DNA from: Bacteroidota bacterium
GTDB lineage: Bacteria; Bacteroidota; Bacteroidia; NS11-12g; UBA9320
Reading direction: 5' to 3'
NCBI GenBank assembly: GCA_016124755.1
Contig: WGNA01000008.1
Location: 1-64,000, forward strand
DNA length: 64,000 nt
The notes under the pieces are model-generated. The model made no database searches. It was not told the origin of the DNA and saw only the letters and a program-made list of their open reading frames with translations. The position numbers were made by a program, and so were the translations under genes. This document shows positions 1 through 64,000 of this stretch, in pieces (within the stretch, counting starts at the first letter, position 1; each line of letters starts with the position of its first letter).

Positions 1-1
1 G

Positions 2-1996
2 CTCAACGGTTCTTATACAATCAATAAAAATAATCCGGCTTCCTCATTAAACTATCGTTCATTTGAATCTGCCGTTTCAGATTTGATGTACGGAAGCCGA
101 ACAGACGGCGGTGTGGCGAACGGTCCGGGAATAAGCTCAGCAGTAGAATTTGTAGTTGGTAAAGGATCGGGACCATACGAAGAACAGGTAATGATTTCCG
201 CAGTAACAGGAACTTCTGCCAGTAACACAATTACATTTGACGGTCAGGGAGAATGGATCGAATATCAACCGAAGTCAACCGACAGAAAGTTTGCTTTTTA
301 TTTTGATGGCATATCCTATCTCACCATCAGAAATCTGAATATTAAATTGGCAGATCTTTCCGGTGGTAGGAACATTCAAATTGCGAATGAATCGAATTAT
401 TGTGTAATCGAAGGGTGCGAACTGGTTCAGGAAGGGAATACCAATATCACATATTCGGCTTTTATCAGCTTTTGTGAGAATGATTCTTTTTTTGTTGATG
501 GCAAGAAAATGCCGGGTAGTCATTTTATTATTCGCAATAATACTTTATCAAATAACGGTATGTGTCCGGTGAATGTTGGTATTTATATCGGAGGCATTTA
601 TCAGGATACTACCCATATGCAAATTAGTATCCGCAATAATAAAATCCGGGATTTCAGAACCTCAGCCATAAGTGCTTTTCATGCACCGACACTCGAAGTT
701 GTGGGGAATGATATCTCCCATAATTTTCCGATTCCGGGAGCGAGTTTTATTGATTTGAGCACCCTTTATCAACCTGTTTCCGTTCGAGTCGACAGCAATT
801 ACATCCACGACGTAAAATACAATAACACGTATATCCATGAATTGATTAAGAACTCGTCGGTTTACTTCTCAAATGCGGGAGAAATTTCAATTCAACACAA
901 CCGGATAGTGGCAGATTCGGTTTCCTCAAATTGTTATGGAATTACCAATTTATGTGCAGAATCAGATAATGGAGTAAAGGTGTTCATTAACCATAACGAG
1001 ATAACCTTGAAGCTTGCATCGCTGCAATTGCCTTATACCACTGCAGGAATAAAAAATACGATTAACGATTGCTCTAATATTCAAAGTTCTGAAGTAATCG
1101 GAAATGATATTCAGATTTATGGTGGGGCAACTGTTTTCGGTGTTAAACAGATTTTTGGTAATTCGATTTGTCGCGGAAAGAATATCATCGCAAATAACAT
1201 TGTTGCAGTTCACGATGGTAGAAATATTACCGGTGTGTCGTTGAGCAGTGATGCCGGAAGTCTCAATCAGGTATATTATAACACAGTGGCAATAGACGTA
1301 TCCAATTCGAGTAGCGGCTCCCGAACGTTGTTAGAAACAATCGGCGGGAGGTTTGATATTCGGAATAATATTCTGTTCGGAAATTTACCTTCGGGATCGA
1401 TTTACGGAATCCAAACCGGTTCCGTAAATAATCTTACGGTTGATCATAATTCCATTTTTCTGGATGGCTCCGGGAACAAAGCATTTGTTTCCGGAACCAG
1501 CGGATTAGCACTCGACTTTAACACTTTTTTCAAAAATTTCAGTGAAGGAAATGATATTCAGGTTGACCCTATGTTCGCCGGTTACTCGACTGGTGATCTA
1601 CATACAACCAACCAGTTTATTCAGAATTTTGGTGAGCCTGTTGCAGATATTACAGAAGATATATATGGCAATAAACGAGATGCCCAAACCCCTGACATGG
1701 GCGCCATTGAGAATGCTACAGTTTCAATAGCAGAAATAAACCATAACCGGGATAATAACAATTTTAGTGTATATCCGAATCCTGCCAATGGCGAAATAGT
1801 CATTTCCCGTTCCGATATTTCCAAAGTGCAAATATTTATTCTTTACGACCTTGAGGGAAAAGAGTTAGCCCGATTTGAATTAAACATTGGGAATGAAAGT
1901 GAAAAGTTTCAATTGCCTGATTTAGCTTCCGGTCTTTATTTACTCCGAACTATTTCTGGCAACGGGTCTCTGAGTAAGAAAATCCGGATAATGTGA
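2..1996 (+). CDS. Secreted parallel beta-helix protein with T9SS sorting domain (5' truncated)
   Basis: The reading frame is open back to the first base of the window, so the start and signal peptide lie outside; 664 codons are visible. The N-terminal part (SYTINKNNPAS..., SRTDGG) matches the start of the mature protein encoded just downstream. The middle has many short Asn-rich turns (IRNNTLSNNG, ISIQHNRI, VIGNDIQIYGG), typical of right-handed parallel beta-helices of pectate-lyase/NosD type. The C-terminus carries a type A T9SS domain: YPNPANGEIVIS, then GLYLLRT and a basic end, SKKIRIM. Such proteins are exported by Sec, cross the outer membrane by T9SS and become surface-attached or released. 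No catalytic residues could be assigned, so adhesin or polysaccharide-active enzyme are both possible. It is a tandem paralogue of the next gene, 66 bp away. Confidence 0.85.
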   Translation, partial: LNGSYTINKNNPASSLNYRSFESAVSDLMYGSRTDGGVANGPGISSAVEFVVGKGSGPYEEQVMISAVTGTSASNTITFDGQGEWIEYQPKSTDRKFAFYFDGISYLTIRNLNIKLADLSGGRNIQIANESNYCVIEGCELVQEGNTNITYSAFISFCENDSFFVDGKKMPGSHFIIRNNTLSNNGMCPVNVGIYIGGIYQDTTHMQISIRNNKIRDFRTSAISAFHAPTLEVVGNDISHNFPIPGASFIDLSTLYQPVSVRVDSNYIHDVKYNNTYIHELIKNSSVYFSNAGEISIQHNRIVADSVSSNCYGITNLCAESDNGVKVFINHNEITLKLASLQLPYTTAGIKNTINDCSNIQSSEVIGNDIQIYGGATVFGVKQIFGNSICRGKNIIANNIVAVHDGRNITGVSLSSDAGSLNQVYYNTVAIDVSNSSSGSRTLLETIGGRFDIRNNILFGNLPSGSIYGIQTGSVNNLTVDHNSIFLDGSGNKAFVSGTSGLALDFNTFFKNFSEGNDIQVDPMFAGYSTGDLHTTNQFIQNFGEPVADITEDIYGNKRDAQTPDMGAIENATVSIAEINHNRDNNNFSVYPNPANGEIVISRSDISKVQIFILYDLEGKELARFELNIGNESEKFQLPDLASGLYLLRTISGNGSLSKKIRIM

Positions 1997-2062
1997 TTCG
2001 TTTTACGCAGACTAAAATTAATTAGAGCAAAAGATTCTGTAGAATTGTTCTGATAACTGAAT

Positions 2063-4132
2063 ATGAAATTGAATTCCCTGAAACATTTGTTGGCTGCGGT
2101 GTTTTTTATTTGCTCAGCATACTCTTCCTTTGGTGCACTGTCGGGTAATTTCACCATAAATAAAAACGATCCGGCTACGGCAACGAATTATCAGTCGGTA
2201 ATGGCAGCTGTTAAGGACCTGTTACTCGGTAGCCGACTGGATGGCGGTCCGGTTACTGGCCCGGGTGTTTCGGCAGCCGTTAAATTTACGGTAGAAAAAG
2301 GTTCCGGCCCGTATGAAGGCACAATTACCTTTAATTCGATTGTCGGATCGTCACTTACAAATTCGATTACATTCGACGGACAGGGAGAAGCAATAACTTT
2401 TCATCCCATCATTGGCACGCCGTATAAGCACAATGTAATGCTGGAAGGTGCGGCGTACATCACGATCCGGAATTTTAAGATGATTCTGGTTTCTTCAAAC
2501 GGTGGCAGAAACGTACATATATGCAGTAATTCAAATAACTGTACAATCGAGAATTGTACGCTGGTTCAACAGGAAGTGACTTCGCCAACCAGTGCTGCGT
2601 TTATAGGCCTTTCATCAACAAAAAGTACACTGGCTTATGGAGCGAACATACCCGGAGAAAAAATTATTCTCCGGAATAATGTGATGAGTAATGACGGGAG
2701 TTGTCCGGTTAATTATGGAGTATATTTGGGTTATAATCCCAATGACTCTAATGTCTATAAAAATTATGTTAAAGGAAATGTCATCCGAGATTTTCGGGAA
2801 GGAGGAATTTACGGATATTACGCCTGCGGACAAGAAATAGTGGGCAATGATCTCTCGCATAATTTTTCGTATACTTCTTTTTATTATATCTATTTCTATA
2901 ATTCTTATCACAATGCGATAAACCGGATCGACAGTAATTATATACATGAGGTAAATCCGGGAAACGCATCTTCTGTGAGACTAATTAATAACGAAGCATC
3001 CAATTCGTATGGCTCGGGAGAAATTTCAATACAGCACAACCGAATTGAATGTGACTCGGCAGTTTCTAATATTTATGGTATTTACAATTGGTGTTACGGA
3101 TCTTCGGCTACGGCAGATGTAAAGGTTAATCATAATTATGTTCGGCTTAAATTACAGAGTACGGAAACTTCTGGTTCTATTTATGGCATCAGTAACAACC
3201 TCAGTAGTAACACGAATCTGTTGACGGCGAATGTGGTTGGAAATGAAATTCAGATATACAACGGTCGTACGGTTTACGGACTTTATCATTACCTTTTCGG
3301 AACGCCATTAGCAAGCGACAACCTGATCGCCAATAACATCATTGCGATTCACGAAGGTGAAAATACTACTTGTATGTATGTCAATTCCAACAGCTCCGTA
3401 GTTCAACGAATTTATTATAACACCCTCGCAACGGAATCGACTCATACCACTATTGGCTCCCGGAAAATATTATATGTAAACAGCGATTTTACCGACATTA
3501 CGAATAACATTATTTATGGAAATGTTGATGATGGTACTTTGTATGGAATGCAAGCCAGCGGATCTTCGGCTCCGGATATTGATTACAATTCCATGTATCT
3601 GAAAAGTGGAGGATCGGTTTTTTATGCTTCCGGCTCAACGGGTTCCGCAGTTGACTTTAATACGTTTTATAAAAATTTTAGTCATGGAAACGATATAAAT
3701 GTTGATCCGCAGTTCACCGGTTTTGACACGGGAAATGTAATTCCTCGTAACCAGTATATTCAGAATTTTGCGTTAGCTGTGCCAATTGTTATAGATGATA
3801 TATTTGGAAATCCAAGAAATTCCAAAACGCCCGATATGGGGGCAATTGAAATTAATTCAGTAACGATTGGTAAAAATCAGATACCGGATTTGGACGTTTC
3901 TTTTTATCCTAATCCAGCCAGAAACCTAATAACAATTAACCGGGATAAAACAGTTGGTAACTGCGAGATTATTGTTATTGGTTTAAACGGGGTTGAATTG
4001 ATGAACAGTTATCTGAATTCCGGTGTGGATGAAACGGATCTGGATGTTTCCGGTTTATCAGATGGGATTTACTTCATCAAATTTAAAAGCCAGAATTCTG
4101 AGGAATATCGCAAATTGATCATAAGTAATTAA
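2063..4132 (+). CDS. Secreted parallel beta-helix protein with T9SS sorting domain
   Basis: 689 residues. The ATG is followed by a clear signal peptide (residues 1-25, ending SAYSSFGA). The mature protein starts SGNFTINKNDPAT and continues through right-handed beta-helix repeats with Asn ladders (IIANNI-, VRNN- and IQHNRI-like turns) to about residue 600. The last 80 residues form a type A T9SS sorting domain with YPNPARNLITIN and the final YRKLIISN. The whole protein aligns with the upstream gene, including shared blocks such as ISIQHNRI, DFNTF-KNFS-GNDI and TPDMGAIE, so the pair arose by tandem duplication. Predicted location is the cell surface. Substrate unknown; no enzyme active site is evident. 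Confidence 0.88.
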   Translation: MKLNSLKHLLAAVFFICSAYSSFGALSGNFTINKNDPATATNYQSVMAAVKDLLLGSRLDGGPVTGPGVSAAVKFTVEKGSGPYEGTITFNSIVGSSLTNSITFDGQGEAITFHPIIGTPYKHNVMLEGAAYITIRNFKMILVSSNGGRNVHICSNSNNCTIENCTLVQQEVTSPTSAAFIGLSSTKSTLAYGANIPGEKIILRNNVMSNDGSCPVNYGVYLGYNPNDSNVYKNYVKGNVIRDFREGGIYGYYACGQEIVGNDLSHNFSYTSFYYIYFYNSYHNAINRIDSNYIHEVNPGNASSVRLINNEASNSYGSGEISIQHNRIECDSAVSNIYGIYNWCYGSSATADVKVNHNYVRLKLQSTETSGSIYGISNNLSSNTNLLTANVVGNEIQIYNGRTVYGLYHYLFGTPLASDNLIANNIIAIHEGENTTCMYVNSNSSVVQRIYYNTLATESTHTTIGSRKILYVNSDFTDITNNIIYGNVDDGTLYGMQASGSSAPDIDYNSMYLKSGGSVFYASGSTGSAVDFNTFYKNFSHGNDINVDPQFTGFDTGNVIPRNQYIQNFALAVPIVIDDIFGNPRNSKTPDMGAIEINSVTIGKNQIPDLDVSFYPNPARNLITINRDKTVGNCEIIVIGLNGVELMNSYLNSGVDETDLDVSGLSDGIYFIKFKSQNSEEYRKLIISN

Positions 4133-4180
4133 GGAACGGTAAATAGTTTTGATTCAGCGAGATTGATAGCATTGAAATGA

Positions 4181-4188
4181 TATTTTTG
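4181..4188 (+). promoter_or_regulatory. -7 element TAnnTTTG of the MntR-type regulator gene
   Basis: TATTTTTG is an exact match to the Bacteroidota housekeeping sigma -7 element. It ends four bases before the ATG at 4193, so the transcript should be leaderless or nearly so. No convincing -33 element was identified. Confidence 0.55.
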
Positions 4189-4192
4189 TCGC

Positions 4193-4846
4193 ATGTTATC
4201 GTGGACCGAGGAAAACTATCTGAAAGCACTTTATCAGTTGGTTGGTGATGACGGAAAAGCCAGCGTTAATGACATCAGCAAACAACTCGGAATTAAAATG
4301 CCGACGGTTAACAGCATGATGAAAAGGCTGGGGGAGAAAGGGCTTGTACATTACGAACGATATCAACCGATTCAACTCACGGATGCCGGCAGAAGAGATG
4401 CCGCTTTGGTAATTCGCAAGCACCGCCTGACAGAAATGTTTCTGGTTGAAAAAATGGGTTTTGGCTGGGATCAGGTTCACGACATCGCCGAACAAATGGA
4501 GCACATTCAGTCTCCGGCGTTTTTCGAGAAAATGGATGTGCTGCTGGGTTTCCCCAAATTTGATCCGCACGGTTCACCCATTCCGGATAAACACGGCAAG
4601 GTGAAGGTTTCGAGATACAAACGTCTTTCCGAATGCAAATCGGGAGAAAAGGTAAGATTGATGGCGGTCGGTATTTCTGACGACGACTTCCTCAGATTTC
4701 TGAACAGCCGGGAAATGGGACTCGGAGAATTGATTGAAATTATTTCCATCGAACCTTTCGACGGCAGCATGGTGGTTTCTTACGGAAACCGCAATCCGGA
4801 AATGTTCAGCCGGATGGTATGCGAGAATTTGTTAGTGGAAGCGTAA
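4193..4846 (+). CDS. MntR/DtxR-family metal-dependent transcriptional regulator
   Basis: 217 residues, the usual size for the three-domain DtxR/IdeR type. Residues 1-65 form the winged helix (SWTEENYLKALYQL, VNDISKQLGIKMPTVNSMMKRL). Residues 70-140 form the metal-binding and dimerisation domain, with the family signatures RKHRLTEMFLVEKMG, a Glu/His pair in EQMEHIQS, and DPHGSPIPD. Residues about 145-217 form an SH3-like FeoA-type domain. Family members repress metal-uptake genes when bound to Mn2+ or Fe2+. No transporter gene lies next to it, so its targets must be elsewhere. Which metal it senses cannot be decided from the sequence. Confidence 0.9.
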   Translation: MLSWTEENYLKALYQLVGDDGKASVNDISKQLGIKMPTVNSMMKRLGEKGLVHYERYQPIQLTDAGRRDAALVIRKHRLTEMFLVEKMGFGWDQVHDIAEQMEHIQSPAFFEKMDVLLGFPKFDPHGSPIPDKHGKVKVSRYKRLSECKSGEKVRLMAVGISDDDFLRFLNSREMGLGELIEIISIEPFDGSMVVSYGNRNPEMFSRMVCENLLVEA

Positions 4847-4851
4847 CCGAA

Positions 4852-5256
4852 TCAGTTATTTCTACCGGCAACAAGCCAACCACCCAAATAACAAACCGGC
4901 AAATAAGTAACAAGTACCGCAACTTTCAGCCAAAACGGATGCGGAATCATTACCATATTGGCGATTGCAGCCAACAGCAATATAGATCCCGTAATTAAAA
5001 CTGTCTTTTTCCATACTGTTTTCGCAACTAATGCGGATATGGCACCGGCACCGAAAACAGAAATTAACCAACCTATTAACAAACCGATAAAAGCTGATTC
5101 TGGCAAGGTTTTCATAAAGGCCGCAATTGCTTCTTTATCATTTGGGTTAAAGCCTGCCGGAGGCGGATAAAAATGATGATTCACCATTTCACTAATGGAA
5201 ATCAGAAAGACACCGGTTGCTACTCCAGCCAAAACCGAAAGGATTCTTTTTTTCAT
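4852..5256 (-). CDS. Small four-helix membrane protein, unknown function
   Basis: 134 residues. Four hydrophobic stretches are visible: residues 4-24, 53-75, 84-104 and 110-130. The loop after the first helix contains a His/Pro-rich segment (NHHFYPPPAGFNPNDKE). It starts with MKKRILSVLAGVATG and ends AGRNN. It converges with the regulator gene, with only five bases between the stops. No family recognised with certainty; it resembles small inner-membrane proteins of Bacteroidota without known role. Confidence 0.7.
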   Translation of the reverse strand: MKKRILSVLAGVATGVFLISISEMVNHHFYPPPAGFNPNDKEAIAAFMKTLPESAFIGLLIGWLISVFGAGAISALVAKTVWKKTVLITGSILLLAAIANMVMIPHPFWLKVAVLVTYLPVCYLGGWLVAGRNN

Positions 5257-5330
5257 ATTAACTATATCGGTTGCAAATGAGCAGAAACTCTTTGAGCTCC
5301 GGCATCATACTTCGGTATGAAAATGATAAA

Positions 5331-5774
5331 TCATACCGCAGATGGCGACATCGCTGAAATTTCCAGAGCCCGTTTTACCGCCTGATTCCGATTGCTCACT
5401 TCCAGTTTTGTATAAAGTTTTGATGTGTGGGTTTTTATGGTGGGAACAGAAATAAAAAGTTCGTCGGCAATTTCCTTATTCGAAAGATCGCGTTCCAGAC
5501 ACAGCAGAATTTCGGTTTCGCGTTTCGACAAACCCGACTGCATCATGGCATTCGGATTAATTCGGGTTTTATCGTTCACTACCACAACCTTGGTTTTTCG
5601 GAATTGTTTGTAACCGAACAAGACACCAAATGCAATTGCGAGTAATACGGCTATAGAAGTATAAAGAAAAGTAGAAATCCTGCCACCGAGAAATTGCCAT
5701 TCAAGCATGCGCCAAACGAATAACCCCAATGCCAGAATTGCAGCTATGAAAAAGGATGCTTTGGGCAATTTCAT
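5331..5774 (-). CDS. Membrane-anchored LuxR-type helix-turn-helix protein
   Basis: 147 residues. Two membrane helices (about residues 7-24 and 36-55) are followed by a basic linker and a C-terminal LuxR/GerE DNA-binding domain (residues 80-140): LSKRETEILLCLERDLSNKE, then IADELFISVPTIKTH and a hydrophobic recognition helix. No receiver domain is present, so this is not a classical response regulator; the DNA-binding domain is tethered to the inner membrane. The start ATG overlaps the stop of the upstream DUF4199 gene by four bases, so the two are translationally coupled and probably work as a pair, with the DUF4199 protein as a candidate sensor (inference). Confidence 0.85.
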   Translation of the reverse strand: MKLPKASFFIAAILALGLFVWRMLEWQFLGGRISTFLYTSIAVLLAIAFGVLFGYKQFRKTKVVVVNDKTRINPNAMMQSGLSKRETEILLCLERDLSNKEIADELFISVPTIKTHTSKLYTKLEVSNRNQAVKRALEISAMSPSAV

Positions 5775-6286
5775 TTTTTACGAAGTATAAATGAAACGAT
5801 TAAAGAGATTACCAAACCTACCGGAAAAATTTCAAAGAAAGCTATTCCGGCCTGAACCGGGAGAGACGACATCTTTTTAATATCCTCCGAAAGTTGTGCA
5901 ACAGACTTAATTTTTTCGGCGGCATTCAGCGTTTTATCCGCCATAATTTTTTTGGACTCCGTTTCGAAATAAAGGGTGGTAAAGTTGAAATCCGAGAATT
6001 GCACGTACAACACCCAGGTGATCATGTAAATGGCTGTGGCCATCGCAACTATAGCAAGACCGGCCTGAAAACATTGAGCAAAAGAGATGATGCCCTTTAA
6101 TTGTTCGTCCCGCAATTTTTTAACAGCGAAATAAATGAGGGAAAAGCCGAGAAACATGCCCAGGAAGCCCAGGATTTCCGCGATATAATAGGAAAGACCG
6201 TTTCTCAGCAACATCATATTTCCGATCATCAAAATACAAATGATAAGGGCAGATAAAAGTCCGTAACGAAGGATGATGCGATTCAT
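5771..6286 (-). CDS. DUF4199 family membrane protein
   Basis: 171 residues with four predicted membrane helices: residues 7-28, 33-55, 75-97 and 148-168. A polar segment (about 98-145: FETESKKIMADKTLNAAEK) lies between helices three and four. This layout and the start MNRIILRYGLLSALII fit DUF4199, a family found mostly in Bacteroidota. It is the first gene of a two-gene operon with the membrane-anchored LuxR-type protein (ATGA overlap). A near-consensus -7 element (TTATTTTG on the minus strand, plus coordinates 6292-6299) sits a few bases before the ATG. Function unknown. Confidence 0.8.
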   Translation of the reverse strand: MNRIILRYGLLSALIICILMIGNMMLLRNGLSYYIAEILGFLGMFLGFSLIYFAVKKLRDEQLKGIISFAQCFQAGLAIVAMATAIYMITWVLYVQFSDFNFTTLYFETESKKIMADKTLNAAEKIKSVAQLSEDIKKMSSLPVQAGIAFFEIFPVGLVISLIVSFILRKK

Positions 6287-6323
6287 AATGGCAAAATAAG
6301 GGAATAGAGGATGAAAGGGAAAA

Positions 6324-6537
6324 TCAAAAACCGATCTGTCTTCCTACTTGATTGAGCATTTGCCGGCGGACAATCAAGCCGATATACTCTGCAGTAAAAA
6401 GAAGATAATCCCAGTTGGGAAGATTCTTTCCATACCGTAAAATAAAACTGCGTTCCTCTGCGGTTAAATAAAAAAAACTATTTTCCGAGAAGTATTTTCT
6501 TTAAAAAGACCTTGCTGAAATTAACGAATCCGGACAT
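6324..6537 (-). pseudogene. Frameshifted small gene of about 70 codons, unknown function
   Basis: Reading the minus strand from the ATG at 6537 gives MSGFVNFSKVFLKK, then a stop. Skipping one A in an AAAA run near 6495-6498 joins it to a second frame, YFSENSFFYLTAEERSF followed by ILRYGKNLPNWDYLLFTAEY, down to the TGA at 6324. The second frame has 50 or more sensible codons but no start codon after its upstream TAA. The most economical reading is one small protein gene with a single-base insertion, or a sequencing error at the homopolymer. No family recognised. Its 5' end overlaps the weak TTG start of the divergent membrane-protein gene. Confidence 0.4.
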
Positions 6538-7417
6538 ATCAAAACATCTCGGAACCTTCCTGGTTCTGCTGTCTTCGATCGTTTTTTACAGTCAGCATCC
6601 AGAAATAGCGGCTATGTTTTTCCACATGAATATTGCCGCACTTTCGGCAGTTGAAATGCTCCATGTTATCCTGTTTGTGAGTTGGCCTTTTATACTGATG
6701 AGAGTAGCCCGACGACCCGGTTCCTTTCATTCGTTACTGCTCATTTTCATTTTTACCGAATTACTGATCGCGGCTGATGCACAGGATTTTTTGGTTTTTA
6801 GTAGAATAGGATATTTTGAAGCCGGTTACCATTTTAGTAGTTCGCTTATTCTCTTTTTGCCGATTGCCGTTTGTGTTGAATATCCGTTAAAGACAGAGCC
6901 CGGGACCGGTTGGTATAAAGTAATTTTCTGTTTTGTGTTAGCCGTGTTGATTTATAAAAACTTCCGGATAGAAACATTGGAAAAACTGTGTCCACTATTA
7001 ATTCTGCTTACGGCTTTCTGGTTAGGATACCGGTTTTACAAACGATCCAGCACACCGGTTTTTAATCTATATTCTTTTTTAAAGCTGGTGTTAAAATCTG
7101 TTTTGTTTTTTGGTTTGATTAAAATATTCGTTTGGGCGTTCGCAGAGCTTCCGGATGGAATTGGATGGTTGTCGAATGGGAAATTGGGTGTTACCAGCAT
7201 TTCTGAGTATTATGCTGCCAACGGTTGTATGAACATTCAAGCCAGCCTAAGCAGGCACTTCTTCGTGTTCGACATTCTCCGTTACAGCAACTGGTTTGTT
7301 CCATTTGTTGTATTGCATCTGTATTCAAAATCCCGATGGCTAAACACGTACCTCTCAGATTTAAAAAAGTGGGATCGGTATTGTGTGATGATGATGGTTT
7401 TGTTGTTGAATTTTTAA
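6512..7417 (+). CDS. Polytopic membrane protein, unknown family
   Basis: 301 residues if started at the TTG at 6512; the first in-frame ATG is at 6614 (residue 35). Hydrophobic sequence from about residue 13 suggests that a start upstream of the ATG is real, but the exact start is unsure. I count about seven hydrophobic segments up to residue 205, then a soluble C-terminal part with FVFDILRYSNWFVPFVVLHL. A diverged copy of this last stretch is found at 9150-9296, so the family has, or had, a second member here. The end of the protein (KKWDRYCVMMMVLLLNF) is unusual and may be a slightly shifted terminus. No function assigned. Confidence 0.6.
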   Translation: MLKLTNPDISKHLGTFLVLLSSIVFYSQHPEIAAMFFHMNIAALSAVEMLHVILFVSWPFILMRVARRPGSFHSLLLIFIFTELLIAADAQDFLVFSRIGYFEAGYHFSSSLILFLPIAVCVEYPLKTEPGTGWYKVIFCFVLAVLIYKNFRIETLEKLCPLLILLTAFWLGYRFYKRSSTPVFNLYSFLKLVLKSVLFFGLIKIFVWAFAELPDGIGWLSNGKLGVTSISEYYAANGCMNIQASLSRHFFVFDILRYSNWFVPFVVLHLYSKSRWLNTYLSDLKKWDRYCVMMMVLLLNF

Positions 7418-7545
7418 TTGGGAATATTCAAAAGTTTTGTTCATATTTTTCGTAAAAGTTCGACTATAATCTCGTATTTTTCAAACTAGAAGTTAATGTT
7501 GTGAACATACATACATTGAGTTCAACAAGTTAATAAATTATTTTA

Positions 7546-9099
7546 ATGAGAAAAGTGTTATTTATCCTGTCTATTCTTCCCTTTTTTACATGCTCAACCA
7601 AACAGGGAGTCCTCCGATTTAAAGAAGGTGATAGGTATGGTTTTAAATCTTTGAATGGGAAGATAATTGTTGAACCTCAGTATGAATTTGTTGATCGTAG
7701 TTTTGCAGATGGCTATTTGCGAGTGGTGAAGAATGGAAAATGGGGAATGGTTGATCAAACGGGTAAGCTCATTATCACTCCGAAGTATGATTACATTGGC
7801 TATTTTTCAGAGGATGGATTGGTGATTTCCAAACTTAATGGGCTATATGGGTGCATTGATAAAACAGGTAAAGAAATAATTCCTTTCGTATACACATATA
7901 TATGGAGTTTTGAAGATGGATTAGCACATGTTGTTAAGGGTAAGTTTAACGGTTTCATTAACACATCAGGAATTTTAGTTATACCATTGGAGTACGAGCA
8001 ATTCAGTTATCGATGGTCAGAGGGTTTAATTGGAGCGTATAAAAAAGGAAAATGGGGTTTTATTAATAAAGCGAATGAGACAATAATCTCTTTTAAGTAC
8101 CATAAGGTTGGAAATTTTTCAGAGGGATTGGCTTCTGCTTCGGAATCCTATAGTAAATGGGGTTATATAAACCACAATGATTCAGTGGTGATACCATTTG
8201 TATATGAAGATCCAAATTATTGTGATGGTATAGCTAGCGAATTTAAAATCGGTATAGCACAAGTCAGATTAAACAATCAATCGGGTTATATAAACAGGAG
8301 CGGGGAAATTGTTATTCCAATTAAATATTCTTGTATTAGACGTTTTTGTAACGGCTATGCATATGCTACAGTTGATAGCGGAAAGAATGTTCATAGTAAA
8401 AAGTATCAAATCTTATTTTATGGCTATTTAGATACCTCAGGAAAGGAATATTTGTATCAATATTCAAATTTTAGAAATGTTGATTGGAATGTGGGGAAGG
8501 CACCAAATGAAATTCCGGACAGTTCACATTTGCTCAGATCGTGGGACACAACTCAAACAAAACCCTGGACGTTAGAAAAATTATTAGCGCATGGGTTATC
8601 TGCTTTCAAAGATGAACCCCAAAAATACCCGGATCTTTGCAATCTGAATCAAGTTTGTATTGCGTGCGGTCTAATGATAGGTGGTGGGAATTATGGTGAA
8701 GATTTTATGTATCCTAATCGAAACGCCTGGATGACTTTCAAAACAAAAACATTGTTTAAGATAATTTCATCTGAATCTTTACGGCAAATTGTATGGAATT
8801 GGATTGCTCCGTATTATAAAAAGTCGTTTCAATCAACAAATCCATTTGTCCAAAATAGCTATAAAGAGATAGCCGTTTATCTCAAGAATTATATCAATCA
8901 TTACGATCGGCGAAAGGTGGAGGAATATTTGAAAACCAATGAAGTGAAGTTTGCTCATTATGATTTGAATGGGAATCGAGACCCGAATAGAAAATTAGGA
9001 GCATTAATCGACAGGTTGATTATAATTCATAAGGTGATCACCGTTAAGGAGGCGAAATTGTGGATTAATAAAATTGCGGATGAAGTAGCCACTTGGTGA
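7546..9099 (+). CDS. WG-repeat protein, probable lipoprotein
   Basis: 517 residues. A short hydrophobic leader (MRKVLFILSILPFFTCSTKQ) ends in a possible lipobox Cys at residue 16; the -1 Thr is atypical but tolerated in Bacteroidota. Residues about 25-300 contain roughly eight WG (KWG) repeats, recognisable by NGKWGMVDQTGKLIITPKY, KWGFINKANETII and SGYINRSGEIVIPIKY. WG repeats build beta-rich binding scaffolds of unknown ligand. The C-terminal 200 residues show no WG repeats and an alpha-rich composition. Base composition is more AT-rich than the housekeeping genes nearby. Likely periplasmic or outer-membrane associated; function unknown. Confidence 0.82.
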   Translation: MRKVLFILSILPFFTCSTKQGVLRFKEGDRYGFKSLNGKIIVEPQYEFVDRSFADGYLRVVKNGKWGMVDQTGKLIITPKYDYIGYFSEDGLVISKLNGLYGCIDKTGKEIIPFVYTYIWSFEDGLAHVVKGKFNGFINTSGILVIPLEYEQFSYRWSEGLIGAYKKGKWGFINKANETIISFKYHKVGNFSEGLASASESYSKWGYINHNDSVVIPFVYEDPNYCDGIASEFKIGIAQVRLNNQSGYINRSGEIVIPIKYSCIRRFCNGYAYATVDSGKNVHSKKYQILFYGYLDTSGKEYLYQYSNFRNVDWNVGKAPNEIPDSSHLLRSWDTTQTKPWTLEKLLAHGLSAFKDEPQKYPDLCNLNQVCIACGLMIGGGNYGEDFMYPNRNAWMTFKTKTLFKIISSESLRQIVWNWIAPYYKKSFQSTNPFVQNSYKEIAVYLKNYINHYDRRKVEEYLKTNEVKFAHYDLNGNRDPNRKLGALIDRLIIIHKVITVKEAKLWINKIADEVATW

Positions 9100-9149
9100 C
9101 AGACGGGATATTAAATAATAAATGATTGGGGAAATATTTTAAAATTTGA

Positions 9150-9296
9150 GTTAAACTGCAAATAGACCGGAACTACATTGCTTTTGACATTCTCCGTTAT
9201 ACAACAGTTTTACGTGGCTTTAGTTACTTTGAATTCGTTCCGTTTGTTTTCCATGTTTTAATGTCGCGAAATCGGATAGCCTTAAACCTTTTTTAA
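9150..9296 (+). pseudogene. Decayed C-terminal fragment, paralogue of the membrane protein at 6512-7417
   Basis: The frame from 9150 to the TAA at 9294-9296 reads RNYIAFDILRYTTVLRGFSY and then FEFVPFVFHVLMSRNRIALN. It matches the end of the membrane protein at 6512-7417 (RHFFVFDILRYSNWFVPFVV) with an insertion of a few residues. A stop lies just upstream and there is no start codon, so only the tail of a duplicated gene remains. The WG-repeat gene sits between the intact copy and this remnant, as if it had been inserted into or beside a tandem pair. Confidence 0.55.
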
Positions 9297-9363
9297 ATAA
9301 ATATCAAACTATTGTGTAAAGTAGTTTCAGATTGAAGTTGTGTAAATTGCACGAAAAAGATTA

Positions 9364-9777
9364 ATGATAGACAAAACGAATTTTAATAAAATAGACTGCG
9401 GTTGGGAACTTAACAATTCAAACATTTTTTTTGGGGATAAGGAAGTAGCTGTTGTTATTAATACGAAATCAGACTCAGACCATCCCGACAAAGAGATATT
9501 TGATGGTCAAATGGAGACACTGAATATAGTGGCCGCATGGGATGAATTGTCTGCTATTATTGAGCAGGAGATAGCATCATACGAAGGTAAAACCAGAGAG
9601 GAGATATTGATCGTAGCTAACTCACCGAGAATCTTTTTGGATATGGATTACGATACCAATTTGCCAACCGAGAGAAATCAATGGAGTTTTATACTGGGTG
9701 TTAAGGAAAGTGAAGACTTTGGTTGGCACGTGGAGTTTGAAGGTACATCTCATCTCGACACCTGGGCTGGTGGGTGA
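9364..9777 (+). CDS. Hypothetical soluble acidic protein
   Basis: 137 residues with no signal peptide or membrane segment. Acidic, with DKEVAVVINTKSDSDHPDKE, then an aromatic-rich end (WHVEFEGTSHLDTWAGG). The coding bias and the full-length ATG frame support a real gene. I do not recognise the family. The strand-turn pattern and small size would fit an immunity-type or regulatory protein, but nothing in the sequence proves that. It stands alone between the decayed fragment and the SnoaL-like gene. Confidence 0.55.
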   Translation: MIDKTNFNKIDCGWELNNSNIFFGDKEVAVVINTKSDSDHPDKEIFDGQMETLNIVAAWDELSAIIEQEIASYEGKTREEILIVANSPRIFLDMDYDTNLPTERNQWSFILGVKESEDFGWHVEFEGTSHLDTWAGG

Positions 9778-9831
9778 AATTAATCTGGGTTTTAGACAAA
9801 TGTTGAAAATTATTGAGAGCGATAACCAATC

Positions 9832-10227
9832 ATGAATAATAAAGAATTAATAGAGATCTGGTATCATGACATGTGGAATAAATGGAATAAAGAAGTGATG
9901 TCGCAGATTCTTGATCCCAATATCACCTTCAGAGGTTCTTTGGGAAATGAAAAAATGGGCTATGACGGTTTATCAGCATATATGGATTTAATTCGAAATG
10001 CATTTCCGGACTTTCACAATCAAATAGAATTGATAATTACGGAAGGAGGTAAATCTTTCATAAAATTGAGATATAGTGGTACTCACGAAGGTGAAATATT
10101 CGGCTTAAAACCCACAAACAGAAAAATAGAATATTATGGGTGTGCTGTATTTTCGTTTAATGGCAGAAAAATAAGTGACGTTTGGGTTCTGGGCGACGTT
10201 TATGGTCTGCTTAAACAAATTGAATAA
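9832..10227 (+). CDS. SnoaL-like (NTF2-fold) protein
   Basis: 131 residues, the usual length of the family. Visible family features are the opening helix with a Trp-rich segment (WYHDMWNKWNKE), FPDFHNQIELIITEGG, the strand IKLRYSGTHEGEIFGLKPT, and the final GDVYGLLKQI. SnoaL-like proteins have a cone-shaped alpha+beta barrel; some are polyketide cyclases or ester cyclases, but most bacterial members have no known substrate. No polyketide or natural-product genes are adjacent, so a cyclase role is not supported here. It lies 98 bp before the FAD oxidase gene on the same strand. Confidence 0.8.
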   Translation: MNNKELIEIWYHDMWNKWNKEVMSQILDPNITFRGSLGNEKMGYDGLSAYMDLIRNAFPDFHNQIELIITEGGKSFIKLRYSGTHEGEIFGLKPTNRKIEYYGCAVFSFNGRKISDVWVLGDVYGLLKQIE

Positions 10228-10324
10228 AAGAGGAAGCCTTTAAAATGAGTATAGGGGAAAGATTGGATGTTGGTTTCGCAACTTTTGAAATTTGTATCAT
10301 GCGTCTTCAGACTGAACAATTGAA

Positions 10325-11794
10325 ATGCTCATGAGGAAAAAACTACTTTGGATTACCGCGCTGCTGTTTCTCCTTATTTTTATCATATTTCCTGTTGCAC
10401 ATGTTCTGAAAACTAAATGGCATGAAAACAAGGAAACTCAGGAAGTACCGGAGGGTTTTACAAATGATGCGAGCCAACTCAATCTTACGAAAGTGGATTC
10501 GATAGTGCAGGTTCCGGAAGATAAATCTTCAATCATAATTCAATTAAAAAGCATTCTTCAATATGCTAAAACTAAGAAGCTGAAAGTGTCAATTGCCGGT
10601 GCAAGGCATACCATGGGTGGTCATACCATGTATCCGAATGGGGTGGTTATCGACATGCTTTCCTATAATCACATGGAACTTGATACTTCCACTGATATCC
10701 TGACAATTGGTTCGGGAGCCTTATGGAAAGATGCACTTAAATATTTAGATAAATTCGGAAAATCTGTGGCCATTATGCAGGCATTCAGTTCTTTTTCGGT
10801 TGGTGGTTCAATCAGTGTGAACGGTCATGGTTGGCAAAAAGATCTTCCTCCCGTTTCTGCCAGTGTGCTTTCTTTTTCATTATTAAATCCGGACGGTGAA
10901 ATTCTGAATTGCAGCCGAACCGAGAATTCAGAGGTTTTCCGATTGGTTACAGGCGGTTACGGTTTGTTCGGAATTATCCTGGATGTTAAACTCAAAGTGG
11001 CTGACAACAGGGCTCTTCGCTACCACAGCATTATTTTGCATCCCGATGATTATGTAAATGCTTACATGAAACAAGTTGCCAACAATCCCAAAGTAAATCT
11101 GGTGTTTGGAAGACTATGCGTTACAACGAAACACTTTTTAGAAGAAGCATCTTTGAATTATTTTGAAGAAACGAATGCTGAAATACCTGAATTGAAATTA
11201 AACAATAACAACGAATTAAAACGATTGATTTTCAGAGGAAGCGTTGACAGCGAATATGGAAAACGTCTTCGATGGGAATTGGAATCGTTCATGAACAATA
11301 CCTCCGAAAATAAAGTGTATTCACGAAATGAACTCCTAAACGATGATGTATCAATGATTGAAAATCGGGATAGCTCTAGCACAGATCTGCTTCATGAATA
11401 TTTCATACCGGTACGTAATTTTAAAGCTTTTATCGATGCGATTAAACCCATATTGAAGAATTCCGGAATTGACTTGCTGAACATTACCATTCGTGGTGTT
11501 AACGGCAACAGCGATTGCTTCCTCAATTATGCAGAAGAAGACGTGTTCGGCTTTGTTATGCTTTTTAATCAAAAGAAAACAAGTGAGCAGGAAACGGAAA
11601 TGAAACGACTTACCAACCTGTTAGTTGACGCGGCTTTAAACTGCGGAGGAACGTATTATTTGCCATACCGGCTTCATGTTGAAAAAGACAAAATGAGAAG
11701 AGCTTATCCAAATGCAGATACGTTTTTTCGGCTTAAATTGAAATATGATCCGGATGAAATATTTTCAAATGAATTTTATAAATATTATAAATAG
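10325..11794 (+). CDS. Membrane-anchored FAD-binding (PCMH-type) oxidase
   Basis: 489 residues. An N-terminal membrane anchor (residues 6-27) is followed by an FAD_binding_4 (PCMH) domain from about residue 55 to 220. It shows the VSIAGARHTMGGH loop, GSGALWKDALKYL, SVNGHGWQKD and the Gly-rich GGYGLFGIILDV. The rest is a substrate domain ending KYDPDEIFSNEFYKYY, which resembles the C-terminus of sugar-alcohol, aldonolactone and DprE1-like oxidases. These enzymes oxidise an alcohol and reduce FAD; the substrate here is not predictable. The anchor suggests an active domain facing the periplasm. The second Met (10331) is an equally possible start. Confidence 0.85.
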   Translation: MLMRKKLLWITALLFLLIFIIFPVAHVLKTKWHENKETQEVPEGFTNDASQLNLTKVDSIVQVPEDKSSIIIQLKSILQYAKTKKLKVSIAGARHTMGGHTMYPNGVVIDMLSYNHMELDTSTDILTIGSGALWKDALKYLDKFGKSVAIMQAFSSFSVGGSISVNGHGWQKDLPPVSASVLSFSLLNPDGEILNCSRTENSEVFRLVTGGYGLFGIILDVKLKVADNRALRYHSIILHPDDYVNAYMKQVANNPKVNLVFGRLCVTTKHFLEEASLNYFEETNAEIPELKLNNNNELKRLIFRGSVDSEYGKRLRWELESFMNNTSENKVYSRNELLNDDVSMIENRDSSSTDLLHEYFIPVRNFKAFIDAIKPILKNSGIDLLNITIRGVNGNSDCFLNYAEEDVFGFVMLFNQKKTSEQETEMKRLTNLLVDAALNCGGTYYLPYRLHVEKDKMRRAYPNADTFFRLKLKYDPDEIFSNEFYKYYK

Positions 11795-11894
11795 AAAAAT
11801 TTACTAAAAAATTTATTTTAAGGTGAAGAGATCATTTCGAATAAGTAGATTTACAAAGGATTAAACAAGAATAAATAGAAACAAGAAAAACACC

Positions 11895-12998
11895 ATGAAT
11901 AAATTATTATTATTAGTTGGTTTAACCATTTTTTTCCTTTCGTGTCAGACCAAAAATAATACAAGAGAAAACGATACAGATTCCTCCCAACATGATGAAC
12001 AAGCGGATTCCGGAATCACTCAGACTGAATCCACGGACTCGTTTGGAGAGAATGAAATCAACGAATCTAAAACTGATTTAACTCCTGTTGTAACAGACCT
12101 TTACTGGATTCGTGATCTGGAAGAGAATGGAAAACTAAAGGTAGGATTCATATCGCTGTCTGACCGGTTTTTTCTGAGTGAGAATCCTGATTCTTCAGCC
12201 ATTCCGAATACTCAAAATATGGATAAAACTGACTATCGGTACTTTACATTAAATGCGAAATTCCGGAAGCGGTTTTTATTGAAAACAGGTGTCTCGGAAA
12301 ATGACAGTGTATTTGTTTATGATTACGCCAAGAATACCTTGTTGACCTTTTCCGTCAAAAGTTTAAAGGCAGTCGCATATTTAAATGATTATATGAGCGA
12401 CGATGAATGTCCTTGTTCTCAATATGACTATATGATTGGTTTTGAGATCAATAAAAAGGAGTTGAAATCGCTCAGTAATCATAACCGGAATACATTTGCT
12501 TATGTGGGTAAAGCAAATCCATTTGTAAGAGGTAAGATGAAAGCAATTACCTGGAAAAAGATCAGTTCCGAAAAGTTTCCCCTGTCAAAAAGCAATGATG
12601 CCGAATCGTTAAAAATACTTAAGGATAACCGGTATGCTAAAGGTATTGCATATATGTATGAAACTGTTAGCAATCAAATATTTATTCAGGATTATATTGT
12701 TAAGAATAGCCCAATGGAGGCGGTTGGGAGACATGTGATTATTTTAAATAAGGTCAACGGAAACAAGGCTGGTGAATTTATGTATATCAACCATGAAGGA
12801 GCAAGTTTAGCACCCTTGAATTATGGTATCAATAATCCAAATTTTTCGGATATCGAAGAGCAGTGGACAGGAAGACTTTTTAAAAATCAACCCGATGTGA
12901 TTTTCGGATTCGAATGGGTTTCTTTTGGTTGTCCCAGAATGCATTACATCGACTCAACAGGTAATAGCATCCGAATAAATTGTGATAACCGACATTAA
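11895..12998 (+). CDS. Lipoprotein of unknown function
   Basis: 367 residues. A classic lipoprotein signal is present: hydrophobic residues 4-15 then FLSC with Cys 17. A Ser/Asp/Glu-rich linker follows (residues 20-60). The mature part has no recognised domain; it contains a pair of cysteines in SDDECPCSQYDY and a second Cys near the end (SFGCPRMHYID). Location is the periplasm or outer membrane. No family is recognised. It is flanked by the FAD oxidase and VOC genes on the same strand, but the gaps of about 100 bp do not prove an operon. Confidence 0.75.
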   Translation: MNKLLLLVGLTIFFLSCQTKNNTRENDTDSSQHDEQADSGITQTESTDSFGENEINESKTDLTPVVTDLYWIRDLEENGKLKVGFISLSDRFFLSENPDSSAIPNTQNMDKTDYRYFTLNAKFRKRFLLKTGVSENDSVFVYDYAKNTLLTFSVKSLKAVAYLNDYMSDDECPCSQYDYMIGFEINKKELKSLSNHNRNTFAYVGKANPFVRGKMKAITWKKISSEKFPLSKSNDAESLKILKDNRYAKGIAYMYETVSNQIFIQDYIVKNSPMEAVGRHVIILNKVNGNKAGEFMYINHEGASLAPLNYGINNPNFSDIEEQWTGRLFKNQPDVIFGFEWVSFGCPRMHYIDSTGNSIRINCDNRH

Positions 12999-13104
12999 TT
13001 CCAGCATTATAGATTTGAATTCATTGGAGTACTTGTGCTCTTACACTTGTGCGAACGGGTAATCTTTAAATAGAATCAAACCGGAAAAACAATTAACATT
13101 GATC

Positions 13105-13560
13105 ATGTCAAAGAGTAAAATAGTGCAGATGCACAATATGGGAATCGTGGTTGAGTCGCTTGATAATGCCATTTCTTTCTTTACGGAACTGGGGTTAAAT
13201 CTTGAAGGACGAACCATAATTGAAGCCGAATGGGCTGGCAGAGTAACCGGACTAAAAGATCAGGTAGTGGAAATCGCGATGATGGTAACTCCTGATGGAA
13301 ATAGTCGTTTGGAACTTTCGAGCTTTATTGAACCGGAAGTAAAGTCGGATCACAGAAAAGCACCCGTAAATTCTTTAGGTTATTTAAGGGTGATGTTTGA
13401 AGTAAGTGATATTGATGAATTGATATCCAGACTGCAAAGCCGCGGAGCTGAGTTGGTAGGTGAAGTTGTGAATTATATGAACATTTACCGTCTTTGTTAC
13501 ATTCGTGGAGTTGAAGGATTATTGGTCGGTCTTTCCGAAGATATCCGCGAGAAAAATTGA
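13105..13560 (+). CDS. VOC-superfamily (glyoxalase/bleomycin-resistance fold) protein
   Basis: 151 residues from the ATG at 13105; an in-frame TTG two codons earlier is less likely. The two beta-alpha-beta-beta-beta modules of the VOC fold are visible: MHNMGIVVESLDNAISFFTE with GLNLEGR, and LGYLRVMFEVSDIDELISRL with GAELVGEV. His 10 of the first module and Glu of RGVEGLLVGL are in the places of metal ligands. Members include glyoxalase I, dioxygenases and drug-binding proteins; specificity cannot be called. Cytosolic. Confidence 0.85.
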   Translation: MSKSKIVQMHNMGIVVESLDNAISFFTELGLNLEGRTIIEAEWAGRVTGLKDQVVEIAMMVTPDGNSRLELSSFIEPEVKSDHRKAPVNSLGYLRVMFEVSDIDELISRLQSRGAELVGEVVNYMNIYRLCYIRGVEGLLVGLSEDIREKN

Positions 13561-13645
13561 ATAGGAAAAGATGGAATTACATTACCCGGAACATTTTTGG
13601 ATCAGTAGTTTCATTTAGAATAAGAGGCATTAACATTACGAAAAC

Positions 13646-14371
13646 ATGGATTTCATCGGAATTTTCAGCGATATCAATTACAGCTCCTTTGTTCTCGTTT
13701 TTGTGAAATGGATATTGCTGGCACTTGCCGTCAGTATTCTGATTCTGATTCTATGTTATAAGTCTGGTTTTTTTAAACGAAATACCAAAACGGCACGATA
13801 CCTTGTTAAGGCATACTTTATTTTGATTCCGGTTTATTTTATTGTCTTTGCTATTAAATACGCTCCCGTTAGGAATTTACAATACGAAATAAATCATTCG
13901 ATTGACAAGCATAAACAAGCTATCACGAATTACGCATCTGATGTAGCAGGCAGAATGATTTCGGATTCTTTGGTAATGCAACAAAGTTCGGCTCAAGACA
14001 TGGTAAATTATTTTCTGGCTTCTGTTCCGAAGTCGGCTGATTCCGATTCGCAAAATGGGACCAAAAACTTTTTTCATAAATATCTTATCTCAATTGAACA
14101 AAATCTGAAATTCCGTTTTTTGGTTCGTATAGCGGAAAAAGTTTTGGTGAGTAATGCTTCGGAATACCTGGGTTTGCACAAAGAAACGGGGAAGTCATTG
14201 TATCAAACGAAATTGCATGACTTGATAAAGAAAGGTCAGATCGTTGAAATTTTCAAAAAGGAATTAAACACCTACTTTAGTCATTATTATCGTATTTTAT
14301 TCATACTATTTTTACTAGGACTATTGATACCGGTGACTGAAATTATTTTATCTAGGATATTCAGATATTAG
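13646..14371 (+). CDS. Membrane protein with periplasmic or cytosolic helical domain
   Basis: 241 residues. Two membrane helices at the N-terminus (about residues 14-40 and 50-70), a long polar, mainly helical region (75-205), and one C-terminal helix (about 215-235). Looks like a small transmembrane protein with a central soluble domain. I recognise no family, and the neighbours give no hint. The TAG stop is followed by about 120 bp without a gene before the convergent nuclease gene. Confidence 0.65.
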   Translation: MDFIGIFSDINYSSFVLVFVKWILLALAVSILILILCYKSGFFKRNTKTARYLVKAYFILIPVYFIVFAIKYAPVRNLQYEINHSIDKHKQAITNYASDVAGRMISDSLVMQQSSAQDMVNYFLASVPKSADSDSQNGTKNFFHKYLISIEQNLKFRFLVRIAEKVLVSNASEYLGLHKETGKSLYQTKLHDLIKKGQIVEIFKKELNTYFSHYYRILFILFLLGLLIPVTEIILSRIFRY

Positions 14372-14492
14372 AAAAGAGTTAGTGTGTCCATCCCACACCT
14401 GTACAATCTTAATGTATCCATGGAGAAACATTTAAACTCATATGATTCAGATGTCATCAATCAACATTCATTTATTCGCCTAAATCAGCAAT

Positions 14493-15530
14493 TCATTTCA
14501 CTGCCATTACCTTTCGGGTGTATTCAAAAATATTATTGAGTTTGTTCTGCAATTGTTTGATTTCGGGTGTAGTTGTCAAGTATTCTGCAACCTTAATATT
14601 GCTTTTGTCTAATTGAAGAAGCTCAATCTGTTCATTTGATTTACCCGCACACAGAATGAGACCGACCGGTGAATTTTCCCATTCATGCTTGTCATATTTT
14701 TCGAGCCAGCGAAGATAGAGTTCCATTTGTCCCTTGTGAGAAGCTTCAAATTTTCCTAGTTTTAAATCAATGACGATCAAACACCTCAGACTTCGATGAT
14801 AAAACAGAAGATCAATGAAGTAATCCTGGTTGTCGATTGTAAGTCGTTTTTGCCGGGCCATAAATGCGAAATCGGCACCTAACTCAATAATGAATTTTTG
14901 TAGCGCTACAATGATGGATTCTTCAAGATCCTTTTCGGAATAGACATCTTTTAAACCCAGAAAATCCAAGACATACGGATCTTTAAAGATGAATTCAGGA
15001 TTAATTTTCTTTTCCATCGGAGTTTTCCGGAGCTCATCCTGAATGAGTTTTTTCGGCTTTTTGCTGATGATGGTTCGCTCATACATCATGGAATTAACCC
15101 GTTCCTGAAGTTGACGTGTACTCCATCTTTCAATTTTGCACATTTCCGTGTAGAAGCTTCTTCGAAGATCATCACTTATAAAGGTAAGGATGCGGATATG
15201 TGACCAGCTCAATTGTATACACAGTGTGTATACAATTTCAATGTTGGGGAATGATTCACTGAATTTCACACAATGTCTTATCTGCTTCTCTCCCCAACCT
15301 TTTCCGTATTCTTTTGTCAATGACTCCGAAAGATTGATGATAATTTCCTTTCCATGTTCGGCTCTTTGGTTTTTTAAAATTTCATCCTTAACATGTTTAC
15401 CAATATGCCAGTAGAAGGTTGTGATCGTTGAATTGATTGCAATTGCGGCTTCTTTACGACTGCTTCCAATTAAATGTTTAATGTCCTTGAAAAGAGAAAT
15501 TCCCGAAGATTTATTTAGTCTGATTTTCAT
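14493..15530 (-). CDS. YhcG/DUF1016-family PDDEXK nuclease-domain protein
   Basis: 345 residues, the family's normal length. Residues 1-155 form the DUF1016 N-terminal domain (SRKEAAIAINSTITTFYWHI, GKGWGEKQIRHCVKF, SWSHIRILTF). Residues about 170-330 form a PDDEXK nuclease fold: acidic helix YSEKDLEESII, then the core FIDLLFYHR with Asp and VIDLKLGKFE, which carries the D-x-K triad end. Homologues (E. coli YhcG) are linked to restriction, genome defence and recombination, and are often horizontally transferred. It stands alone here, without restriction or helicase genes, at the edge of the AT-rich accessory stretch. Confidence 0.88.
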   Translation of the reverse strand: MKIRLNKSSGISLFKDIKHLIGSSRKEAAIAINSTITTFYWHIGKHVKDEILKNQRAEHGKEIIINLSESLTKEYGKGWGEKQIRHCVKFSESFPNIEIVYTLCIQLSWSHIRILTFISDDLRRSFYTEMCKIERWSTRQLQERVNSMMYERTIISKKPKKLIQDELRKTPMEKKINPEFIFKDPYVLDFLGLKDVYSEKDLEESIIVALQKFIIELGADFAFMARQKRLTIDNQDYFIDLLFYHRSLRCLIVIDLKLGKFEASHKGQMELYLRWLEKYDKHEWENSPVGLILCAGKSNEQIELLQLDKSNIKVAEYLTTTPEIKQLQNKLNNIFEYTRKVMAVK

Positions 15531-15645
15531 ACAATACAGAGAATTGAAGATTTAATTCAAATTCATCCACAAAGTATTTTTAATTATTCAGACAAGGGAA
15601 TTGCGTTAGAATCTTAAACACTTAAGTTTTTAGAATTCTAAAATT

Positions 15646-16410
15646 TTATTCAACCAACTTATAATGCTCAACGGCATATTCCCGCCGGCAGCAGTTGAAA
15701 TGCCACCACTCTCTCGGTAATTGAGAAAAACCTGCCCGGCGCATGATCCTGCGAAGAAGTATCCGGTTTTGATATTGTAAATTCGATAAACTTCCGCTCA
15801 ACAGACAACGAGTCTCATATTCCGGTTGAGCCAACGTATCGAAATCATCGAAGCCGGTTCCCATGTCGAGTTCAATTCCCGAAGAATCAAGAATTGTAAC
15901 ATCCACAGCGCAACCGAAATTATGCAGCGATCTGTTTTTCGGATTGCTTACATATTTAACTCTCTCCTCAAACGGGAAGTCAACGGCATCCCACATCGTC
16001 TGCTGGCAACGAACCGGTCGTGCGGCATCCCAAACCAGCAATGAATAACCGTGATATTCCGTTCCTAACAGTCTTTGCGCAAGAGCCAGTTTGTCGGCGC
16101 AATTCTTTTCGAGATAAGCACCGTGAACCGTTCCGTAAATATTTGTATGAAGAAAATTATTGGTGTCGCTGTATCGTAGCTCGATGCTGATATCCGGATT
16201 TAACGACCGAACATCCACCAAGCCGGCGGTTATCATACTTTTTTCGGTTTCAGAAAGGGGTTCACTGCGGTCTACCTCAGTATCCTCAGCATCTACCTCC
16301 GTTCCTGTTTCCGTTTCCGTTACCGTTCCTGTTTCTGTTACTCTTACAGTTTGCGGTTTCTGACAAGAACCCCAAATAACCAGCGCTAAAACAAAGCTCT
16401 TATTTCGCAT
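15646..16410 (-). CDS. D-alanyl-D-alanine dipeptidase, VanX/DdpX type, lipoprotein
   Basis: 254 residues. Signal with a lipobox (WGSC, Cys 16), then a low-complexity Thr/Glu/Val stretch (residues 20-50) encoded by a degenerate hexamer repeat, then the peptidase M15D domain. Catalytic signatures are present: [12 protein letters not shown] (SxHxxGxAxD zinc site) and the EWWHF motif with catalytic Glu and zinc His. [20 protein letters not shown] matches the family N-terminus. Family members cleave D-Ala-D-Ala; housekeeping versions recycle cell-wall peptides, and no vanA/vanH genes are present, so resistance is not implied. Its ATG overlaps the end of rny by 11 bp, making it the last gene of the pheT operon. 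Confidence 0.9.
16299..16349. repeat. Degenerate hexamer tandem repeat inside the dipeptidase gene
   Basis: About eight consecutive GTTNCY-type hexamers (GTTCCT, GTTTCC, GTTACC and GTTTCT variants) encode the Thr/Glu/Val/Gly linker between lipobox and peptidase domain. The same hexamer family occurs in non-coding DNA at 21395-21450. Confidence 0.75.
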
Positions 16411-17938
16411 AGTTGACTGCCCGGCGTTCCCGGATAACAGTCACTTTGATCTGACCCGGATAGATCATTTCTTTCATGATTTTTTGGCTGATATCGAACG
16501 ACAACAAGTCGGCTTGTTTGTCCTCCAGAATATCGCTGTCAACAATTACCCTTAGCTCCCGGCCGGCCTGAATAGCAAAAGCTTTTTCAACTCCGTTAAA
16601 ACTCAGAGCCAGTTTTTCAAGATCCTGAAGACGTTTGATATACGCCTCGCTGTCTTCACGTCGGGCTCCCGGTCTGGAACCGGAAATGGCGTCGCATGCC
16701 TGAACAATGGGAGAGATGAGGTTGGTCATCTCGATTTCATCGTGGTGCGCTCCGATGGCGTTCACGACATCCGGATGTTCTCCGTATTTCTCGGCCCACT
16801 TCATACCGAGCAAAGCGTGCGGAGTTTCCGGATCTTCATCAGGCACTTTTCCGATATCGTGTAACAGTCCGGCGCGTTTAGCAAGTTTCGGATCGAGTCC
16901 GAATTCAGTTGCCATTATCGCACACATATTGGCAACTTCGCGGCTGTGTTGAAGTAGGTTTTGTCCGTAACTTGAACGATATCGCATTCTACCTACAATA
17001 CGAATCAATTCCGGATGAAGCCCGTTTATTCCCAAATCGATGACCGTTCGTTCACCGTATTCCAGAATTTCGGATTCCACATCGCGACGGGTTTTTTCTA
17101 CCACTTCTTCAATACGTGCAGGGTGAATTCTTCCGTCGGTAATGAGTCGGTGAAGAGACATACGCGCAATTTCTCTTCGTACCGGATCAAAGCCGGAAAG
17201 GATGATGGCTTCCGGTGTATCGTCAACAATAATTTCGATTCCGGTTGCTGACTCGAGCGCCCGGATATTTCGTCCTTCACGCCCGATGATCCGGCCTTTC
17301 ACTTCATCATTTTCAATATTGAAAACTGTTACCGTATTTTCGATCGCCTGTTCTGCGGCGGTTCTTTGAATGGTTTGAAGAATCATGCGTTTCGCATCTT
17401 TATGCGCTGTGAGCTTTGCTTCTTCAACAATGAGCTTAACCTGAGCAAGAGCGTCGGTTCGCGCATCTTCTTTTAACGCTTCAACCAAATCCTTTTTTGC
17501 TTCTTCCGCGGTGAGACCGGCAATTTTTTCTAATTGTTTTACCTGCTGCTGATGTGATTTTTCAACCTCTTCCTTTTTGATATTAATAATCTCAAGTTGC
17601 TTGTTGAGGTTCTTTTTGATCTCATCGAGTTCCTTCGCCTTCCGTTCGTTGTGGTTGATTTTATCGGAGAGACTCTGTTCCTTTTTGCGAACTTCATTTT
17701 CAGCGGCACTAATTTCTTTCTCCCGGTTGCGTACCTCTTTTTCGTGTTCCTGTTTTAGCGAAAGAAATTTTTCCTTCGCTTCTAATTCCCGGGTCTTCTT
17801 GTATTGTTTCGCTTTTTCCTCAGCATCAGCAATTATACTTTGTGCTTTAGAATTCGATTGTTTGCTTAAAACTAAAAATGCCACACCGCCTCCGATGATC
17901 AATCCGATAAGACCTGTAACAATGCTGATAATACCCAT
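16400..17938 (-). CDS. rny: Ribonuclease Y
   Basis: 512 residues. N-terminal membrane helix (residues 3-25), long coiled coil (about 30-190), KH domain ([20 protein letters not shown]), and HD phosphohydrolase domain with GLLHDIGKV and later GAHHDEIE. The protein ends RRAVNYAK. RNase Y is a membrane-bound endoribonuclease that starts mRNA decay. Being in a transcript with pheT, the coiled-coil protein and zapA is a recurrent arrangement in Bacteroidota. The gap to zapA is 27 bp. pnp, encoding the 3'-5' partner exonuclease, lies 6 kb away on the other strand. Confidence 0.96.
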
Positions 17939-17965
17939 TCTCTTTCCTTAAAAACTGTTTAACTA

Positions 17966-18280
17966 TTACTGCTCTCCGGCAGTTAGTATAGCATCGTCCA
18001 ACAGTTTCTGGAAGCGGTTGAATTTGTCGTTAAAGAGGTTGTTCTGAATTTCCGTGTGATGCCTCATGGAAGCCATTTCAACTGCAAAATCCAGCGCTGC
18101 AAGTGCAAGAGAATCCTGTTTGTCTTTTACAGAAAAATTCTCCTGATAAAATTTTGACCGCTCATTCACCCGTTTCGCCGCCGACCGCACAAATTCTTCT
18201 TCCACGGCGTCGATCTTTAAAGGGTAATGTCTGTCCTCTATAGTGACTTTTATCGATATTTCGTTCGATGCGCTTTCCAA
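17966..18280 (-). CDS. zapA: Cell division protein ZapA
   Basis: 104 residues, with the ZapA opening (ISIKVTIEDRHYPLKIDAVE), the EEFVRSAAKRVNER helix and the ALDFAVEMASM coiled-coil region. ZapA binds FtsZ and bundles protofilaments at the Z ring. It follows the coiled-coil protein gene after three bases, which supports a joint role. Cytosolic. Confidence 0.92.
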   Translation of the reverse strand: MESASNEISIKVTIEDRHYPLKIDAVEEEFVRSAAKRVNERSKFYQENFSVKDKQDSLALAALDFAVEMASMRHHTEIQNNLFNDKFNRFQKLLDDAILTAGEQ

Positions 18281-18283
18281 ACA

Positions 18284-18574
18284 CTATCTGCTTAACAGTG
18301 CTATACATTTGTCGATCTCTTCTAAGTAGGTGTCGATGCGTTGTTTTAACTCATTCGAATCATCTTCCGAGCGGGAGATCGTCCCCGCAATTTTAACCAA
18401 ATTCTGATTGTCTTCTAAATCTTTCACCCGGTTTTTTTGTGTATTCAATTCCGATGTAGTCGCTTCCAATTTTTCACGGAGCGATTGATTTTCAGATGCT
18501 AAATTATGGATGCGTTTCGACACTTCATGAAGCGACTTTTCCAGTTTCAGAATTTTCTGGGTAAGTTCATTCAT
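18284..18574 (-). CDS. Short coiled-coil protein beside ZapA
   Basis: 96 residues, almost entirely heptad-like (MNELTQKILKLEKSLHEVSK, then LASENQSLREKLEATTSELN). It resembles ZapB-like or cell-division coiled-coil proteins in size and composition, but coiled coils mislead homology. Its ATG overlaps the pheT stop by four bases and it is followed directly by zapA, so co-translation is likely. A division-ring accessory function is an inference from position only. Confidence 0.8.
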   Translation of the reverse strand: MNELTQKILKLEKSLHEVSKRIHNLASENQSLREKLEATTSELNTQKNRVKDLEDNQNLVKIAGTISRSEDDSNELKQRIDTYLEEIDKCIALLSR

Positions 18575-20901
18575 GAGGTTCGGATTGTTATGCCCAGTTG
18601 TTTCTCCAACTGACTGGTGATTTTGCTAATGGTTTGATCTACCGTTTTGTCAGTCAGTGTTTTTTCCGAATCATATAGCGAAATACTGATGGCATACGAC
18701 TTCTTTCCGGACGGAATTTTATCACCGGTATACACATCGAAAACATCTCCGCCGTAATACAATCCTCCACACGATTTTTTTACGATCGTATCTATCTGTT
18801 CGTACGAAACCGAATCATCGGTAATTAAACTCAAGTCGCGGTTTACCACTGGAAATACCGGTACATCTTTTAACTTAAAAGACGCTTTCCTGTATTGCTT
18901 TAACAATTGATCAAGATCGATTTCCACGTACCAGATTTCCGCTTTCAAGTCGTGCTTTTTTAAAGTTTTACTATCGATCAACCGGATGTTTTGAGAAAAA
19001 GTGTCGCGATCGATTCCGAGTTTCTTCAAACATATTTTTACCGCACCTTTTACAAAATATAAATCGGCCCTGGAAGTGTTTGTAGTCCAGTTCGATGGTC
19101 TGATATTTCCGGTTGCCGCAATGGCCATCACATTTTTTTCGGAGTATTTTCCTTCATTTCGCTGATAGGTTTTTCCGATTTCAAAAAACAAAAGATCGCT
19201 GTTTTTGCGATTGAGATTGTACCGCATCGAGGCCAGCATTCCCGCAGTCAGATCCGTTCGCATAACCGCCAGTTCAGCACTCAGCGGATTGAGAATTTCA
19301 ACCGCATTCTCGCCGGCAAATTCTTTACGGGTTTGCGAATTATTCATGATTTCGGAGAAACCAACTCCGGTCAAAACTTCCATCAGCTTGGCGGTCATTT
19401 CCCGCATGCTTTTTTTCTCCTGAATAGCCGGAGTGTAATGTAGCCGTGTCGGAATTTCAACCTGATTGTAACCATATATACGAAGCACTTCTTCGGCAAC
19501 ATCCACGGCCCGCGTAACATCACTTCGGTATAATGGTGCTTCAATCTGCAGGTTATTTTTATCCTGATGAATGATCTTAAAATCCAGTTTCAGTAGAATC
19601 GACTTCACCGTTTCCTCCGGTATGTTGGTTCCGCAAAACATATTCAGCCAGTCGAGATCAACATCAATTTTTACTTGTTCCAAAGGTTGCGGATATGCAT
19701 CAACCATCTCAGATTCGATTTCGGCACCTGCCACTTCCTTCAGCAGATCAACAACCCGCTTTAATGCATAAACAGTAATCTCCGGATCGCAACCTCTTTC
19801 ATACCTGAAAGATGCATCAGTACTCAAACTCTGTGACCTGGCAGATTTCCTAACGGTCGCCGGATTAAAATACGCGCTTTCTATAAATAACCTCGTGGTT
19901 AAAGCTGTAACGCCGGAATGCAAACCTCCGAAAACTCCGGCCTGAGCCAATGCCTTTTCTTTATCGGCAATCAGCAATTCATTTCCGGTTAGCTTTCGTT
20001 CGGTTCCGTCGAGTGTTGTAAAAACTTCACCTTCATTTGCCGGTCGAACGATTATCGTATCTCCCGAAATTTTATCTGCATCAAAAGCATGAATCGGCTG
20101 ACCCAGTTCGTGTAAAACGAAATTGGTAACGTCCACCACATTATTAATCGGCTTTAGTTCAATCGACTTCAATCGCTTCTGAAGCCAATCGGGACTCGGG
20201 CCCACTTTAACATTCTTCAATGAAATTCCGGAATAGCGCGGACACATTACCGGAAACGGAAGTTCGATCTTCCATTTTTGCCCGCCGCCGGATAATTCAC
20301 TCACTTCCGGTTTTTGAATTTCCGCACCAGTAACGGCTTTAACATCTCTGGCAACTCCAAGATGAGAGGCGGCATCACCGCGATTCGGAGTGAGACCGAT
20401 TTCAATCATCACATCCTTTTCAACCGTAAAAATATCGGCAGCCGGCGTTCCCGGAACCGGATTATTGTCGAGAACCAAAATGCCATCATGACTTTCGCCT
20501 AAGCCAATTTCATCTTCGGCGCAAATCATTCCTTCCGAAACCTGACCTCGAATTTTAGCTTTTCGGATTTCAAAAGCTTCTCCTTTCAGTGGGTGAATTG
20601 TGCATCCAACCGGCGCAACCACTACCTTTTGTCCGGCAGCCACATTCGGAGCTCCGCAAACTATCTGAACAATTTCTCCATTTCCTAAATCTACCGTTGT
20701 CACCGATAATCGATCGGCATCAGGATGTTTTTCACAAGTAAGAACTTCGCCCACAATCAGGTTTTTTAATCCGCCTTTTACAGACTCGGTGTGGTGAAGT
20801 TTCTCGACTTCCAATCCGGTATTGGTCAGCAAGTCACTCAATTCATCTTCCGACAAATCAATGTTTATGAGTGTTTTGAGCCAATTGAGGGAAATGATCA
20901 T
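18571..20901 (-). CDS. pheT: Phenylalanine--tRNA ligase beta subunit
   Basis: 776 residues from ATG 20901 (MIISLNWLKTLINIDLSEDE); an in-frame upstream extension of 11 codons is not typical of the family. Domains in order: N-terminal EMAP/OB tRNA-binding domain (LIVGEVLTCEKHPDADRLSV), B3/B4 editing domain, B5 (residues about 400-475), catalytic-like core, and the C-terminal ferredoxin-fold anticodon-binding domain (FPVVNRDLSLITDD). It forms the alpha2beta2 enzyme with PheS, whose gene is not in this window. First gene of the operon that continues into zapA and rny. Confidence 0.97.
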   Translation of the reverse strand: MIISLNWLKTLINIDLSEDELSDLLTNTGLEVEKLHHTESVKGGLKNLIVGEVLTCEKHPDADRLSVTTVDLGNGEIVQIVCGAPNVAAGQKVVVAPVGCTIHPLKGEAFEIRKAKIRGQVSEGMICAEDEIGLGESHDGILVLDNNPVPGTPAADIFTVEKDVMIEIGLTPNRGDAASHLGVARDVKAVTGAEIQKPEVSELSGGGQKWKIELPFPVMCPRYSGISLKNVKVGPSPDWLQKRLKSIELKPINNVVDVTNFVLHELGQPIHAFDADKISGDTIIVRPANEGEVFTTLDGTERKLTGNELLIADKEKALAQAGVFGGLHSGVTALTTRLFIESAYFNPATVRKSARSQSLSTDASFRYERGCDPEITVYALKRVVDLLKEVAGAEIESEMVDAYPQPLEQVKIDVDLDWLNMFCGTNIPEETVKSILLKLDFKIIHQDKNNLQIEAPLYRSDVTRAVDVAEEVLRIYGYNQVEIPTRLHYTPAIQEKKSMREMTAKLMEVLTGVGFSEIMNNSQTRKEFAGENAVEILNPLSAELAVMRTDLTAGMLASMRYNLNRKNSDLLFFEIGKTYQRNEGKYSEKNVMAIAATGNIRPSNWTTNTSRADLYFVKGAVKICLKKLGIDRDTFSQNIRLIDSKTLKKHDLKAEIWYVEIDLDQLLKQYRKASFKLKDVPVFPVVNRDLSLITDDSVSYEQIDTIVKKSCGGLYYGGDVFDVYTGDKIPSGKKSYAISISLYDSEKTLTDKTVDQTISKITSQLEKQLGITIRTS

Positions 20902-21175
20902 ACAGCAGCTAAAATAAGAATTTTGAAAGGCCACGAAATTACATTTACTTTTTTAGCCCGTACACCTGTTGGTTCGTTCCCTCCGCGAATGCACTTTCCC
21001 CTTCTGTTTTGCCCCAATTACTACAATCGCAAAGAGGTCTAATCATGATTGGACCTCCGACCCATCATAAATCGTCGATCTGAAATCATAATTTTTTTTG
21101 GTGCTTTTAACACGCTTTCCGCTCAAATGTTGGTCGTGTTCACGGGGCGGACAATCATTGAAAAACGATCCGCCG

Positions 21176-21293
21176 AAGCTATTGCGCCAGCAATTGCTTA
21201 GGCGGACCGTTCGCCGTGCTCCTACGCTGAAGCTTCGGCGTAAGCGTAAGCTATTGCGCCAGCAATTGCGTAGGCGGACCGTCCGCCGTGCTC
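21176..21293. repeat. Pair of 46-bp direct repeats
   Basis: Two near-identical 46-bp copies (21176-21221 and 21248-21293) differ at two positions; each contains AATTGC and ends in CCGTGCTC. The 26-bp spacer holds a GAAGCTTC-centred palindrome. They lie between pheT and the VWA gene together with low-complexity CTTCGCTCTTC-type sequence (21320-21365). A related GATCCGCC/CTACGC string recurs at about 55913, so this is part of a dispersed intergenic family. Confidence 0.7.
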
Positions 21294-21394
21294 ATTCGCC
21301 AAACAATTCTATTTTCAATTTTCGCTCTTCGCTCTTCAATTTTCTTTTTTCGCTTTTCGCTTTTGGTAATTATCTCACCATCTATCCTAACCAC

Positions 21395-21450
21395 TCCCGT
21401 TCCCGCTACTGTTACTGTTACAGTTACTGTTACTGTTACCGTTACCGTCC
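21395..21450. repeat. Tandem hexamer repeat (GTTACT/GTTACC)
   Basis: About nine consecutive hexamers, mainly GTTACT with GTTACC and GTTACA variants, in non-coding DNA 75 bp before the VWA gene. An open frame on the minus strand reads Val-Thr repeats but looks fortuitous. Same hexamer family as in the dipeptidase gene at 16.3 kb. Confidence 0.8.
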
Positions 21451-21508
21451 CACCCAAACTTTAACCCTCAACAATCCAAACCATCTGCTTCCGTTAGCAA
21501 GTCAGTTT

Positions 21509-21516
21509 TATATTTG
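21509..21516 (+). promoter_or_regulatory. -7 element TAnnTTTG of the VWA-protein gene
   Basis: TATATTTG matches the Bacteroidota -7 consensus exactly and ends nine bases before the ATG at 21526, giving a leader of at most a few bases. This also argues against the TTG at 21514, which lies inside the promoter element. Confidence 0.5.
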
Positions 21517-21525
21517 CCCGCTTCG

Positions 21526-23616
21526 ATGAGACTTACCACCGAATTACCTCTTTACTTCATTGTTTTCTGCCTCGCTCTGGGAGCGGCTTACACGTGGTTT
21601 CTGTATTACCCGCAACTAAAAAAGAAGTCGGCGGAAATACCGGAATGGATGAAATGGGTGATGACCGTACTCCGGTTTTTATCGGTGAGTCTGCTCGCCA
21701 TTTTATTGCTCAATCCTTTGTTGCGATATGTGCATCAGGAATTGGAAAAACCCGCCATTATTCTGGCAGTTGACAACAGTTCTTCCATGATGCTCACATC
21801 GGATAGTGCCAAAATCAGGAAGTCGGTAGAAGCCTCCACTAAACGAATTCAGGACGAGTTCAACGAAAAATTTGAAATCATTCCCGTGCTTTTCGGCGCT
21901 TCAAACCGAATTGGAGAAACACCGGATTTCAAAGATCCATACACCGATTTTACTTCACTTTTTAAAGATCGCGACCTCATATACACTGGTGATAATCTCG
22001 CTGCTGAAATCATTATTACAGACGGAATTATAAACCGCGGACTCAATCCTGTTTTTTCCCGGGAAGCTTCATCAAAACCCTTTTTCGCCGTTGCGGTTGG
22101 TGACACAACCATCCGAAAAGACATCCGGATTCACGAAGCAAAAACCAATGCGATCACTTTTCTCGGTAACACATTTCCGGTGGAAGTTGTAGTGAATGCC
22201 CAGAAATGTGAAGGTGAATCGGCCGATGTAATATTAAAAAAAGACGGAGTTGAACTGGAATCAAGACGCATTTCGATTAGTGGTAAAGACTATTCGCAGG
22301 TTGTCACCTTTTTAACCAAAGCCACAACTGTTGGAGCGCAGTCTTACTCTATTTCCGTTTCCGTTTTAAATGGAGAACGCAACACATCAAACAACACCCA
22401 ACAGGTTTATACCGAAGTACTCGACGACCGCCAGAAAATTGCGCTGATTGCTCACGCGCCGCATCCCGATATTGCAGCGCTGAGATCTGTTATTCTTCAA
22501 AAGGAACAATATGAACTCGAAGTTTTTGTCGGGAACATTCCAACCATCAAGCAGGACGATTACGATTTAATTATCACACATCAATTTCCGAATAACGGGG
22601 CGGAGGCAAACTTTCTTCAAAATGCTAAAACGATTGGTATTCCGGTTTGGATGATTCTCGGAACGCAAACCGATATTACTATGTTCAACCGGTTGGAATG
22701 TGGGATTTCCATTGCCGGACACCGAAAGAATTTCAATCAGTCGCTTCCCAAACTGAAACCCGGATTTAACTATTTCGAAATCGAGAATGATCTCTCTTCC
22801 TATCTCGATAAAGTTCCGCCATTGCAAACTCCTTTTGGTGATTACACCGTAACCAACGAAGCCGGAATTTTGATGACCCAGCGAATCGGGCAGGTAAGTT
22901 CTGAAATGCCGCTCTTGTCTTTTAATGATGTGAATGGTTATCGGATCGGTGTGCTAACGGGAGAAGGAATCTGGCGTTGGCGTTTAACCGATTTTGAAAT
23001 CAACGAATCGTTCGACAACATCGATTTTATTGTATCCAAGGCGATTCAATATCTTTCGGTAAAAGCAGATAAACGAAAGTTCCGGCTATATCCTTCCGAC
23101 AAAGTTTTTGATGAAAACGAAAGCATCAATTTTATCGGAGAAGTGTATAATGAGAGTTTTGAATTTACACCGGATGCCGATGTGCGGTTAAAGATTAAAA
23201 ACGAAGCCGGTGAAGATTTCGATTACGTTCTTTCTCCCAACAACGGAATGTACAGATTAAAAATCGGCAGTCTTGCTCCAGGCAGATACACCTATCAGGG
23301 AAGTTCAACGATGAACGGCAAAACAGAAAAGGTGAGCGGATTTTTTCTGGTCCGGGCTATCGAAGCCGAAAAGGTAAACCTAACGGCGCAACACGGTTGG
23401 ATGCGACAGATCGCAAAAAAGAGTGGCGGAAAAGTTTTTAGTGCCGGGCAAACCGATCAGTTAGTGGAAGCGATCAAATCACTGCCGGATATTCAATCCG
23501 TTTCCCACGATTCGATAACCGTAAAAGACATAATTGATCAGAAATGGATCTTCTTTTTAATCGTGATTTTACTGGGTGGAGAGTGGTTTTTGAGAAGGTG
23601 GTCGGGAGGTTATTAA
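21526..23616 (+). CDS. VWA-domain membrane protein (BatA/B-like)
   Basis: 696 residues from ATG 21526. Two N-terminal membrane helices (about residues 8-26 and 43-65), then a von Willebrand A-like domain beginning IILAVDNSSSMM, where DNSSS is a complete MIDAS motif. A large beta-rich periplasmic part follows and one C-terminal helix (KWIFFLIVILLGGEWFL). The same layout is seen in Bacteroidota membrane proteins annotated as VWA or glutamine-amidotransferase-like proteins. Function unknown; a role in envelope assembly or in sensing is possible. It is a single gene, with no batA/batB/moxR neighbours. Confidence 0.82.
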   Translation: MRLTTELPLYFIVFCLALGAAYTWFLYYPQLKKKSAEIPEWMKWVMTVLRFLSVSLLAILLLNPLLRYVHQELEKPAIILAVDNSSSMMLTSDSAKIRKSVEASTKRIQDEFNEKFEIIPVLFGASNRIGETPDFKDPYTDFTSLFKDRDLIYTGDNLAAEIIITDGIINRGLNPVFSREASSKPFFAVAVGDTTIRKDIRIHEAKTNAITFLGNTFPVEVVVNAQKCEGESADVILKKDGVELESRRISISGKDYSQVVTFLTKATTVGAQSYSISVSVLNGERNTSNNTQQVYTEVLDDRQKIALIAHAPHPDIAALRSVILQKEQYELEVFVGNIPTIKQDDYDLIITHQFPNNGAEANFLQNAKTIGIPVWMILGTQTDITMFNRLECGISIAGHRKNFNQSLPKLKPGFNYFEIENDLSSYLDKVPPLQTPFGDYTVTNEAGILMTQRIGQVSSEMPLLSFNDVNGYRIGVLTGEGIWRWRLTDFEINESFDNIDFIVSKAIQYLSVKADKRKFRLYPSDKVFDENESINFIGEVYNESFEFTPDADVRLKIKNEAGEDFDYVLSPNNGMYRLKIGSLAPGRYTYQGSSTMNGKTEKVSGFFLVRAIEAEKVNLTAQHGWMRQIAKKSGGKVFSAGQTDQLVEAIKSLPDIQSVSHDSITVKDIIDQKWIFFLIVILLGGEWFLRRWSGGY

Positions 23617-23668
23617 TAAACTTAACATTGATTTGTATTTCGGCGTAGGATTGAATGGATTCTTTTCC

Positions 23669-23676
23669 TACTTTTG
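23669..23676 (+). promoter_or_regulatory. -7 element TAnnTTTG of rpsO
   Basis: TACTTTTG is an exact consensus match 43 bases before the rpsO ATG, so this transcript has a leader of roughly 35-40 bases, unlike the near-leaderless genes in the window. S15 binds its own mRNA in several bacteria; a regulatory leader is possible but no structure was demonstrated. Confidence 0.5.
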
Positions 23677-23719
23677 CCGACTGTTAAAAAAATAGACGAC
23701 GAAACGTATTACTGTTAAC

Positions 23720-23989
23720 ATGAGATTAACATCAGAGATTAAGAAGCAAATGTTCGTTGAGCACGGTGGAGCAGAAAAAAACACCGGAAACTCAGAAGCA
23801 CAGGTGGCTATGTTCACACACAGAATTCAGCACCTAACCGAGCATTTGAAAGTGAACAAAAAAGACTTCTCAGCAGAAAAAAGTCTTATTGCTCTTGTAG
23901 GAAAAAGAAGAGCTCTGCTGAACTACATCGCCAAGAAAGATATCTTCCGATACAGAGATATCATTCAAAAGCTGGGCTTGAGAAAGTAA
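23720..23989 (+). CDS. rpsO: 30S ribosomal protein S15
   Basis: 89 residues, exact family length. Signature sequence is present: GNSEAQVAMFTHRIQHLTEH, then the Lys/Arg-rich KRRALLNYIAKKD and the final YRDIIQKLGLRK. Binds 16S rRNA early in assembly of the small subunit platform. Followed by a strong terminator and then pnp, the conserved rpsO-pnp order. Confidence 0.98.
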   Translation: MRLTSEIKKQMFVEHGGAEKNTGNSEAQVAMFTHRIQHLTEHLKVNKKDFSAEKSLIALVGKRRALLNYIAKKDIFRYRDIIQKLGLRK

Positions 23990-24016
23990 TGACCAGCTTC
24001 CTTCGATAGATTTTAT

Positions 24017-24058
24017 AAAGGCCTTTAAGTTAAATGCTCAAAGGCCTTTTTTATTTTT
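24017..24058 (+). terminator. Rho-independent terminator after rpsO
   Basis: AAAGGCCTTT at 24017-24026 pairs with AAAGGCCTTT at 24040-24049 across a 13-base loop, followed by TTTTTATTTTT-like sequence. It separates rpsO from pnp. Confidence 0.85.
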
Positions 24059-24090
24059 AAAAACAGGGGATTCCCCTTACGAATTATCCA

Positions 24091-26424
24091 ATGAAATTAG
24101 AAGCAATAACTAAGACCATAGATTTGGGTGATGGCAGAACCATCACTCTCGAAACCGGGCGACTTGCCCGTCAGGCAGATGGTGCTGTCCTGTTAACCTG
24201 CGGTAAAACCATGATTCTGGCAACCGTAGTTTCCGCAAAAACAGCCCGTGAAGGCGTTGATTTTCTTCCGCTTTCGGTTGATTATCAGGAAAAATTTGCA
24301 TCCGTTGGCCGTGTGCCCGGAAGCTTTTTGAGAAGAGAAGGCCGGTTGTCTGATTACGAAGTACTGATTTGTCGTATCGTCGACAGAGCGCTCAGACCGT
24401 TGTTCCCTGGTGATTATCACGCAGAAACTCAGGTGATGATACAGTTAATATCGTCTGATGAAAATGTAATGCCGGATTCACTTGTGGGTTTGGCGGCTTC
24501 TGCGGCAATCACCATTACAGACATTCCATTCGAAGGACCGATTTCGGAAGTACGTGTTGCTCGGGTGAATGGTGAATTTGTAATTAACCCGTATCGCGAT
24601 CAACTCGCTGAAGCGGATATTGATTTTATCGTGGCAGGCACAGCGCACGATATTAATATGGTGGAAGGTGAAGCCGACGGAGTTTCGGAGCAGGACATGC
24701 TCGAAGCTTTGAAAGTCGCTCACAACGCCATCAAACAACAATGCCAGGCTCAGCTCGAATTCTGCGATCAGCTTGGCGGTCGTCCGGAACCACGTGTTTA
24801 CGATCACGAGAAAAACGATCCGGAAATGAAAGAGCGAATGATGAACGAGCTTTACCAAAAGCTTTACGACATCGCTAAAATTCCGGCAGGCAAAGCTGAA
24901 CGATCCGAAGCTTTTGAAAATGTTTACAACACATTTGTTGAAGGACTTGAGGAAGAGTATATGGCGGAATTTGGAGATGCCGTGAAACGCTACTTCTCTA
25001 AAGTGAAGAAGAAGGCGGTTCGCAACATGGTACTCGAAACCCGCGGCCGACTCGATGGAAGAAAACTCGATGAAGTTCGTCAGATCTGGACGGAAATTAA
25101 TGTATTGCCAACTCCACACGGATCGGCTCTGTTCACCCGGGGAGAAACCCAATCGTTAACCACAGTTACGCTCGGATCGAAACTCGACGAACAATTGCTC
25201 GATAGCCCGAACCTTCAGGGGTATAATAAATTTATGCTGCATTACAACTTCCCGGCGTTTTCAACCGGCGAAGTGCGTCCGAACCGTGGACCGGGCCGAC
25301 GAGAAATTGGTCATGGTAACCTCGCGATGCGCGGCTTGAAGAAAATGCTTCCGGAAGATGTTGGTTACACAATTCGTGTGGTTTCCGACATTCTGGAATC
25401 AAACGGATCCAGTTCTATGGCAACGGTTTGCGCCGGATCCATGGCGTTGATGGATGCGGGTATTAAAATGCGCGCCGGTTTAAGTGGTATTGCAATGGGA
25501 ATGATTTCAGACGAGGAAACCGGTAAATACGCGATCCTGTCAGACATTCTCGGAGACGAAGATCATCTCGGCGATATGGATTTTAAAGTGGTTGGAAACG
25601 ACACCGGAATCTATGCATGTCAGATGGACATGAAGGTTAACGGACTTTCATACGAAGTACTTGAAGAGGCACTTTTGCAGGCAAAAGCGGGACGAACTCA
25701 CGTTTTGCGCGAAATGGAGAAAACCATTGTTCAGCCGAACGAAGATCTGAAGCCACATGCACCACGACTGGTGAAATTCACCGTTGAAAAAGACAAGATC
25801 GGAGCGATTATCGGTTCCGGTGGAAAAGTGATTCAGGACCTTCAGGCCAAAACCGGAACAACCATTACGATTGAAGAAGTTGACGGAAAAGGTGTGGTGG
25901 AAATTCTTTCCAGCAATAAAGACGGACTTGAAATGGCTAAGCGCATGATTGATGGTATCTGCGAAGAACCAGAGATCGGAAAGGTTTACGAAGGAGAAGT
26001 TAAGAGCATAATGGACTTCGGTGCATTCATCGAATTCCTCCCGGGAAAACAAGGTTTATTGCACATTTCAGAAATTAGCTGGAAGCGTCTTGAAAACATG
26101 GAAGGCGTTCTGGAAGAAGGCGAAATGGTAAAAGTGAAACTGCTCGAAATCGACCAGAAAACCGGTAAGTTCCGTTTGTCGAGAAAGGTACTTTTAGAAA
26201 AACCGGAAGACTACGTTGAACCGCAAAAACGCGAAAGACCTGCAGGTGGCGGAAACCGCGACAGAAATGATCGTGGTGGAAGAGACCGAAACGACAGAGG
26301 CGGACGCGACAGAAACCGAGGTGGTGGAAATCACAGAGGCGGACAACCTCGCGGAGATCGTGGCGAACGCGGCGAACGACGAGAGAATCGCGGATCGAAC
26401 AACGACAACGATTCAGTTGGATAG
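24091..26424 (+). CDS. pnp: Polyribonucleotide nucleotidyltransferase (PNPase)
   Basis: 777 residues. Two RNase PH domains (residues about 10-145 and 325-460) with the linking helical domain, then KH (IGAIIGSGGKVIQDLQAKTG) and S1 (YEGEVKSIMDFGAFIEFLPG). FSTGEVRPNRGPGRREIGHG is the catalytic-core signature. The enzyme degrades RNA 3'-5' phosphorolytically and is a partner of RNase Y or RNase E type degradosomes. The last 60 residues are an Arg/Gly/Asp-rich tail (repeated DRGGRDRN units), a disordered RNA-binding extension common in Bacteroidota. Ends at a terminator. Confidence 0.98.
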   Translation: MKLEAITKTIDLGDGRTITLETGRLARQADGAVLLTCGKTMILATVVSAKTAREGVDFLPLSVDYQEKFASVGRVPGSFLRREGRLSDYEVLICRIVDRALRPLFPGDYHAETQVMIQLISSDENVMPDSLVGLAASAAITITDIPFEGPISEVRVARVNGEFVINPYRDQLAEADIDFIVAGTAHDINMVEGEADGVSEQDMLEALKVAHNAIKQQCQAQLEFCDQLGGRPEPRVYDHEKNDPEMKERMMNELYQKLYDIAKIPAGKAERSEAFENVYNTFVEGLEEEYMAEFGDAVKRYFSKVKKKAVRNMVLETRGRLDGRKLDEVRQIWTEINVLPTPHGSALFTRGETQSLTTVTLGSKLDEQLLDSPNLQGYNKFMLHYNFPAFSTGEVRPNRGPGRREIGHGNLAMRGLKKMLPEDVGYTIRVVSDILESNGSSSMATVCAGSMALMDAGIKMRAGLSGIAMGMISDEETGKYAILSDILGDEDHLGDMDFKVVGNDTGIYACQMDMKVNGLSYEVLEEALLQAKAGRTHVLREMEKTIVQPNEDLKPHAPRLVKFTVEKDKIGAIIGSGGKVIQDLQAKTGTTITIEEVDGKGVVEILSSNKDGLEMAKRMIDGICEEPEIGKVYEGEVKSIMDFGAFIEFLPGKQGLLHISEISWKRLENMEGVLEEGEMVKVKLLEIDQKTGKFRLSRKVLLEKPEDYVEPQKRERPAGGGNRDRNDRGGRDRNDRGGRDRNRGGGNHRGGQPRGDRGERGERRENRGSNNDNDSVG

Positions 26425-26451
26425 AATCAAAATTTTTTGAATGAATATAAG

Positions 26452-26484
26452 AAGGCAGTTCTCTATGAGCTGCCTTTTTTGTTT
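26452..26484 (+). terminator. Rho-independent terminator after pnp
   Basis: AAGGCAG and CTGCCTT flank a short inner CTC/GAG pair, followed by six Ts (26475-26480). Confidence 0.85.
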
Positions 26485-26632
26485 AGATCAAATTGCATTT
26501 ACCACAGGTTGAGCTTCAACATTATGTGTCATTGGAACGGCAGGCAAACCTGAGGATCGATTTCGAGAACTGTAAAATGTTTTAATTTAAATTCGACCCT
26601 CGTGTATTGAAAGTCACTAATTCACATAATAC

Positions 26633-27661
26633 ATGAAACTAAAATTGAAACATCTGTCAGTACTTTTTTTACTGATCACCAATTTATTCCGGCTATCGGC
26701 ACAAACTGCAGGCAAAGATCAAAACATGGGATTTGCCTATGATTGGGAAGAACTGGAAGATTCGGAACAACAACAAATTGAGCGGGCTTCCGAGTATTTT
26801 TTGAACTGTCTCGTACAGCAAAACATAAAAGGATTCTGGGATTCGTGCCATCTTCATTTTCGGTTGCAAAATCCGTATAGCTCTTTCGCTCAAACCGGAA
26901 ATCAGTTTGCACAGCTAGTAGCCAATGCCGACAGCATCGTTTTTATTAATGGTAAAAAGGTGGATTATCTCTGGAAACCCAATGACTTCAAACCCACAAC
27001 CGGCGGTATTTGGAGTGAGGGCGATGATGAATATATCAAGTATTTGTCTCTGCCCGGAATGCAAAATCAGGCACTCACGGTTTATCGGGTTTACAGCAAG
27101 AATATTTCGCGAAATGTGATTATGAAATTTGGTAAAGAAGGTTCATCGTATCATTTGGGAACCTTTGAGATTTTTAATTGCGCAATCGGTTTAAAGGATG
27201 CCTCCTATTATTTACAGGTTGCCGAAAAATGCAGCGGGTTAAAACTCAAAATGCCACAATATCTGGCACTTCAGATGGCGTACAGATTTTCGTACCTCGG
27301 AAATGGAACCGAGACGAAAGCGTTAAAAGAGATTTCTCAAAAAATTAGTGTTCTGGCAGAAAACCCATCCTTAAAATCTGAGTTTGATAACTGGAAGGTT
27401 AATGACTCAGTCTTTAACATTATTACCATTGATTTTTTTGAATCACCCGACATGGTTGCACCCAACGTTGTCTATCTCACAAAAAGCGGAATTGGTGAAT
27501 TTCAAACGAATAAGGAAGCAGATATGTTAATGGCTTACCTGAAAAAAACGTATCCGGAATTAACAGCGGCTTTCCCAAAAATGGTTTTTACAGCGTATGA
27601 AGAATATCCGGCAGATCCGAACAGGCAGTACAGAAATTTTAAAGTTCTGAAAGCATTTTAG
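26633..27661 (+). CDS. Secreted protein of unknown function
   Basis: 342 residues with a signal peptide (residues 1-24, ending FRLSAQ; cleavage after Ala-Gln typical of Bacteroidota). The mature part is mixed alpha/beta and has no recognised domain. An early helix-rich segment (LEDSEQQQIERASEYFLNCL) is followed by Trp- and Tyr-rich strands. No lipobox and no T9SS domain, so likely periplasmic. Stands alone between pnp and murQ, with 38 bp to the latter. Confidence 0.7.
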   Translation: MKLKLKHLSVLFLLITNLFRLSAQTAGKDQNMGFAYDWEELEDSEQQQIERASEYFLNCLVQQNIKGFWDSCHLHFRLQNPYSSFAQTGNQFAQLVANADSIVFINGKKVDYLWKPNDFKPTTGGIWSEGDDEYIKYLSLPGMQNQALTVYRVYSKNISRNVIMKFGKEGSSYHLGTFEIFNCAIGLKDASYYLQVAEKCSGLKLKMPQYLALQMAYRFSYLGNGTETKALKEISQKISVLAENPSLKSEFDNWKVNDSVFNIITIDFFESPDMVAPNVVYLTKSGIGEFQTNKEADMLMAYLKKTYPELTAAFPKMVFTAYEEYPADPNRQYRNFKVLKAF

Positions 27662-27699
27662 CTGTGGTGTGCCGGCATTATTTAATGTAGTATTGTCTC

Positions 27700-28509
27700 A
27701 TGGAAATCACCACCGAATCGGATTCGAACCACAACGACCTTGAGAATAAATCGACTTTAGATTTATTAAAAGGAATTAATTCGGAAGACCTTACCGTTCC
27801 AATCAGCGTGGGGAAATGCATACCGCAAATTGAAAAAGTTGTAGATGCCGTTTTCGAAAAACTCAATAAAGGCGGCAGGTTATTTTATATCGGATCCGGA
27901 ACCAGCGGAAGGTTGGGAATTGTAGATGCATCTGAATGTCCGCCAACGTTTGGTGTTCCGCATGGCGTGGTGATTGGCATTATTGCAGGAGGTGATGCTG
28001 CAATCCGTAAAGCAGTTGAACATGCCGAAGATGATACGCAACAAGGTTGGAAGGATTTGTTGATTCATGGAATTTCAACCGACGATTTTGTTATCGGAAT
28101 CAGTGCCAGCGGAAAAACTCCCTATGTGGTTGGCGCGCTCGAAAAATGTCGAGAAAACCAGGTACAGTGTGGCGCAGTTTCGTGTAATTCGAATAGTATC
28201 ATGGGACACATTGCCGACTTCGCAATTGATTGTCCGGTTGGTCCCGAATTCATAACCGGCAGCACCCGGATGAAATCGGGAACCGCACAAAAACTCATCT
28301 TAAATATGATCACCACTTCGGTAATGATAAAACTCGGACGCGTGAAGGGAAATAAGATGGTGGACATGCAACTCAGCAACAACAAACTCATCGACCGCGG
28401 AAGTCGAATGATTATGGAAAAATCAGGCTTATCAAAAGATGAAGCACAGCAACTTTTGTTGAAGCATGGAAGTGTTCGGGAAGCTTTAAGGTTTTTGGGG
28501 ATGGAATGA
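27700..28509 (+). CDS. murQ: N-acetylmuramic acid 6-phosphate etherase
   Basis: 269 residues. SIS-domain sugar-phosphate fold with YIGSGTSGRLGIVDASECPP, GISASGKTPYVVGAL and GPEFITGSTRMKSGTAQK, all diagnostic for MurQ. It cleaves the lactyl ether of MurNAc-6-P to GlcNAc-6-P and D-lactate in peptidoglycan recycling; cytosolic. A one-mismatch -7 element (TAGTATTG, 27688-27695) ends four bases before the ATG. No amgK, murK or anhydro-MurNAc kinase gene is adjacent. Confidence 0.96.
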   Translation: MEITTESDSNHNDLENKSTLDLLKGINSEDLTVPISVGKCIPQIEKVVDAVFEKLNKGGRLFYIGSGTSGRLGIVDASECPPTFGVPHGVVIGIIAGGDAAIRKAVEHAEDDTQQGWKDLLIHGISTDDFVIGISASGKTPYVVGALEKCRENQVQCGAVSCNSNSIMGHIADFAIDCPVGPEFITGSTRMKSGTAQKLILNMITTSVMIKLGRVKGNKMVDMQLSNNKLIDRGSRMIMEKSGLSKDEAQQLLLKHGSVREALRFLGME

Positions 28510-28519
28510 AGGTTTTTTT

Positions 28520-28550
28520 GAGATGCGTTGAAACAACATCTCCATTGAAT
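28520..28550. repeat. REP-like imperfect hairpin, copy 1
   Basis: GAGATG and CATCTC pair around an AT-rich loop, followed by CATTGAAT. A second copy lies at 28575-28605 in the same orientation, next to the transposase-like gene. Confidence 0.55.
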
Positions 28551-28574
28551 TAGTGGCCTTTTAATTTTTTTTAT

Positions 28575-28605
28575 TAGATGGGTTAAAACCGCATCTGGAT
28601 TCAAT
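28575..28605. repeat. REP-like imperfect hairpin, copy 2
   Basis: AGATG and GCATCT pair around GGTTAAAACC, followed by GATTCAAT. Its last bases overlap the stop codon of the REP-associated transposase gene. Confidence 0.55.
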
Positions 28606-29032
28606 TCCCTCCTGCTTCAGCAGGTGGCTCAAAACCTTTCCCTTCCCAAATTCTGCTTTTCTTCCCATGATGTTCTTCCTGATTTTCGATGTACTTTCTC
28701 ACACTATTTATCGCTGATTCAGAAACCGAAACGGCATAATATTCCTGCTGCCATTCAAATTTATCCTGAGTCAACCTGTTTTTGTTGATCCAAAAAGAAG
28801 ATTCCCCTTTGATCAATTGCGTTACTTTTTGAATTGTTTGGTCCGTACCCAGTGAAATCAGACAATGGCAATGATCATCATACCCGTTAACAAAATCAAT
28901 GAAGATGCCTTTTGCTTTGGCATTTTCCCGAATATGATTCCATACAGTTCTTCTTAATTGTTTCGAATCCAAAAATGGATATCGGTTTTTAGTAGCCCAG
29001 ACCAGGTGGACGTAAATCTTATTAAATGGCAT
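28601..29032 (-). CDS. REP-associated tyrosine transposase (IS200-like Y1 HUH, RAYT)
   Basis: 143 residues, typical of TnpA-REP proteins. Start MPFNKIYVHLVWATKNRYPF is the family opening. The HUH metal-binding motif appears as DDHCHCLISL (His-Cys-His), and the catalytic Tyr candidate is in QQEYYAVSVSES. These single-strand nucleases move or maintain REP palindromes. The C-terminal GFEPPAEAGGN is encoded by a palindromic CCTGCTTCAGCAGG (28611-28624), a tail seen in RAYTs whose REP has merged with the gene end. No inverted repeats or second transposase gene, so not a complete IS. Confidence 0.88.
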   Translation of the reverse strand: MPFNKIYVHLVWATKNRYPFLDSKQLRRTVWNHIRENAKAKGIFIDFVNGYDDHCHCLISLGTDQTIQKVTQLIKGESSFWINKNRLTQDKFEWQQEYYAVSVSESAINSVRKYIENQEEHHGKKSRIWEGKGFEPPAEAGGN

Positions 29033-29222
29033 AAATCTAAAGTTTGGTTCATTTATGTTATTTCCACTTTTTACGTTCGAATGCTTTAAGAACTCCGGGC
29101 AAATCTGTCGGTTACCTGATCAATCTTTCTCGCAATTCACATAGGGCGAGCATCACGAATGTTAATCCCGTGGGTTAGTTGCTGATAAAATTACAATGCA
29201 TTTATGGAATTATTGTCAACGG

Positions 29223-29954
29223 TTAAAAAATCTCTTTTAATTCTATCAAATCTCTAATTATAAAATTGGGTTCTATTTCTCTTTCAATATTTGCGACTTC
29301 TTCCGGACTAAAATGAACCGAATCGATGCCGGCATTTCGGCTTCCGATTACGTCGGTTTCGTAGTGATCACCGATATAAATGCTGTTGTGATTTAACGAA
29401 TTAGTGCGCATTAGTGCCGCTTCAAAAACGCGTTTATCAGGCTTTAAAAATCCGGCTTCTTCGGAAGTTATAATGTGTTCGAAAAAATCCATCAGCCCGG
29501 ATCGGTGAAGCTTGGTGTACTGAACTTCTCGAAATCCATTCGTGATTATATGAATCGGATATCGGTCTTTTAAATATTCCAAAATTTCAATTGCGTTGGG
29601 AATTAAATGGGTTTTGAGCGGACTAATACTTAAATATTGTTCATTAATGGTGTCGCATAAAACCTGATTTTCAATTTCCCATTGTGCAAAGAGTTTTACA
29701 AAACGCGTATTACGGAGTGTGAGCCGGTCAATTTCTCCGTTTCTGTATTGATGCCATAAATCGGCATTTAATTTTTCGTAACTGCTGATAAACTCGTCCG
29801 GTGCAGGAGCGCCAAGACTTTCTAATTTGTGTTCGTGATATAATTCGGAAAGTGTTTCACGAGAATTTGTTTCGAAATCCCAAAGGGTGTGGTCAAGATC
29901 AAAAAAAATGTGCTCGTAGCGGCTTTTACGATCAGACGATTTTAAGGAATCCAT
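29223..29954 (-). CDS. HAD-superfamily YjjG-type pyrimidine nucleotidase
   Basis: 243 residues from ATG 29954 (MDSLKSSDRKSRY); an in-frame TTG two codons upstream is possible. HAD motifs: I FFDLDHTLWDF, II IITNGF, III Lys in GFLKPDKRVFE, IV IGDHYETDVIGSRNAG. The cap sequence and length fit YjjG/YfnB, house-cleaning nucleotidases acting on non-canonical dUMP/dTMP-type substrates. Its start lies inside the end of the glycosyltransferase gene (23 bp overlap), so it is the last gene of the upp operon, which fits pyrimidine salvage. Confidence 0.88.
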   Translation of the reverse strand: MDSLKSSDRKSRYEHIFFDLDHTLWDFETNSRETLSELYHEHKLESLGAPAPDEFISSYEKLNADLWHQYRNGEIDRLTLRNTRFVKLFAQWEIENQVLCDTINEQYLSISPLKTHLIPNAIEILEYLKDRYPIHIITNGFREVQYTKLHRSGLMDFFEHIITSEEAGFLKPDKRVFEAALMRTNSLNHNSIYIGDHYETDVIGSRNAGIDSVHFSPEEVANIEREIEPNFIIRDLIELKEIF

Positions 29955-31302
29955 AAGCAATTTTCGTTAGTCGAACAGATAAAGCTACTATATCAATTGT
30001 CATCAAAACAAAAAGAAAAAGCAATACATAGTTTAGTGCTAATTTCCATTTAACAGATTTAATCAATTTCCATCCCCTATAAAAAATTAATAACATTGGG
30101 AATAATGCTGGTAAAATAAAGATGGCCTTTATGCAGCCGAAATCACGATAGTCGTATGCGTACTTGGCGTTAAAGGCTAGCATACCGAGAAAAATACTGA
30201 TTGAAAATAATCCCGCCCAATCTGAATTTTTGATATTTGAAATACGAATATTTCGAATGATTTCCCAGTGGCCTTTTACTAATATAAAAGCCGGAATTAA
30301 ACCAAAAATAAAAAGAAGACGAACAATCCAAAGTCGGGTTGGCTGTTTGCTTTCCCATGAAAACGGATGCTGTAGAAACTGAACATCCCAAAACGAACCA
30401 TATAATTGAGACCAGAAAGATGTGCGGTGTTTCGGAAAATCGATACCGGCTTTACCTTCATTAACATTAATGTTATAGGGCTTTTTCAACATATCAAATA
30501 GTCTGAATCTCAAAAAGCTGTTATCGATGGAACTAATTCCCGGGCGGGCGTAAAAATCATTTCCGTCGTCAAAAAAGGGTGGGAGAGATTTAACATCCAG
30601 ATTGGTTTGAAATGCGTTTCCGTATCGTTCGTAATTAGCTTTATAATGGGAAAACTGAAATAAATAAAGTAAAGCTAAAAGCGGAACCGATAGCACCATC
30701 CATTTCCGGTCTTTTACAGAAAAGAACACGAGCCAGGCATTAAACAATAGAAAAACAGCAAGTCCGCTTCCTTTAAATAAAAAGGCAAATGCTGAAAAAA
30801 TACCGGCAGATAAGATCCATTTAATCTGTTTTTCTCGTAAATAAATTAGAATTGAGGAAAAGGAAATTGTAGCCAATAGAATTACGATAGTATCATTCGT
30901 CCCCTGAATTCCAACTCCGAAAAAGGCCGGACAGATCAGACTAAAAACCATTGCATAGCGAATAAATCTTTCGGAATACCGCAATCGTTTTAGGGTTAAA
31001 AAAATAACGAGAACCGTAATTAACGATATTAGAACGTTCGATTCCTGCATCTGCTGAATAAGTTCCCGTCGGGAAGAAGCACCGGTTAATACAGATAAAC
31101 CTGCATGTGCTTTATAAAACAAAGGAGGTTGAAAACATTCCCAACACGAATCTCTGTGGTCAATTTTTTCGTGGGCGAGAATTCGTAAAACCACCGCTAC
31201 GTGGTCGTCGTTCGATTCATTGTTTACCCAGGCGCTCCATATTCGTCCGGCGGTACCGGCTATCAGGAAAAGGATAAATAAAATCTTTTCGCTTTGTTTC
31301 AC
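29932..31302 (-). CDS. GT-C type glycosyltransferase (ArnT/PMT-like integral membrane protein)
   Basis: 456 residues with about ten hydrophobic segments. The first extracytoplasmic loop carries an acidic pair (NNESNDDHVAVVLRIL), the catalytic feature of GT-C enzymes such as ArnT and protein O-mannosyltransferases, followed by CFQPPLFYKAHAG. These use lipid-linked sugars on the outer face of the inner membrane. The acceptor is unknown. Stop/start overlap with upp (four bases) and with the HAD gene, an unexpected mix of salvage and glycosylation genes in one operon. Confidence 0.8.
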   Translation of the reverse strand: MKQSEKILFILFLIAGTAGRIWSAWVNNESNDDHVAVVLRILAHEKIDHRDSCWECFQPPLFYKAHAGLSVLTGASSRRELIQQMQESNVLISLITVLVIFLTLKRLRYSERFIRYAMVFSLICPAFFGVGIQGTNDTIVILLATISFSSILIYLREKQIKWILSAGIFSAFAFLFKGSGLAVFLLFNAWLVFFSVKDRKWMVLSVPLLALLYLFQFSHYKANYERYGNAFQTNLDVKSLPPFFDDGNDFYARPGISSIDNSFLRFRLFDMLKKPYNINVNEGKAGIDFPKHRTSFWSQLYGSFWDVQFLQHPFSWESKQPTRLWIVRLLFIFGLIPAFILVKGHWEIIRNIRISNIKNSDWAGLFSISIFLGMLAFNAKYAYDYRDFGCIKAIFILPALFPMLLIFYRGWKLIKSVKWKLALNYVLLFLFVLMTIDIVALSVRLTKIAYGFLKIV

Positions 31303-31946
31303 TTCTTTATACCAAAACTCAAATCACCGGCATCTCCGAGTCCGGGAACAATGTATCCTTCATCGTTCAAATGATCGTCGATTGCACCAATCCAGAGCGT
31401 TGCTTCCGGAATGTGGGCGCGAACATAATCAACACCTTGCGGGCTTCCAATTACCGAAACCAGATGCACTTCTCGTGGAGTTCCGTTTCGCAGAAATTGC
31501 TGATACGTGAGTACGAGTGATTGTCCGGTTGCCAACATCGGATCGGTTAAAATAAAAATGCGGTTGTTGAGATCCGGGGAAGCGAGATATTCGACTTCAA
31601 TGGTAAATTCTGTTCGGGAAGTGTGTTTGCGAAAGGCAGAAATATACGCCAGATCAGCCTGGTTGAAAATATTATTCACTCCGGCTTGTAGCGGTAGTCC
31701 CGCCCGAAGAATAGTCGCAATTACCGGTTGCTCACTTAATTTTCGGGTGTTGGAAATTCCGAGTTGTGTTTCGGTTTGAATGGATGAGTAGGGGAGTTGT
31801 TTCGAAATTTCGTAACCGGCAATGGTTCCGTAGCGCTCAATATTTTTTCGAAACCGATATCGGTCTTGCTGCAAATCTTTGTCCCGTAATTCGAGTAAAA
31901 TCTGATTAACGATGGAATCGTGTTTTGAGAAATTGTGTATGTTCAT
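31299..31946 (-). CDS. upp: Uracil phosphoribosyltransferase
   Basis: 215 residues, family length. PRPP-binding loop FILTDPMLATGQSLVLTYQQ is a type I PRTase signature, and the uracil-specific end GYIVPGLGDAGDLSFG is complete. Converts uracil and PRPP to UMP; cytosolic. First gene of a minus-strand operon with the glycosyltransferase and HAD genes, divergent from the DUF4783 gene. Confidence 0.97.
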   Translation of the reverse strand: MNIHNFSKHDSIVNQILLELRDKDLQQDRYRFRKNIERYGTIAGYEISKQLPYSSIQTETQLGISNTRKLSEQPVIATILRAGLPLQAGVNNIFNQADLAYISAFRKHTSRTEFTIEVEYLASPDLNNRIFILTDPMLATGQSLVLTYQQFLRNGTPREVHLVSVIGSPQGVDYVRAHIPEATLWIGAIDDHLNDEGYIVPGLGDAGDLSFGIKK

Positions 31947-31989
31947 TGTGCCTTTCTTTGGTATAATTTCTGCCAGTAAAGTTACCGTT

Positions 31990-32022
31990 GATTTCGGATT
32001 TCATTTACCGCAATCTGAAATC
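31990..32022. promoter_or_regulatory. 11-bp inverted repeat between divergent upp and DUF4783 genes
   Basis: GATTTCGGATT (31990-32000) and AATCTGAAATC (32012-32022) form an 11-bp inverted repeat with one mismatch. It sits between the two divergent starts, 13 bases before the TAACTTTG -7 element, and could be an operator. No regulator is identified. Confidence 0.35.
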
Positions 32023-32034
32023 GGCAATTACCTG

Positions 32035-32042
32035 TAACTTTG
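32035..32042 (+). promoter_or_regulatory. -7 element TAnnTTTG of the DUF4783 gene
   Basis: TAACTTTG is an exact -7 match ending seven bases before the ATG at 32050; the transcript would be leaderless or nearly so. Confidence 0.5.
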
Positions 32043-32049
32043 AACCTGA

Positions 32050-32460
32050 ATGGCAATTAACCGGGCAAAACTTTTACTCGCAACCGCAGTCCTCGGAATC
32101 TTCTCAGCATTCTCCGCCGGAGAGGCTGTGCAACGGGATGTGTTTATCGATATAGAAGTTGCTTTGTCTGTGGGTAATGCCAAAAAACTCTCAGATCTTT
32201 TGAGCAGTAGTGTGGAGTTGGCGTTGCCAGGAGAACAGGAAGGGATTTATTCTAAAGAGCAAACCCTTGTTATTCTCAACCGCTTTTTCAATCGCTATCC
32301 GCCATCTGCTTTTAAAATTGTTCACAAAGGAAATTCTGCGGCCGGTTCCCGATTTGCCGTTGGGGATTACACCACCGGTTCCGACAAAACTTTTCGCGTG
32401 ACCATTTTTGTAAAGAAGTACGGAGAGAGTCATTTAATTCAGGAAATAGAGTTCGAATAG
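32050..32460 (+). CDS. DUF4783 family secreted protein
   Basis: 136 residues. N-terminal hydrophobic signal (residues 7-23), then a short NTF2-like domain: VALSVGNAKKLSDLLSSSVE with YSKEQTLVILNRFF. The end KKYGESHLIQEIEF is characteristic. DUF4783 is Bacteroidota-specific and often precedes nadC, as here with five bases between the genes. Probably periplasmic; function unknown. Confidence 0.85.
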   Translation: MAINRAKLLLATAVLGIFSAFSAGEAVQRDVFIDIEVALSVGNAKKLSDLLSSSVELALPGEQEGIYSKEQTLVILNRFFNRYPPSAFKIVHKGNSAAGSRFAVGDYTTGSDKTFRVTIFVKKYGESHLIQEIEFE

Positions 32461-32465
32461 TTACA

Positions 32466-33317
32466 GTGGATTTTCACGACGAACAAACCCTCCGATTTAT
32501 TCGCGAATCACTCACCGAAGATATAGGTGATGGCGATCATTCAACCTTGGGCTGCATTCCGCACGACTCAACCGGTAAGTCTAAATTACTCTTTAAAGAA
32601 GAAGGTATTGTAGCTGGAATTGAACTGGCTAAAGCGATTCTGCATGAGCTCGATCCCGACATGCATTTCGAACAATTTATGCACGATGGAGACTCGTGCA
32701 AACCCGGGGATATTGGATTTATTGCCACCGGAAGTGTGCATGCATTACTTTCCGGTGAGCGGCTTCTGTTGAATTGTATGCAACGACTTTCCGGTATCGC
32801 AACTCAAACTCACCGGCTCGTTGAACTGATGGGAAATTCCAGATCTAAACTATTAGATACGCGTAAAACCACACCCGGATTTCGCTTCCTTGAGAAGTGG
32901 GCAGTAACGGTTGGTGGTGGCTATAATCATCGAATCGGTTTGTACGATATGGTAATGCTAAAAGACAATCATATTGACTTTGCGGGAGGAATAACCAAGG
33001 CGGTTGAGGCGAGTCGAAATTATCTATTGAACATGGGGCTCGAATTAAAAATTGAAGTGGAAACCCGCAATATCAGGGAAGTAGAGGAAGCTTTGAATTG
33101 CGAGGGAGTCGACCGGATAATGCTTGATAACTTTACTCCGGAAGAAATAGTTGTTGCTTTAAAACTTATCGATGGCAGAGTTGAAACCGAAGCCAGCGGG
33201 GGAATTAATGAAAGCAATCTGGCGGCTTATGCGGCAACTAATATTGACTATATCAGTATTGGTGCGTTGACCCATTCTGTGAAAAGTTTGGATATTAGTC
33301 TGAAGGAAGTGGATTAA
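32466..33317 (+). CDS. nadC: Nicotinate-nucleotide pyrophosphorylase (quinolinate phosphoribosyltransferase)
   Basis: 283 residues with a GTG start, five bases after the DUF4783 stop. N-terminal domain EDIGDGDHSTLG; active-site DTRKTTPGFR; VGGGYNHRIGLYDMVMLKDNH; and EASGGINESNL near the end. Converts quinolinate and PRPP to nicotinate mononucleotide, the third step of de novo NAD synthesis. nadA and nadB are not in the window. Confidence 0.97.
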   Translation: MDFHDEQTLRFIRESLTEDIGDGDHSTLGCIPHDSTGKSKLLFKEEGIVAGIELAKAILHELDPDMHFEQFMHDGDSCKPGDIGFIATGSVHALLSGERLLLNCMQRLSGIATQTHRLVELMGNSRSKLLDTRKTTPGFRFLEKWAVTVGGGYNHRIGLYDMVMLKDNHIDFAGGITKAVEASRNYLLNMGLELKIEVETRNIREVEEALNCEGVDRIMLDNFTPEEIVVALKLIDGRVETEASGGINESNLAAYAATNIDYISIGALTHSVKSLDISLKEVD

Positions 33318-33403
33318 TTCTGTTTTCGGATTTTTCTAAAATATTGGAAGAAGTTCTTTTGATTCTGACAGACTTCTTTGTAATAGCATTTAATGATTTT
33401 GAA

Positions 33404-34920
33404 AACTGCAGGACGGAGCCACCCCTTCCCGGATGGAAGGTACTCGATTCCTGTGATTGGTTCTATTTATTGCGCATAAATAAATACTTAAATTGGAATG
33501 AAAAGGCTGGGGCTATGGCCGCCCCTCCCCGGATGAAAGATAAAATATGCCTTGAGCTCAATCAAATTTTATCAGTATTTTAAGTACTTAATTTTGAATT
33601 GGAACTGCTGGGCAATGGCCGCCCCTCCCCGGATGAAAGATCGTCATTTGGAGGGTTACTCTCAAAAATTCGGACCAGATTAAATACTTATCTAATTGAA
33701 TGATTTTTAGGGTATGAAAAGAAATCCATTTTTCACGCAGAGACGCAGAAGATGGAAGAAAGATTTGAGAGGCGCAGAGATTTGAATGTAGAAGTTCGGT
33801 TGACGCATGAGGATTTTGCCTGAATAGATGATCCGAAATTTTTGCGGGGACAGAGCCACCCCTCCCCGGATGAAAGATAAAATATGCCTTGAGCTCAATC
33901 AAATTTTCTCCATGTTTTAAGTACTTAATCATGTAATGAAACTGCTGGGCTATGGCCGCCCCTCCCCAGACGAAAGATCGTCATTTCGAGGTTGACTCGC
34001 AAAAAATCGGATCAGATTAAATACTTATCTTATTGAATGATTTTTGGGGTATCAAAAGAAATCCATTTTTCACGCAGAGACGCAGAAGATGGAAATTCAA
34101 TTTTAAAAGAGTTGATAGGCGCAGAGATTTGAGCGTAGAAGTTCGGTTGGCGCATGAGGATTTTGCCTGAATAAGTGATCCGAAATTTTTGCGGGGACAG
34201 AGCCACCCCTCCCCGGATGAAAGTTAAAATATGCCTTGAGCTCAATCAAATTCTCACCATGTTTTAAGTACTTAATTTTGAATTGGAAATTCGGGGCAAT
34301 GGCCGCCCCTCCCCGGATGAAAGTTCGGCATTTGGAGGGTTACTCTCAAAAATTCGGACCAGATTAAATACTTATCTTATTGAATGATTTTTGGGGTATT
34401 AAAAGAAATCCATTTTTCACGCTGAGACGCAGAAGATGGGAATTCAATTTTAAAAGAGTTGAGAGGCACAGAGATTTGAATGTAGAAGTTCGGTTGGCGC
34501 ACGAGGATTTTGCCTGAATAGTTGATCCGAAATTTTTGCGGGACAGAACCACCCCTCCCCGGACGAAAGATAAAATATGCCTTGAGCTCAATCAAATTTT
34601 CTCAGCATTTTAAGTACTTAATTTTGAATTGGAAATTCGGGGCAATGGCCGCCCCTCCCCGGATGAAAGTTCGGCATTTGAAGGTTGACTCGCAAAAATT
34701 CGGTTTAGATTAAACACTTATCTTATTGAATGATTTTTGGGGTCTGAATGGAAATCCATTTTTCACGCAGAGACGCAGAAGATGGGAATTCAATTTTAAA
34801 AGATTTGAGAGGCGCAGAGATTTGAACGTAGAAGTTTGGTTGGCGCATGAGGATTTTGCCAGAATAGATGATCCGAAATTTTTGGGGGACAGAGCCACCC
34901 CTCCCCGGATGAAAGATACT
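33404..34920. repeat. Tandem array of roughly 340-bp units
   Basis: Unit starts (GAATGATTTTT) lie at 33698, 34035, 34382 and 34728, giving spacings of 337, 347 and 346 bp; a half unit precedes (33404-33697) and the last is cut short. Each unit contains CACGCAGAGACGCAGAAGATG, split here as CACGCAGAGACG plus CAGAAGATG, then TTTGCCTGAATAGATGATCC and two copies of a GCC(A/G)CCCCTCCCC element followed by GGATGAAAG. Copies are highly similar. Short open frames in several phases arise from the repeat and do not look like genes. Confidence 0.9.
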
Positions 34921-35050
34921 TGATTCTGATTATGTAACGCCCATCGATTAATAATTTAAGTATTTATTTTATTTCTTGATGGAATTCGATTAAGTGTTTA
35001 AGTTAACAATCGCTAGCCTGAATTCATTTCATCGCAACTATCTTTACTCT

Positions 35051-35077
35051 GGGGCGGGGCGGCTTTGTCCCCGCCCC
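35051..35077. repeat. GC-rich perfect hairpin
   Basis: GGGGCGGGG (35051-35059) and CCCCGCCCC (35069-35077) form a perfect 9-bp stem with a nine-base loop, in otherwise AT-rich gene-free DNA. No T-run follows directly, so terminator function is unsure. Confidence 0.6.
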
Positions 35078-35310
35078 GCTCTTAATCTCTGATTTGCAAA
35101 TCGAACCCTCCATAGCAATTCAAAATCCTTAATTATTCCGCTGCCATTTAAGTTTTGCATTTGTCAATCCATGCAGCTTCGACTCTCTCCGCGTGAGACA
35201 TATTTTTATGCACTGATTGTGTGATTTATCCTGAAGTACTCACATTATCTGAACATTTTTCTGCGACGGGAAAAACCTACAATGTCTCTTCGTTTTATTT
35301 CACCGTCTTG

Positions 35311-35585
35311 TTGGATCACTTCCATTTTAGTATTGAAAAGAACAAAATGAATTGTGCGAAGCGTATCCTAAAACAAGATTAGGATCGCGTGGGTGGTCCG
35401 TCGGCAATGCGGAATAATGTCACTTGGTAGAAAATCATGAAAAGTGCTGGTCACTGAGTTCACTACATTTTTAACAAATTAGAAAGGGCGCGGAGGCACC
35501 TTTCTTTCTGACTTGATTTTTAGCGTACTTTAGTGTCAGGAGAAAACTAAGATGAAACATTTTGTACATCCATCCCCAACCGATT
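35311..35585. repeat. Dispersed 270-bp repeat, copy 1
   Basis: Direct repeat of 37785-38055: both begin TGGATCACTTCCATTTTAG, continue through AAAAGAACAAAATGAA and GCGTGGGTGG, AGAAAGGGCGC-like sequence, and end near GTACATC. The two copies enclose the esterase, DUF1648 and folA genes. The rest of 34920-35616 holds no gene I can support. Confidence 0.8.
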
Positions 35586-35616
35586 TAAAATACTGGTGTA
35601 TCCATACAGACAAGAA

Positions 35617-36264
35617 TTAATTCATATCTCGGGCAATCATCTGTTGCAACCGATCTAACTCATTGCGCGGAATTTTGTGTCCGCCTTCGTATTCAAATTC
35701 CTGCCAATCCACATTGTTATCCCTTAACATTTTATACTGTAGCTCCCACATTTCACTTGTCCTGAATGGATCTGTTTGGGAAAAAGCAAGAATTAACTTA
35801 CAGGAACGAAGATTTTCATAACCCGGATTCAGATCGATATCTGGAGGAACGAGTCCGGCCCAGAGAACGAGGTTTACGGGTTTTACTTTTCCATCAGCCA
35901 CCCAGCGACAGGCAGTTGCCGCGCCCTGTGAAAATCCGAGAATGTTAATACGTGCATTTGATGGTAAAGTTGCCAGAAGGTTGTTTAAATAAAATACGTA
36001 ATCGGAAATGTCGGTGAGCCGATCGGTTCGTGTCATCCAACTGGCGCCGACGGGTCCACTGAATCCTTCTGTGTAAAAACGATTGAGTGCTTCCGGACAA
36101 ACAACCGCAATTTTTTCATTCGCCAAAACTTCGAATTTTTGAGAGAATCGTTCTGCATCCTGACCATAACCATGCAGGGCAATCCAGATTTCTGAAGCAG
36201 TTGCCGGATTTCCGTGTGTAAAGTATCGGGCGGTTTTTCGGGTGATGAAATGATTCGCTTTCAC
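35617..36264 (-). CDS. Phospholipase/carboxylesterase-family alpha/beta hydrolase
   Basis: 215 residues if started at GTG 36264 (VKANHFITRKTARYF). A longer frame exists but would run through the start of the divergent DUF1648 gene. Motifs: oxyanion region WIALHGYGQDAERFS, nucleophile GFSQGAATA (GxSxG), acid Asp in FSQTDPF, and catalytic His in YEGGHKIP. Length and motif spacing fit the small serine esterase family. Cytosolic. Its start is only 28 bp from the divergent gene, so promoters must overlap. Confidence 0.85.
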   Translation of the reverse strand: MKANHFITRKTARYFTHGNPATASEIWIALHGYGQDAERFSQKFEVLANEKIAVVCPEALNRFYTEGFSGPVGASWMTRTDRLTDISDYVFYLNNLLATLPSNARINILGFSQGAATACRWVADGKVKPVNLVLWAGLVPPDIDLNPGYENLRSCKLILAFSQTDPFRTSEMWELQYKMLRDNNVDWQEFEYEGGHKIPRNELDRLQQMIARDMN

Positions 36265-36292
36265 TCGGCTTTGTATTAATTTCGGCAAACTA

Positions 36293-36820
36293 ATGGAAAA
36301 GTCTAAACGGAGAAAATCGGGTGTTGCCGGACGACCGAAAATTAAAATCGAAAAAACCCTTTCCGATCGTGTGTTGGAACTCATTTCTTTAGTGGGTTTG
36401 ATCGTTATGATTGTTATTCCGATTGTTCGGTACAACAAGCTGCCGGATCACATTCCGATTCATTTCGGTGCCGACGGAAATGCCAACCGTATTGCCGCCA
36501 AAATTTCAATCTGGATTTTGCCCGCAATCGGTTTGTTTATGTATATTTTATTAACAGCATTAACACGAAGTCCGGAAATGTATAATTATCCGGTAGAGAT
36601 TACGCGAACCAACGCTCATCGTCAGTACAGGCTATCGCAGAGGATGCTTCGGATTATTGCGGTTATCGTGGTGCTTTTTTTAGCGGTGCTTACCTTTCAG
36701 ATTACACAGATTTCCATGAGCGGCGTAACGCATTTAAGTGCAGGATACGCCCTTTTTCTGGTGGGTTCGATTGTGCTTACCGTGGTAGTTTACGCATTCA
36801 TTTCCATGCGTTTGAAATAG
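36293..36820 (+). CDS. DUF1648 domain membrane protein
   Basis: 175 residues. Basic N-terminus (MEKSKRRKSGVAGRPKIKI), then DUF1648 with the signature LPDHIPIHFGADGNANRI after the first membrane helix (residues 32-50). Further helices at about 70-92, 117-138 and 148-170. DUF1648 is found in SdpI-type immunity proteins and in many uncharacterised membrane proteins; this short stand-alone form has no assigned role. A possible -7 element (TAATTTCG, 36277-36284) ends eight bases before the ATG. It is followed by folA after 18 bp. Confidence 0.8.
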   Translation: MEKSKRRKSGVAGRPKIKIEKTLSDRVLELISLVGLIVMIVIPIVRYNKLPDHIPIHFGADGNANRIAAKISIWILPAIGLFMYILLTALTRSPEMYNYPVEITRTNAHRQYRLSQRMLRIIAVIVVLFLAVLTFQITQISMSGVTHLSAGYALFLVGSIVLTVVVYAFISMRLK

Positions 36821-36827
36821 AAGTTTT

Positions 36828-36835
36828 TACTTTTG
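36828..36835 (+). promoter_or_regulatory. -7 element TAnnTTTG of folA
   Basis: TACTTTTG is an exact match ending three bases before ATG 36839. It indicates an own, leaderless promoter for folA within the intergenic gap and argues against the in-frame TTG at 36833. Confidence 0.5.
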
Positions 36836-36838
36836 AAC

Positions 36839-37336
36839 ATGCAAATTTCCCTGATCGCAGCAATTGCCGAAAATCTCGCCATTGGTAAAGACAATCAATT
36901 GCTCTGGCATATCCGCGACGACCTCCAATTGTTTAAAAAAATAACGCTGAACCATGTAATTATCATGGGGCGAAAAAGTTTTGAATCGATTGGAAAAGCG
37001 TTACCCAAACGCACGAATGTGGTAATCACCCGCAATGCTGATTTTAAAGCAGAAAATGTTTTGGTTTTTAATTCTTTAAAAAAGGCCGTTGAACATTTTC
37101 AACATCAAAACGAGCGGGAAATATTCGTTATCGGAGGCGGTGAAATTTATCGTCAGGCTCTTCCGATTGCAACGAAATTGTATTTATCGCATGTAAATAC
37201 TTCAGTCCCGGATGCCGATACGTTTTTTCCGGAAGTCGATTTCAATAAATGGGAATGTGTTTCGGAAGAGGCTTTTGAACAAAACGAAGGAAATGAATTC
37301 GGATTTGTTTTTCGGGAATATAAAAATGTAAAATGA
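36839..37336 (+). CDS. folA: Dihydrofolate reductase
   Basis: 165 residues from ATG 36839 (MQISLIAAIAENLAIGKDNQ), family length. Motifs: the LLWHIRDDLQLFKKIT active-site helix with the catalytic acidic residue, IIMGRKSFESIGKALP with NADPH-binding Gly/Arg, and FVIGGGEIYRQAL. Reduces dihydrofolate to tetrahydrofolate with NADPH; cytosolic; target of trimethoprim. thyA is not adjacent. No lesions that would suggest loss of function. Confidence 0.97.
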   Translation: MQISLIAAIAENLAIGKDNQLLWHIRDDLQLFKKITLNHVIIMGRKSFESIGKALPKRTNVVITRNADFKAENVLVFNSLKKAVEHFQHQNEREIFVIGGGEIYRQALPIATKLYLSHVNTSVPDADTFFPEVDFNKWECVSEEAFEQNEGNEFGFVFREYKNVK

Positions 37337-37401
37337 TTTCTCTGGATTTTCCTGCTAAATCATTCTATAATTCTTAATTTTTTTCATTCTTTTAATTTTT
37401 A

Positions 37402-37557
37402 TTAGAAGCCATCTCAAAAATAGTCGTCAGGGTTAGAGACGAGGCAAATTCGTTTCGAGAATGAGATTTTACTCTTGTAAATGACTTCGCAGAAGCGAAT
37501 TTAACGAAGTATATTACCCTGCTAAATGTTCAACGACATTTTTGAGATAGCTTCTAA
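37402..37557. mobile_element. MITE-like element with 20-bp terminal inverted repeats
   Basis: TTAGAAGCCATCTCAAAAAT (37402-37421) and its complement ATTTTTGAGATAGCTTCTAA (37538-37557) differ at one base. The 156-bp element has no coding capacity and is partly palindromic inside (CAGGGT/ACCCTG, GCAAATTCG/GCGAATTT). Flanking TA dinucleotides would fit a TA target, as in IS630/Tc1-type elements, but the parent transposon is not in the window. Confidence 0.6.
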
Positions 37558-37784
37558 GGCGTTTAACGGGCCATCCCTACAATTCGTTTGCGTTCCCGTT
37601 GTTTTGTACAGCGCAAAAGAGCTTCCCGTGGTCGCTTTTTCCTGCTTTCAAAACTACCGGCAACCCTTCGCTCATTTTCGATCCTGTCCCGAACGCGGTT
37701 TTATCTTCGAAGTACGATTTTCGATTTAGGAATGGTGATTTTTAATATAAAACTTAACGTTTCTCTGCTTTATAGGACCAACCT

Positions 37785-38055
37785 GTGGATCACTTCCATT
37801 TTAGTATTAAAAAGAACAAAATGAACTGTGCGAAGCGGATCCTAAAACAAGAATAGGAACGCGTGGGTGGGTAGTCGGAAAGGCGGGATAGTGTCATTTG
37901 GTAGAAAATCGGGAAAGTGCTTGACACTTCTTTCCCAGATTTTCAACAAATGATAAAGGGCGCTTGCCAGCTTTCTTTCCGACTTGATTTTTTACTTACT
38001 TTTTTATCAAGAAAAAAGTAAGAAGAAAAGAGATGGTACATCGAACGTCAACCGA
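37785..38055. repeat. Dispersed 270-bp repeat, copy 2, with hairpin
   Basis: Second copy of the repeat at 35311-35585 in the same orientation. It includes a strong hairpin, CTTACTTTTTT (37995-38005) pairing with AAAAAAGTAAG (38012-38022). The interval 37558-37785 before it contains no supportable gene. Confidence 0.8.
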
Positions 38056-38100
38056 TTCGCAATCCTTGCGGATCCAAACGGAGAAGCATTTAAAAATTCG

Positions 38101-38390
38101 CGAAATACTTTGCGTGACTTTGCAGTTAAACCATCATTGACCTGAAATCTGACTTCGTAAATATTTTTACCGCAAATCAACGCGACGTTATACGCAGAGG
38201 AACGCAGTTTTATTTGTGAAGTACGATTTACGATTTATGAATTTTTTAAGTTTTAAGATGGTGTCCGTAGCGAGGACGCTACGGACAGTTTCAGGTTTTA
38301 GCTATGAAGAACAATTGACGATTTACGAATTTTTTGAGTTTTAAGATCGAGTCCGTAGCGAGGACGCTACGGACAGTTTCAAAACACGAT
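38101..38390. repeat. Long direct repeat left of the SQR-like gene, with two REP hairpins
   Basis: Shares with 40309-40590 the string TTTGCAGTTAAACCATCAT, CCTGAAATCTGACTT, TACGCAGAGGAACGCAG, and GAAGTACGATTTACGATTTA, then two hairpin copies at 38262-38287 and 38351-38374. Each hairpin has a perfect 10-bp stem, GTCCGTAGCG/CGCTACGGAC, with AGGA as loop. Confidence 0.85.
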
Positions 38391-38425
38391 TGACCTGTTT
38401 TTCTTTTATCAGATCCTTAAATATA

Positions 38426-38488
38426 TCAAAATTCTACCGACAATGCCATCCACATAATCACCCGGTCTGTGTTAAACCTGAAAGGCAT
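38426..38488 (-). pseudogene. Possible remnant of an outer-membrane beta-barrel C-terminus
   Basis: A 20-codon open stretch in frame with, and two codons after, the stop of the small protein gene. It reads MPFRFNTDRVIMWMALSVEF and then stops. Alternating hydrophobic residues and a terminal Phe are the hallmark of the last strand of outer-membrane barrels. It could be the tail of a lost porin or chance; too short to decide. Confidence 0.25.
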
Positions 38489-38491
38489 TCG

Positions 38492-38632
38492 TCAGTCTTT
38501 CTTCCTCGTGCTTCCGTGTCCGCCGGCAACAATGTGTAAAATCCGGAGATTGAGATACAGAAATTTAAAAAACTGAACGAACCAGTTTTTCATCATCCGC
38601 TTTTGAAAAGGTGTTATTTTTTGAACAGACAT
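38492..38632 (-). CDS. 46-residue small protein downstream of the SQR-like gene
   Basis: ATG at 38632, TGA at 38492-38494. The sequence begins MSVQKITPFQKRMMKNWFVQ and continues FFKFLYLNLRILHIVAGGHG before a basic end. It has a basic amphipathic start, a hydrophobic segment (about residues 17-36) and a VAGGHG turn, so a small membrane-associated protein is likely. It lies 62 bp after the oxidoreductase gene on the same strand and may share its transcript; an imperfect TTTG-type element also precedes its ATG. I recall similar short Bacteroidota proteins with a GGHG end but cannot name a family. Confidence 0.5.
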   Translation of the reverse strand: MSVQKITPFQKRMMKNWFVQFFKFLYLNLRILHIVAGGHGSTRKKD

Positions 38633-38694
38633 ACTTGACAAACCTTAATTATTTTCCCTCTTTAATTCTATTAATTTTTTTCATCTTTTAATTT

Positions 38695-40155
38695 TCATTC
38701 GGGTATTATCCACCAAAACGGGCGCATTTTGGCTTTCCATAAAAATGCATAATGCAAAAGCAGTTTTACCCAATGACCGGCCAACCCCATGTCGCCGAAA
38801 GTTTTGTTGAGATCCCGGCCACCGCTGTCTTTATACGTTTGATAATCCGGGATTATGGGAAAAGTTGTGATCGAAATTCCGGAACCTTTTGTCATTCCGA
38901 AGCCCGAAGAAGCAATGCATGCAGCACCCATATTTCCCATCGATCCGAGATGATGCAAATCGGTTTTACCGGATTTAATAATTTCAATAATGTTGTCAGC
39001 AACGAGTTTTGCGGTAATTCCGGAAGGCATTCCGGTTCTCGGAGGCGAAGGGGTTATCTCGGTTCCGTTTGTGCTTTTCCTCGGACGGGAAATCGGATGT
39101 GGAGGTGCAAAGGCAATCCCGGGTGCGAAAATGTTCGGATACGAAGGATTCTGATATGTTTCCGGCCAGTCCTGAACCTTCCATTCTTCATACGGTTTCG
39201 GAGTATAATCAGCATCAACAATCATAAAACCCTTGAATAGCTTTTCGGTTATATCCTCTCCGGTTTTATTAAATGCCTTAAATCCATGACCGCTAAAAAC
39301 CGGAATTAACATTGCGAAATCAAATTTGGCTGTTTGTTGTTTTCCGTCCAGCGTTTCGTAATGCGCAACACCTTCTTCAATTTTATTTACTGCCGCGCCG
39401 AGAATCCATTTAATTCCGCGATCGGTAAAAACCATTTCAACCATTTCGGAAGATTTCATGGCTTTACCTCCGAATTTTAAAAGCAAACCATCCATTCCGA
39501 AATCCCCCAGATGATATTCGTTGGAAATCCAGGTAATGTCGCATTTGTCGCGGAGTCCGAGCGATCGCAATTCATTTTCAACGTTTAGAATATATTCGAA
39601 AGCCGCACCCTGACAAGTTGCTTTTCCATGCCCGGTTCCGATGAGAATCCGTTGTTTTTCCGGTTTGTTTTTTAAATGATTTACCAATTCCTTAAATGCT
39701 TTTGCGGCTTCTTCGGCATGGTTGTATGTGCAGACCGAATGCACTTTGTGGGTTCCGGGAATAAGTCCGGGTGTTTGGTCAAATGCCAGTTTCGGACCGG
39801 TGGCATTAATTAAATAATCGTACGTTACCTGTTCTGTTTCGCCTTTTCTTTCCTGTGAAACATATTCTACGGATACATAAGGTTTATCGGAGTTTATATC
39901 TCCTTCCGGATGAAAACTCACGACCTTGGCTTGTTTGTATCCAATACCTTTCTTTTTGTATAAAGGTGCCAACGGAAAGATTATTTGTTTCGATGACATT
40001 CTGCCGATCCCAACCCAGATGTTTGAAGGAATCCATTGATAATTACTGTTGGGGGAAACCACCAAGACTTCGTGCACTTTAGAGAGCTTCCTTCTGAGAT
40101 GTGACGCGGCTGTATGTCCGGCGATTCCGGCTCCGAGAATTACGATTTTCGCCAT
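38695..40155 (-). CDS. Sulfide:quinone oxidoreductase-like FAD enzyme (type III-like)
   Basis: 486 residues from ATG 40155 (MAKIVILGAGIAGHTAASHL), where the FAD-binding GxGxxG motif starts; a 14-codon upstream extension is not family-like. Second features: NSNYQWIPSNIWVGIG, the ATG motif in INATGPKL, Cys142 (VHSVCTYNHA) and Cys181 (KATCQGAAF) as candidate redox pair, and APGIAFAPPH near the second FAD segment. C-terminus WKAKMRPFWWIIPE could give quinone/membrane contact. Related enzymes oxidise sulfide to polysulfide and reduce quinone. No other sulfur genes are nearby. Promoter at 40182-40189. Confidence 0.82.
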   Translation of the reverse strand: MAKIVILGAGIAGHTAASHLRRKLSKVHEVLVVSPNSNYQWIPSNIWVGIGRMSSKQIIFPLAPLYKKKGIGYKQAKVVSFHPEGDINSDKPYVSVEYVSQERKGETEQVTYDYLINATGPKLAFDQTPGLIPGTHKVHSVCTYNHAEEAAKAFKELVNHLKNKPEKQRILIGTGHGKATCQGAAFEYILNVENELRSLGLRDKCDITWISNEYHLGDFGMDGLLLKFGGKAMKSSEMVEMVFTDRGIKWILGAAVNKIEEGVAHYETLDGKQQTAKFDFAMLIPVFSGHGFKAFNKTGEDITEKLFKGFMIVDADYTPKPYEEWKVQDWPETYQNPSYPNIFAPGIAFAPPHPISRPRKSTNGTEITPSPPRTGMPSGITAKLVADNIIEIIKSGKTDLHHLGSMGNMGAACIASSGFGMTKGSGISITTFPIIPDYQTYKDSGGRDLNKTFGDMGLAGHWVKLLLHYAFLWKAKMRPFWWIIPE

Positions 40156-40181
40156 TGAAATTTTGTTTAAAATAATTCTAC

Positions 40182-40189
40182 CAAAGATA
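40182..40189 (-). promoter_or_regulatory. -7 element TAnnTTTG of the SQR-like gene
   Basis: Minus-strand TATCTTTG, exact match, 26 bases before ATG 40155, giving a leader of about 20 bases. It lies inside the rejected longer reading frame, supporting the shorter start. Confidence 0.5.
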
Positions 40190-40308
40190 AAATCCACTGT
40201 CCCGGATTTTCTGTGACCTCAGTCACGGCACGAGTTGAGAATGATCAGTAAGAGGATGGAATTTTAGAAGTGGGAAGTATGATTTACGATTTTTTTAACA
40301 AAGAACAC

Positions 40309-40675
40309 TTCGAAACTTTGCTAGAATTTGCAGTTAAACCATCATCGACCTGAAATCTGACTTTGTATATCTAATTACCGCAAATTAACGCGAAGTTATA
40401 CGCAGAGGAACGCAGTTTTATCTAAGAAGTACGATTTACGATTTATGAATTTTTTGAGTTTAAGGCAGAGTCCGTAGCGAGGACGCTACGGACAGTTTCG
40501 GGTTTTATCTACGTAGCACGATTGACGCTTATGAATTTTTTTAAGTTTAAGGCAGAGTCCGTAGCGAGGACGCTACGGACAGTTATGAGTTTTATCTACG
40601 AAGTACGATTTACGATTTATGAATTTTTTGAGTTTTAAAATCGAGTCCGTAGCGAGGACGCTACGGACAGTATAG
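40309..40675. repeat. Long direct repeat right of the SQR-like gene, with three REP hairpins
   Basis: Counterpart of 38101-38390, same orientation. Hairpin copies at 40470-40493, 40557-40580 and 40645-40668, each GTCCGTAGCG + AGGA + CGCTACGGAC, are spaced 87-88 bp and joined by GAAGTACGATTTACGATTTA and ATGAATTTTTTGAGTTT-type spacers. The region 40190-40698 contains no gene. Confidence 0.88.
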
Positions 40676-40698
40676 TCTAATTAATTAATTAATTTATT

Positions 40699-41976
40699 TC
40701 ATTTAATTTCATTAATTAGAATGGGTAGTTTTCCCTTAGCGGTTACTATAATATCCGGACGAACAACCGGAAGTTTTTTAGAAGATAATTCAAATGAGAA
40801 ATACTTCAACAAAATTGGAAGAATAAATTCCAACTCCCGGTTTGCCAGCGGTTTTCCAATACACATCCTTTGTCCTTGTCCGAATGGAATATAACTGAAT
40901 GCCATCCCTTTCTGATTCGCAGAAAAACGTTCCGGAATAAATTGTTCCGGATTTTCCCATTTTTCCGGATTGCGGTGAAGGCTGTTAACATCGATCATAA
41001 AATATTCACCCGCCGATGTTTGCCAATCACCAATTTGATCGGATGATTGAGCCTGTCGTAACAGCGACCAAACCGGCGGATACAACCGCATCGATTCCTG
41101 AATTACATTTTTTAAATATTCAGTTTTATGTTCTTGAATTTCATCCCGGCATTTTCTCTGAATTTCCGGATGCGCTGCCAGATTGTAAATTGTCCACGAC
41201 AGTGCCGAAGCCGTTGTGTCGTAGCCGGCGAAAACCATATTCAGAATCATGTCGCGGCATTCCTGATCCGTTGAATGTTGCAAATGAAATAAAAACGGAC
41301 TCTTTTTCCGATCGGCATTTTTAATCCATTGTGAAACCTTTAATTCCAGATGTTGTAAATGCGATTTGTATTCTCTTTCTGTTTTTCGATATACGCTTCT
41401 GCCAATTATTCTTCTTTTAAAATAATCTACTTTCTGTCGCTCAATTCCGGTAACATTTAGAATCTGCTGATGAATGCGAATGATTTCTTTCGGATTTTCT
41501 TCCACCACTTCCCCGAACATTATTTTCAATAAAATCCGAAGCATCATTTCTTTTATCTCAATTTCAATATTTGCAGAACCTCGGGTTTTCCATTGATTAA
41601 TGAGTTGCGCGCATTCTTCTTCTGCAAACCGATTATACAATTCAAAGTGCTCTTCCCGAACCGCCGGCTTTAAATCGTTGTGTTGCTTTTTCCAATGTTC
41701 TCCATCCGCAATAAAAATTCCGTCGCCCAACAATGGTTTTAATGCATTAATTACTGCGCTTCTGGAATAATTTTCAGCATTTGTTTTTAATAGATGTTTA
41801 ACCGCATCCGGATCACTAACCACGTGAATTCGCTGGTATTTCCCGGCATCAAAAGTCAGACGATGATGATGTTTATTCGCCAGTTTATTTAACAAGGGAA
41901 GTGGATTGGTGAGCAATCCGGGAACTAAACGAACAAGAGCCAGACCGTGAATCCGATATGGTTTTCCGGAACTCAT
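40699..41976 (-). CDS. Cytochrome P450
   Basis: 425 residues. I-helix oxygen-binding motif AGYDTTASALSW, K-helix ExxR in QESMRLYPPVWSLLRQ, and heme loop PFGQGQRMCIGKPLANRE with Cys as axial ligand (FGxGxRxCxG). Soluble, no membrane anchor, so a bacterial class using ferredoxin or another partner; no ferredoxin or reductase gene is adjacent. The pattern resembles the CYP4/CYP102-like fatty-acid or terpenoid-type group, but the substrate is not predictable. Its start overlaps the E2-like gene's stop by four bases, so both are co-translated. Confidence 0.93.
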   Translation of the reverse strand: MSSGKPYRIHGLALVRLVPGLLTNPLPLLNKLANKHHHRLTFDAGKYQRIHVVSDPDAVKHLLKTNAENYSRSAVINALKPLLGDGIFIADGEHWKKQHNDLKPAVREEHFELYNRFAEEECAQLINQWKTRGSANIEIEIKEMMLRILLKIMFGEVVEENPKEIIRIHQQILNVTGIERQKVDYFKRRIIGRSVYRKTEREYKSHLQHLELKVSQWIKNADRKKSPFLFHLQHSTDQECRDMILNMVFAGYDTTASALSWTIYNLAAHPEIQRKCRDEIQEHKTEYLKNVIQESMRLYPPVWSLLRQAQSSDQIGDWQTSAGEYFMIDVNSLHRNPEKWENPEQFIPERFSANQKGMAFSYIPFGQGQRMCIGKPLANRELEFILPILLKYFSFELSSKKLPVVRPDIIVTAKGKLPILINEIK

Positions 41977-42752
41977 TTCGAATTAAAAATTTCGGAAATA
42001 CCTTGTTCTGATTCCAACTGAAATTTTAACCGATGGGCAAACCGTCCCATGTCTCCTCCATTATTTACCCGATGATCAACCGAAATCGTAAACTGAACCA
42101 TGTCCCGGTTTTCGAGTCCATTATTCGTTTCAATTAATCTTTTGCAATGCGTTCCGATAAAAATACCAAGACTGTGCATCGGCAGCGGAATTCCCCACGT
42201 TCGGCGATCCGCCGAATAATTCATTATGGAAGAAATATAAACGGTTCCAAAATATTTTTTACGGATTACCGGGTGTCTCAACCAGAAATTGTAAATCTGT
42301 TTCCGGCTAAAGCGGGGTAATTTTAGAAAAACACGTTGAGCGAAATTCGGTTGCGGTAGATTGCCGTCAATTCCGTTTTTTAATCTTTCCGAAATTTCTG
42401 CAACCGATTTATCCTGCACATTCCGAATTAACTCAGAATGCAGATTTCTTCCGTTTTGTTGATTTTCTAACGGGAAAAAAACATCAACGTCGTGGAATGA
42501 AATTAATTCTCTTCCAGCCGGCATGCGCTGAATGGAGGGTTCCTTATAAATCGCCAGTGCTAATGCCCGAACGATGCATCCGGTGAGAGAAAGATCGCGG
42601 TTTGTTTTCCGGATTTCCCGCAACTTTTTACGGAGGTTGGTAATGTCGAGTTCCACCAAAGCATGAATGTGCGGAATCTTCATTCCGAGTGTGGCCGCAT
42701 CAGCCGCCATGCGTTGATGAATGGATGTTTTTTCGCGGGTGAATCCGCCCAT
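41973..42752 (-). CDS. Stand-alone 2-oxoacid dehydrogenase E2-type acyltransferase domain protein
   Basis: 259 residues corresponding to only the catalytic domain of E2 (CAT-like fold); lipoyl and peripheral-subunit domains are absent. Features: KIPHIHALVELDITNLRKKL, LTGCIVRALALAI, and the active-site region TISVDHRVNNGGDMGRF. In the canonical DHRxxDG the Asp is Asn here, so catalysis may be altered or the protein may have a non-E2 function. Without a lipoyl domain it cannot be a normal E2. It sits one base after asnS and overlaps the P450 gene by four bases; a joint acyl-transfer and oxidation pathway is an inference. Confidence 0.82.
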   Translation of the reverse strand: MGGFTREKTSIHQRMAADAATLGMKIPHIHALVELDITNLRKKLREIRKTNRDLSLTGCIVRALALAIYKEPSIQRMPAGRELISFHDVDVFFPLENQQNGRNLHSELIRNVQDKSVAEISERLKNGIDGNLPQPNFAQRVFLKLPRFSRKQIYNFWLRHPVIRKKYFGTVYISSIMNYSADRRTWGIPLPMHSLGIFIGTHCKRLIETNNGLENRDMVQFTISVDHRVNNGGDMGRFAHRLKFQLESEQGISEIFNSK

Positions 42753-42753
42753 G

Positions 42754-44274
42754 TTACGGTTCTATTCGTCCGTACATTCTCGGGAACGGAATGGTTTCGC
42801 GAACGTGCGGAAGATGACAAATCCAGGCAACCATTCGTTCGAGACCGAGTCCGAAGCCGGCATGCGGAACCGAACCGAATCTTCGCAGATCGAGATACCA
42901 TTCGAAAGCTTCCATCGGCAAACCGTGCTCGTTAATTTTTTCGATCAGCATCTGTTCATTGGTTTCGCGTTCTCCGCCGCCCACAACTTCGCCGTATCCT
43001 TCTGGAGCCAATAAATCCACACCTCTTGCGAGTTTCGGGTTGTCTGGATTTCGCTTCAAATAAAACGCTTTCACTTCATGAGGCCAATCGTACACCATTA
43101 CCGGAACTTCAAACATCCGCGTAAGAACGGTTTCATCTGATCCACCGAAATCCCCTCCGTATGTGAAGTTTTTAGCCGACTCAATCCATTGCGGAATGTT
43201 GCGTTCGTCTTCTTCTAATTGCTTAATGGTGTTCTTGTTTTTATCGATGGCGTTCAGGTTAAAATTCACCTGACCTTTCTTCATACCTCCTGCATTAATC
43301 GCAGTTTCACGACTTTCGATATCCGCTTTTAAATCGGCGATTTGCTGAACCGTGTTGCGCAAATCTTCTTCTAAAACCTCAATGGTTTTGCGGCCGTTAA
43401 CTTCTTTCTCCCCTTTAATAATGGCAACGGCATCATCGTATGTAAGCCGGATAAACGGATTGGAAATTTTTTCTAAAACCGTTGTATCGCGTTCCAGAAT
43501 TTCCAGCTCTTCTTTACATCTCGACATCACATCCGTTATAACGTAGCGAACGAATTGTTCGATGAGATCCATGTCGTCGAAAATGTCGAAAAATGCCATT
43601 TCCGGTTCGATCATCCAGAACTCGGCGAGGTGACGTCGGGTCTTGGATTTTTCGGCACGGAAGGTCGGCCCGAACGTATAAATTTTCCCCATCGCCATGG
43701 CCATCGCTTCTCCGTATAATTGTCCGGATTGCGTGAGATACGCCGGCTGTCCGAAGAAATCGGTTTCAAATAATTCGGTGGTTCCCTCGCAGGCGTTTCC
43801 GGTGAAAATCGGTGCGTCCATTTGCACAAAACCTTCTTTCTGGAAGAAGTTGTGAATCGAAAAGATCACTGCATTTCGAACGCGCATGATAGCCCATTGT
43901 CTCTTGCTTCTCAACCAGAGGTGGCGATGATCCATCAAAAATTCAACGCCGTGTTCTTTTTTGGCAATCGGATATTCCCCGCAATTCTGATAAACATGGA
44001 AACCGGTTGCATGAATTTCGAAACCACCAACCTGACGCTCATCGGCAACCACTTTTCCTTTAACCGAGAGACTGCTTTCGAGACCCAATGCACTTACTTC
44101 ATTAAATGCCTCTTCACCTAAAACATTGAGATCGAAGATACACTGACAAAATCCGGATCCGTCGCGGAGGATCACAAAGGTTAGTGTTTTGCTTTCGCGT
44201 TTGTTCTGAACCCACCCGTGAAGTTCGACTTCCTGCCCGACATGTGTCGATAAGTCTTTAATTTCCACCTTCAT
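42754..44274 (-). CDS. asnS: Asparagine--tRNA ligase
   Basis: 506 residues, about 40 longer than the E. coli enzyme. N-terminal OB anticodon-binding domain (VELHGWVQNKRESKTLTFVI), class II motif 2 region FRAEKSKTRRHLAEFWMIEP and motif 3 GFGLGLERMVAWICHLPHVR. An extra charged coiled-coil-like stretch (about residues 280-360, LEEDLRNTVQQIADLKADIE and following) is inserted in the catalytic domain. Charges tRNA-Asn with Asn. First gene of the asnS, E2-like, P450 transcript; divergent from rpoN. Confidence 0.97.
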   Translation of the reverse strand: MKVEIKDLSTHVGQEVELHGWVQNKRESKTLTFVILRDGSGFCQCIFDLNVLGEEAFNEVSALGLESSLSVKGKVVADERQVGGFEIHATGFHVYQNCGEYPIAKKEHGVEFLMDHRHLWLRSKRQWAIMRVRNAVIFSIHNFFQKEGFVQMDAPIFTGNACEGTTELFETDFFGQPAYLTQSGQLYGEAMAMAMGKIYTFGPTFRAEKSKTRRHLAEFWMIEPEMAFFDIFDDMDLIEQFVRYVITDVMSRCKEELEILERDTTVLEKISNPFIRLTYDDAVAIIKGEKEVNGRKTIEVLEEDLRNTVQQIADLKADIESRETAINAGGMKKGQVNFNLNAIDKNKNTIKQLEEDERNIPQWIESAKNFTYGGDFGGSDETVLTRMFEVPVMVYDWPHEVKAFYLKRNPDNPKLARGVDLLAPEGYGEVVGGGERETNEQMLIEKINEHGLPMEAFEWYLDLRRFGSVPHAGFGLGLERMVAWICHLPHVRETIPFPRMYGRIEP

Positions 44275-44293
44275 CTAAATCGAATCTATTCTA

Positions 44294-44301
44294 TAATTTT
44301 G
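44294..44301 (+). promoter_or_regulatory. -7 element TAnnTTTG of rpoN
   Basis: TAATTTTG on the plus strand, exact match, 41 bases before the rpoN ATG. It is only two bases from the oppositely oriented asnS element at 44304-44311. Confidence 0.5.
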
Positions 44302-44303
44302 GG

Positions 44304-44311
44304 CAAAAATA
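44304..44311 (-). promoter_or_regulatory. -7 element TAnnTTTG of asnS
   Basis: TATTTTTG on the minus strand, exact match, 29 bases before the asnS ATG. Facing the rpoN element across two bases, so the two promoters overlap and cannot be occupied at the same time. Confidence 0.5.
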
Positions 44312-44342
44312 AGGGTTAACACCACAAGCAGAGCGGGTTTTT

Positions 44343-45833
44343 ATGCTGAAGCAATCACTCAATCAAAAACTACTTCAGAAGCTTTCACCACAACAGATAC
44401 AGTTCATCAAACTACTCGAACTGAACACCCTCAATTTTGAGGAAAGAGTAGAGGAAGAGCTGTTGGAAAACCCGGCTTTGGAAAACGGAAAAGACGACGA
44501 TGACACGCGATCGTCGGACGATGAAGATTACAACTACGACAACGATTCGGAAACCGACAGCGATTACAACGACAAAGATGATTCACCCGAATACGAAAGT
44601 GAAATAGATGTTTCGGATTATCTCGGAGATGACGAGGGCGGAATTCAGCTCAACGAACATTTCAACCGCGACGAAGAGAAAGAAACCATTCCGATCAACT
44701 CCACAATTTCGTTCCGCGAAAACCTGAAAGATCAACTGGCATCAAGCCTTACTTCTGCCGAAGAAGAAGTGATTGCAGACCAGATTATCGGTACGCTCGA
44801 CGACGACGGCTATTTGCGCCGACCGCTGCGTTCCATGGTGAATGATCTTTTATTTACTATTAACATCCGCACAACCGAAGAGGAACTCGAAAAGGTGTTG
44901 AAGAAAATTCAGAATCTGGATCCTCCGGGTGTGGGAGCGAGGGATCTTCAGGAATGTCTCTTATTGCAAATACGGAGAAAGGCGAAACTTAAAAACACAC
45001 CAATCACGAAACTCGCCGAGATCATCATTGAAAAATACATGGAAGATTTCTCGAAGAAACACTACGAGCGTCTTCTGAAAAAACTCGATATCAACGAGCA
45101 ATATTTAAAAGAAGCCATCACCTTTATTTCGAGACTAAATCCGAAACCGGCAGGAAGTGCAGCCGACAGTGTGAAAATGGATTACATCATTCCGGATTTT
45201 GTCGTAAAGGAAGTTTATGGCGAACTCGAAGTGAGTCTAAATAACCGGAACACTCCTGAATTAAAGGTTTCTCCGAGTTACCGCGAAACGCTGAAAGGTT
45301 ACGAACAGGCCAAAAAGCCGGAAAAGAGCATGAAAGACGCAGTTCAGTTTATCAAGCAAAAACTCGACAGCGCCAAGTGGTTTGTTGAATCGGTAAAGCA
45401 GCGACAGAACACGCTTTTGCTCACCATGAATGCCATTGTTGAATTTCAGAAAGCCTACTTTTTAACCGGCGATGAAACGCATCTCCGCCCCATGATATTA
45501 AAGGATATTGCCGACCGCATTCACATGGACGTCTCAACCATTTCCCGTGTTGCGAGCAGTAAATATGTGGAAACCGACTTCGGGATTTTTAGTCTGAAAC
45601 ACTTCTTCTCAGAAGGAATTGTAACCGAAAGCGGCGAAGAAGTTTCGAACAAAGAGGTAAAGAAAATTCTGAGTGAAGCCATAGACAGCGAGAATAAACA
45701 AAAGCCACTCACCGACGGAAAGTTGATGGAAATTCTCAAATCCAAAGGTTACAACATCGCGCGTAGAACTGTCGCCAAGTATCGCGAGCAAATGCAGATT
45801 CCGGTTGCCCGGTTGAGAAAAGAACTTAAGTGA
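44343..45833 (+). CDS. rpoN: RNA polymerase sigma-54 factor
   Basis: 496 residues. Region I (LNQKLLQKLSPQQIQFIKLL) is Gln/Leu-rich and binds activators; acidic region II (about residues 50-105) is long and full of Asp/Glu; the core-binding domain follows; HTH near HMDVSTISRVASSKYVET; and the RpoN box appears as ARRTVAKYREQMQIP. Sigma-54 needs ATPase activators, none of which is encoded here. Overlaps the next gene by four bases (GTGA). Confidence 0.97.
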   Translation: MLKQSLNQKLLQKLSPQQIQFIKLLELNTLNFEERVEEELLENPALENGKDDDDTRSSDDEDYNYDNDSETDSDYNDKDDSPEYESEIDVSDYLGDDEGGIQLNEHFNRDEEKETIPINSTISFRENLKDQLASSLTSAEEEVIADQIIGTLDDDGYLRRPLRSMVNDLLFTINIRTTEEELEKVLKKIQNLDPPGVGARDLQECLLLQIRRKAKLKNTPITKLAEIIIEKYMEDFSKKHYERLLKKLDINEQYLKEAITFISRLNPKPAGSAADSVKMDYIIPDFVVKEVYGELEVSLNNRNTPELKVSPSYRETLKGYEQAKKPEKSMKDAVQFIKQKLDSAKWFVESVKQRQNTLLLTMNAIVEFQKAYFLTGDETHLRPMILKDIADRIHMDVSTISRVASSKYVETDFGIFSLKHFFSEGIVTESGEEVSNKEVKKILSEAIDSENKQKPLTDGKLMEILKSKGYNIARRTVAKYREQMQIPVARLRKELK

Positions 45834-46450
45834 GCGAGAGAACAGCTCGGTTTATATCGCTTATCGCCCATCCGGTTTTTGTTCCCACTTATGCGGTTCT
45901 GGCCATAATCAATTGGCATTTTTTGGTTGCAGCGACGATTCGTCCGGAGATGCGATGGATTTTTGCGACGGTTTTTTCGATGACGCTTTCGGTGGTTCCA
46001 ACCATTGGCGTTGCACTCATGCTAAAGAAATACACCATTTCGGAACTGTCTTCGATGTCGAGGGAAGAGCGCATCTCTTCATCGTTTGTTCTGGGCATGC
46101 TCTACCTGTTCGTGGCTTTTTCTTTTAAAACCCTTTTTGTTGCGGATATTCTAAAAGTATTTGTGATTGCGTTGGGTGTAAGTGCGCTCGTGTTATCGCT
46201 TATCAGCCGGTTGATGAAAATCAGTTTTCACGCTTTTTCATGGGCAGGAATGCTCGTGTTGATGATTGCCATTTCCACTCAGGCCGTGCACCGAATGGGG
46301 TGGATTGTAATTGCAACTCTTTTGTTCGGCGGACTGGTTGCGGTGGCCAGACTGAGACTCAATGCACACAAGCACTCCGAAGTTTATTGGGGTTATATTA
46401 TTGGTTTAATTTGCAACACTTCTGTTTACCTGATTTTTTATGGACTTTAG
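45830..46450 (+). CDS. PAP2-like integral membrane protein
   Basis: 206 residues with GTG start overlapping the rpoN stop. Five or six membrane helices. The segment ARLRLNAHKHSEVYWGYIIG recalls the last phosphatase motif of PAP2 enzymes (SRxxxxxHxxxD), but the first two motifs are not evident and the Asp is replaced, so catalytic activity is doubtful. Also overlaps the next gene by 11 bp. Function unknown. Confidence 0.72.
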   Translation: MSERTARFISLIAHPVFVPTYAVLAIINWHFLVAATIRPEMRWIFATVFSMTLSVVPTIGVALMLKKYTISELSSMSREERISSSFVLGMLYLFVAFSFKTLFVADILKVFVIALGVSALVLSLISRLMKISFHAFSWAGMLVLMIAISTQAVHRMGWIVIATLLFGGLVAVARLRLNAHKHSEVYWGYIIGLICNTSVYLIFYGL

Positions 46451-47222
46451 CTCAATTCTTTACGAAAAGAAAGGCCGCGCGGCGTACATCACACTCAACC
46501 GTCCGGATGTTTACAATGCCTTCGACGACTCACAGAGTTACGAATTACAGGATGCACTGAAAACCGCAAGTCGCGACAATGAAGTTCGGGTGATTGTATT
46601 AACCGGAGCCGGAAAAGCATTTTGTTCGGGTCAGGATTTGAAAGCGATCGCAGGTTCTAAAAACCGATCTCTTCGGGATTCTTTAGATAAGAGATACAAC
46701 CCGATTATCACCGCAATGCGCGAAATGCCCAAACCCATCATCGGAATGATAAACGGTGTGGCTGCCGGAGCGGGATGTTCTTTAGCGCTCGCCTGTGATT
46801 TTATCGTTGCTTCTGAAAAGGCTTCATTCATTGAAGTGTTCATCAATGTAGGATTGGTACTCGATTCGGGTTCCAGTTACTTCCTCCCGAGATTGGTTGG
46901 AAGTGCACGTGCCTTTGAAATGTCGACTATGGGGACGAAAGTTCCGGCACAACAGGCGATGGAATGGGGAATGATTAACCGCGTTGTTGCTTCGGAAGAA
47001 TTAGAATCGGAAACGGCTAAGGTAGTTGCGTACTATGAAAATGCACCGACCAAGGCCATTGCATTAATGAAACGAATGCTGAATAAATCTTTCAATTCCG
47101 ATCTGGCAACCATGCTTGAATATGAAGCTTGTTGTCAGGAAATTGCCGGGAAATCGGAAGATTATCAGGAAGGCGTAAAAGCCTTTAATGAGCGGAGAAC
47201 ACCTGAGTTTAAAGGTTGTTAA
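46440..47222 (+). CDS. Enoyl-CoA hydratase/isomerase family protein, PaaG-like
   Basis: 260 residues, crotonase fold. Oxyanion-hole segments FCSGQDLKAIAG and NGVAAGAGCSLALACDF; the PaaG-type segment GLVLDSGSSYFLPRLVG replaces the usual second hydratase Glu region. PaaG isomerises ring-epoxide phenylacetyl-CoA; general enoyl-CoA isomerases look similar. No other paa genes are present, so a role in fatty-acid or other CoA metabolism is equally possible. Third gene of the rpoN transcript, overlapping its neighbour. Confidence 0.88.
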   Translation: MDFSSILYEKKGRAAYITLNRPDVYNAFDDSQSYELQDALKTASRDNEVRVIVLTGAGKAFCSGQDLKAIAGSKNRSLRDSLDKRYNPIITAMREMPKPIIGMINGVAAGAGCSLALACDFIVASEKASFIEVFINVGLVLDSGSSYFLPRLVGSARAFEMSTMGTKVPAQQAMEWGMINRVVASEELESETAKVVAYYENAPTKAIALMKRMLNKSFNSDLATMLEYEACCQEIAGKSEDYQEGVKAFNERRTPEFKGC

Positions 47223-47242
47223 AAGTTTATATTTTTACCGCA

Positions 47243-48556
47243 ATGAAAAATTGGCTTTTCCTTCCGTTCATCTTGCTGATGATCGGATCCGCCGCAGCAC
47301 AGGACTGTGGAACAACTTCATACATCGATCATCTCGAAACACTTTATCCCGGAATTAAAAAGAGCATGGATCAGTCGTATTTGTCGGCCGTGCGCATGAG
47401 TGAGGTTCAGTCTCTCGGTAAGTTTGTTCCAACCGATACCATCTTTACTGTGCCCATTGTATTTCACGTGGTCTATCAGAAAGCAGATCAAAATATTTCG
47501 GATGAATTAATCCTCAATCAACTGGCAGTTCTCAACGCCGCATTTAATCGCGAAAATGCCGATACTGTAAATACGCGTGATATTTTCAAACCGGTTGCCG
47601 GAAGTTCAAGAATCCGGTTTGTGATGGCATCTGTTGATCCCGAAGGAAACCCAACCGACGGAATTGAAAGACGGCAAACAACACTGGCATCCTTTAACGC
47701 AAGTGGAAATGCAACAACAACCGATTATGTGAAACAGGCGACTTATGGTCTTGCCGCCTGGGACGCACAGAAATATCTCAACATCTGGATTTGCAATCTC
47801 AATCTTGCGGACGGAACACGATCTTTATTTGGTTACGCGTATCCGCCGGTGAATGCAAATTTCTGGGCCTCCAATTATTATAAAACCGATCCTTATCAGG
47901 GTGTGGTTCTGCACTACGAAACCATCGGTAGAGGCAATCCTTCTAATCTGGATTCTGCGTATTACACGAATGAAAAAACCATGATTCACGAAGTCGGTCA
48001 TTATTTCGGACTACGCCATATCTGGGGAGATTCCCCGATAACGAGCTACGGCTGCAGTTACGACGACTATATCGACGATACTCCGAATGCGAAAACAAAA
48101 AGTTCCGGTTGTAATTATAGTGCGAATACCTGTAATGCCGACGCAATGCCGGATATGGTCGAAAACTACATGGATTATAGTTCCGCGAAGTGTACAAATA
48201 TGTTCACCAAACAACAGGTGGCAGTGATGCGGTACAATCTGATTAATCTTAGAACAACGCTTCCACAATCTCAGGAAATAATTGGCACCGAGATTCCGGA
48301 TGTCGAGATTGAAGGCGTTTTCCCGAATCCGTTTTTTGAATCTGTTTCGGTAACCCGAAAAGCTCCGACTGATGAAACCATTCACTTCACCATGACTGAT
48401 ATGTTGGGACGTGAAATATTCTATGCGGAACAAACATCTTCTGAGTATGTGGTTACCTTTAATGGAATTGACCTTCCAGCCGGAATATACTGGGTGAATG
48501 TTCAGGTCGGAGAATCCGGAACGGTTTACCGCCAAAAAATGATCAAAGGTTTTTAA
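47243..48556 (+). CDS. Secreted M43-type zinc metalloprotease with T9SS sorting domain
   Basis: 437 residues from ATG 47243. Signal peptide (residues 1-20, ending GSAAAQ). Zinc-binding motif HEVGHYFGLRHIWGD (HExxHxxGxxH) and a downstream Met region VENYMDYSSAKCTNMF fit the pappalysin/cytophagalysin family M43B; paired cysteines are nearby. The C-terminal 75 residues are a type A T9SS domain (VFPNPFFESVSV, GIYWVNVQVGE). A secreted or surface protease. A one-mismatch -7 element (TATTTTTA, 47229-47236) ends six bases before the ATG, suggesting its own promoter at the end of the rpoN transcript. Confidence 0.92.
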   Translation: MKNWLFLPFILLMIGSAAAQDCGTTSYIDHLETLYPGIKKSMDQSYLSAVRMSEVQSLGKFVPTDTIFTVPIVFHVVYQKADQNISDELILNQLAVLNAAFNRENADTVNTRDIFKPVAGSSRIRFVMASVDPEGNPTDGIERRQTTLASFNASGNATTTDYVKQATYGLAAWDAQKYLNIWICNLNLADGTRSLFGYAYPPVNANFWASNYYKTDPYQGVVLHYETIGRGNPSNLDSAYYTNEKTMIHEVGHYFGLRHIWGDSPITSYGCSYDDYIDDTPNAKTKSSGCNYSANTCNADAMPDMVENYMDYSSAKCTNMFTKQQVAVMRYNLINLRTTLPQSQEIIGTEIPDVEIEGVFPNPFFESVSVTRKAPTDETIHFTMTDMLGREIFYAEQTSSEYVVTFNGIDLPAGIYWVNVQVGESGTVYRQKMIKGF

Positions 48557-48886
48557 TACCATAATCCACCTCTTCCTCTTTTGCTTCTGATTTCTTTCCG
48601 ATTTCAGTCTTAAAATTCTTTGTACTAAGTCTCTTTATCACAGGGCTTTTTCAGTGTTCTGATTAGTCAACACTTTTTTAAATTTCTGAACCTACAAATC
48701 ATCTCATGTGCTGTAAATACAGGCATTCGCGGGATAAGGCGATTTTCATTATGGTTTGGCTTTGTGGTTTACCGCACCTGATGTAAATCACAATGACCAA
48801 TTTTTTCTTTTAGCTCTAAAATTTTGTTTATCAGGTCTTTAGCCTAAAAATTCCGATGCAAGCAGCTTTGCCTTTTGAGCTGATGT

Positions 48887-48949
48887 ACACACCACGCTTT
48901 CAATGTGTTAGCCCGACAGCACTGTAGATTGCGGGCTATTGTCGTGTGT
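48887..48949 (+). promoter_or_regulatory. Nested inverted repeats before the giant adhesin gene
   Basis: Inner stem TAGCCCG (48909-48915)/CGGGCTA (48932-48938); outer arm ACACACCACG (48887-48896), which with one bulge pairs with CGTGTGT (48943-48949). Ends 22 bases before the adhesin ATG. It may be a structured 5' leader or operator. The rest of the 414-bp gap (48557-48970) shows nothing further. Confidence 0.4.
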
Positions 48950-48970
48950 TAGATCTGTTTTAAAATTAGA

Positions 48971-51900
48971 ATGGATACAAAATTTATTGCCATGAAATCG
49001 ATCGTTACCCGAATTGTCGCTGTGCTAATCTTATTCTCGGGATCGCTTGCAAATTCTTTAACCGCCCAACCCTGTTACTCCGGATATCGTTACCGGCAGG
49101 CAATTGTTCTGAGCAATGCAGGTTCGGCTCTCAAGAATTATCAGGTCGCGCATTTACTCAACACCTCTTCTCTGGTAAGTTCCGGTAAGATGAATTCTCT
49201 CGGGAAAGACATCCGCTTTTTGAGTAAACAGGGAAACGAATTAAAATACTGGATCGAAGACGGTACGATGAACACATCTACCACCCGACTCTGGATTAAA
49301 ACCGACAGCATCAAAGGTTATGGTCTCGATACCATTTACATGTTTTACGGGAATTCTTCGGCAACTCCCAAAAGTGATGCGTCGGCAACGTTCGACGTAT
49401 GGGATGATTTTAACGGAAGTTCACTTTCATCTGTCTGGTCGGGCTGCGGTTCAGGATCTTATTCGATCACCGGTGGTTTGCTAAAGTTGAATGCTTCTTC
49501 CAATACCATTCAGATTAAAGCCGGCACCGCCATTACGCATCCGGTTTGGATTGATGTTCTGGTTAATTCTGCTTCGGGTTCTAATGCATTGATCGGATCG
49601 GTGAATGCTTCCGGAAATGGTTATGCGGCAGGAATGTCTTCTTCGGCCAGAACTATCGAATCGGTAACTTCATCGTCTTGTGTAACTACAACCAATCTTC
49701 AATCAGTAGCGACATCTTCTTCAACCGGAGAGTGGTCGTTTGCCTGGGGAGGATCGGGAAATCAGAAGAGCGTCTGGACCTCCGGGTCTTTGAATTATAC
49801 ATCAAGCACGTATTCGTCAACCGGCTCTTTCAAACCCTTTGTTGCTGTTTCGGGAACAGGAACGCTTGAAGTTGACCACATCCGGATCAGACAATATGCC
49901 TCCAACCCGCCATCGGTTAGCACAGGTCCGGTTGTCGATATGAACTTTACGATAACTGCTACCTATGCTGCACCGCTTTGTGAAGACGGAACTCTTCGTC
50001 TTCGGGTAGATACCATAGTTGGCGCAACCTATTCGTGGGTGGGGCCGAACAGTTATTCTTCATCACTTCAAAATCCGATTATCACCGGCGTTAGTACTAA
50101 AGATGCCGGCCGGTACGATGTTACGGTTGACATTCCATCCGGATGTGCGAGCAAGTCATCTTCGGTGAACGTTAACATCTCTCCAAAAGCAAAAGGGGGA
50201 AGCGTATCCGGAACACAGACTGTTTGTTCGGGTTCTAATTCAGGAGTGCTTTCTCTGAGCGGACATACCGGAAATGTGGCGCGTTGGGATTCCAGCGCAA
50301 GTGCAACCGGTCCGTGGTATCCGATTACGAATACACAATTAAATCAAACCTATCTCAACCTAACGCAGAGCATGTATTACCGCGCGATTGTAACCAACGG
50401 CAATTGCTCTTTAGACAGTTCTGTTTATGCTAAAATCACGGTAAGTCCGCCGTCTGACGGAGGAAGTTTAACCGGTTCCACAAGAGTTTGTGCAGGTTCC
50501 AATTCCGGAACGATTTCGTTGAGTGGTTATACCGGCAACATTGTTAGATGGGAATACAGCGAGAACGGAAACCTCTGGAATAGCATGGTGAATAAAGGTA
50601 CATCTCACCAATATAGCAACCTCACTAAAACCATGTATTACCGGGCGGTTGTGCAGAATGGAAACTGCAACGTCGGGTATTCGTCAGTTGCCGTTGTTGA
50701 AGTGGATCTTGCTTCGCTTGGTGGGATCGCAAAGGGCGACACCATTGTTTGTCCTGATGATAACACCGGAAACATAATCGTTAGCGGAAATCGGGGTGAT
50801 GTAATTCAATGGGAAACGTCGTTGAACGGAACCTCAAACTGGCAAAGTCTTTCCGGAACTTCCGATACTTTTTCTTATTCCAATCTTTCCATCAACACAT
50901 ATTTCCGGGCGGTGATTAAAAACGGAACTTGTCCGGCTACCGAATCAACTCCGGCTTTTGTTGAAATGTTTGATAAGTCAGCTGCCGGTTCTATCAGCGG
51001 CGGATCAACGGTCTGCGAAGGTTCAAATTCAGGAACCATCAAGGTAACCGGAACAAAAGGCAACATTCTGAAATGGCAATACAGTAACAATCTCACTTCA
51101 TGGACTGATGTTGCTTCAACTTCAACTTCATTGAGTTGGTACAACCTTACCGACTCGACACATTACCGCGCGATTGCCGCTAACAAAGGTTGTAAAGCCG
51201 ACACATCGAACATCGAAAGTGTGTTTGTACACAAAGAAAGTGTGAGCGGTTACATTGCCGGAACCGATGAGGTATGTGTAACCGGAAATACCGTTACCAT
51301 TAATCTGAATTCATTTCGGGGAGACATTGAAAAATGGGAATATTCATCTACAGGATATGCGCCCTGGACAGCAGTTAATACAACGTCGTCATCCATTTCC
51401 GAAACCAATCTCCAGCAGAGCAGATACTACCGGGCTCTCGTGAAAAACGGTGTTTGTCCGAGAGCTACCAGTAGTGCTTTTGAAGTAAAAGTGAATGCCG
51501 TTACTAATGCAGGAACTGCCGGTCCGGATGTTAAAATCTGTGAAGGTGTGAACTTCGGAGTGATCAGTCTTTCGGGTGCAACCGGAGATGTTGTTAAATG
51601 GCAAAAAACGAATTCCCCTTCATCCGGTTCATGGAGCGACATTAGTAACGCAACCACCAAACAGGATTTTCAGAATCTGAATGATAATATCTGGTTCCGG
51701 GCCATTGTGCAAAACGGTGCTTGTCCGGCAGATACTTCAAACAATGCAATGGTTGAAGTTTCGTCTAACACGGTTGCCGGAACGCTGAGCGGAGAAGCCG
51801 GATTTTGTTCGAAGACCAATACAGGAAGTCTCACATTAGTTAATTATACAGGTGATGTTCAGTATTGGGAAATGTCTGAAAACAATGGAGATCAATGGAC

Positions 51901-53839
51901 CACTATGCCGATTAAAACGGATTCGTACAGCTACACCGATCTCAACAAAACCACCATGTACCGCGCGGTTATCAAAAACGGGGCGTGCAATCTTTTAACA
52001 ACGAATCAGTTAACCATTAGCATTGCCGAGCCATCGTTCGCCGGAAACATTTATTCTTCCGTTTCGGAGGTTTGTGAGAATTCAAACTTCGGAACCATCG
52101 TGGCGAATGATGCGGTTGGTGAAATAAAAGCCTGGGAATACAAAACGCCGGCAACCAACTGGACAACCCTGAAAAACACTACTAAGCAACTCAGCTATTT
52201 TAATCTCACAGAAGAAACAAGTTACCGCACAATCGCAACCAACTCATTCTGTAAAACCGATACATCAGCCGTCTTCACGATGAAGGTTTCCACGCCGACA
52301 GTTGGCGGTACTATCGTTGGAATTTCTCAGGTATGCGTCGGCATGTCGGATATTCAACTCAATATTACCGGTGAGAACGGTACGATTCAAAAATGGGAAA
52401 TGGCTTCCGACTCAAAAGGTCCCTGGATAGATCTTGCCGGAAATGTTGATTCGGTTTCGGTTATTAAACCACAGGCTTCTGCTTTTTACCGTGTAAAGGT
52501 AATGAGCGGAGCATGTCAGGCAGATTACAGCGAAATCTTTTCACTGCGGGTTGATTCGCACACGACCGGTGGAATTGTAACCGGAGGAATGGAAGTTTGT
52601 TCCGGATCGAATATCGGTTCACTGCAATTAAACAATCAGAATGGTGATGTGATCCGATGGGAAAGCAGAGAAATCGGTGTGCAAAACTGGAATGCCGTTG
52701 CCAACACGAATCCATCCTTTAATTATCAGAATATTACAGAATCAACCGAATACAGAGCGGTTGTGAAAAACGGAGTGTGCCCCGATTCCAACAGTAGTTC
52801 AACCACTCTTTTAGTGAATCCGATTCCGACCGTAGATATCGTTCACGGCAATCTTTGCGACGGATCGGTTATTAATTTTAAAGCGGATGCGACTATTACG
52901 AATGGAAATATCACCGGTTACAACTGGAATTTCTCAGACGGATTTACATCTCAACTCAACCAGTTCGACAAATCATTTTTACTGCCCGGGAAATACACAG
53001 TAACCTTAAAAGCCTTTACTGATAAAGGATGTGAAGCGATACATTTCGATGATCTGCAAGTGGGAGAGACACCCATGGTGTTTTTTAGAATAACAAAAGG
53101 CCTGACTTCCGAAACCGGCTGTTTGAACGATACACTCGTTTTTGAAAACCTTACAACCCATTCTGATCTCAGTGGTCTTGACTTCAAGTGGGATTTGGGA
53201 GACGGAACCCAAAGCACAGATTTCAAACCGACCAAAGCATACTCAATACCCGGAGATTACACGATTACACTTGACGTAACATCGAGAACCGGATGCGCAG
53301 AATCGCACAGTTCAGATTACACGATTTACGAACAACACAAGCCTATCGCCGGAAAGGATGTACAGGTGAGTAAAGGAATCGAAGTTCAGCTCAGCGCGAC
53401 CGGTTCGGTGGTTTACCGATGGACACCTGCAGACAAACTCAACGACGCAACCATTTCAAATCCGGTAGCTAAAATCTCCGAAACCACATTGTTTATCGTA
53501 ACCGGAACCGACTATTACGGATGCGAAAGCAAAGACAGCGTAATGCTTACCGTAAAAGATGATTATAAAGTACTCCCGAACAACGTGATTACTCCGGACG
53601 GAAACGGTGAAAACGACGTATGGCTCATTGCCAATCTCGAATCGTATCCGGATAACCGGGTAGTGATTTTCGATCGCTGGGGAAGAGAGATTTATTCGAA
53701 AGAAAGATATGAAAATGATTGGGGTGCAACCGATAAGGATGGCAGGTTGCTGATGGACGGAACCTATTACTATGTATTGGAATTCCCGGAAAAGAAAATC
53801 GTAATGAAAGGTGCCATCACAGTTATTAAAAACAGATAA
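48971..53839 (+). CDS. Giant Ig-repeat surface protein with T9SS type B (CHU_C) sorting domain
   Basis: 1622 residues; an internal Met at 48992 (MKSIVTRIVAVLILF) gives a more typical signal peptide and may be the true start. DUF2341-like domain (CYSGYRYRQAIVLSN to about residue 130) and a lectin-like beta-sandwich (to about 310) precede an Ig-like segment. About ten repeats of 86-90 residues follow (about 405-1290), each with a pattern like VC-GSNSGTI-LSG-TG-V-WE...YRAVVKNG-C, containing two Cys. Then two PKD domains (NWNFSDG, KWDLGDG) and the gliding-motility-associated C-terminus (NVITPDGNGENDVWLI, VVIFDRWGREIYSKE). Likely adhesin carried to the surface by T9SS with a PorP/SprF partner, which is the next gene. 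Confidence 0.92.
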   Translation: MDTKFIAMKSIVTRIVAVLILFSGSLANSLTAQPCYSGYRYRQAIVLSNAGSALKNYQVAHLLNTSSLVSSGKMNSLGKDIRFLSKQGNELKYWIEDGTMNTSTTRLWIKTDSIKGYGLDTIYMFYGNSSATPKSDASATFDVWDDFNGSSLSSVWSGCGSGSYSITGGLLKLNASSNTIQIKAGTAITHPVWIDVLVNSASGSNALIGSVNASGNGYAAGMSSSARTIESVTSSSCVTTTNLQSVATSSSTGEWSFAWGGSGNQKSVWTSGSLNYTSSTYSSTGSFKPFVAVSGTGTLEVDHIRIRQYASNPPSVSTGPVVDMNFTITATYAAPLCEDGTLRLRVDTIVGATYSWVGPNSYSSSLQNPIITGVSTKDAGRYDVTVDIPSGCASKSSSVNVNISPKAKGGSVSGTQTVCSGSNSGVLSLSGHTGNVARWDSSASATGPWYPITNTQLNQTYLNLTQSMYYRAIVTNGNCSLDSSVYAKITVSPPSDGGSLTGSTRVCAGSNSGTISLSGYTGNIVRWEYSENGNLWNSMVNKGTSHQYSNLTKTMYYRAVVQNGNCNVGYSSVAVVEVDLASLGGIAKGDTIVCPDDNTGNIIVSGNRGDVIQWETSLNGTSNWQSLSGTSDTFSYSNLSINTYFRAVIKNGTCPATESTPAFVEMFDKSAAGSISGGSTVCEGSNSGTIKVTGTKGNILKWQYSNNLTSWTDVASTSTSLSWYNLTDSTHYRAIAANKGCKADTSNIESVFVHKESVSGYIAGTDEVCVTGNTVTINLNSFRGDIEKWEYSSTGYAPWTAVNTTSSSISETNLQQSRYYRALVKNGVCPRATSSAFEVKVNAVTNAGTAGPDVKICEGVNFGVISLSGATGDVVKWQKTNSPSSGSWSDISNATTKQDFQNLNDNIWFRAIVQNGACPADTSNNAMVEVSSNTVAGTLSGEAGFCSKTNTGSLTLVNYTGDVQYWEMSENNGDQWTTMPIKTDSYSYTDLNKTTMYRAVIKNGACNLLTTNQLTISIAEPSFAGNIYSSVSEVCENSNFGTIVANDAVGEIKAWEYKTPATNWTTLKNTTKQLSYFNLTEETSYRTIATNSFCKTDTSAVFTMKVSTPTVGGTIVGISQVCVGMSDIQLNITGENGTIQKWEMASDSKGPWIDLAGNVDSVSVIKPQASAFYRVKVMSGACQADYSEIFSLRVDSHTTGGIVTGGMEVCSGSNIGSLQLNNQNGDVIRWESREIGVQNWNAVANTNPSFNYQNITESTEYRAVVKNGVCPDSNSSSTTLLVNPIPTVDIVHGNLCDGSVINFKADATITNGNITGYNWNFSDGFTSQLNQFDKSFLLPGKYTVTLKAFTDKGCEAIHFDDLQVGETPMVFFRITKGLTSETGCLNDTLVFENLTTHSDLSGLDFKWDLGDGTQSTDFKPTKAYSIPGDYTITLDVTSRTGCAESHSSDYTIYEQHKPIAGKDVQVSKGIEVQLSATGSVVYRWTPADKLNDATISNPVAKISETTLFIVTGTDYYGCESKDSVMLTVKDDYKVLPNNVITPDGNGENDVWLIANLESYPDNRVVIFDRWGREIYSKERYENDWGATDKDGRLLMDGTYYYVLEFPEKKIVMKGAITVIKNR

Positions 53840-53862
53840 AACAACCACGAAGTAGTAAAGAC

Positions 53863-55866
53863 ATGAATACAATGAGAAAGACAGGATTAATGACATTGCT
53901 GATGTCGGCCGCATTTATTGCCGGTGCGCAGCAATCACCCTTACTCAATCATTATTACGTGAATCCGTTTTTAGTGAATCCGGCTTCGGCTGGTGAATTC
54001 GGGACGAACATGTATCTGTTGAACCGAAGTCAGTGGATGGATGTGCAGGGAGCTCCACAAACTTTTGTCGCAACCATTGACGGAATGGTCGGGAAAACCA
54101 AGTTGGGTTACGGATTAACATTTTCAAACGACGTGGTGAATATTGTTGGGAAGACGTCGATTTACGGGACGTACGCATACAAACTTCCGTTGTTTAAAGA
54201 CGCACAACTCGCATTTGGATTGTCGATCGGATTTGAGCAAAACCGTTTGTTGTTTGATCGTGTTCAGGCCGCAAATCCGGTTGAAGTAACACTCATTAAT
54301 AACGTAGTTAATCAATCTAACTTCGACGCAAATTCTTCCTTTATGTTTACCTGGAAGAACCTGAATTTTGGTGGAGCGGCATTTCAATTATTAAATAACC
54401 GGAATACGTTTTCAGATCAGGTTAATCAGAGAGATTACATTTATGCATTTAACCGGCATTACGTTTCGACCCTTCGATACCGGGTTGAAATTGAAGAAAA
54501 CAAACTCTATCTAGATCCCTATATCCAGGGCAGATATGCCTTTCATATCGCTCCGCAGTTCGATATGAATATGATGCTGAATTGGGCTGATCAGGCCTGG
54601 ATCGGAGGCGGTTACCGAACCGGATTCGGAGCGAATGTTATGATCGGAGGTGTACTCGGAAGGCATCTCGTGGGAAGTTATTCTTACGGACAGAGCATCG
54701 GAACACTTCAGAAGCTCAGCGCGAATTCACATGAATTTATGATCGGTTACAAATTCGACGGAGTTGTGAATCGGAAAGACAGCGATCACGACGGAGTTGT
54801 GGATGCTATTGATAAAGAACCGAATACTCCGGAAGGATGTGAAGTGAATGAATTCGGAGTGGCGCACGACGACGACCGCGATGGAGTTCCGAACTGTAAA
54901 GACCATGAACTTACCACACCACTCGGTTCGAAAGTAGATGAAAACGGTGTTGCTTTGGATGGCGACGGAGATGGTGTACCGGATCTTTTTGACCGCGAAA
55001 TGGATACGCCGAAAGGCTGTACCGTTGATAAAGTAGGAGTTGCCTTAGACACCGATTTCGATGGCGTTCCCGATTGCATTGATAAAGAAATGAAAACCCC
55101 GATCGGTGCTCCGGTTGATGCAGATGGAATTGCGCTGGATGCCGATAAGGACCTCGTTCCCGATTTTTATGATCTAGAACCGAACACACCGCACTGGGAA
55201 CACGTTGGATCCGATCCTTCTGTAACAGCGGCCAAGTGTATCGTAGACAAACACGGAGTTGCACTTGATTCGGATGGCGATGGCATTACCGATTGCGTGG
55301 ATAAAGAACCCAACACACCACGAGGTGCTTTGGTTGATAAATTCGGAATTTCCATCGATACCGATCACGATGGCGTTCCAGACGGACTTGATGTGGAAGT
55401 GGATTCTCCGAGAGGAGCGAAGGTTGACAAGTGGGGAAGAAGCCTTCCGAACGGAAACAAAGCAGATGATGATGGCGACGGAGTTCCCAATTCGGTTGAT
55501 CTGGAACCCAATACTCCGAAAGGCAAAAAAGTGGATGAATACGGAAGAGCGGAAAAACCGGCCAATCCGGTTACAGCTAACAAATTAGAAATTCAGGATA
55601 TGGTCGACAATGATACGGAATGGGATTACTACATGATTGTTGGAGTGTTCCGTATTCAGAGCAACGTAAAAGGATATCAGGAAAAATTAAAAAACAAATA
55701 TGGCGAACCAACAAAGGTGCTGGTAACCGAAGCCGGATATTATTACGTATGGACTAAAAAAGTTACAACCAAAGAGGAAGCTTACAAAGAAGCAGATCGG
55801 TTAAAGAATAAAAATATCGAAGACTTTATTGTGGGAAATCCGTGGTTGTGGAGAGAAGCGAAATAG
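53863..55866 (+). CDS. PorP/SprF-type outer-membrane protein fused to TSP3 repeats and a SPOR-like domain
   Basis: 667 residues. Signal peptide to about residue 22. Residues 23-300 form the PorP/SprF barrel: QQSPLLNHYYVNPFLVNPAS, LLNRSQWMDVQGAPQTFVAT, and final strands GSYSYGQSIG and HEFMIGYKFDG. Residues 305-560 contain about seven calcium-binding thrombospondin type 3 repeats (DSDHDGVVDAIDKEPNTPEG and similar). Residues 585-667 resemble a SPOR domain (YYMIVGVFRIQSNVKGYQEK, YYYVWTKKVTTKEEAY), which binds glycan strands lacking stem peptides. It follows the type B adhesin gene after 23 bp, so they form an operon; PorP/SprF proteins assist export or anchoring of such adhesins. The fusion would tether the barrel to peptidoglycan. 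Confidence 0.9.
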   Translation: MNTMRKTGLMTLLMSAAFIAGAQQSPLLNHYYVNPFLVNPASAGEFGTNMYLLNRSQWMDVQGAPQTFVATIDGMVGKTKLGYGLTFSNDVVNIVGKTSIYGTYAYKLPLFKDAQLAFGLSIGFEQNRLLFDRVQAANPVEVTLINNVVNQSNFDANSSFMFTWKNLNFGGAAFQLLNNRNTFSDQVNQRDYIYAFNRHYVSTLRYRVEIEENKLYLDPYIQGRYAFHIAPQFDMNMMLNWADQAWIGGGYRTGFGANVMIGGVLGRHLVGSYSYGQSIGTLQKLSANSHEFMIGYKFDGVVNRKDSDHDGVVDAIDKEPNTPEGCEVNEFGVAHDDDRDGVPNCKDHELTTPLGSKVDENGVALDGDGDGVPDLFDREMDTPKGCTVDKVGVALDTDFDGVPDCIDKEMKTPIGAPVDADGIALDADKDLVPDFYDLEPNTPHWEHVGSDPSVTAAKCIVDKHGVALDSDGDGITDCVDKEPNTPRGALVDKFGISIDTDHDGVPDGLDVEVDSPRGAKVDKWGRSLPNGNKADDDGDGVPNSVDLEPNTPKGKKVDEYGRAEKPANPVTANKLEIQDMVDNDTEWDYYMIVGVFRIQSNVKGYQEKLKNKYGEPTKVLVTEAGYYYVWTKKVTTKEEAYKEADRLKNKNIEDFIVGNPWLWREAK

Positions 55867-56044
55867 AAAAGCGAAGAACGAAAAGCGAAAAGCGAAAAAT
55901 GAAAATCGAAGAGCGATCCGCCTACGCTTATTGGCTTCGGCTGATGCGTTACTCTGCGAAAAACGTTGCGCGACTTTGCGGTTTAAATATGCCTGACAAC
56001 GAATAAAAAGAGACAACGATAATTCTCTAAACACACTGATGAGG

Positions 56045-56071
56045 AAAGGGTAGCGGAAGCTGCCCTTTTTT
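56045..56071 (+). terminator. Rho-independent terminator after the PorP/SprF fusion gene
   Basis: AAAGGGTAGC (56045-56054) and GCTGCCCTTT pair around GGAA, followed by a T-run to 56071. It ends the adhesin/PorP operon. Between stop and terminator lies low-complexity GAAAAGCGAAAAGCG-type sequence; 56072-56307 shows nothing else. Confidence 0.8.
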
Positions 56072-56307
56072 GTTGGGATAAATATTTTGAACCGAACAAT
56101 TGGTAATTCTTACCCTGAATAGCATCCGAAAAAGATTTATGCAAATTTTCTGGTGGTGTTGTGATAAAGCGATTTTCGCAACAAGTCTTATAATACAATT
56201 TTTCAACTTGAAATTGAATTCATAAACTTCGAGGTGCACGTGCAGCGAAATTTAACGATCATTGAACTATTTATATATCATTAGATAAAACCCTAATTGT
56301 CTGAGAA

Positions 56308-58194
56308 ATGAAAAATAATGTGGTAAGATTAATCTGTTCAGTTTGTTTTTGTTTGAGCTGTTTGAATTTTTCATTTGCTCAAAACTTATCCTCAACAAAA
56401 CTTTTAGGGGGTTCTGTGCCATTGGTAGTAGAAGTGAGTCCGGACAATTCCTATTTTGTTGGAACATATGCGAACTACGACGAGGATTATATTCCGGATC
56501 AGCAATTTCCTAAAGTATTTTTTGAGCAAAAAAGAGATGCTTTTGTATCGAAATTTTCCGCCGATTCCAAATATCAATGGACTGTTTGGTTTAAAAGTGC
56601 TGATGTGATGGGGCTCCAATTATTTCCAGACCAAACCGGATGCGTGGTATTATTGAGGTACCTCGGAAATGATGATACTTTGGATATTCGACAGAGCGAC
56701 GGATCTTGGGTTCAACATTTTACCGGAAAAAATGGGAAGGCCCACAATGGCACTTCTTTATTTCGTATAAATATGAAAGGCGAGATCATAAGTCAATGGC
56801 AGATAGATCCGTATTATTGGGAAAGCAACAACCTATACGCATTTAAGGATAATGGAAATATTGTGTTAAATATTCCATTTGCACATCCCATAAAATTTGC
56901 TGCTGCATCCGATAGTATTTATCCGGAAGAAATGAAACTGGGATTTTGTCGAGTAACGTTATCTCCCGGAACTTTTCATCAGGAGGCATTTGTTCAATTA
57001 CCCTATTTCTCGAGTATGATGAACACCGGGAGAACGTATGCGAATACCTTCCTAATTTCCCAAATACAATATCGGGGAGATACTGCATCCAAAACAGATG
57101 GAAGACTCTATTTTAATTTTCTGAACGGAGTGTATAAAGATTCTCTGATTGTGGGTTCCAATATAAATATTGAAAACTCGATTTGTTTTTCGGATACCTT
57201 ATATCTACTAACCATTGAACCAAATTTTGGAAAAACCTGTACGATTAATAATCACGTAATTAATTCCGATGGGAGCAAGGTCTGGACTAAATGGGTAAAA
57301 GGTGAATTAATGGATTCCATTCATTTCTTAAGTAGGTTTAATGCTGAATTAATAGCATCGGATGCCGGGAAGAAATTTGTGCATTTTACCTATACTGCAG
57401 AAAATGAAGAGTCGGTCTTTAAGAATGTGAAATTTTTTAACGGCCGGTTGCGCTATAAAAGCGGGAACTGGTTTGAGTGCTGGGGACCGGTAAGCGGTGA
57501 TAGTTTGGAATGGATTAGTTTTTTAGAGGCAACTCAGAATACAAATGGAGCGCTAGGCCCTCTGGATAATTTAAGGATTTATGGAGACCAACAATATTTG
57601 ACCAGAAAACCTGTGCATTATGTTGATTTTGATCCGGGACCTTATGAATGGAAATATAATCCTTCAACTACAGTTGGAATTGTTTTAGCCAAATACAATT
57701 GCAAACCAAACGCAATATTTACATTTACTCAAATTGATCAAAGAGTGGATTTTATTAATTACTCATCAGGATCCGATTCCTTTATTTGGGATTTTGGATT
57801 TTCTGGTGGTTCATCAAAAGTTTTGAATCCGGTTGCTCATTATCCACATGTCGGAGAATACACTGTGAAGTTGATTGCTTTTAATCAATGTGGCTCGGAT
57901 ACATTTGAATTCCCGGTAACTATCGACAAAATTTCAAATGTTAAAAAAACACATGACTGGTCATCGGTCTTTCGGGTTTATCCCAACCCGGCAAATGATC
58001 GGATCAATATTTCCGGGCCGAATGTAGATTATACAATTTCACTTTGTACAACCTCAGATGGTAGTGTTGTAAGGATGTTAAAAGTCAGACGTAACGGGGA
58101 ATTGGAGATTGGTGAAATTCCTTCAGGATTGTACGTTGTGGTAATTGAAAGTGAATTGGGAAGGGTTAGTAAGTTGGTGCAGATAAGGCATTGA
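56308..58194 (+). CDS. Secreted PKD-domain protein with T9SS sorting domain
   Basis: 628 residues. Signal peptide (residues 1-24, ending LNFSFAQ). The large middle part has many beta-strand-like segments and no recognised domain; the sequence VEVSPDNSYFVGTYA suggests a beta-propeller-like start. PKD domain at about 470-545 (FIWDFGFSGGSSKVLNPVAH, YTVKLIAFNQCG). Type A T9SS domain at the end (VYPNPANDRINISG, GLYVVVIESELGR). Surface or secreted; function unknown. Convergent with the next gene. Confidence 0.83.
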   Translation: MKNNVVRLICSVCFCLSCLNFSFAQNLSSTKLLGGSVPLVVEVSPDNSYFVGTYANYDEDYIPDQQFPKVFFEQKRDAFVSKFSADSKYQWTVWFKSADVMGLQLFPDQTGCVVLLRYLGNDDTLDIRQSDGSWVQHFTGKNGKAHNGTSLFRINMKGEIISQWQIDPYYWESNNLYAFKDNGNIVLNIPFAHPIKFAAASDSIYPEEMKLGFCRVTLSPGTFHQEAFVQLPYFSSMMNTGRTYANTFLISQIQYRGDTASKTDGRLYFNFLNGVYKDSLIVGSNINIENSICFSDTLYLLTIEPNFGKTCTINNHVINSDGSKVWTKWVKGELMDSIHFLSRFNAELIASDAGKKFVHFTYTAENEESVFKNVKFFNGRLRYKSGNWFECWGPVSGDSLEWISFLEATQNTNGALGPLDNLRIYGDQQYLTRKPVHYVDFDPGPYEWKYNPSTTVGIVLAKYNCKPNAIFTFTQIDQRVDFINYSSGSDSFIWDFGFSGGSSKVLNPVAHYPHVGEYTVKLIAFNQCGSDTFEFPVTIDKISNVKKTHDWSSVFRVYPNPANDRINISGPNVDYTISLCTTSDGSVVRMLKVRRNGELEIGEIPSGLYVVVIESELGRVSKLVQIRH

Positions 58195-58210
58195 ATGAGT
58201 TATAGTTCAA

Positions 58211-61200
58211 TCAATTATTTTCAATGATCATCGACTTCTCTAAAATTACATTCTCTGTTTCGAGTCTGTAATGATATATGCCGGAAGCGAGATTGGTAAC
58301 GTTGAACTGAATGTGGTTTTTGCCTGTTTGACCCTGTCCTTCAAATAAGGTTTGTATGAGTCTGCCATGGTTGTCGTACAAAAGCAGTTTGCAACGACAA
58401 GACGAATTCAAATTAAAATCAATATACATCTCACCATTTCCTGGATTAGGTACGTTTTGAAATAATTCGATTCCGTTTGTGGACATGGTTCCAGGAATTC
58501 CAACATCATCAATTGCCAATCCTGATACTTTGATTCCATACCGGCCCATCTCCGGGTCATTGTTGTTTATATAAAGAGAATCGCCATGCGATCCAATGGT
58601 GACAGGCGAAAAGGTTAGAATTAATTCAACTGAATCGTTCGGTAGAACCCAGATAGGAATGGATGTATTTTTACCGAAAAAGTCTCCGTTCAACCAACTT
58701 AGTTTGTTAATTACTAAAGTATCTGTTCCAATGTTCTTTACCCAAAATGTATCTTCATTGGTGGTCTTTATTTTAGTGTCATTAAATACAAACGAATCAG
58801 TTGTTTGAATTTTAGCCCAGATTGTTGAAAGTGCAATTATTCCGTCTTGATCGCCATTTAATCCGGTGTGTGTTATAACATATTTTAGTTCGGTTGAATC
58901 AGACATTTGTTGATTGTTGTATTCAAAGTCAATCTCAGCATTTTCTGAACTGTCGAGCAGAATATCGGTTGGCAGGGTTAGATGAAGATTGTTGATGTTT
59001 AATGCCTTCACATTCGTTAAACTTAACGTATCTGTTCCAATGTTTTGAACACGTATTTTACCTGTTACAGGAGCATTAATTTTAGTTTTACCTAATACGA
59101 GCGGGTTATTGTCAATTTTAAGAATGCCGCCTTTAACATTGCCAATGAAAGTTATTGAAGTGTCGGATTTCCAGTTGACAGAATTAGAAGTGAAAAATAA
59201 CGTGTCTAGGTCTTGTACCTGCCCGGATGGCTTGTACACAGATGTTAGAGTAACTGAATCTCCCGGTTGCAAGTGCGTACCGTTTATGCTTTTGCTTAAT
59301 TTAAAATCAGATCCTTTGCCCCAAAACGCATTATTTAATACGAGTTCACCGTCACCAATATTTTGCAAAACAAACGTACGTAGAGAGCTGTCATTTATTG
59401 CAACCACACCATGGTCTACACTTGTATTTGATAATAACCCGAAACCATCTGTTCCTTTAATCGGTATAATTACCTTGGTAAGTTGGTAAGCGAAGTAATC
59501 GTGATATACGACATGAGTGTCAAATTCAATATTTGTGGTGGCCGGAACAAACCACGAACTAATTTTCAAACTATCTTTTTCAAGTATGGATGCGGCTCCG
59601 ATTTGTATGGGTACTAAGTTGTTTTCGGAACGTATTGAGTCGATATGTAATGTTAGTTCTCCTGAATTTTTTAAGGTATAGCTGCACATTGATTTTATAC
59701 CTACTAGGGATTTTAGCGTATCGAGATACAATGTCTTTTCAATAAAAGAATAGATTCCTTTTCCCATGATTCGCATTCTTGAAGAATCATTTGTGCCGTT
59801 GTGAAACAGCCAGAGATCAGCGCTGAAGGATTCTCTTTGATCGGGTGCAAAAGAACCAACAATATGTACTGTTTGTCCGGTATTAATTTTAATCGGAAAA
59901 GTATTTTTAATATTAAACTGAGTATCTCCCTTCATTTTGAAACCCTGAATTTCTAAAACCGCATTTCCATTATTGGTTATGTAAAATGAATCTGAATAAA
60001 AACCAGTTACCATCTTATCTCCGAAATCAAGTGTAGAATCGGATAATGAAACTTCCGGACTTTCTTCTCTGTAAATCAGTGTAATCTTTGTTTTGGGATT
60101 GATGAAATAATTGTGATTTATCTGAATAGATTCGTATTGATAAACCTGAAGATTTGTCCAATAGTTAAAAATAATTCTACCGGAATCACCCGGAAGAATC
60201 ATGGCAAATGTGTCGATCAGGTCTATCTGAGAAGAATGGGTAATGGATGAAGTGAAGAGCGTGTCGGTTCCTGTATTTGTTAGATAAATTGTGTCTCTAA
60301 ATTTTTTATTTCTGGTAGTTGGGGGTAAGTAATAAGTCTTTCCGGATACAACTTCCGGAGAAACAGTGAACCCTTCAAAACGCAGATTCGTTGTGTAACT
60401 GTCCCATATAATCTTGCCGTTGGTTTTGCGAACGCCTAAGATCGAAGATTGAAAACCCGACAGACCATGTATTGTGTCGAAGGCTGAAATGGAACGTGTA
60501 AGACCTGTAATCGAAAATTGTGTTGCGTCATTGGCTTTGGTAAGTGAAATATTTATTCCCGTGCCAAGAGTATTGTATATAATGAAATCTTTGTATACCG
60601 GATGACCATATTTGGCGGAATCAAATACCACGATGGAAGCTCCATGTATGATATTTTGAATAACGGAATCCCGGGTTGAGTTATAAATAAGTAAACTACT
60701 GATTACCGCCCCGTCACACAGCGGTTTAAAATCAACTTTTATTTCCACACTATCGCCAATATTGAGTTGAATGGGAAGGGCGTAAGGTGTGCTCAACGTA
60801 ATCCAATCCGGCATACCGGTTCTGATACTGTCGATGGTTAATTGGTAATTTCCGATGTTTTTATAAATAATTTTTTGCGTTTGAATAGAATCAATGTATT
60901 CGGGATCAAACATCAATTCGCGGGGTCCGGTAAGCAGTCCTGTGTATCCGAAATAACTTACCAAAACGTGGGTTGTTGAATCCTTAAAGTAATCGTGATG
61001 TATTACAAAACTATCTTTCGTGGAACCAATTGAACCTGATTTAACACGGTAAACTACAATTCCGCTATCGTGAGGCGGAATGTACTTTTGATAGTAGATT
61101 GGACTGCAATATTTGCCGGAATTTATTTTGAGAATATGGAGCGTGTCGGTTCCCGTATTTTGAATATAAAAGGTGTCGAGATTATTTGAGGAGGCATAAA

Positions 61201-64000
61201 TGTTACCCGGATTTCTATAAAGCGTGTCAACAACTTCCGGTGCTATTCCACGGCATTTTAGAGCAACATTAAAAGTATCATTTGCCGAATTATTAAGGAT
61301 TTTTAATTCGGAAATAATTGCACCTGTATCAGAAGGCATGGCATTAACGAAAATCCAGACCGAATCACCGGGCATTATCGCTCCAACTATTTTTTGATTA
61401 ACACTGAAATCGGAGTTTTGAATCAGGCTGCCGGATAGTTTCAAAGTATCGGTTCCCGAATTCTTTATGGTAAATGCAATAGATGATGAATCGCCGACCC
61501 GGATTTCTCCGAAGTTCAAAGTATCATTTGCCAATTTTATTCGGGCAGCGGGAATAGTTTTAGCCCTGACATAAATAAACTTTTCTTCAGACAATGGCGT
61601 GGTTTTTATCGTGATTGTATCCAGATAGCTGCTAACGGAATCTCCATTGTAATTAATGATTAATGATGAATTAGCGTTACTGCTTATTAACTGTTTCCCA
61701 AATCCCTTCTTGGTTTTTATCGATAAAAACGGGTTGTGACCTGTGAATAAAATTGTGTCGATCGTTATATCAAGGGTACCTGAATTGTTTAAATCCACAA
61801 CCGATGAATCGGAACCATACTGAGGTAATTCAAAACTTATGTTGCCAGGAGTAGCATCGAATTCATAAGGATGATTACTGTAAAATCGGTAATAATAATT
61901 TGAACCCGGGAAATAAATTACAATTAAGTCCTCTGCACCATCGCCATCATAATCTGATATAACAATCTGTTTGGTTGAATTCATATAATGACCCTTTTCA
62001 ATAAATTTCAAACTGGTGTCTGAAACATTTGTGTACATGAATATTGAATCACTTGTATAGGCAATCACGTCCAGCAAGCCATCGCCGTTTAAATCACCCA
62101 AGCTGTTGATAATGCTTTTCGGATAAAATAACTCCGCGGTGAATTCAACTTTTCCGGGTTTTGACTTATTGGTTAAGAAAACAGTTTTATTGGATGCTGC
62201 CCCGCACATTCCCTGACCATAACAGATCAGATCCGGCTTCTCATCGGAATTCAGATAAACAACATATGCTGATAAATCGGTATTTTTTGCGGTACAATAT
62301 TTAAATGTATCCAGAATATCGTAGGCAAGCCGAAAACTAAATTTTCCAGGAGTTGATTCGTTCAGATAGATTTTGCCTCCGTCTACCAAATCTTTTCTGC
62401 CATCTCCGTCTATGTCGGCTGAGGTAAATCCGGATGGAGGATCGGGAAATCGGTTTAAAGTATCGGAAATGTATTTAACAACCATGGAATATTTATCCAT
62501 TGGAATTGTGGAGTGATTAAACTGATCGGAAATACTGGAAATAATATAAGTAGAATCCAGCACCCAGATTATATCCGGAATTCCATCCTGATCAAAGTCG
62601 TGGACAATTCTTTTAGCTCCGTGTCGTGGATCGTGAAGCCCGGCAAATTGATACATTTGGGAATATGGATAGGTTAGTTTAAATCCCGAATCATAATGAG
62701 GAGTTATAACAAACATTCCGTCGCAAATAGGACTGAGGCCACTGCAGTATGCACCGTAATCAATCGTTAAAAAATCTGTTTCACCATCGCGATTTAAATC
62801 CTGAAGATAAAAATCCGGACTTTTAGAGTAGGGATAAGATGATTTTCTCGCAATCGATACACTGGCTGCCTGATTAAAACTAAATTGGTTTTCATTGCTG
62901 TCTGCATCCGGAATCACAACAAAGAGACTGGAGCCCGGAGTAGTTGAATTATAATCTGTTTTGCCCGTTAAATCCAATTGACCATCATGGTTAATGTCGA
63001 TTAATTGTACGCTGTAAAATGGCAATTTGGAAATCTGCGCGGAATTAACATTCGGACTTTTATATAAAGAATCTAAGTGGAAATAATCCAACGACAGTAT
63101 TCCTCCCGGCCCGGATCTTTTGGGTCGTATTGACATTGCGGATACCGCACCAATGTGATTGATGGTGTCGGTAACTTCAACTTCTGTAATTCCAATTTTA
63201 GATGGGATAATAAATTTGTACAACGTGTCTGACGTAAAAATTGGCGTGAGGTTTTGTGCACTCACATTCACCACATTCGGATTTCCATTCCTGTTTAAGA
63301 GATGTTTGCCAAATATTGAAATCGTGTCACCAGCAACGAAAGTGAAAGGACGTAAACTATCAATTTTTGGCGGATCTGTATATTTTCCGATAACTATCTG
63401 AGGGATTCGAACAGCGCCTCTCTCAAAGGAAAACCAAAGAGTATCTTCAAAACTTTGCGTCCTTATTTTATTGTTATTCCAGATATAAAATTTAAGTACT
63501 CCGCCGGTGTCAAGTACAATTGGAAATTTTAACTCAGCGGTAAGAGTTGAATCTATGATTTCAAAGGCCGGGTTGAATGAAATGGAATCAAAAATAACCG
63601 GTACCAATCCCAGATTTACCGCATAAATGGGTTCAAAAGATGAAAAAGATGCCGTATCAGCGGATCTTAAAAAAACCGGTTCATTAATTGATTCTTTCTG
63701 AAACGGATACAAAGCCTTGTTCATATCATGCTCAAGCTCAGACCATACTTCGGTTTTCTTAAGCTGATTGATATAGGTTGTTTTATTAGAAATTACATCG
63801 GGGACATAATCTCCGTTCACATCCATTATTAAGGATAAATTGCTTGCACCGATTGAAAACGGTTTATCAAATGACAACCCGCTGCTGTCACTGGTATTCA
63901 TGAAAATATAGCCGTTCATGAAGAAATCCGGTTTTCCGTCACCATCAAAATCACTGGCTCTAATTACACCGCCGCTCATGTTGTACGAATACAACGAATC
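58211..64000 (-). CDS. Very large FG-GAP/VCBS and ASH-like repeat surface protein with T9SS domain (5' truncated)
   Basis: More than 1927 residues; the frame is open to the window edge, so the signal peptide is outside. N-terminal part: an integrin-like FG-GAP/VCBS region with calcium-loop motifs DFDGDGKPDF, DINHDGQLDL, DLNRDGETDF, DFDQDGIPDI, DIDGDGRKDL, DLNGDGLLDV and DYDGDGAEDL. From about residue 830 on, roughly ten choice-of-anchor D/ASH-like beta-sandwich repeats (TLNFGEIRVGDSSSIAFTIK, NSGTDTLKL and similar). Type A T9SS domain at the end (LFQNVPNPGNGEMYIDF, GIYHYRLETENVI). A surface adhesin or scaffold is likely. Confidence 0.9.
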   Translation of the reverse strand, partial: DSLYSYNMSGGVIRASDFDGDGKPDFFMNGYIFMNTSDSSGLSFDKPFSIGASNLSLIMDVNGDYVPDVISNKTTYINQLKKTEVWSELEHDMNKALYPFQKESINEPVFLRSADTASFSSFEPIYAVNLGLVPVIFDSISFNPAFEIIDSTLTAELKFPIVLDTGGVLKFYIWNNNKIRTQSFEDTLWFSFERGAVRIPQIVIGKYTDPPKIDSLRPFTFVAGDTISIFGKHLLNRNGNPNVVNVSAQNLTPIFTSDTLYKFIIPSKIGITEVEVTDTINHIGAVSAMSIRPKRSGPGGILSLDYFHLDSLYKSPNVNSAQISKLPFYSVQLIDINHDGQLDLTGKTDYNSTTPGSSLFVVIPDADSNENQFSFNQAASVSIARKSSYPYSKSPDFYLQDLNRDGETDFLTIDYGAYCSGLSPICDGMFVITPHYDSGFKLTYPYSQMYQFAGLHDPRHGAKRIVHDFDQDGIPDIIWVLDSTYIISSISDQFNHSTIPMDKYSMVVKYISDTLNRFPDPPSGFTSADIDGDGRKDLVDGGKIYLNESTPGKFSFRLAYDILDTFKYCTAKNTDLSAYVVYLNSDEKPDLICYGQGMCGAASNKTVFLTNKSKPGKVEFTAELFYPKSIINSLGDLNGDGLLDVIAYTSDSIFMYTNVSDTSLKFIEKGHYMNSTKQIVISDYDGDGAEDLIVIYFPGSNYYYRFYSNHPYEFDATPGNISFELPQYGSDSSVVDLNNSGTLDITIDTILFTGHNPFLSIKTKKGFGKQLISSNANSSLIINYNGDSVSSYLDTITIKTTPLSEEKFIYVRAKTIPAARIKLANDTLNFGEIRVGDSSSIAFTIKNSGTDTLKLSGSLIQNSDFSVNQKIVGAIMPGDSVWIFVNAMPSDTGAIISELKILNNSANDTFNVALKCRGIAPEVVDTLYRNPGNIYASSNNLDTFYIQNTGTDTLHILKINSGKYCSPIYYQKYIPPHDSGIVVYRVKSGSIGSTKDSFVIHHDYFKDSTTHVLVSYFGYTGLLTGPRELMFDPEYIDSIQTQKIIYKNIGNYQLTIDSIRTGMPDWITLSTPYALPIQLNIGDSVEIKVDFKPLCDGAVISSLLIYNSTRDSVIQNIIHGASIVVFDSAKYGHPVYKDFIIYNTLGTGINISLTKANDATQFSITGLTRSISAFDTIHGLSGFQSSILGVRKTNGKIIWDSYTTNLRFEGFTVSPEVVSGKTYYLPPTTRNKKFRDTIYLTNTGTDTLFTSSITHSSQIDLIDTFAMILPGDSGRIIFNYWTNLQVYQYESIQINHNYFINPKTKITLIYREESPEVSLSDSTLDFGDKMVTGFYSDSFYITNNGNAVLEIQGFKMKGDTQFNIKNTFPIKINTGQTVHIVGSFAPDQRESFSADLWLFHNGTNDSSRMRIMGKGIYSFIEKTLYLDTLKSLVGIKSMCSYTLKNSGELTLHIDSIRSENNLVPIQIGAASILEKDSLKISSWFVPATTNIEFDTHVVYHDYFAYQLTKVIIPIKGTDGFGLLSNTSVDHGVVAINDSSLRTFVLQNIGDGELVLNNAFWGKGSDFKLSKSINGTHLQPGDSVTLTSVYKPSGQVQDLDTLFFTSNSVNWKSDTSITFIGNVKGGILKIDNNPLVLGKTKINAPVTGKIRVQNIGTDTLSLTNVKALNINNLHLTLPTDILLDSSENAEIDFEYNNQQMSDSTELKYVITHTGLNGDQDGIIALSTIWAKIQTTDSFVFNDTKIKTTNEDTFWVKNIGTDTLVINKLSWLNGDFFGKNTSIPIWVLPNDSVELILTFSPVTIGSHGDSLYINNNDPEMGRYGIKVSGLAIDDVGIPGTMSTNGIELFQNVPNPGNGEMYIDFNLNSSCRCKLLLYDNHGRLIQTLFEGQGQTGKNHIQFNVTNLASGIYHYRLETENVILEKSMIIENN

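Follow-up and report, generated by a model that had tools for sequence, protein, structure and literature searches.

A PorP/SprF barrel continued by TSP3 repeats and a SPOR domain in uncultured Bacteroidia, a putative wall-anchored shuttle for a type-B adhesin

The way in which type-B T9SS cargo is retained on the cell surface, and what separates moving from static adhesins, is a current question in work from 2022 to 2025 (PMC9143113, PMC12618676, PMC12635249). SprF carries SprB and is disulfide-bonded, through the CxC motif of its C-terminal tail, to GldK of the moving track (PMC12635249); some type-B cargos of F. johnsoniae stay static and are connected with a PorE homologue (PMC12618676); and PorP of P. 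gingivalis binds PorE, the C-terminus of which binds peptidoglycan (PMC9143113). In this study, a locus was investigated in which a shuttle-type barrel, a repeat stretch and a SPOR domain stand in one gene, raising the question of whether a shuttle can itself be the wall anchor of its cargo. The locus lies in a stretch of 64,000 nucleotides from a Bacteroidota bacterium (contig WGNA01000008.1), which is called the window here. An earlier sequence-only reading had described one 667-residue frame joining a PorP/SprF barrel, TSP3 loops and a SPOR-like C-terminus, and the profile matches agree with that description. The features of the gene are as follows.

53863..55866, plus strand: PorP/SprF-TSP3-SPOR fusion gene (P0001), 667 aa, a single open frame kept in 11 genomes
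53863..53928, plus strand: signal peptide, residues 1-22, predicted cut between A22 and Q23 (Bacteroidetes Q-rule)
53929..54762, plus strand: PorP/SprF outer-membrane barrel, residues 23-300, about 14 predicted strands (PF11751, TIGR03519, AlphaFold2, Foldseek)
54778..55500, plus strand: eight TSP3-type Asp loops, residues 306-546 (strict motif eight times; PF02412)
54838..55296, plus strand: three Cys pairs, 326/345, 386/405 and 459/478, each 19 residues apart, likely repeat-stapling disulfides
55600..55863, plus strand: SPOR domain, residues 580-667 (PF05036, AlphaFold2, Foldseek)

The frame starts with ATG, ends with TAG and is uninterrupted throughout. A frameshift merging two genes had been named beforehand as the finding that would overturn the fusion, but the same stop-free single frame was observed in ten orthologues from other genomes, which rules out frameshift or misassembly as its origin and makes the chance of such an artefact practically negligible. 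Altogether, the architecture was found in 11 genomes of three genera of the window's GTDB family, namely g1 (the window's own genus), g3 and g9, with identities of 62-64% in the five g9 genomes and 41-46% in the five g3 genomes; at similar identity, it was not found outside these genera among 295 genomes of the class. The named orthologue records are metagenome-assembled Bacteroidia. In comparison with the g3 orthologues, the SPOR domain is the best-conserved segment (56-59% identity), the TSP3 stretch is intermediate (48-51%) and the barrel is the least conserved (30-41%). The predicted signal-peptide cut is based on the Q-rule (PMC5837995); A22, Q23 and Q24 are unchanged in 11 of 11 orthologues, and no lipobox Cys was detected in the signal peptide.

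The barrel is matched by PF11751 (PorP_SprF) over residues 21-296 at 2.5e-45 with 155.6 bits (cut-off 22.3), and by TIGR03519 (T9SS_PorP_fam) over residues 4-298 at 4.3e-48 with 164.3 bits (cut-off 90.55). The full-length AlphaFold2 model, obtained from an 11-row alignment, displays about 14 barrel strands with a mean pLDDT of 73.5, and Foldseek matched this model to outer-membrane barrels, including the T9SS translocon chain 6h3i_F, although the result says only "outer-membrane barrel" and its TM-scores are low owing to the inclusion of the rod. Since the predicted number of strands is even, both ends of the barrel should be periplasmic; with the N-terminus in the periplasm, the rod and the SPOR domain would also be located there, which supports the side of the membrane to which the SPOR tail had been assigned before. 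The Cys-X-Cys (CxC) motif of the SprF gliding-track subclass is absent from the fusion protein, with cysteines occurring only in the TSP3 repeats, and profile searches detected none of the PorE domains (TPR, beta-propeller, CRD, OmpA) in it.

Behind the barrel, the strict TSP3 calcium-loop motif D.D.D...[DN]..D starts at residues 306, 336, 366, 396, 426, 469, 499 and 535, with a spacing of exactly 30 residues for most of the loops. In 2000 shuffles of the protein the motif occurred 0.015 times on average and at most once, against the eight observed, while the PF02412 match (1.8e-4, 21.5 bits) is under its gathering cut-off of 25. The repeats are thus real, as had been read from the sequence, but their number had been put at about seven and the strict motif counts eight. 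All six cysteines of the protein lie within these repeats and form the three pairs listed above. The pairs are intact in nine of 11 sequences, and in two g3 orthologues both cysteines of the first pair are gone together; such a loss as a unit fits disulfides within the rod. With eight loops of canonical type and cysteines in three pairs, a calcium-stiffened spacer is plausible. In the AlphaFold2 full-length model the repeat stretch is mostly ordered, with block means of pLDDT of about 75-86 in repeats 1 to 4, and confidence drops around the insert at 440-460 and past residue 510. This insert, between loops 5 and 6, contains histidines (HWxHxG, residues 441-459, approximately 55183-55239 of the window) and is conserved, being missing in one sequence (L012); it is possibly a hinge or a metal site.

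For the C-terminus, the sequence-only reading had asked for structure prediction and fold comparison, with a fold unrelated to SPOR as the outcome that would speak against it. Both were carried out and gave a confident SPOR fold. PF05036 matches residues 589-657 at 8.6e-5 with 23.2 bits in the whole-protein scan and at 3e-6 with 27.9 bits when the tail is scanned alone (gathering cut-off 21 in both cases). The segment modelled alone by AlphaFold2 has a pLDDT of 89.7 and a pTM of 0.81, with the element order E-H-E-E-H-E, that is, the beta-alpha-beta-beta-alpha-beta order of the RNP-like SPOR fold, which the C-terminus of the full-length model displays as well. Its first Foldseek match in the PDB is the CwlC SPOR domain 1x60 (1.7e-4, prob 1.00), and the top 16 also include the SPOR domains of RlpA, FtsN, DamX and DedD, whereas sequence matches of the SPOR profile in the PDB, up to an E-value of 1, are CwlC and FtsN only, and weak (0.02-0.03). 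The ligand site is different. RlpA Q270 and R309, the equivalents of FtsN Q251 and R285, are key glycan contacts (PMC6895207), and in the profile alignment FtsN Q251 corresponds to I592, W283 to Y626 and R285 to Y628 of the fusion protein. The Gln position is I or V and the Arg position is Y in 11 of 11 sequences, and Y626, Y628, W661 and W663 are invariant in the 11 orthologues, the latter two on the last strand. The fold is therefore that of SPOR, yet by this alignment the canonical denuded-glycan contacts are absent, and binding of the cell wall, though likely from the context, is putative.

The context is formed by the gene upstream, for which the following features were obtained.

48971..53839, plus strand: type-B-CTD adhesin, 1622 aa, with DUF2341, Ig_7 repeats, PKD and a C-terminal CHU_C, presumed cognate cargo (CHU_C 2e-23, TIGR04131 2.8e-13)
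53579..53824, plus strand: type-B sorting domain (CHU_C) of the adhesin (3.9e-25)

The adhesin ends 23 bases before the start of the fusion gene, and its CHU_C has the top score among the 45 CHU_C places in the window's genome, so that the link to a type-B adhesin suggested earlier is upheld by a CHU_C/TIGR04131 gene directly upstream. A type-B gene is also directly upstream in the five g9 genomes, with a CTD 65-70% identical, whereas in the five g3 genomes no type-B gene adjoins the orthologue, the place directly upstream being taken by an M43 peptidase that has a type-A CTD. A homologous M43-type metallopeptidase is encoded in the window at 47216-48556 (plus strand); here the type-B adhesin gene separates it from the shuttle gene, which means that the lineages differ by an insertion or a loss of the adhesin. 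At 58211-63994 (minus strand) the window encodes a repetitive secreted-type protein of 1927 residues, the end of which resembles a type-A CTD, and the end of the window (47216-48556, 56308-58194, 58211-63994) is rich in likely T9SS cargo.

Two other PorP genes of the same genome have a comparable position and tail: one (C1:194078) lies behind a type-B gene and carries a coiled-coil/Pro-rich linker with a SPOR tail (1.1e-9), and the other (C6:48754), also behind a type-B gene, carries a coiled coil with an OmpA tail (2.7e-22). Three further strong PorPs of this genome are tail-less and adjoin a GldK gene (544 bits, over cut-off) or a GldJ-like gene. With 45 CHU_C places and only six strong PorP/SprF genes in the genome (G000), an own shuttle for each type-B cargo is rejected, and most of the cargos are presumably orphans that share shuttles. 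Full-length PorE-like proteins are also found in this genome (C13, C12), which weakens the view that the fusion simply replaces PorE. A 598-residue frame (L006, G000:C12:46184-47212, minus strand) is similar to the middle part of PorE (260-470, 2e-26) and has, near its end, SPOR at 20.7 bits, just under the cut-off, and is possibly a PorE-like protein with SPOR replacing OmpA. Another outer-membrane-barrel-like protein, which is not a PorP but carries TSP3 repeats, a linker rich in Pro and Lys, and SPOR, was also observed (L003/L065 at G000:C1:162360-165548, and L064 in G032), with a TraB (NF033763) match over its TSP3 part.

A survey of the window's family (f1) covered 68 PorP/SprF genes in 17 genomes. 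The tails were called with local profiles and representatives were checked with Pfam, a g3 group (L111 and relatives) being SPOR by local profile only. A SPOR or OmpA tail was found in 35 of the 68 genes; 30 of these 35 immediately follow a type-B gene, and the remaining five are the fusion's orthologues in g3. Conversely, every family PorP directly behind a type-B gene (30/30) has such a tail, and not one of the 33 PorPs without a tail occupies such a position (Fisher p 1.8e-14, with relatedness ignored, the genes representing perhaps eight to ten orthologue groups and not 68 independent events). The tails also differ in cysteine, which is present in the last 45 residues of 32 of the 33 tail-less proteins against none of the 35 wall-tailed ones. 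The cysteines of the tail-less proteins are single or spaced, unlike the exact CxC of SprF, and a disulfide to GldK is therefore something that we infer for them.

The survey was extended to all PorP matches in 14 genomes of 14 other families of the class, of which those in frames at least about 390 residues long were examined. Nine wall-tailed PorPs were disclosed in eight of the 14 families, seven with SPOR and two with OmpA, and a type-B gene immediately precedes each of the nine. The Pfam cut-off was passed by seven (five SPOR, two OmpA); L165, which is the same protein as L060, has SPOR at 20.9 bits, just under the cut-off, and L173 is SPOR by local profile only. None of the nine has TSP3 repeats, and the TSP3-linker version seems to be confined to the window's family. 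In two PorPs that follow type-B genes (L162, L169), the tail is a coiled coil without a recognised domain, so that the strict tail rule of the window's family fails across the class. Both surveys reject a fusion unique to one species, and the uniqueness implied by the sequence-only reading was mistaken, because PorP-SPOR and PorP-OmpA proteins, their linkers coiled-coil or Pro-rich, are found repeatedly in Bacteroidia.

From these data we consider it probable that the fusion is a type-B shuttle which tethers its adhesin to the wall, one chain doing the job proposed for PorP together with the separate wall-binding lipoprotein PorE. It would be the dedicated PorP/SprF-type shuttle of the adhesin encoded just upstream, its barrel picking up the type-B CTD at the T9SS translocon and retaining the adhesin on the cell surface. 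Its C-terminus would extend into the periplasm as a rod of eight disulfide-stapled, probably calcium-loaded TSP3 loops, with the SPOR domain at the rod end fixing the complex to the cell wall, and the adhesin would be anchored in place and not pulled along by the GldJ/K track. For a protein without CxC and with SPOR at its end, the best reading is a shuttle acting as its own wall anchor, and a putative tether of its own fits the genome context and the repeated SPOR and OmpA tails of the paralogues. The missing Gln/Arg contacts, the full-length PorE-like proteins in the genome and the g3 genomes without an adjacent type-B gene count against it.

Other explanations give the same domains a different role. 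The SPOR domain may be a localiser, not a general tether, bringing the adhesin shuttle to the division septum or to new poles, the sites of enriched denuded glycan, with the side wall left to the OmpA-tailed paralogues. As a rule, SPOR domains locate to the septum and have denuded glycan as their ligand (PMC6895207), and shuttles with SPOR and OmpA tails occur in one genome, each behind its own type-B gene; nevertheless, the Gln/Arg contacts of septal SPOR domains were not kept in the clade, and we regard this role as unlikely. The same loss would be accounted for if the fold had been repurposed for a protein or another glycan, the aromatic row of Y626, Y628 and W/Y630 with W661 and W663 replacing the Gln/Arg site. 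The four invariant aromatics, which lie on or close to the strand of FtsN W283/R285 and the final strand, and the slight sequence likeness of solved SPOR domains (best E 0.02), agree with this, but a Pfam score over the cut-off, best Foldseek matches to peptidoglycan-binding SPOR domains, and OmpA tails in the same position of paralogues, which point to the wall as the common target, make it somewhat more doubtful still. It is improbable that the protein is a plain OmpA-like link from outer membrane to wall, with no shuttle role and the PorP barrel a leftover scaffold: such a link would be in line with a barrel that is the least conserved segment and with the g3 arrangement, but g1 and g9 keep the adjacent type-B gene with its similar CTD, and the PorP profile scores remain high.

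Set beside known systems, the putative wall-tethered shuttle combines familiar parts. It shares the barrel family with the shuttles SprF, Fjoh_3951 and PorP, and in g1 and g9 its gene immediately follows one for a type-B CTD protein. SprF, however, ends soon after the barrel with the CxC bonded to GldK and, though behind sprB, has no wall domain, whereas the fusion lacks CxC and continues for about 365 residues of TSP3 and SPOR. With PorP-PorE-PG1035 of P. gingivalis and Fjoh_3952/3951/3950 it has in common a surface type-B cargo on a PorP-like barrel linked to peptidoglycan, as proposed for the fusion, but those systems reach the wall through a separate PorE-type lipoprotein bearing OmpA, and here SPOR is on the shuttle itself. 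Outside T9SS, the design most like it is that of TraB of Myxococcus xanthus, the partner of the adhesin TraA, in which a barrel is combined with TSP3 and OmpA (PMC12045341); TraB differs in its OmpA wall domain, in a partner that is no T9SS cargo and in not being PorP/SprF, and the similarity probably reflects convergence or shared modules. PA1041-family and OmpA/OprF-type anchors likewise have a TSP3 stretch, to which that of the fusion is similar (NF053612, 7.8e-10), followed by a wall-binding domain, but their final domain is OmpA and no PorP barrel is present. FtsN, DamX, RlpA and CwlC share the SPOR fold as the best structural matches, and differ in that the SPOR of the fusion is joined to an outer-membrane barrel and lacks the Gln/Arg contacts. 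In the open-licence PMC text, no description of a PorP/SprF-SPOR fusion was found. The component families are known, and the TSP3-SPOR form is a new variant in one family of uncultured Bacteroidia; fusions of PorP with wall-binding domains as a whole are recurrent in the class and likewise not described in that text.

The natural fusions of a shuttle with SPOR or OmpA provide Rosetta-stone support for the proposed link from PorP through PorE to the wall. Beyond the single locus, we put forward, with less confidence than the tether itself and as a tentative possibility, that the C-terminus of PorP/SprF proteins sets the fate of their cargo, a short Cys tail leading to the moving GldK/GldJ track and a SPOR or OmpA tail to the wall. 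The fusion would then be an extreme wall-pinned case, with a TSP3 rod stiffened by calcium and disulfides and a glycan site rebuilt from Gln/Arg to aromatics. The most valuable outcome of this study is that the C-tail of the shuttle, track versus wall, may serve as a simple and testable sequence rule for mobile versus static cargo.
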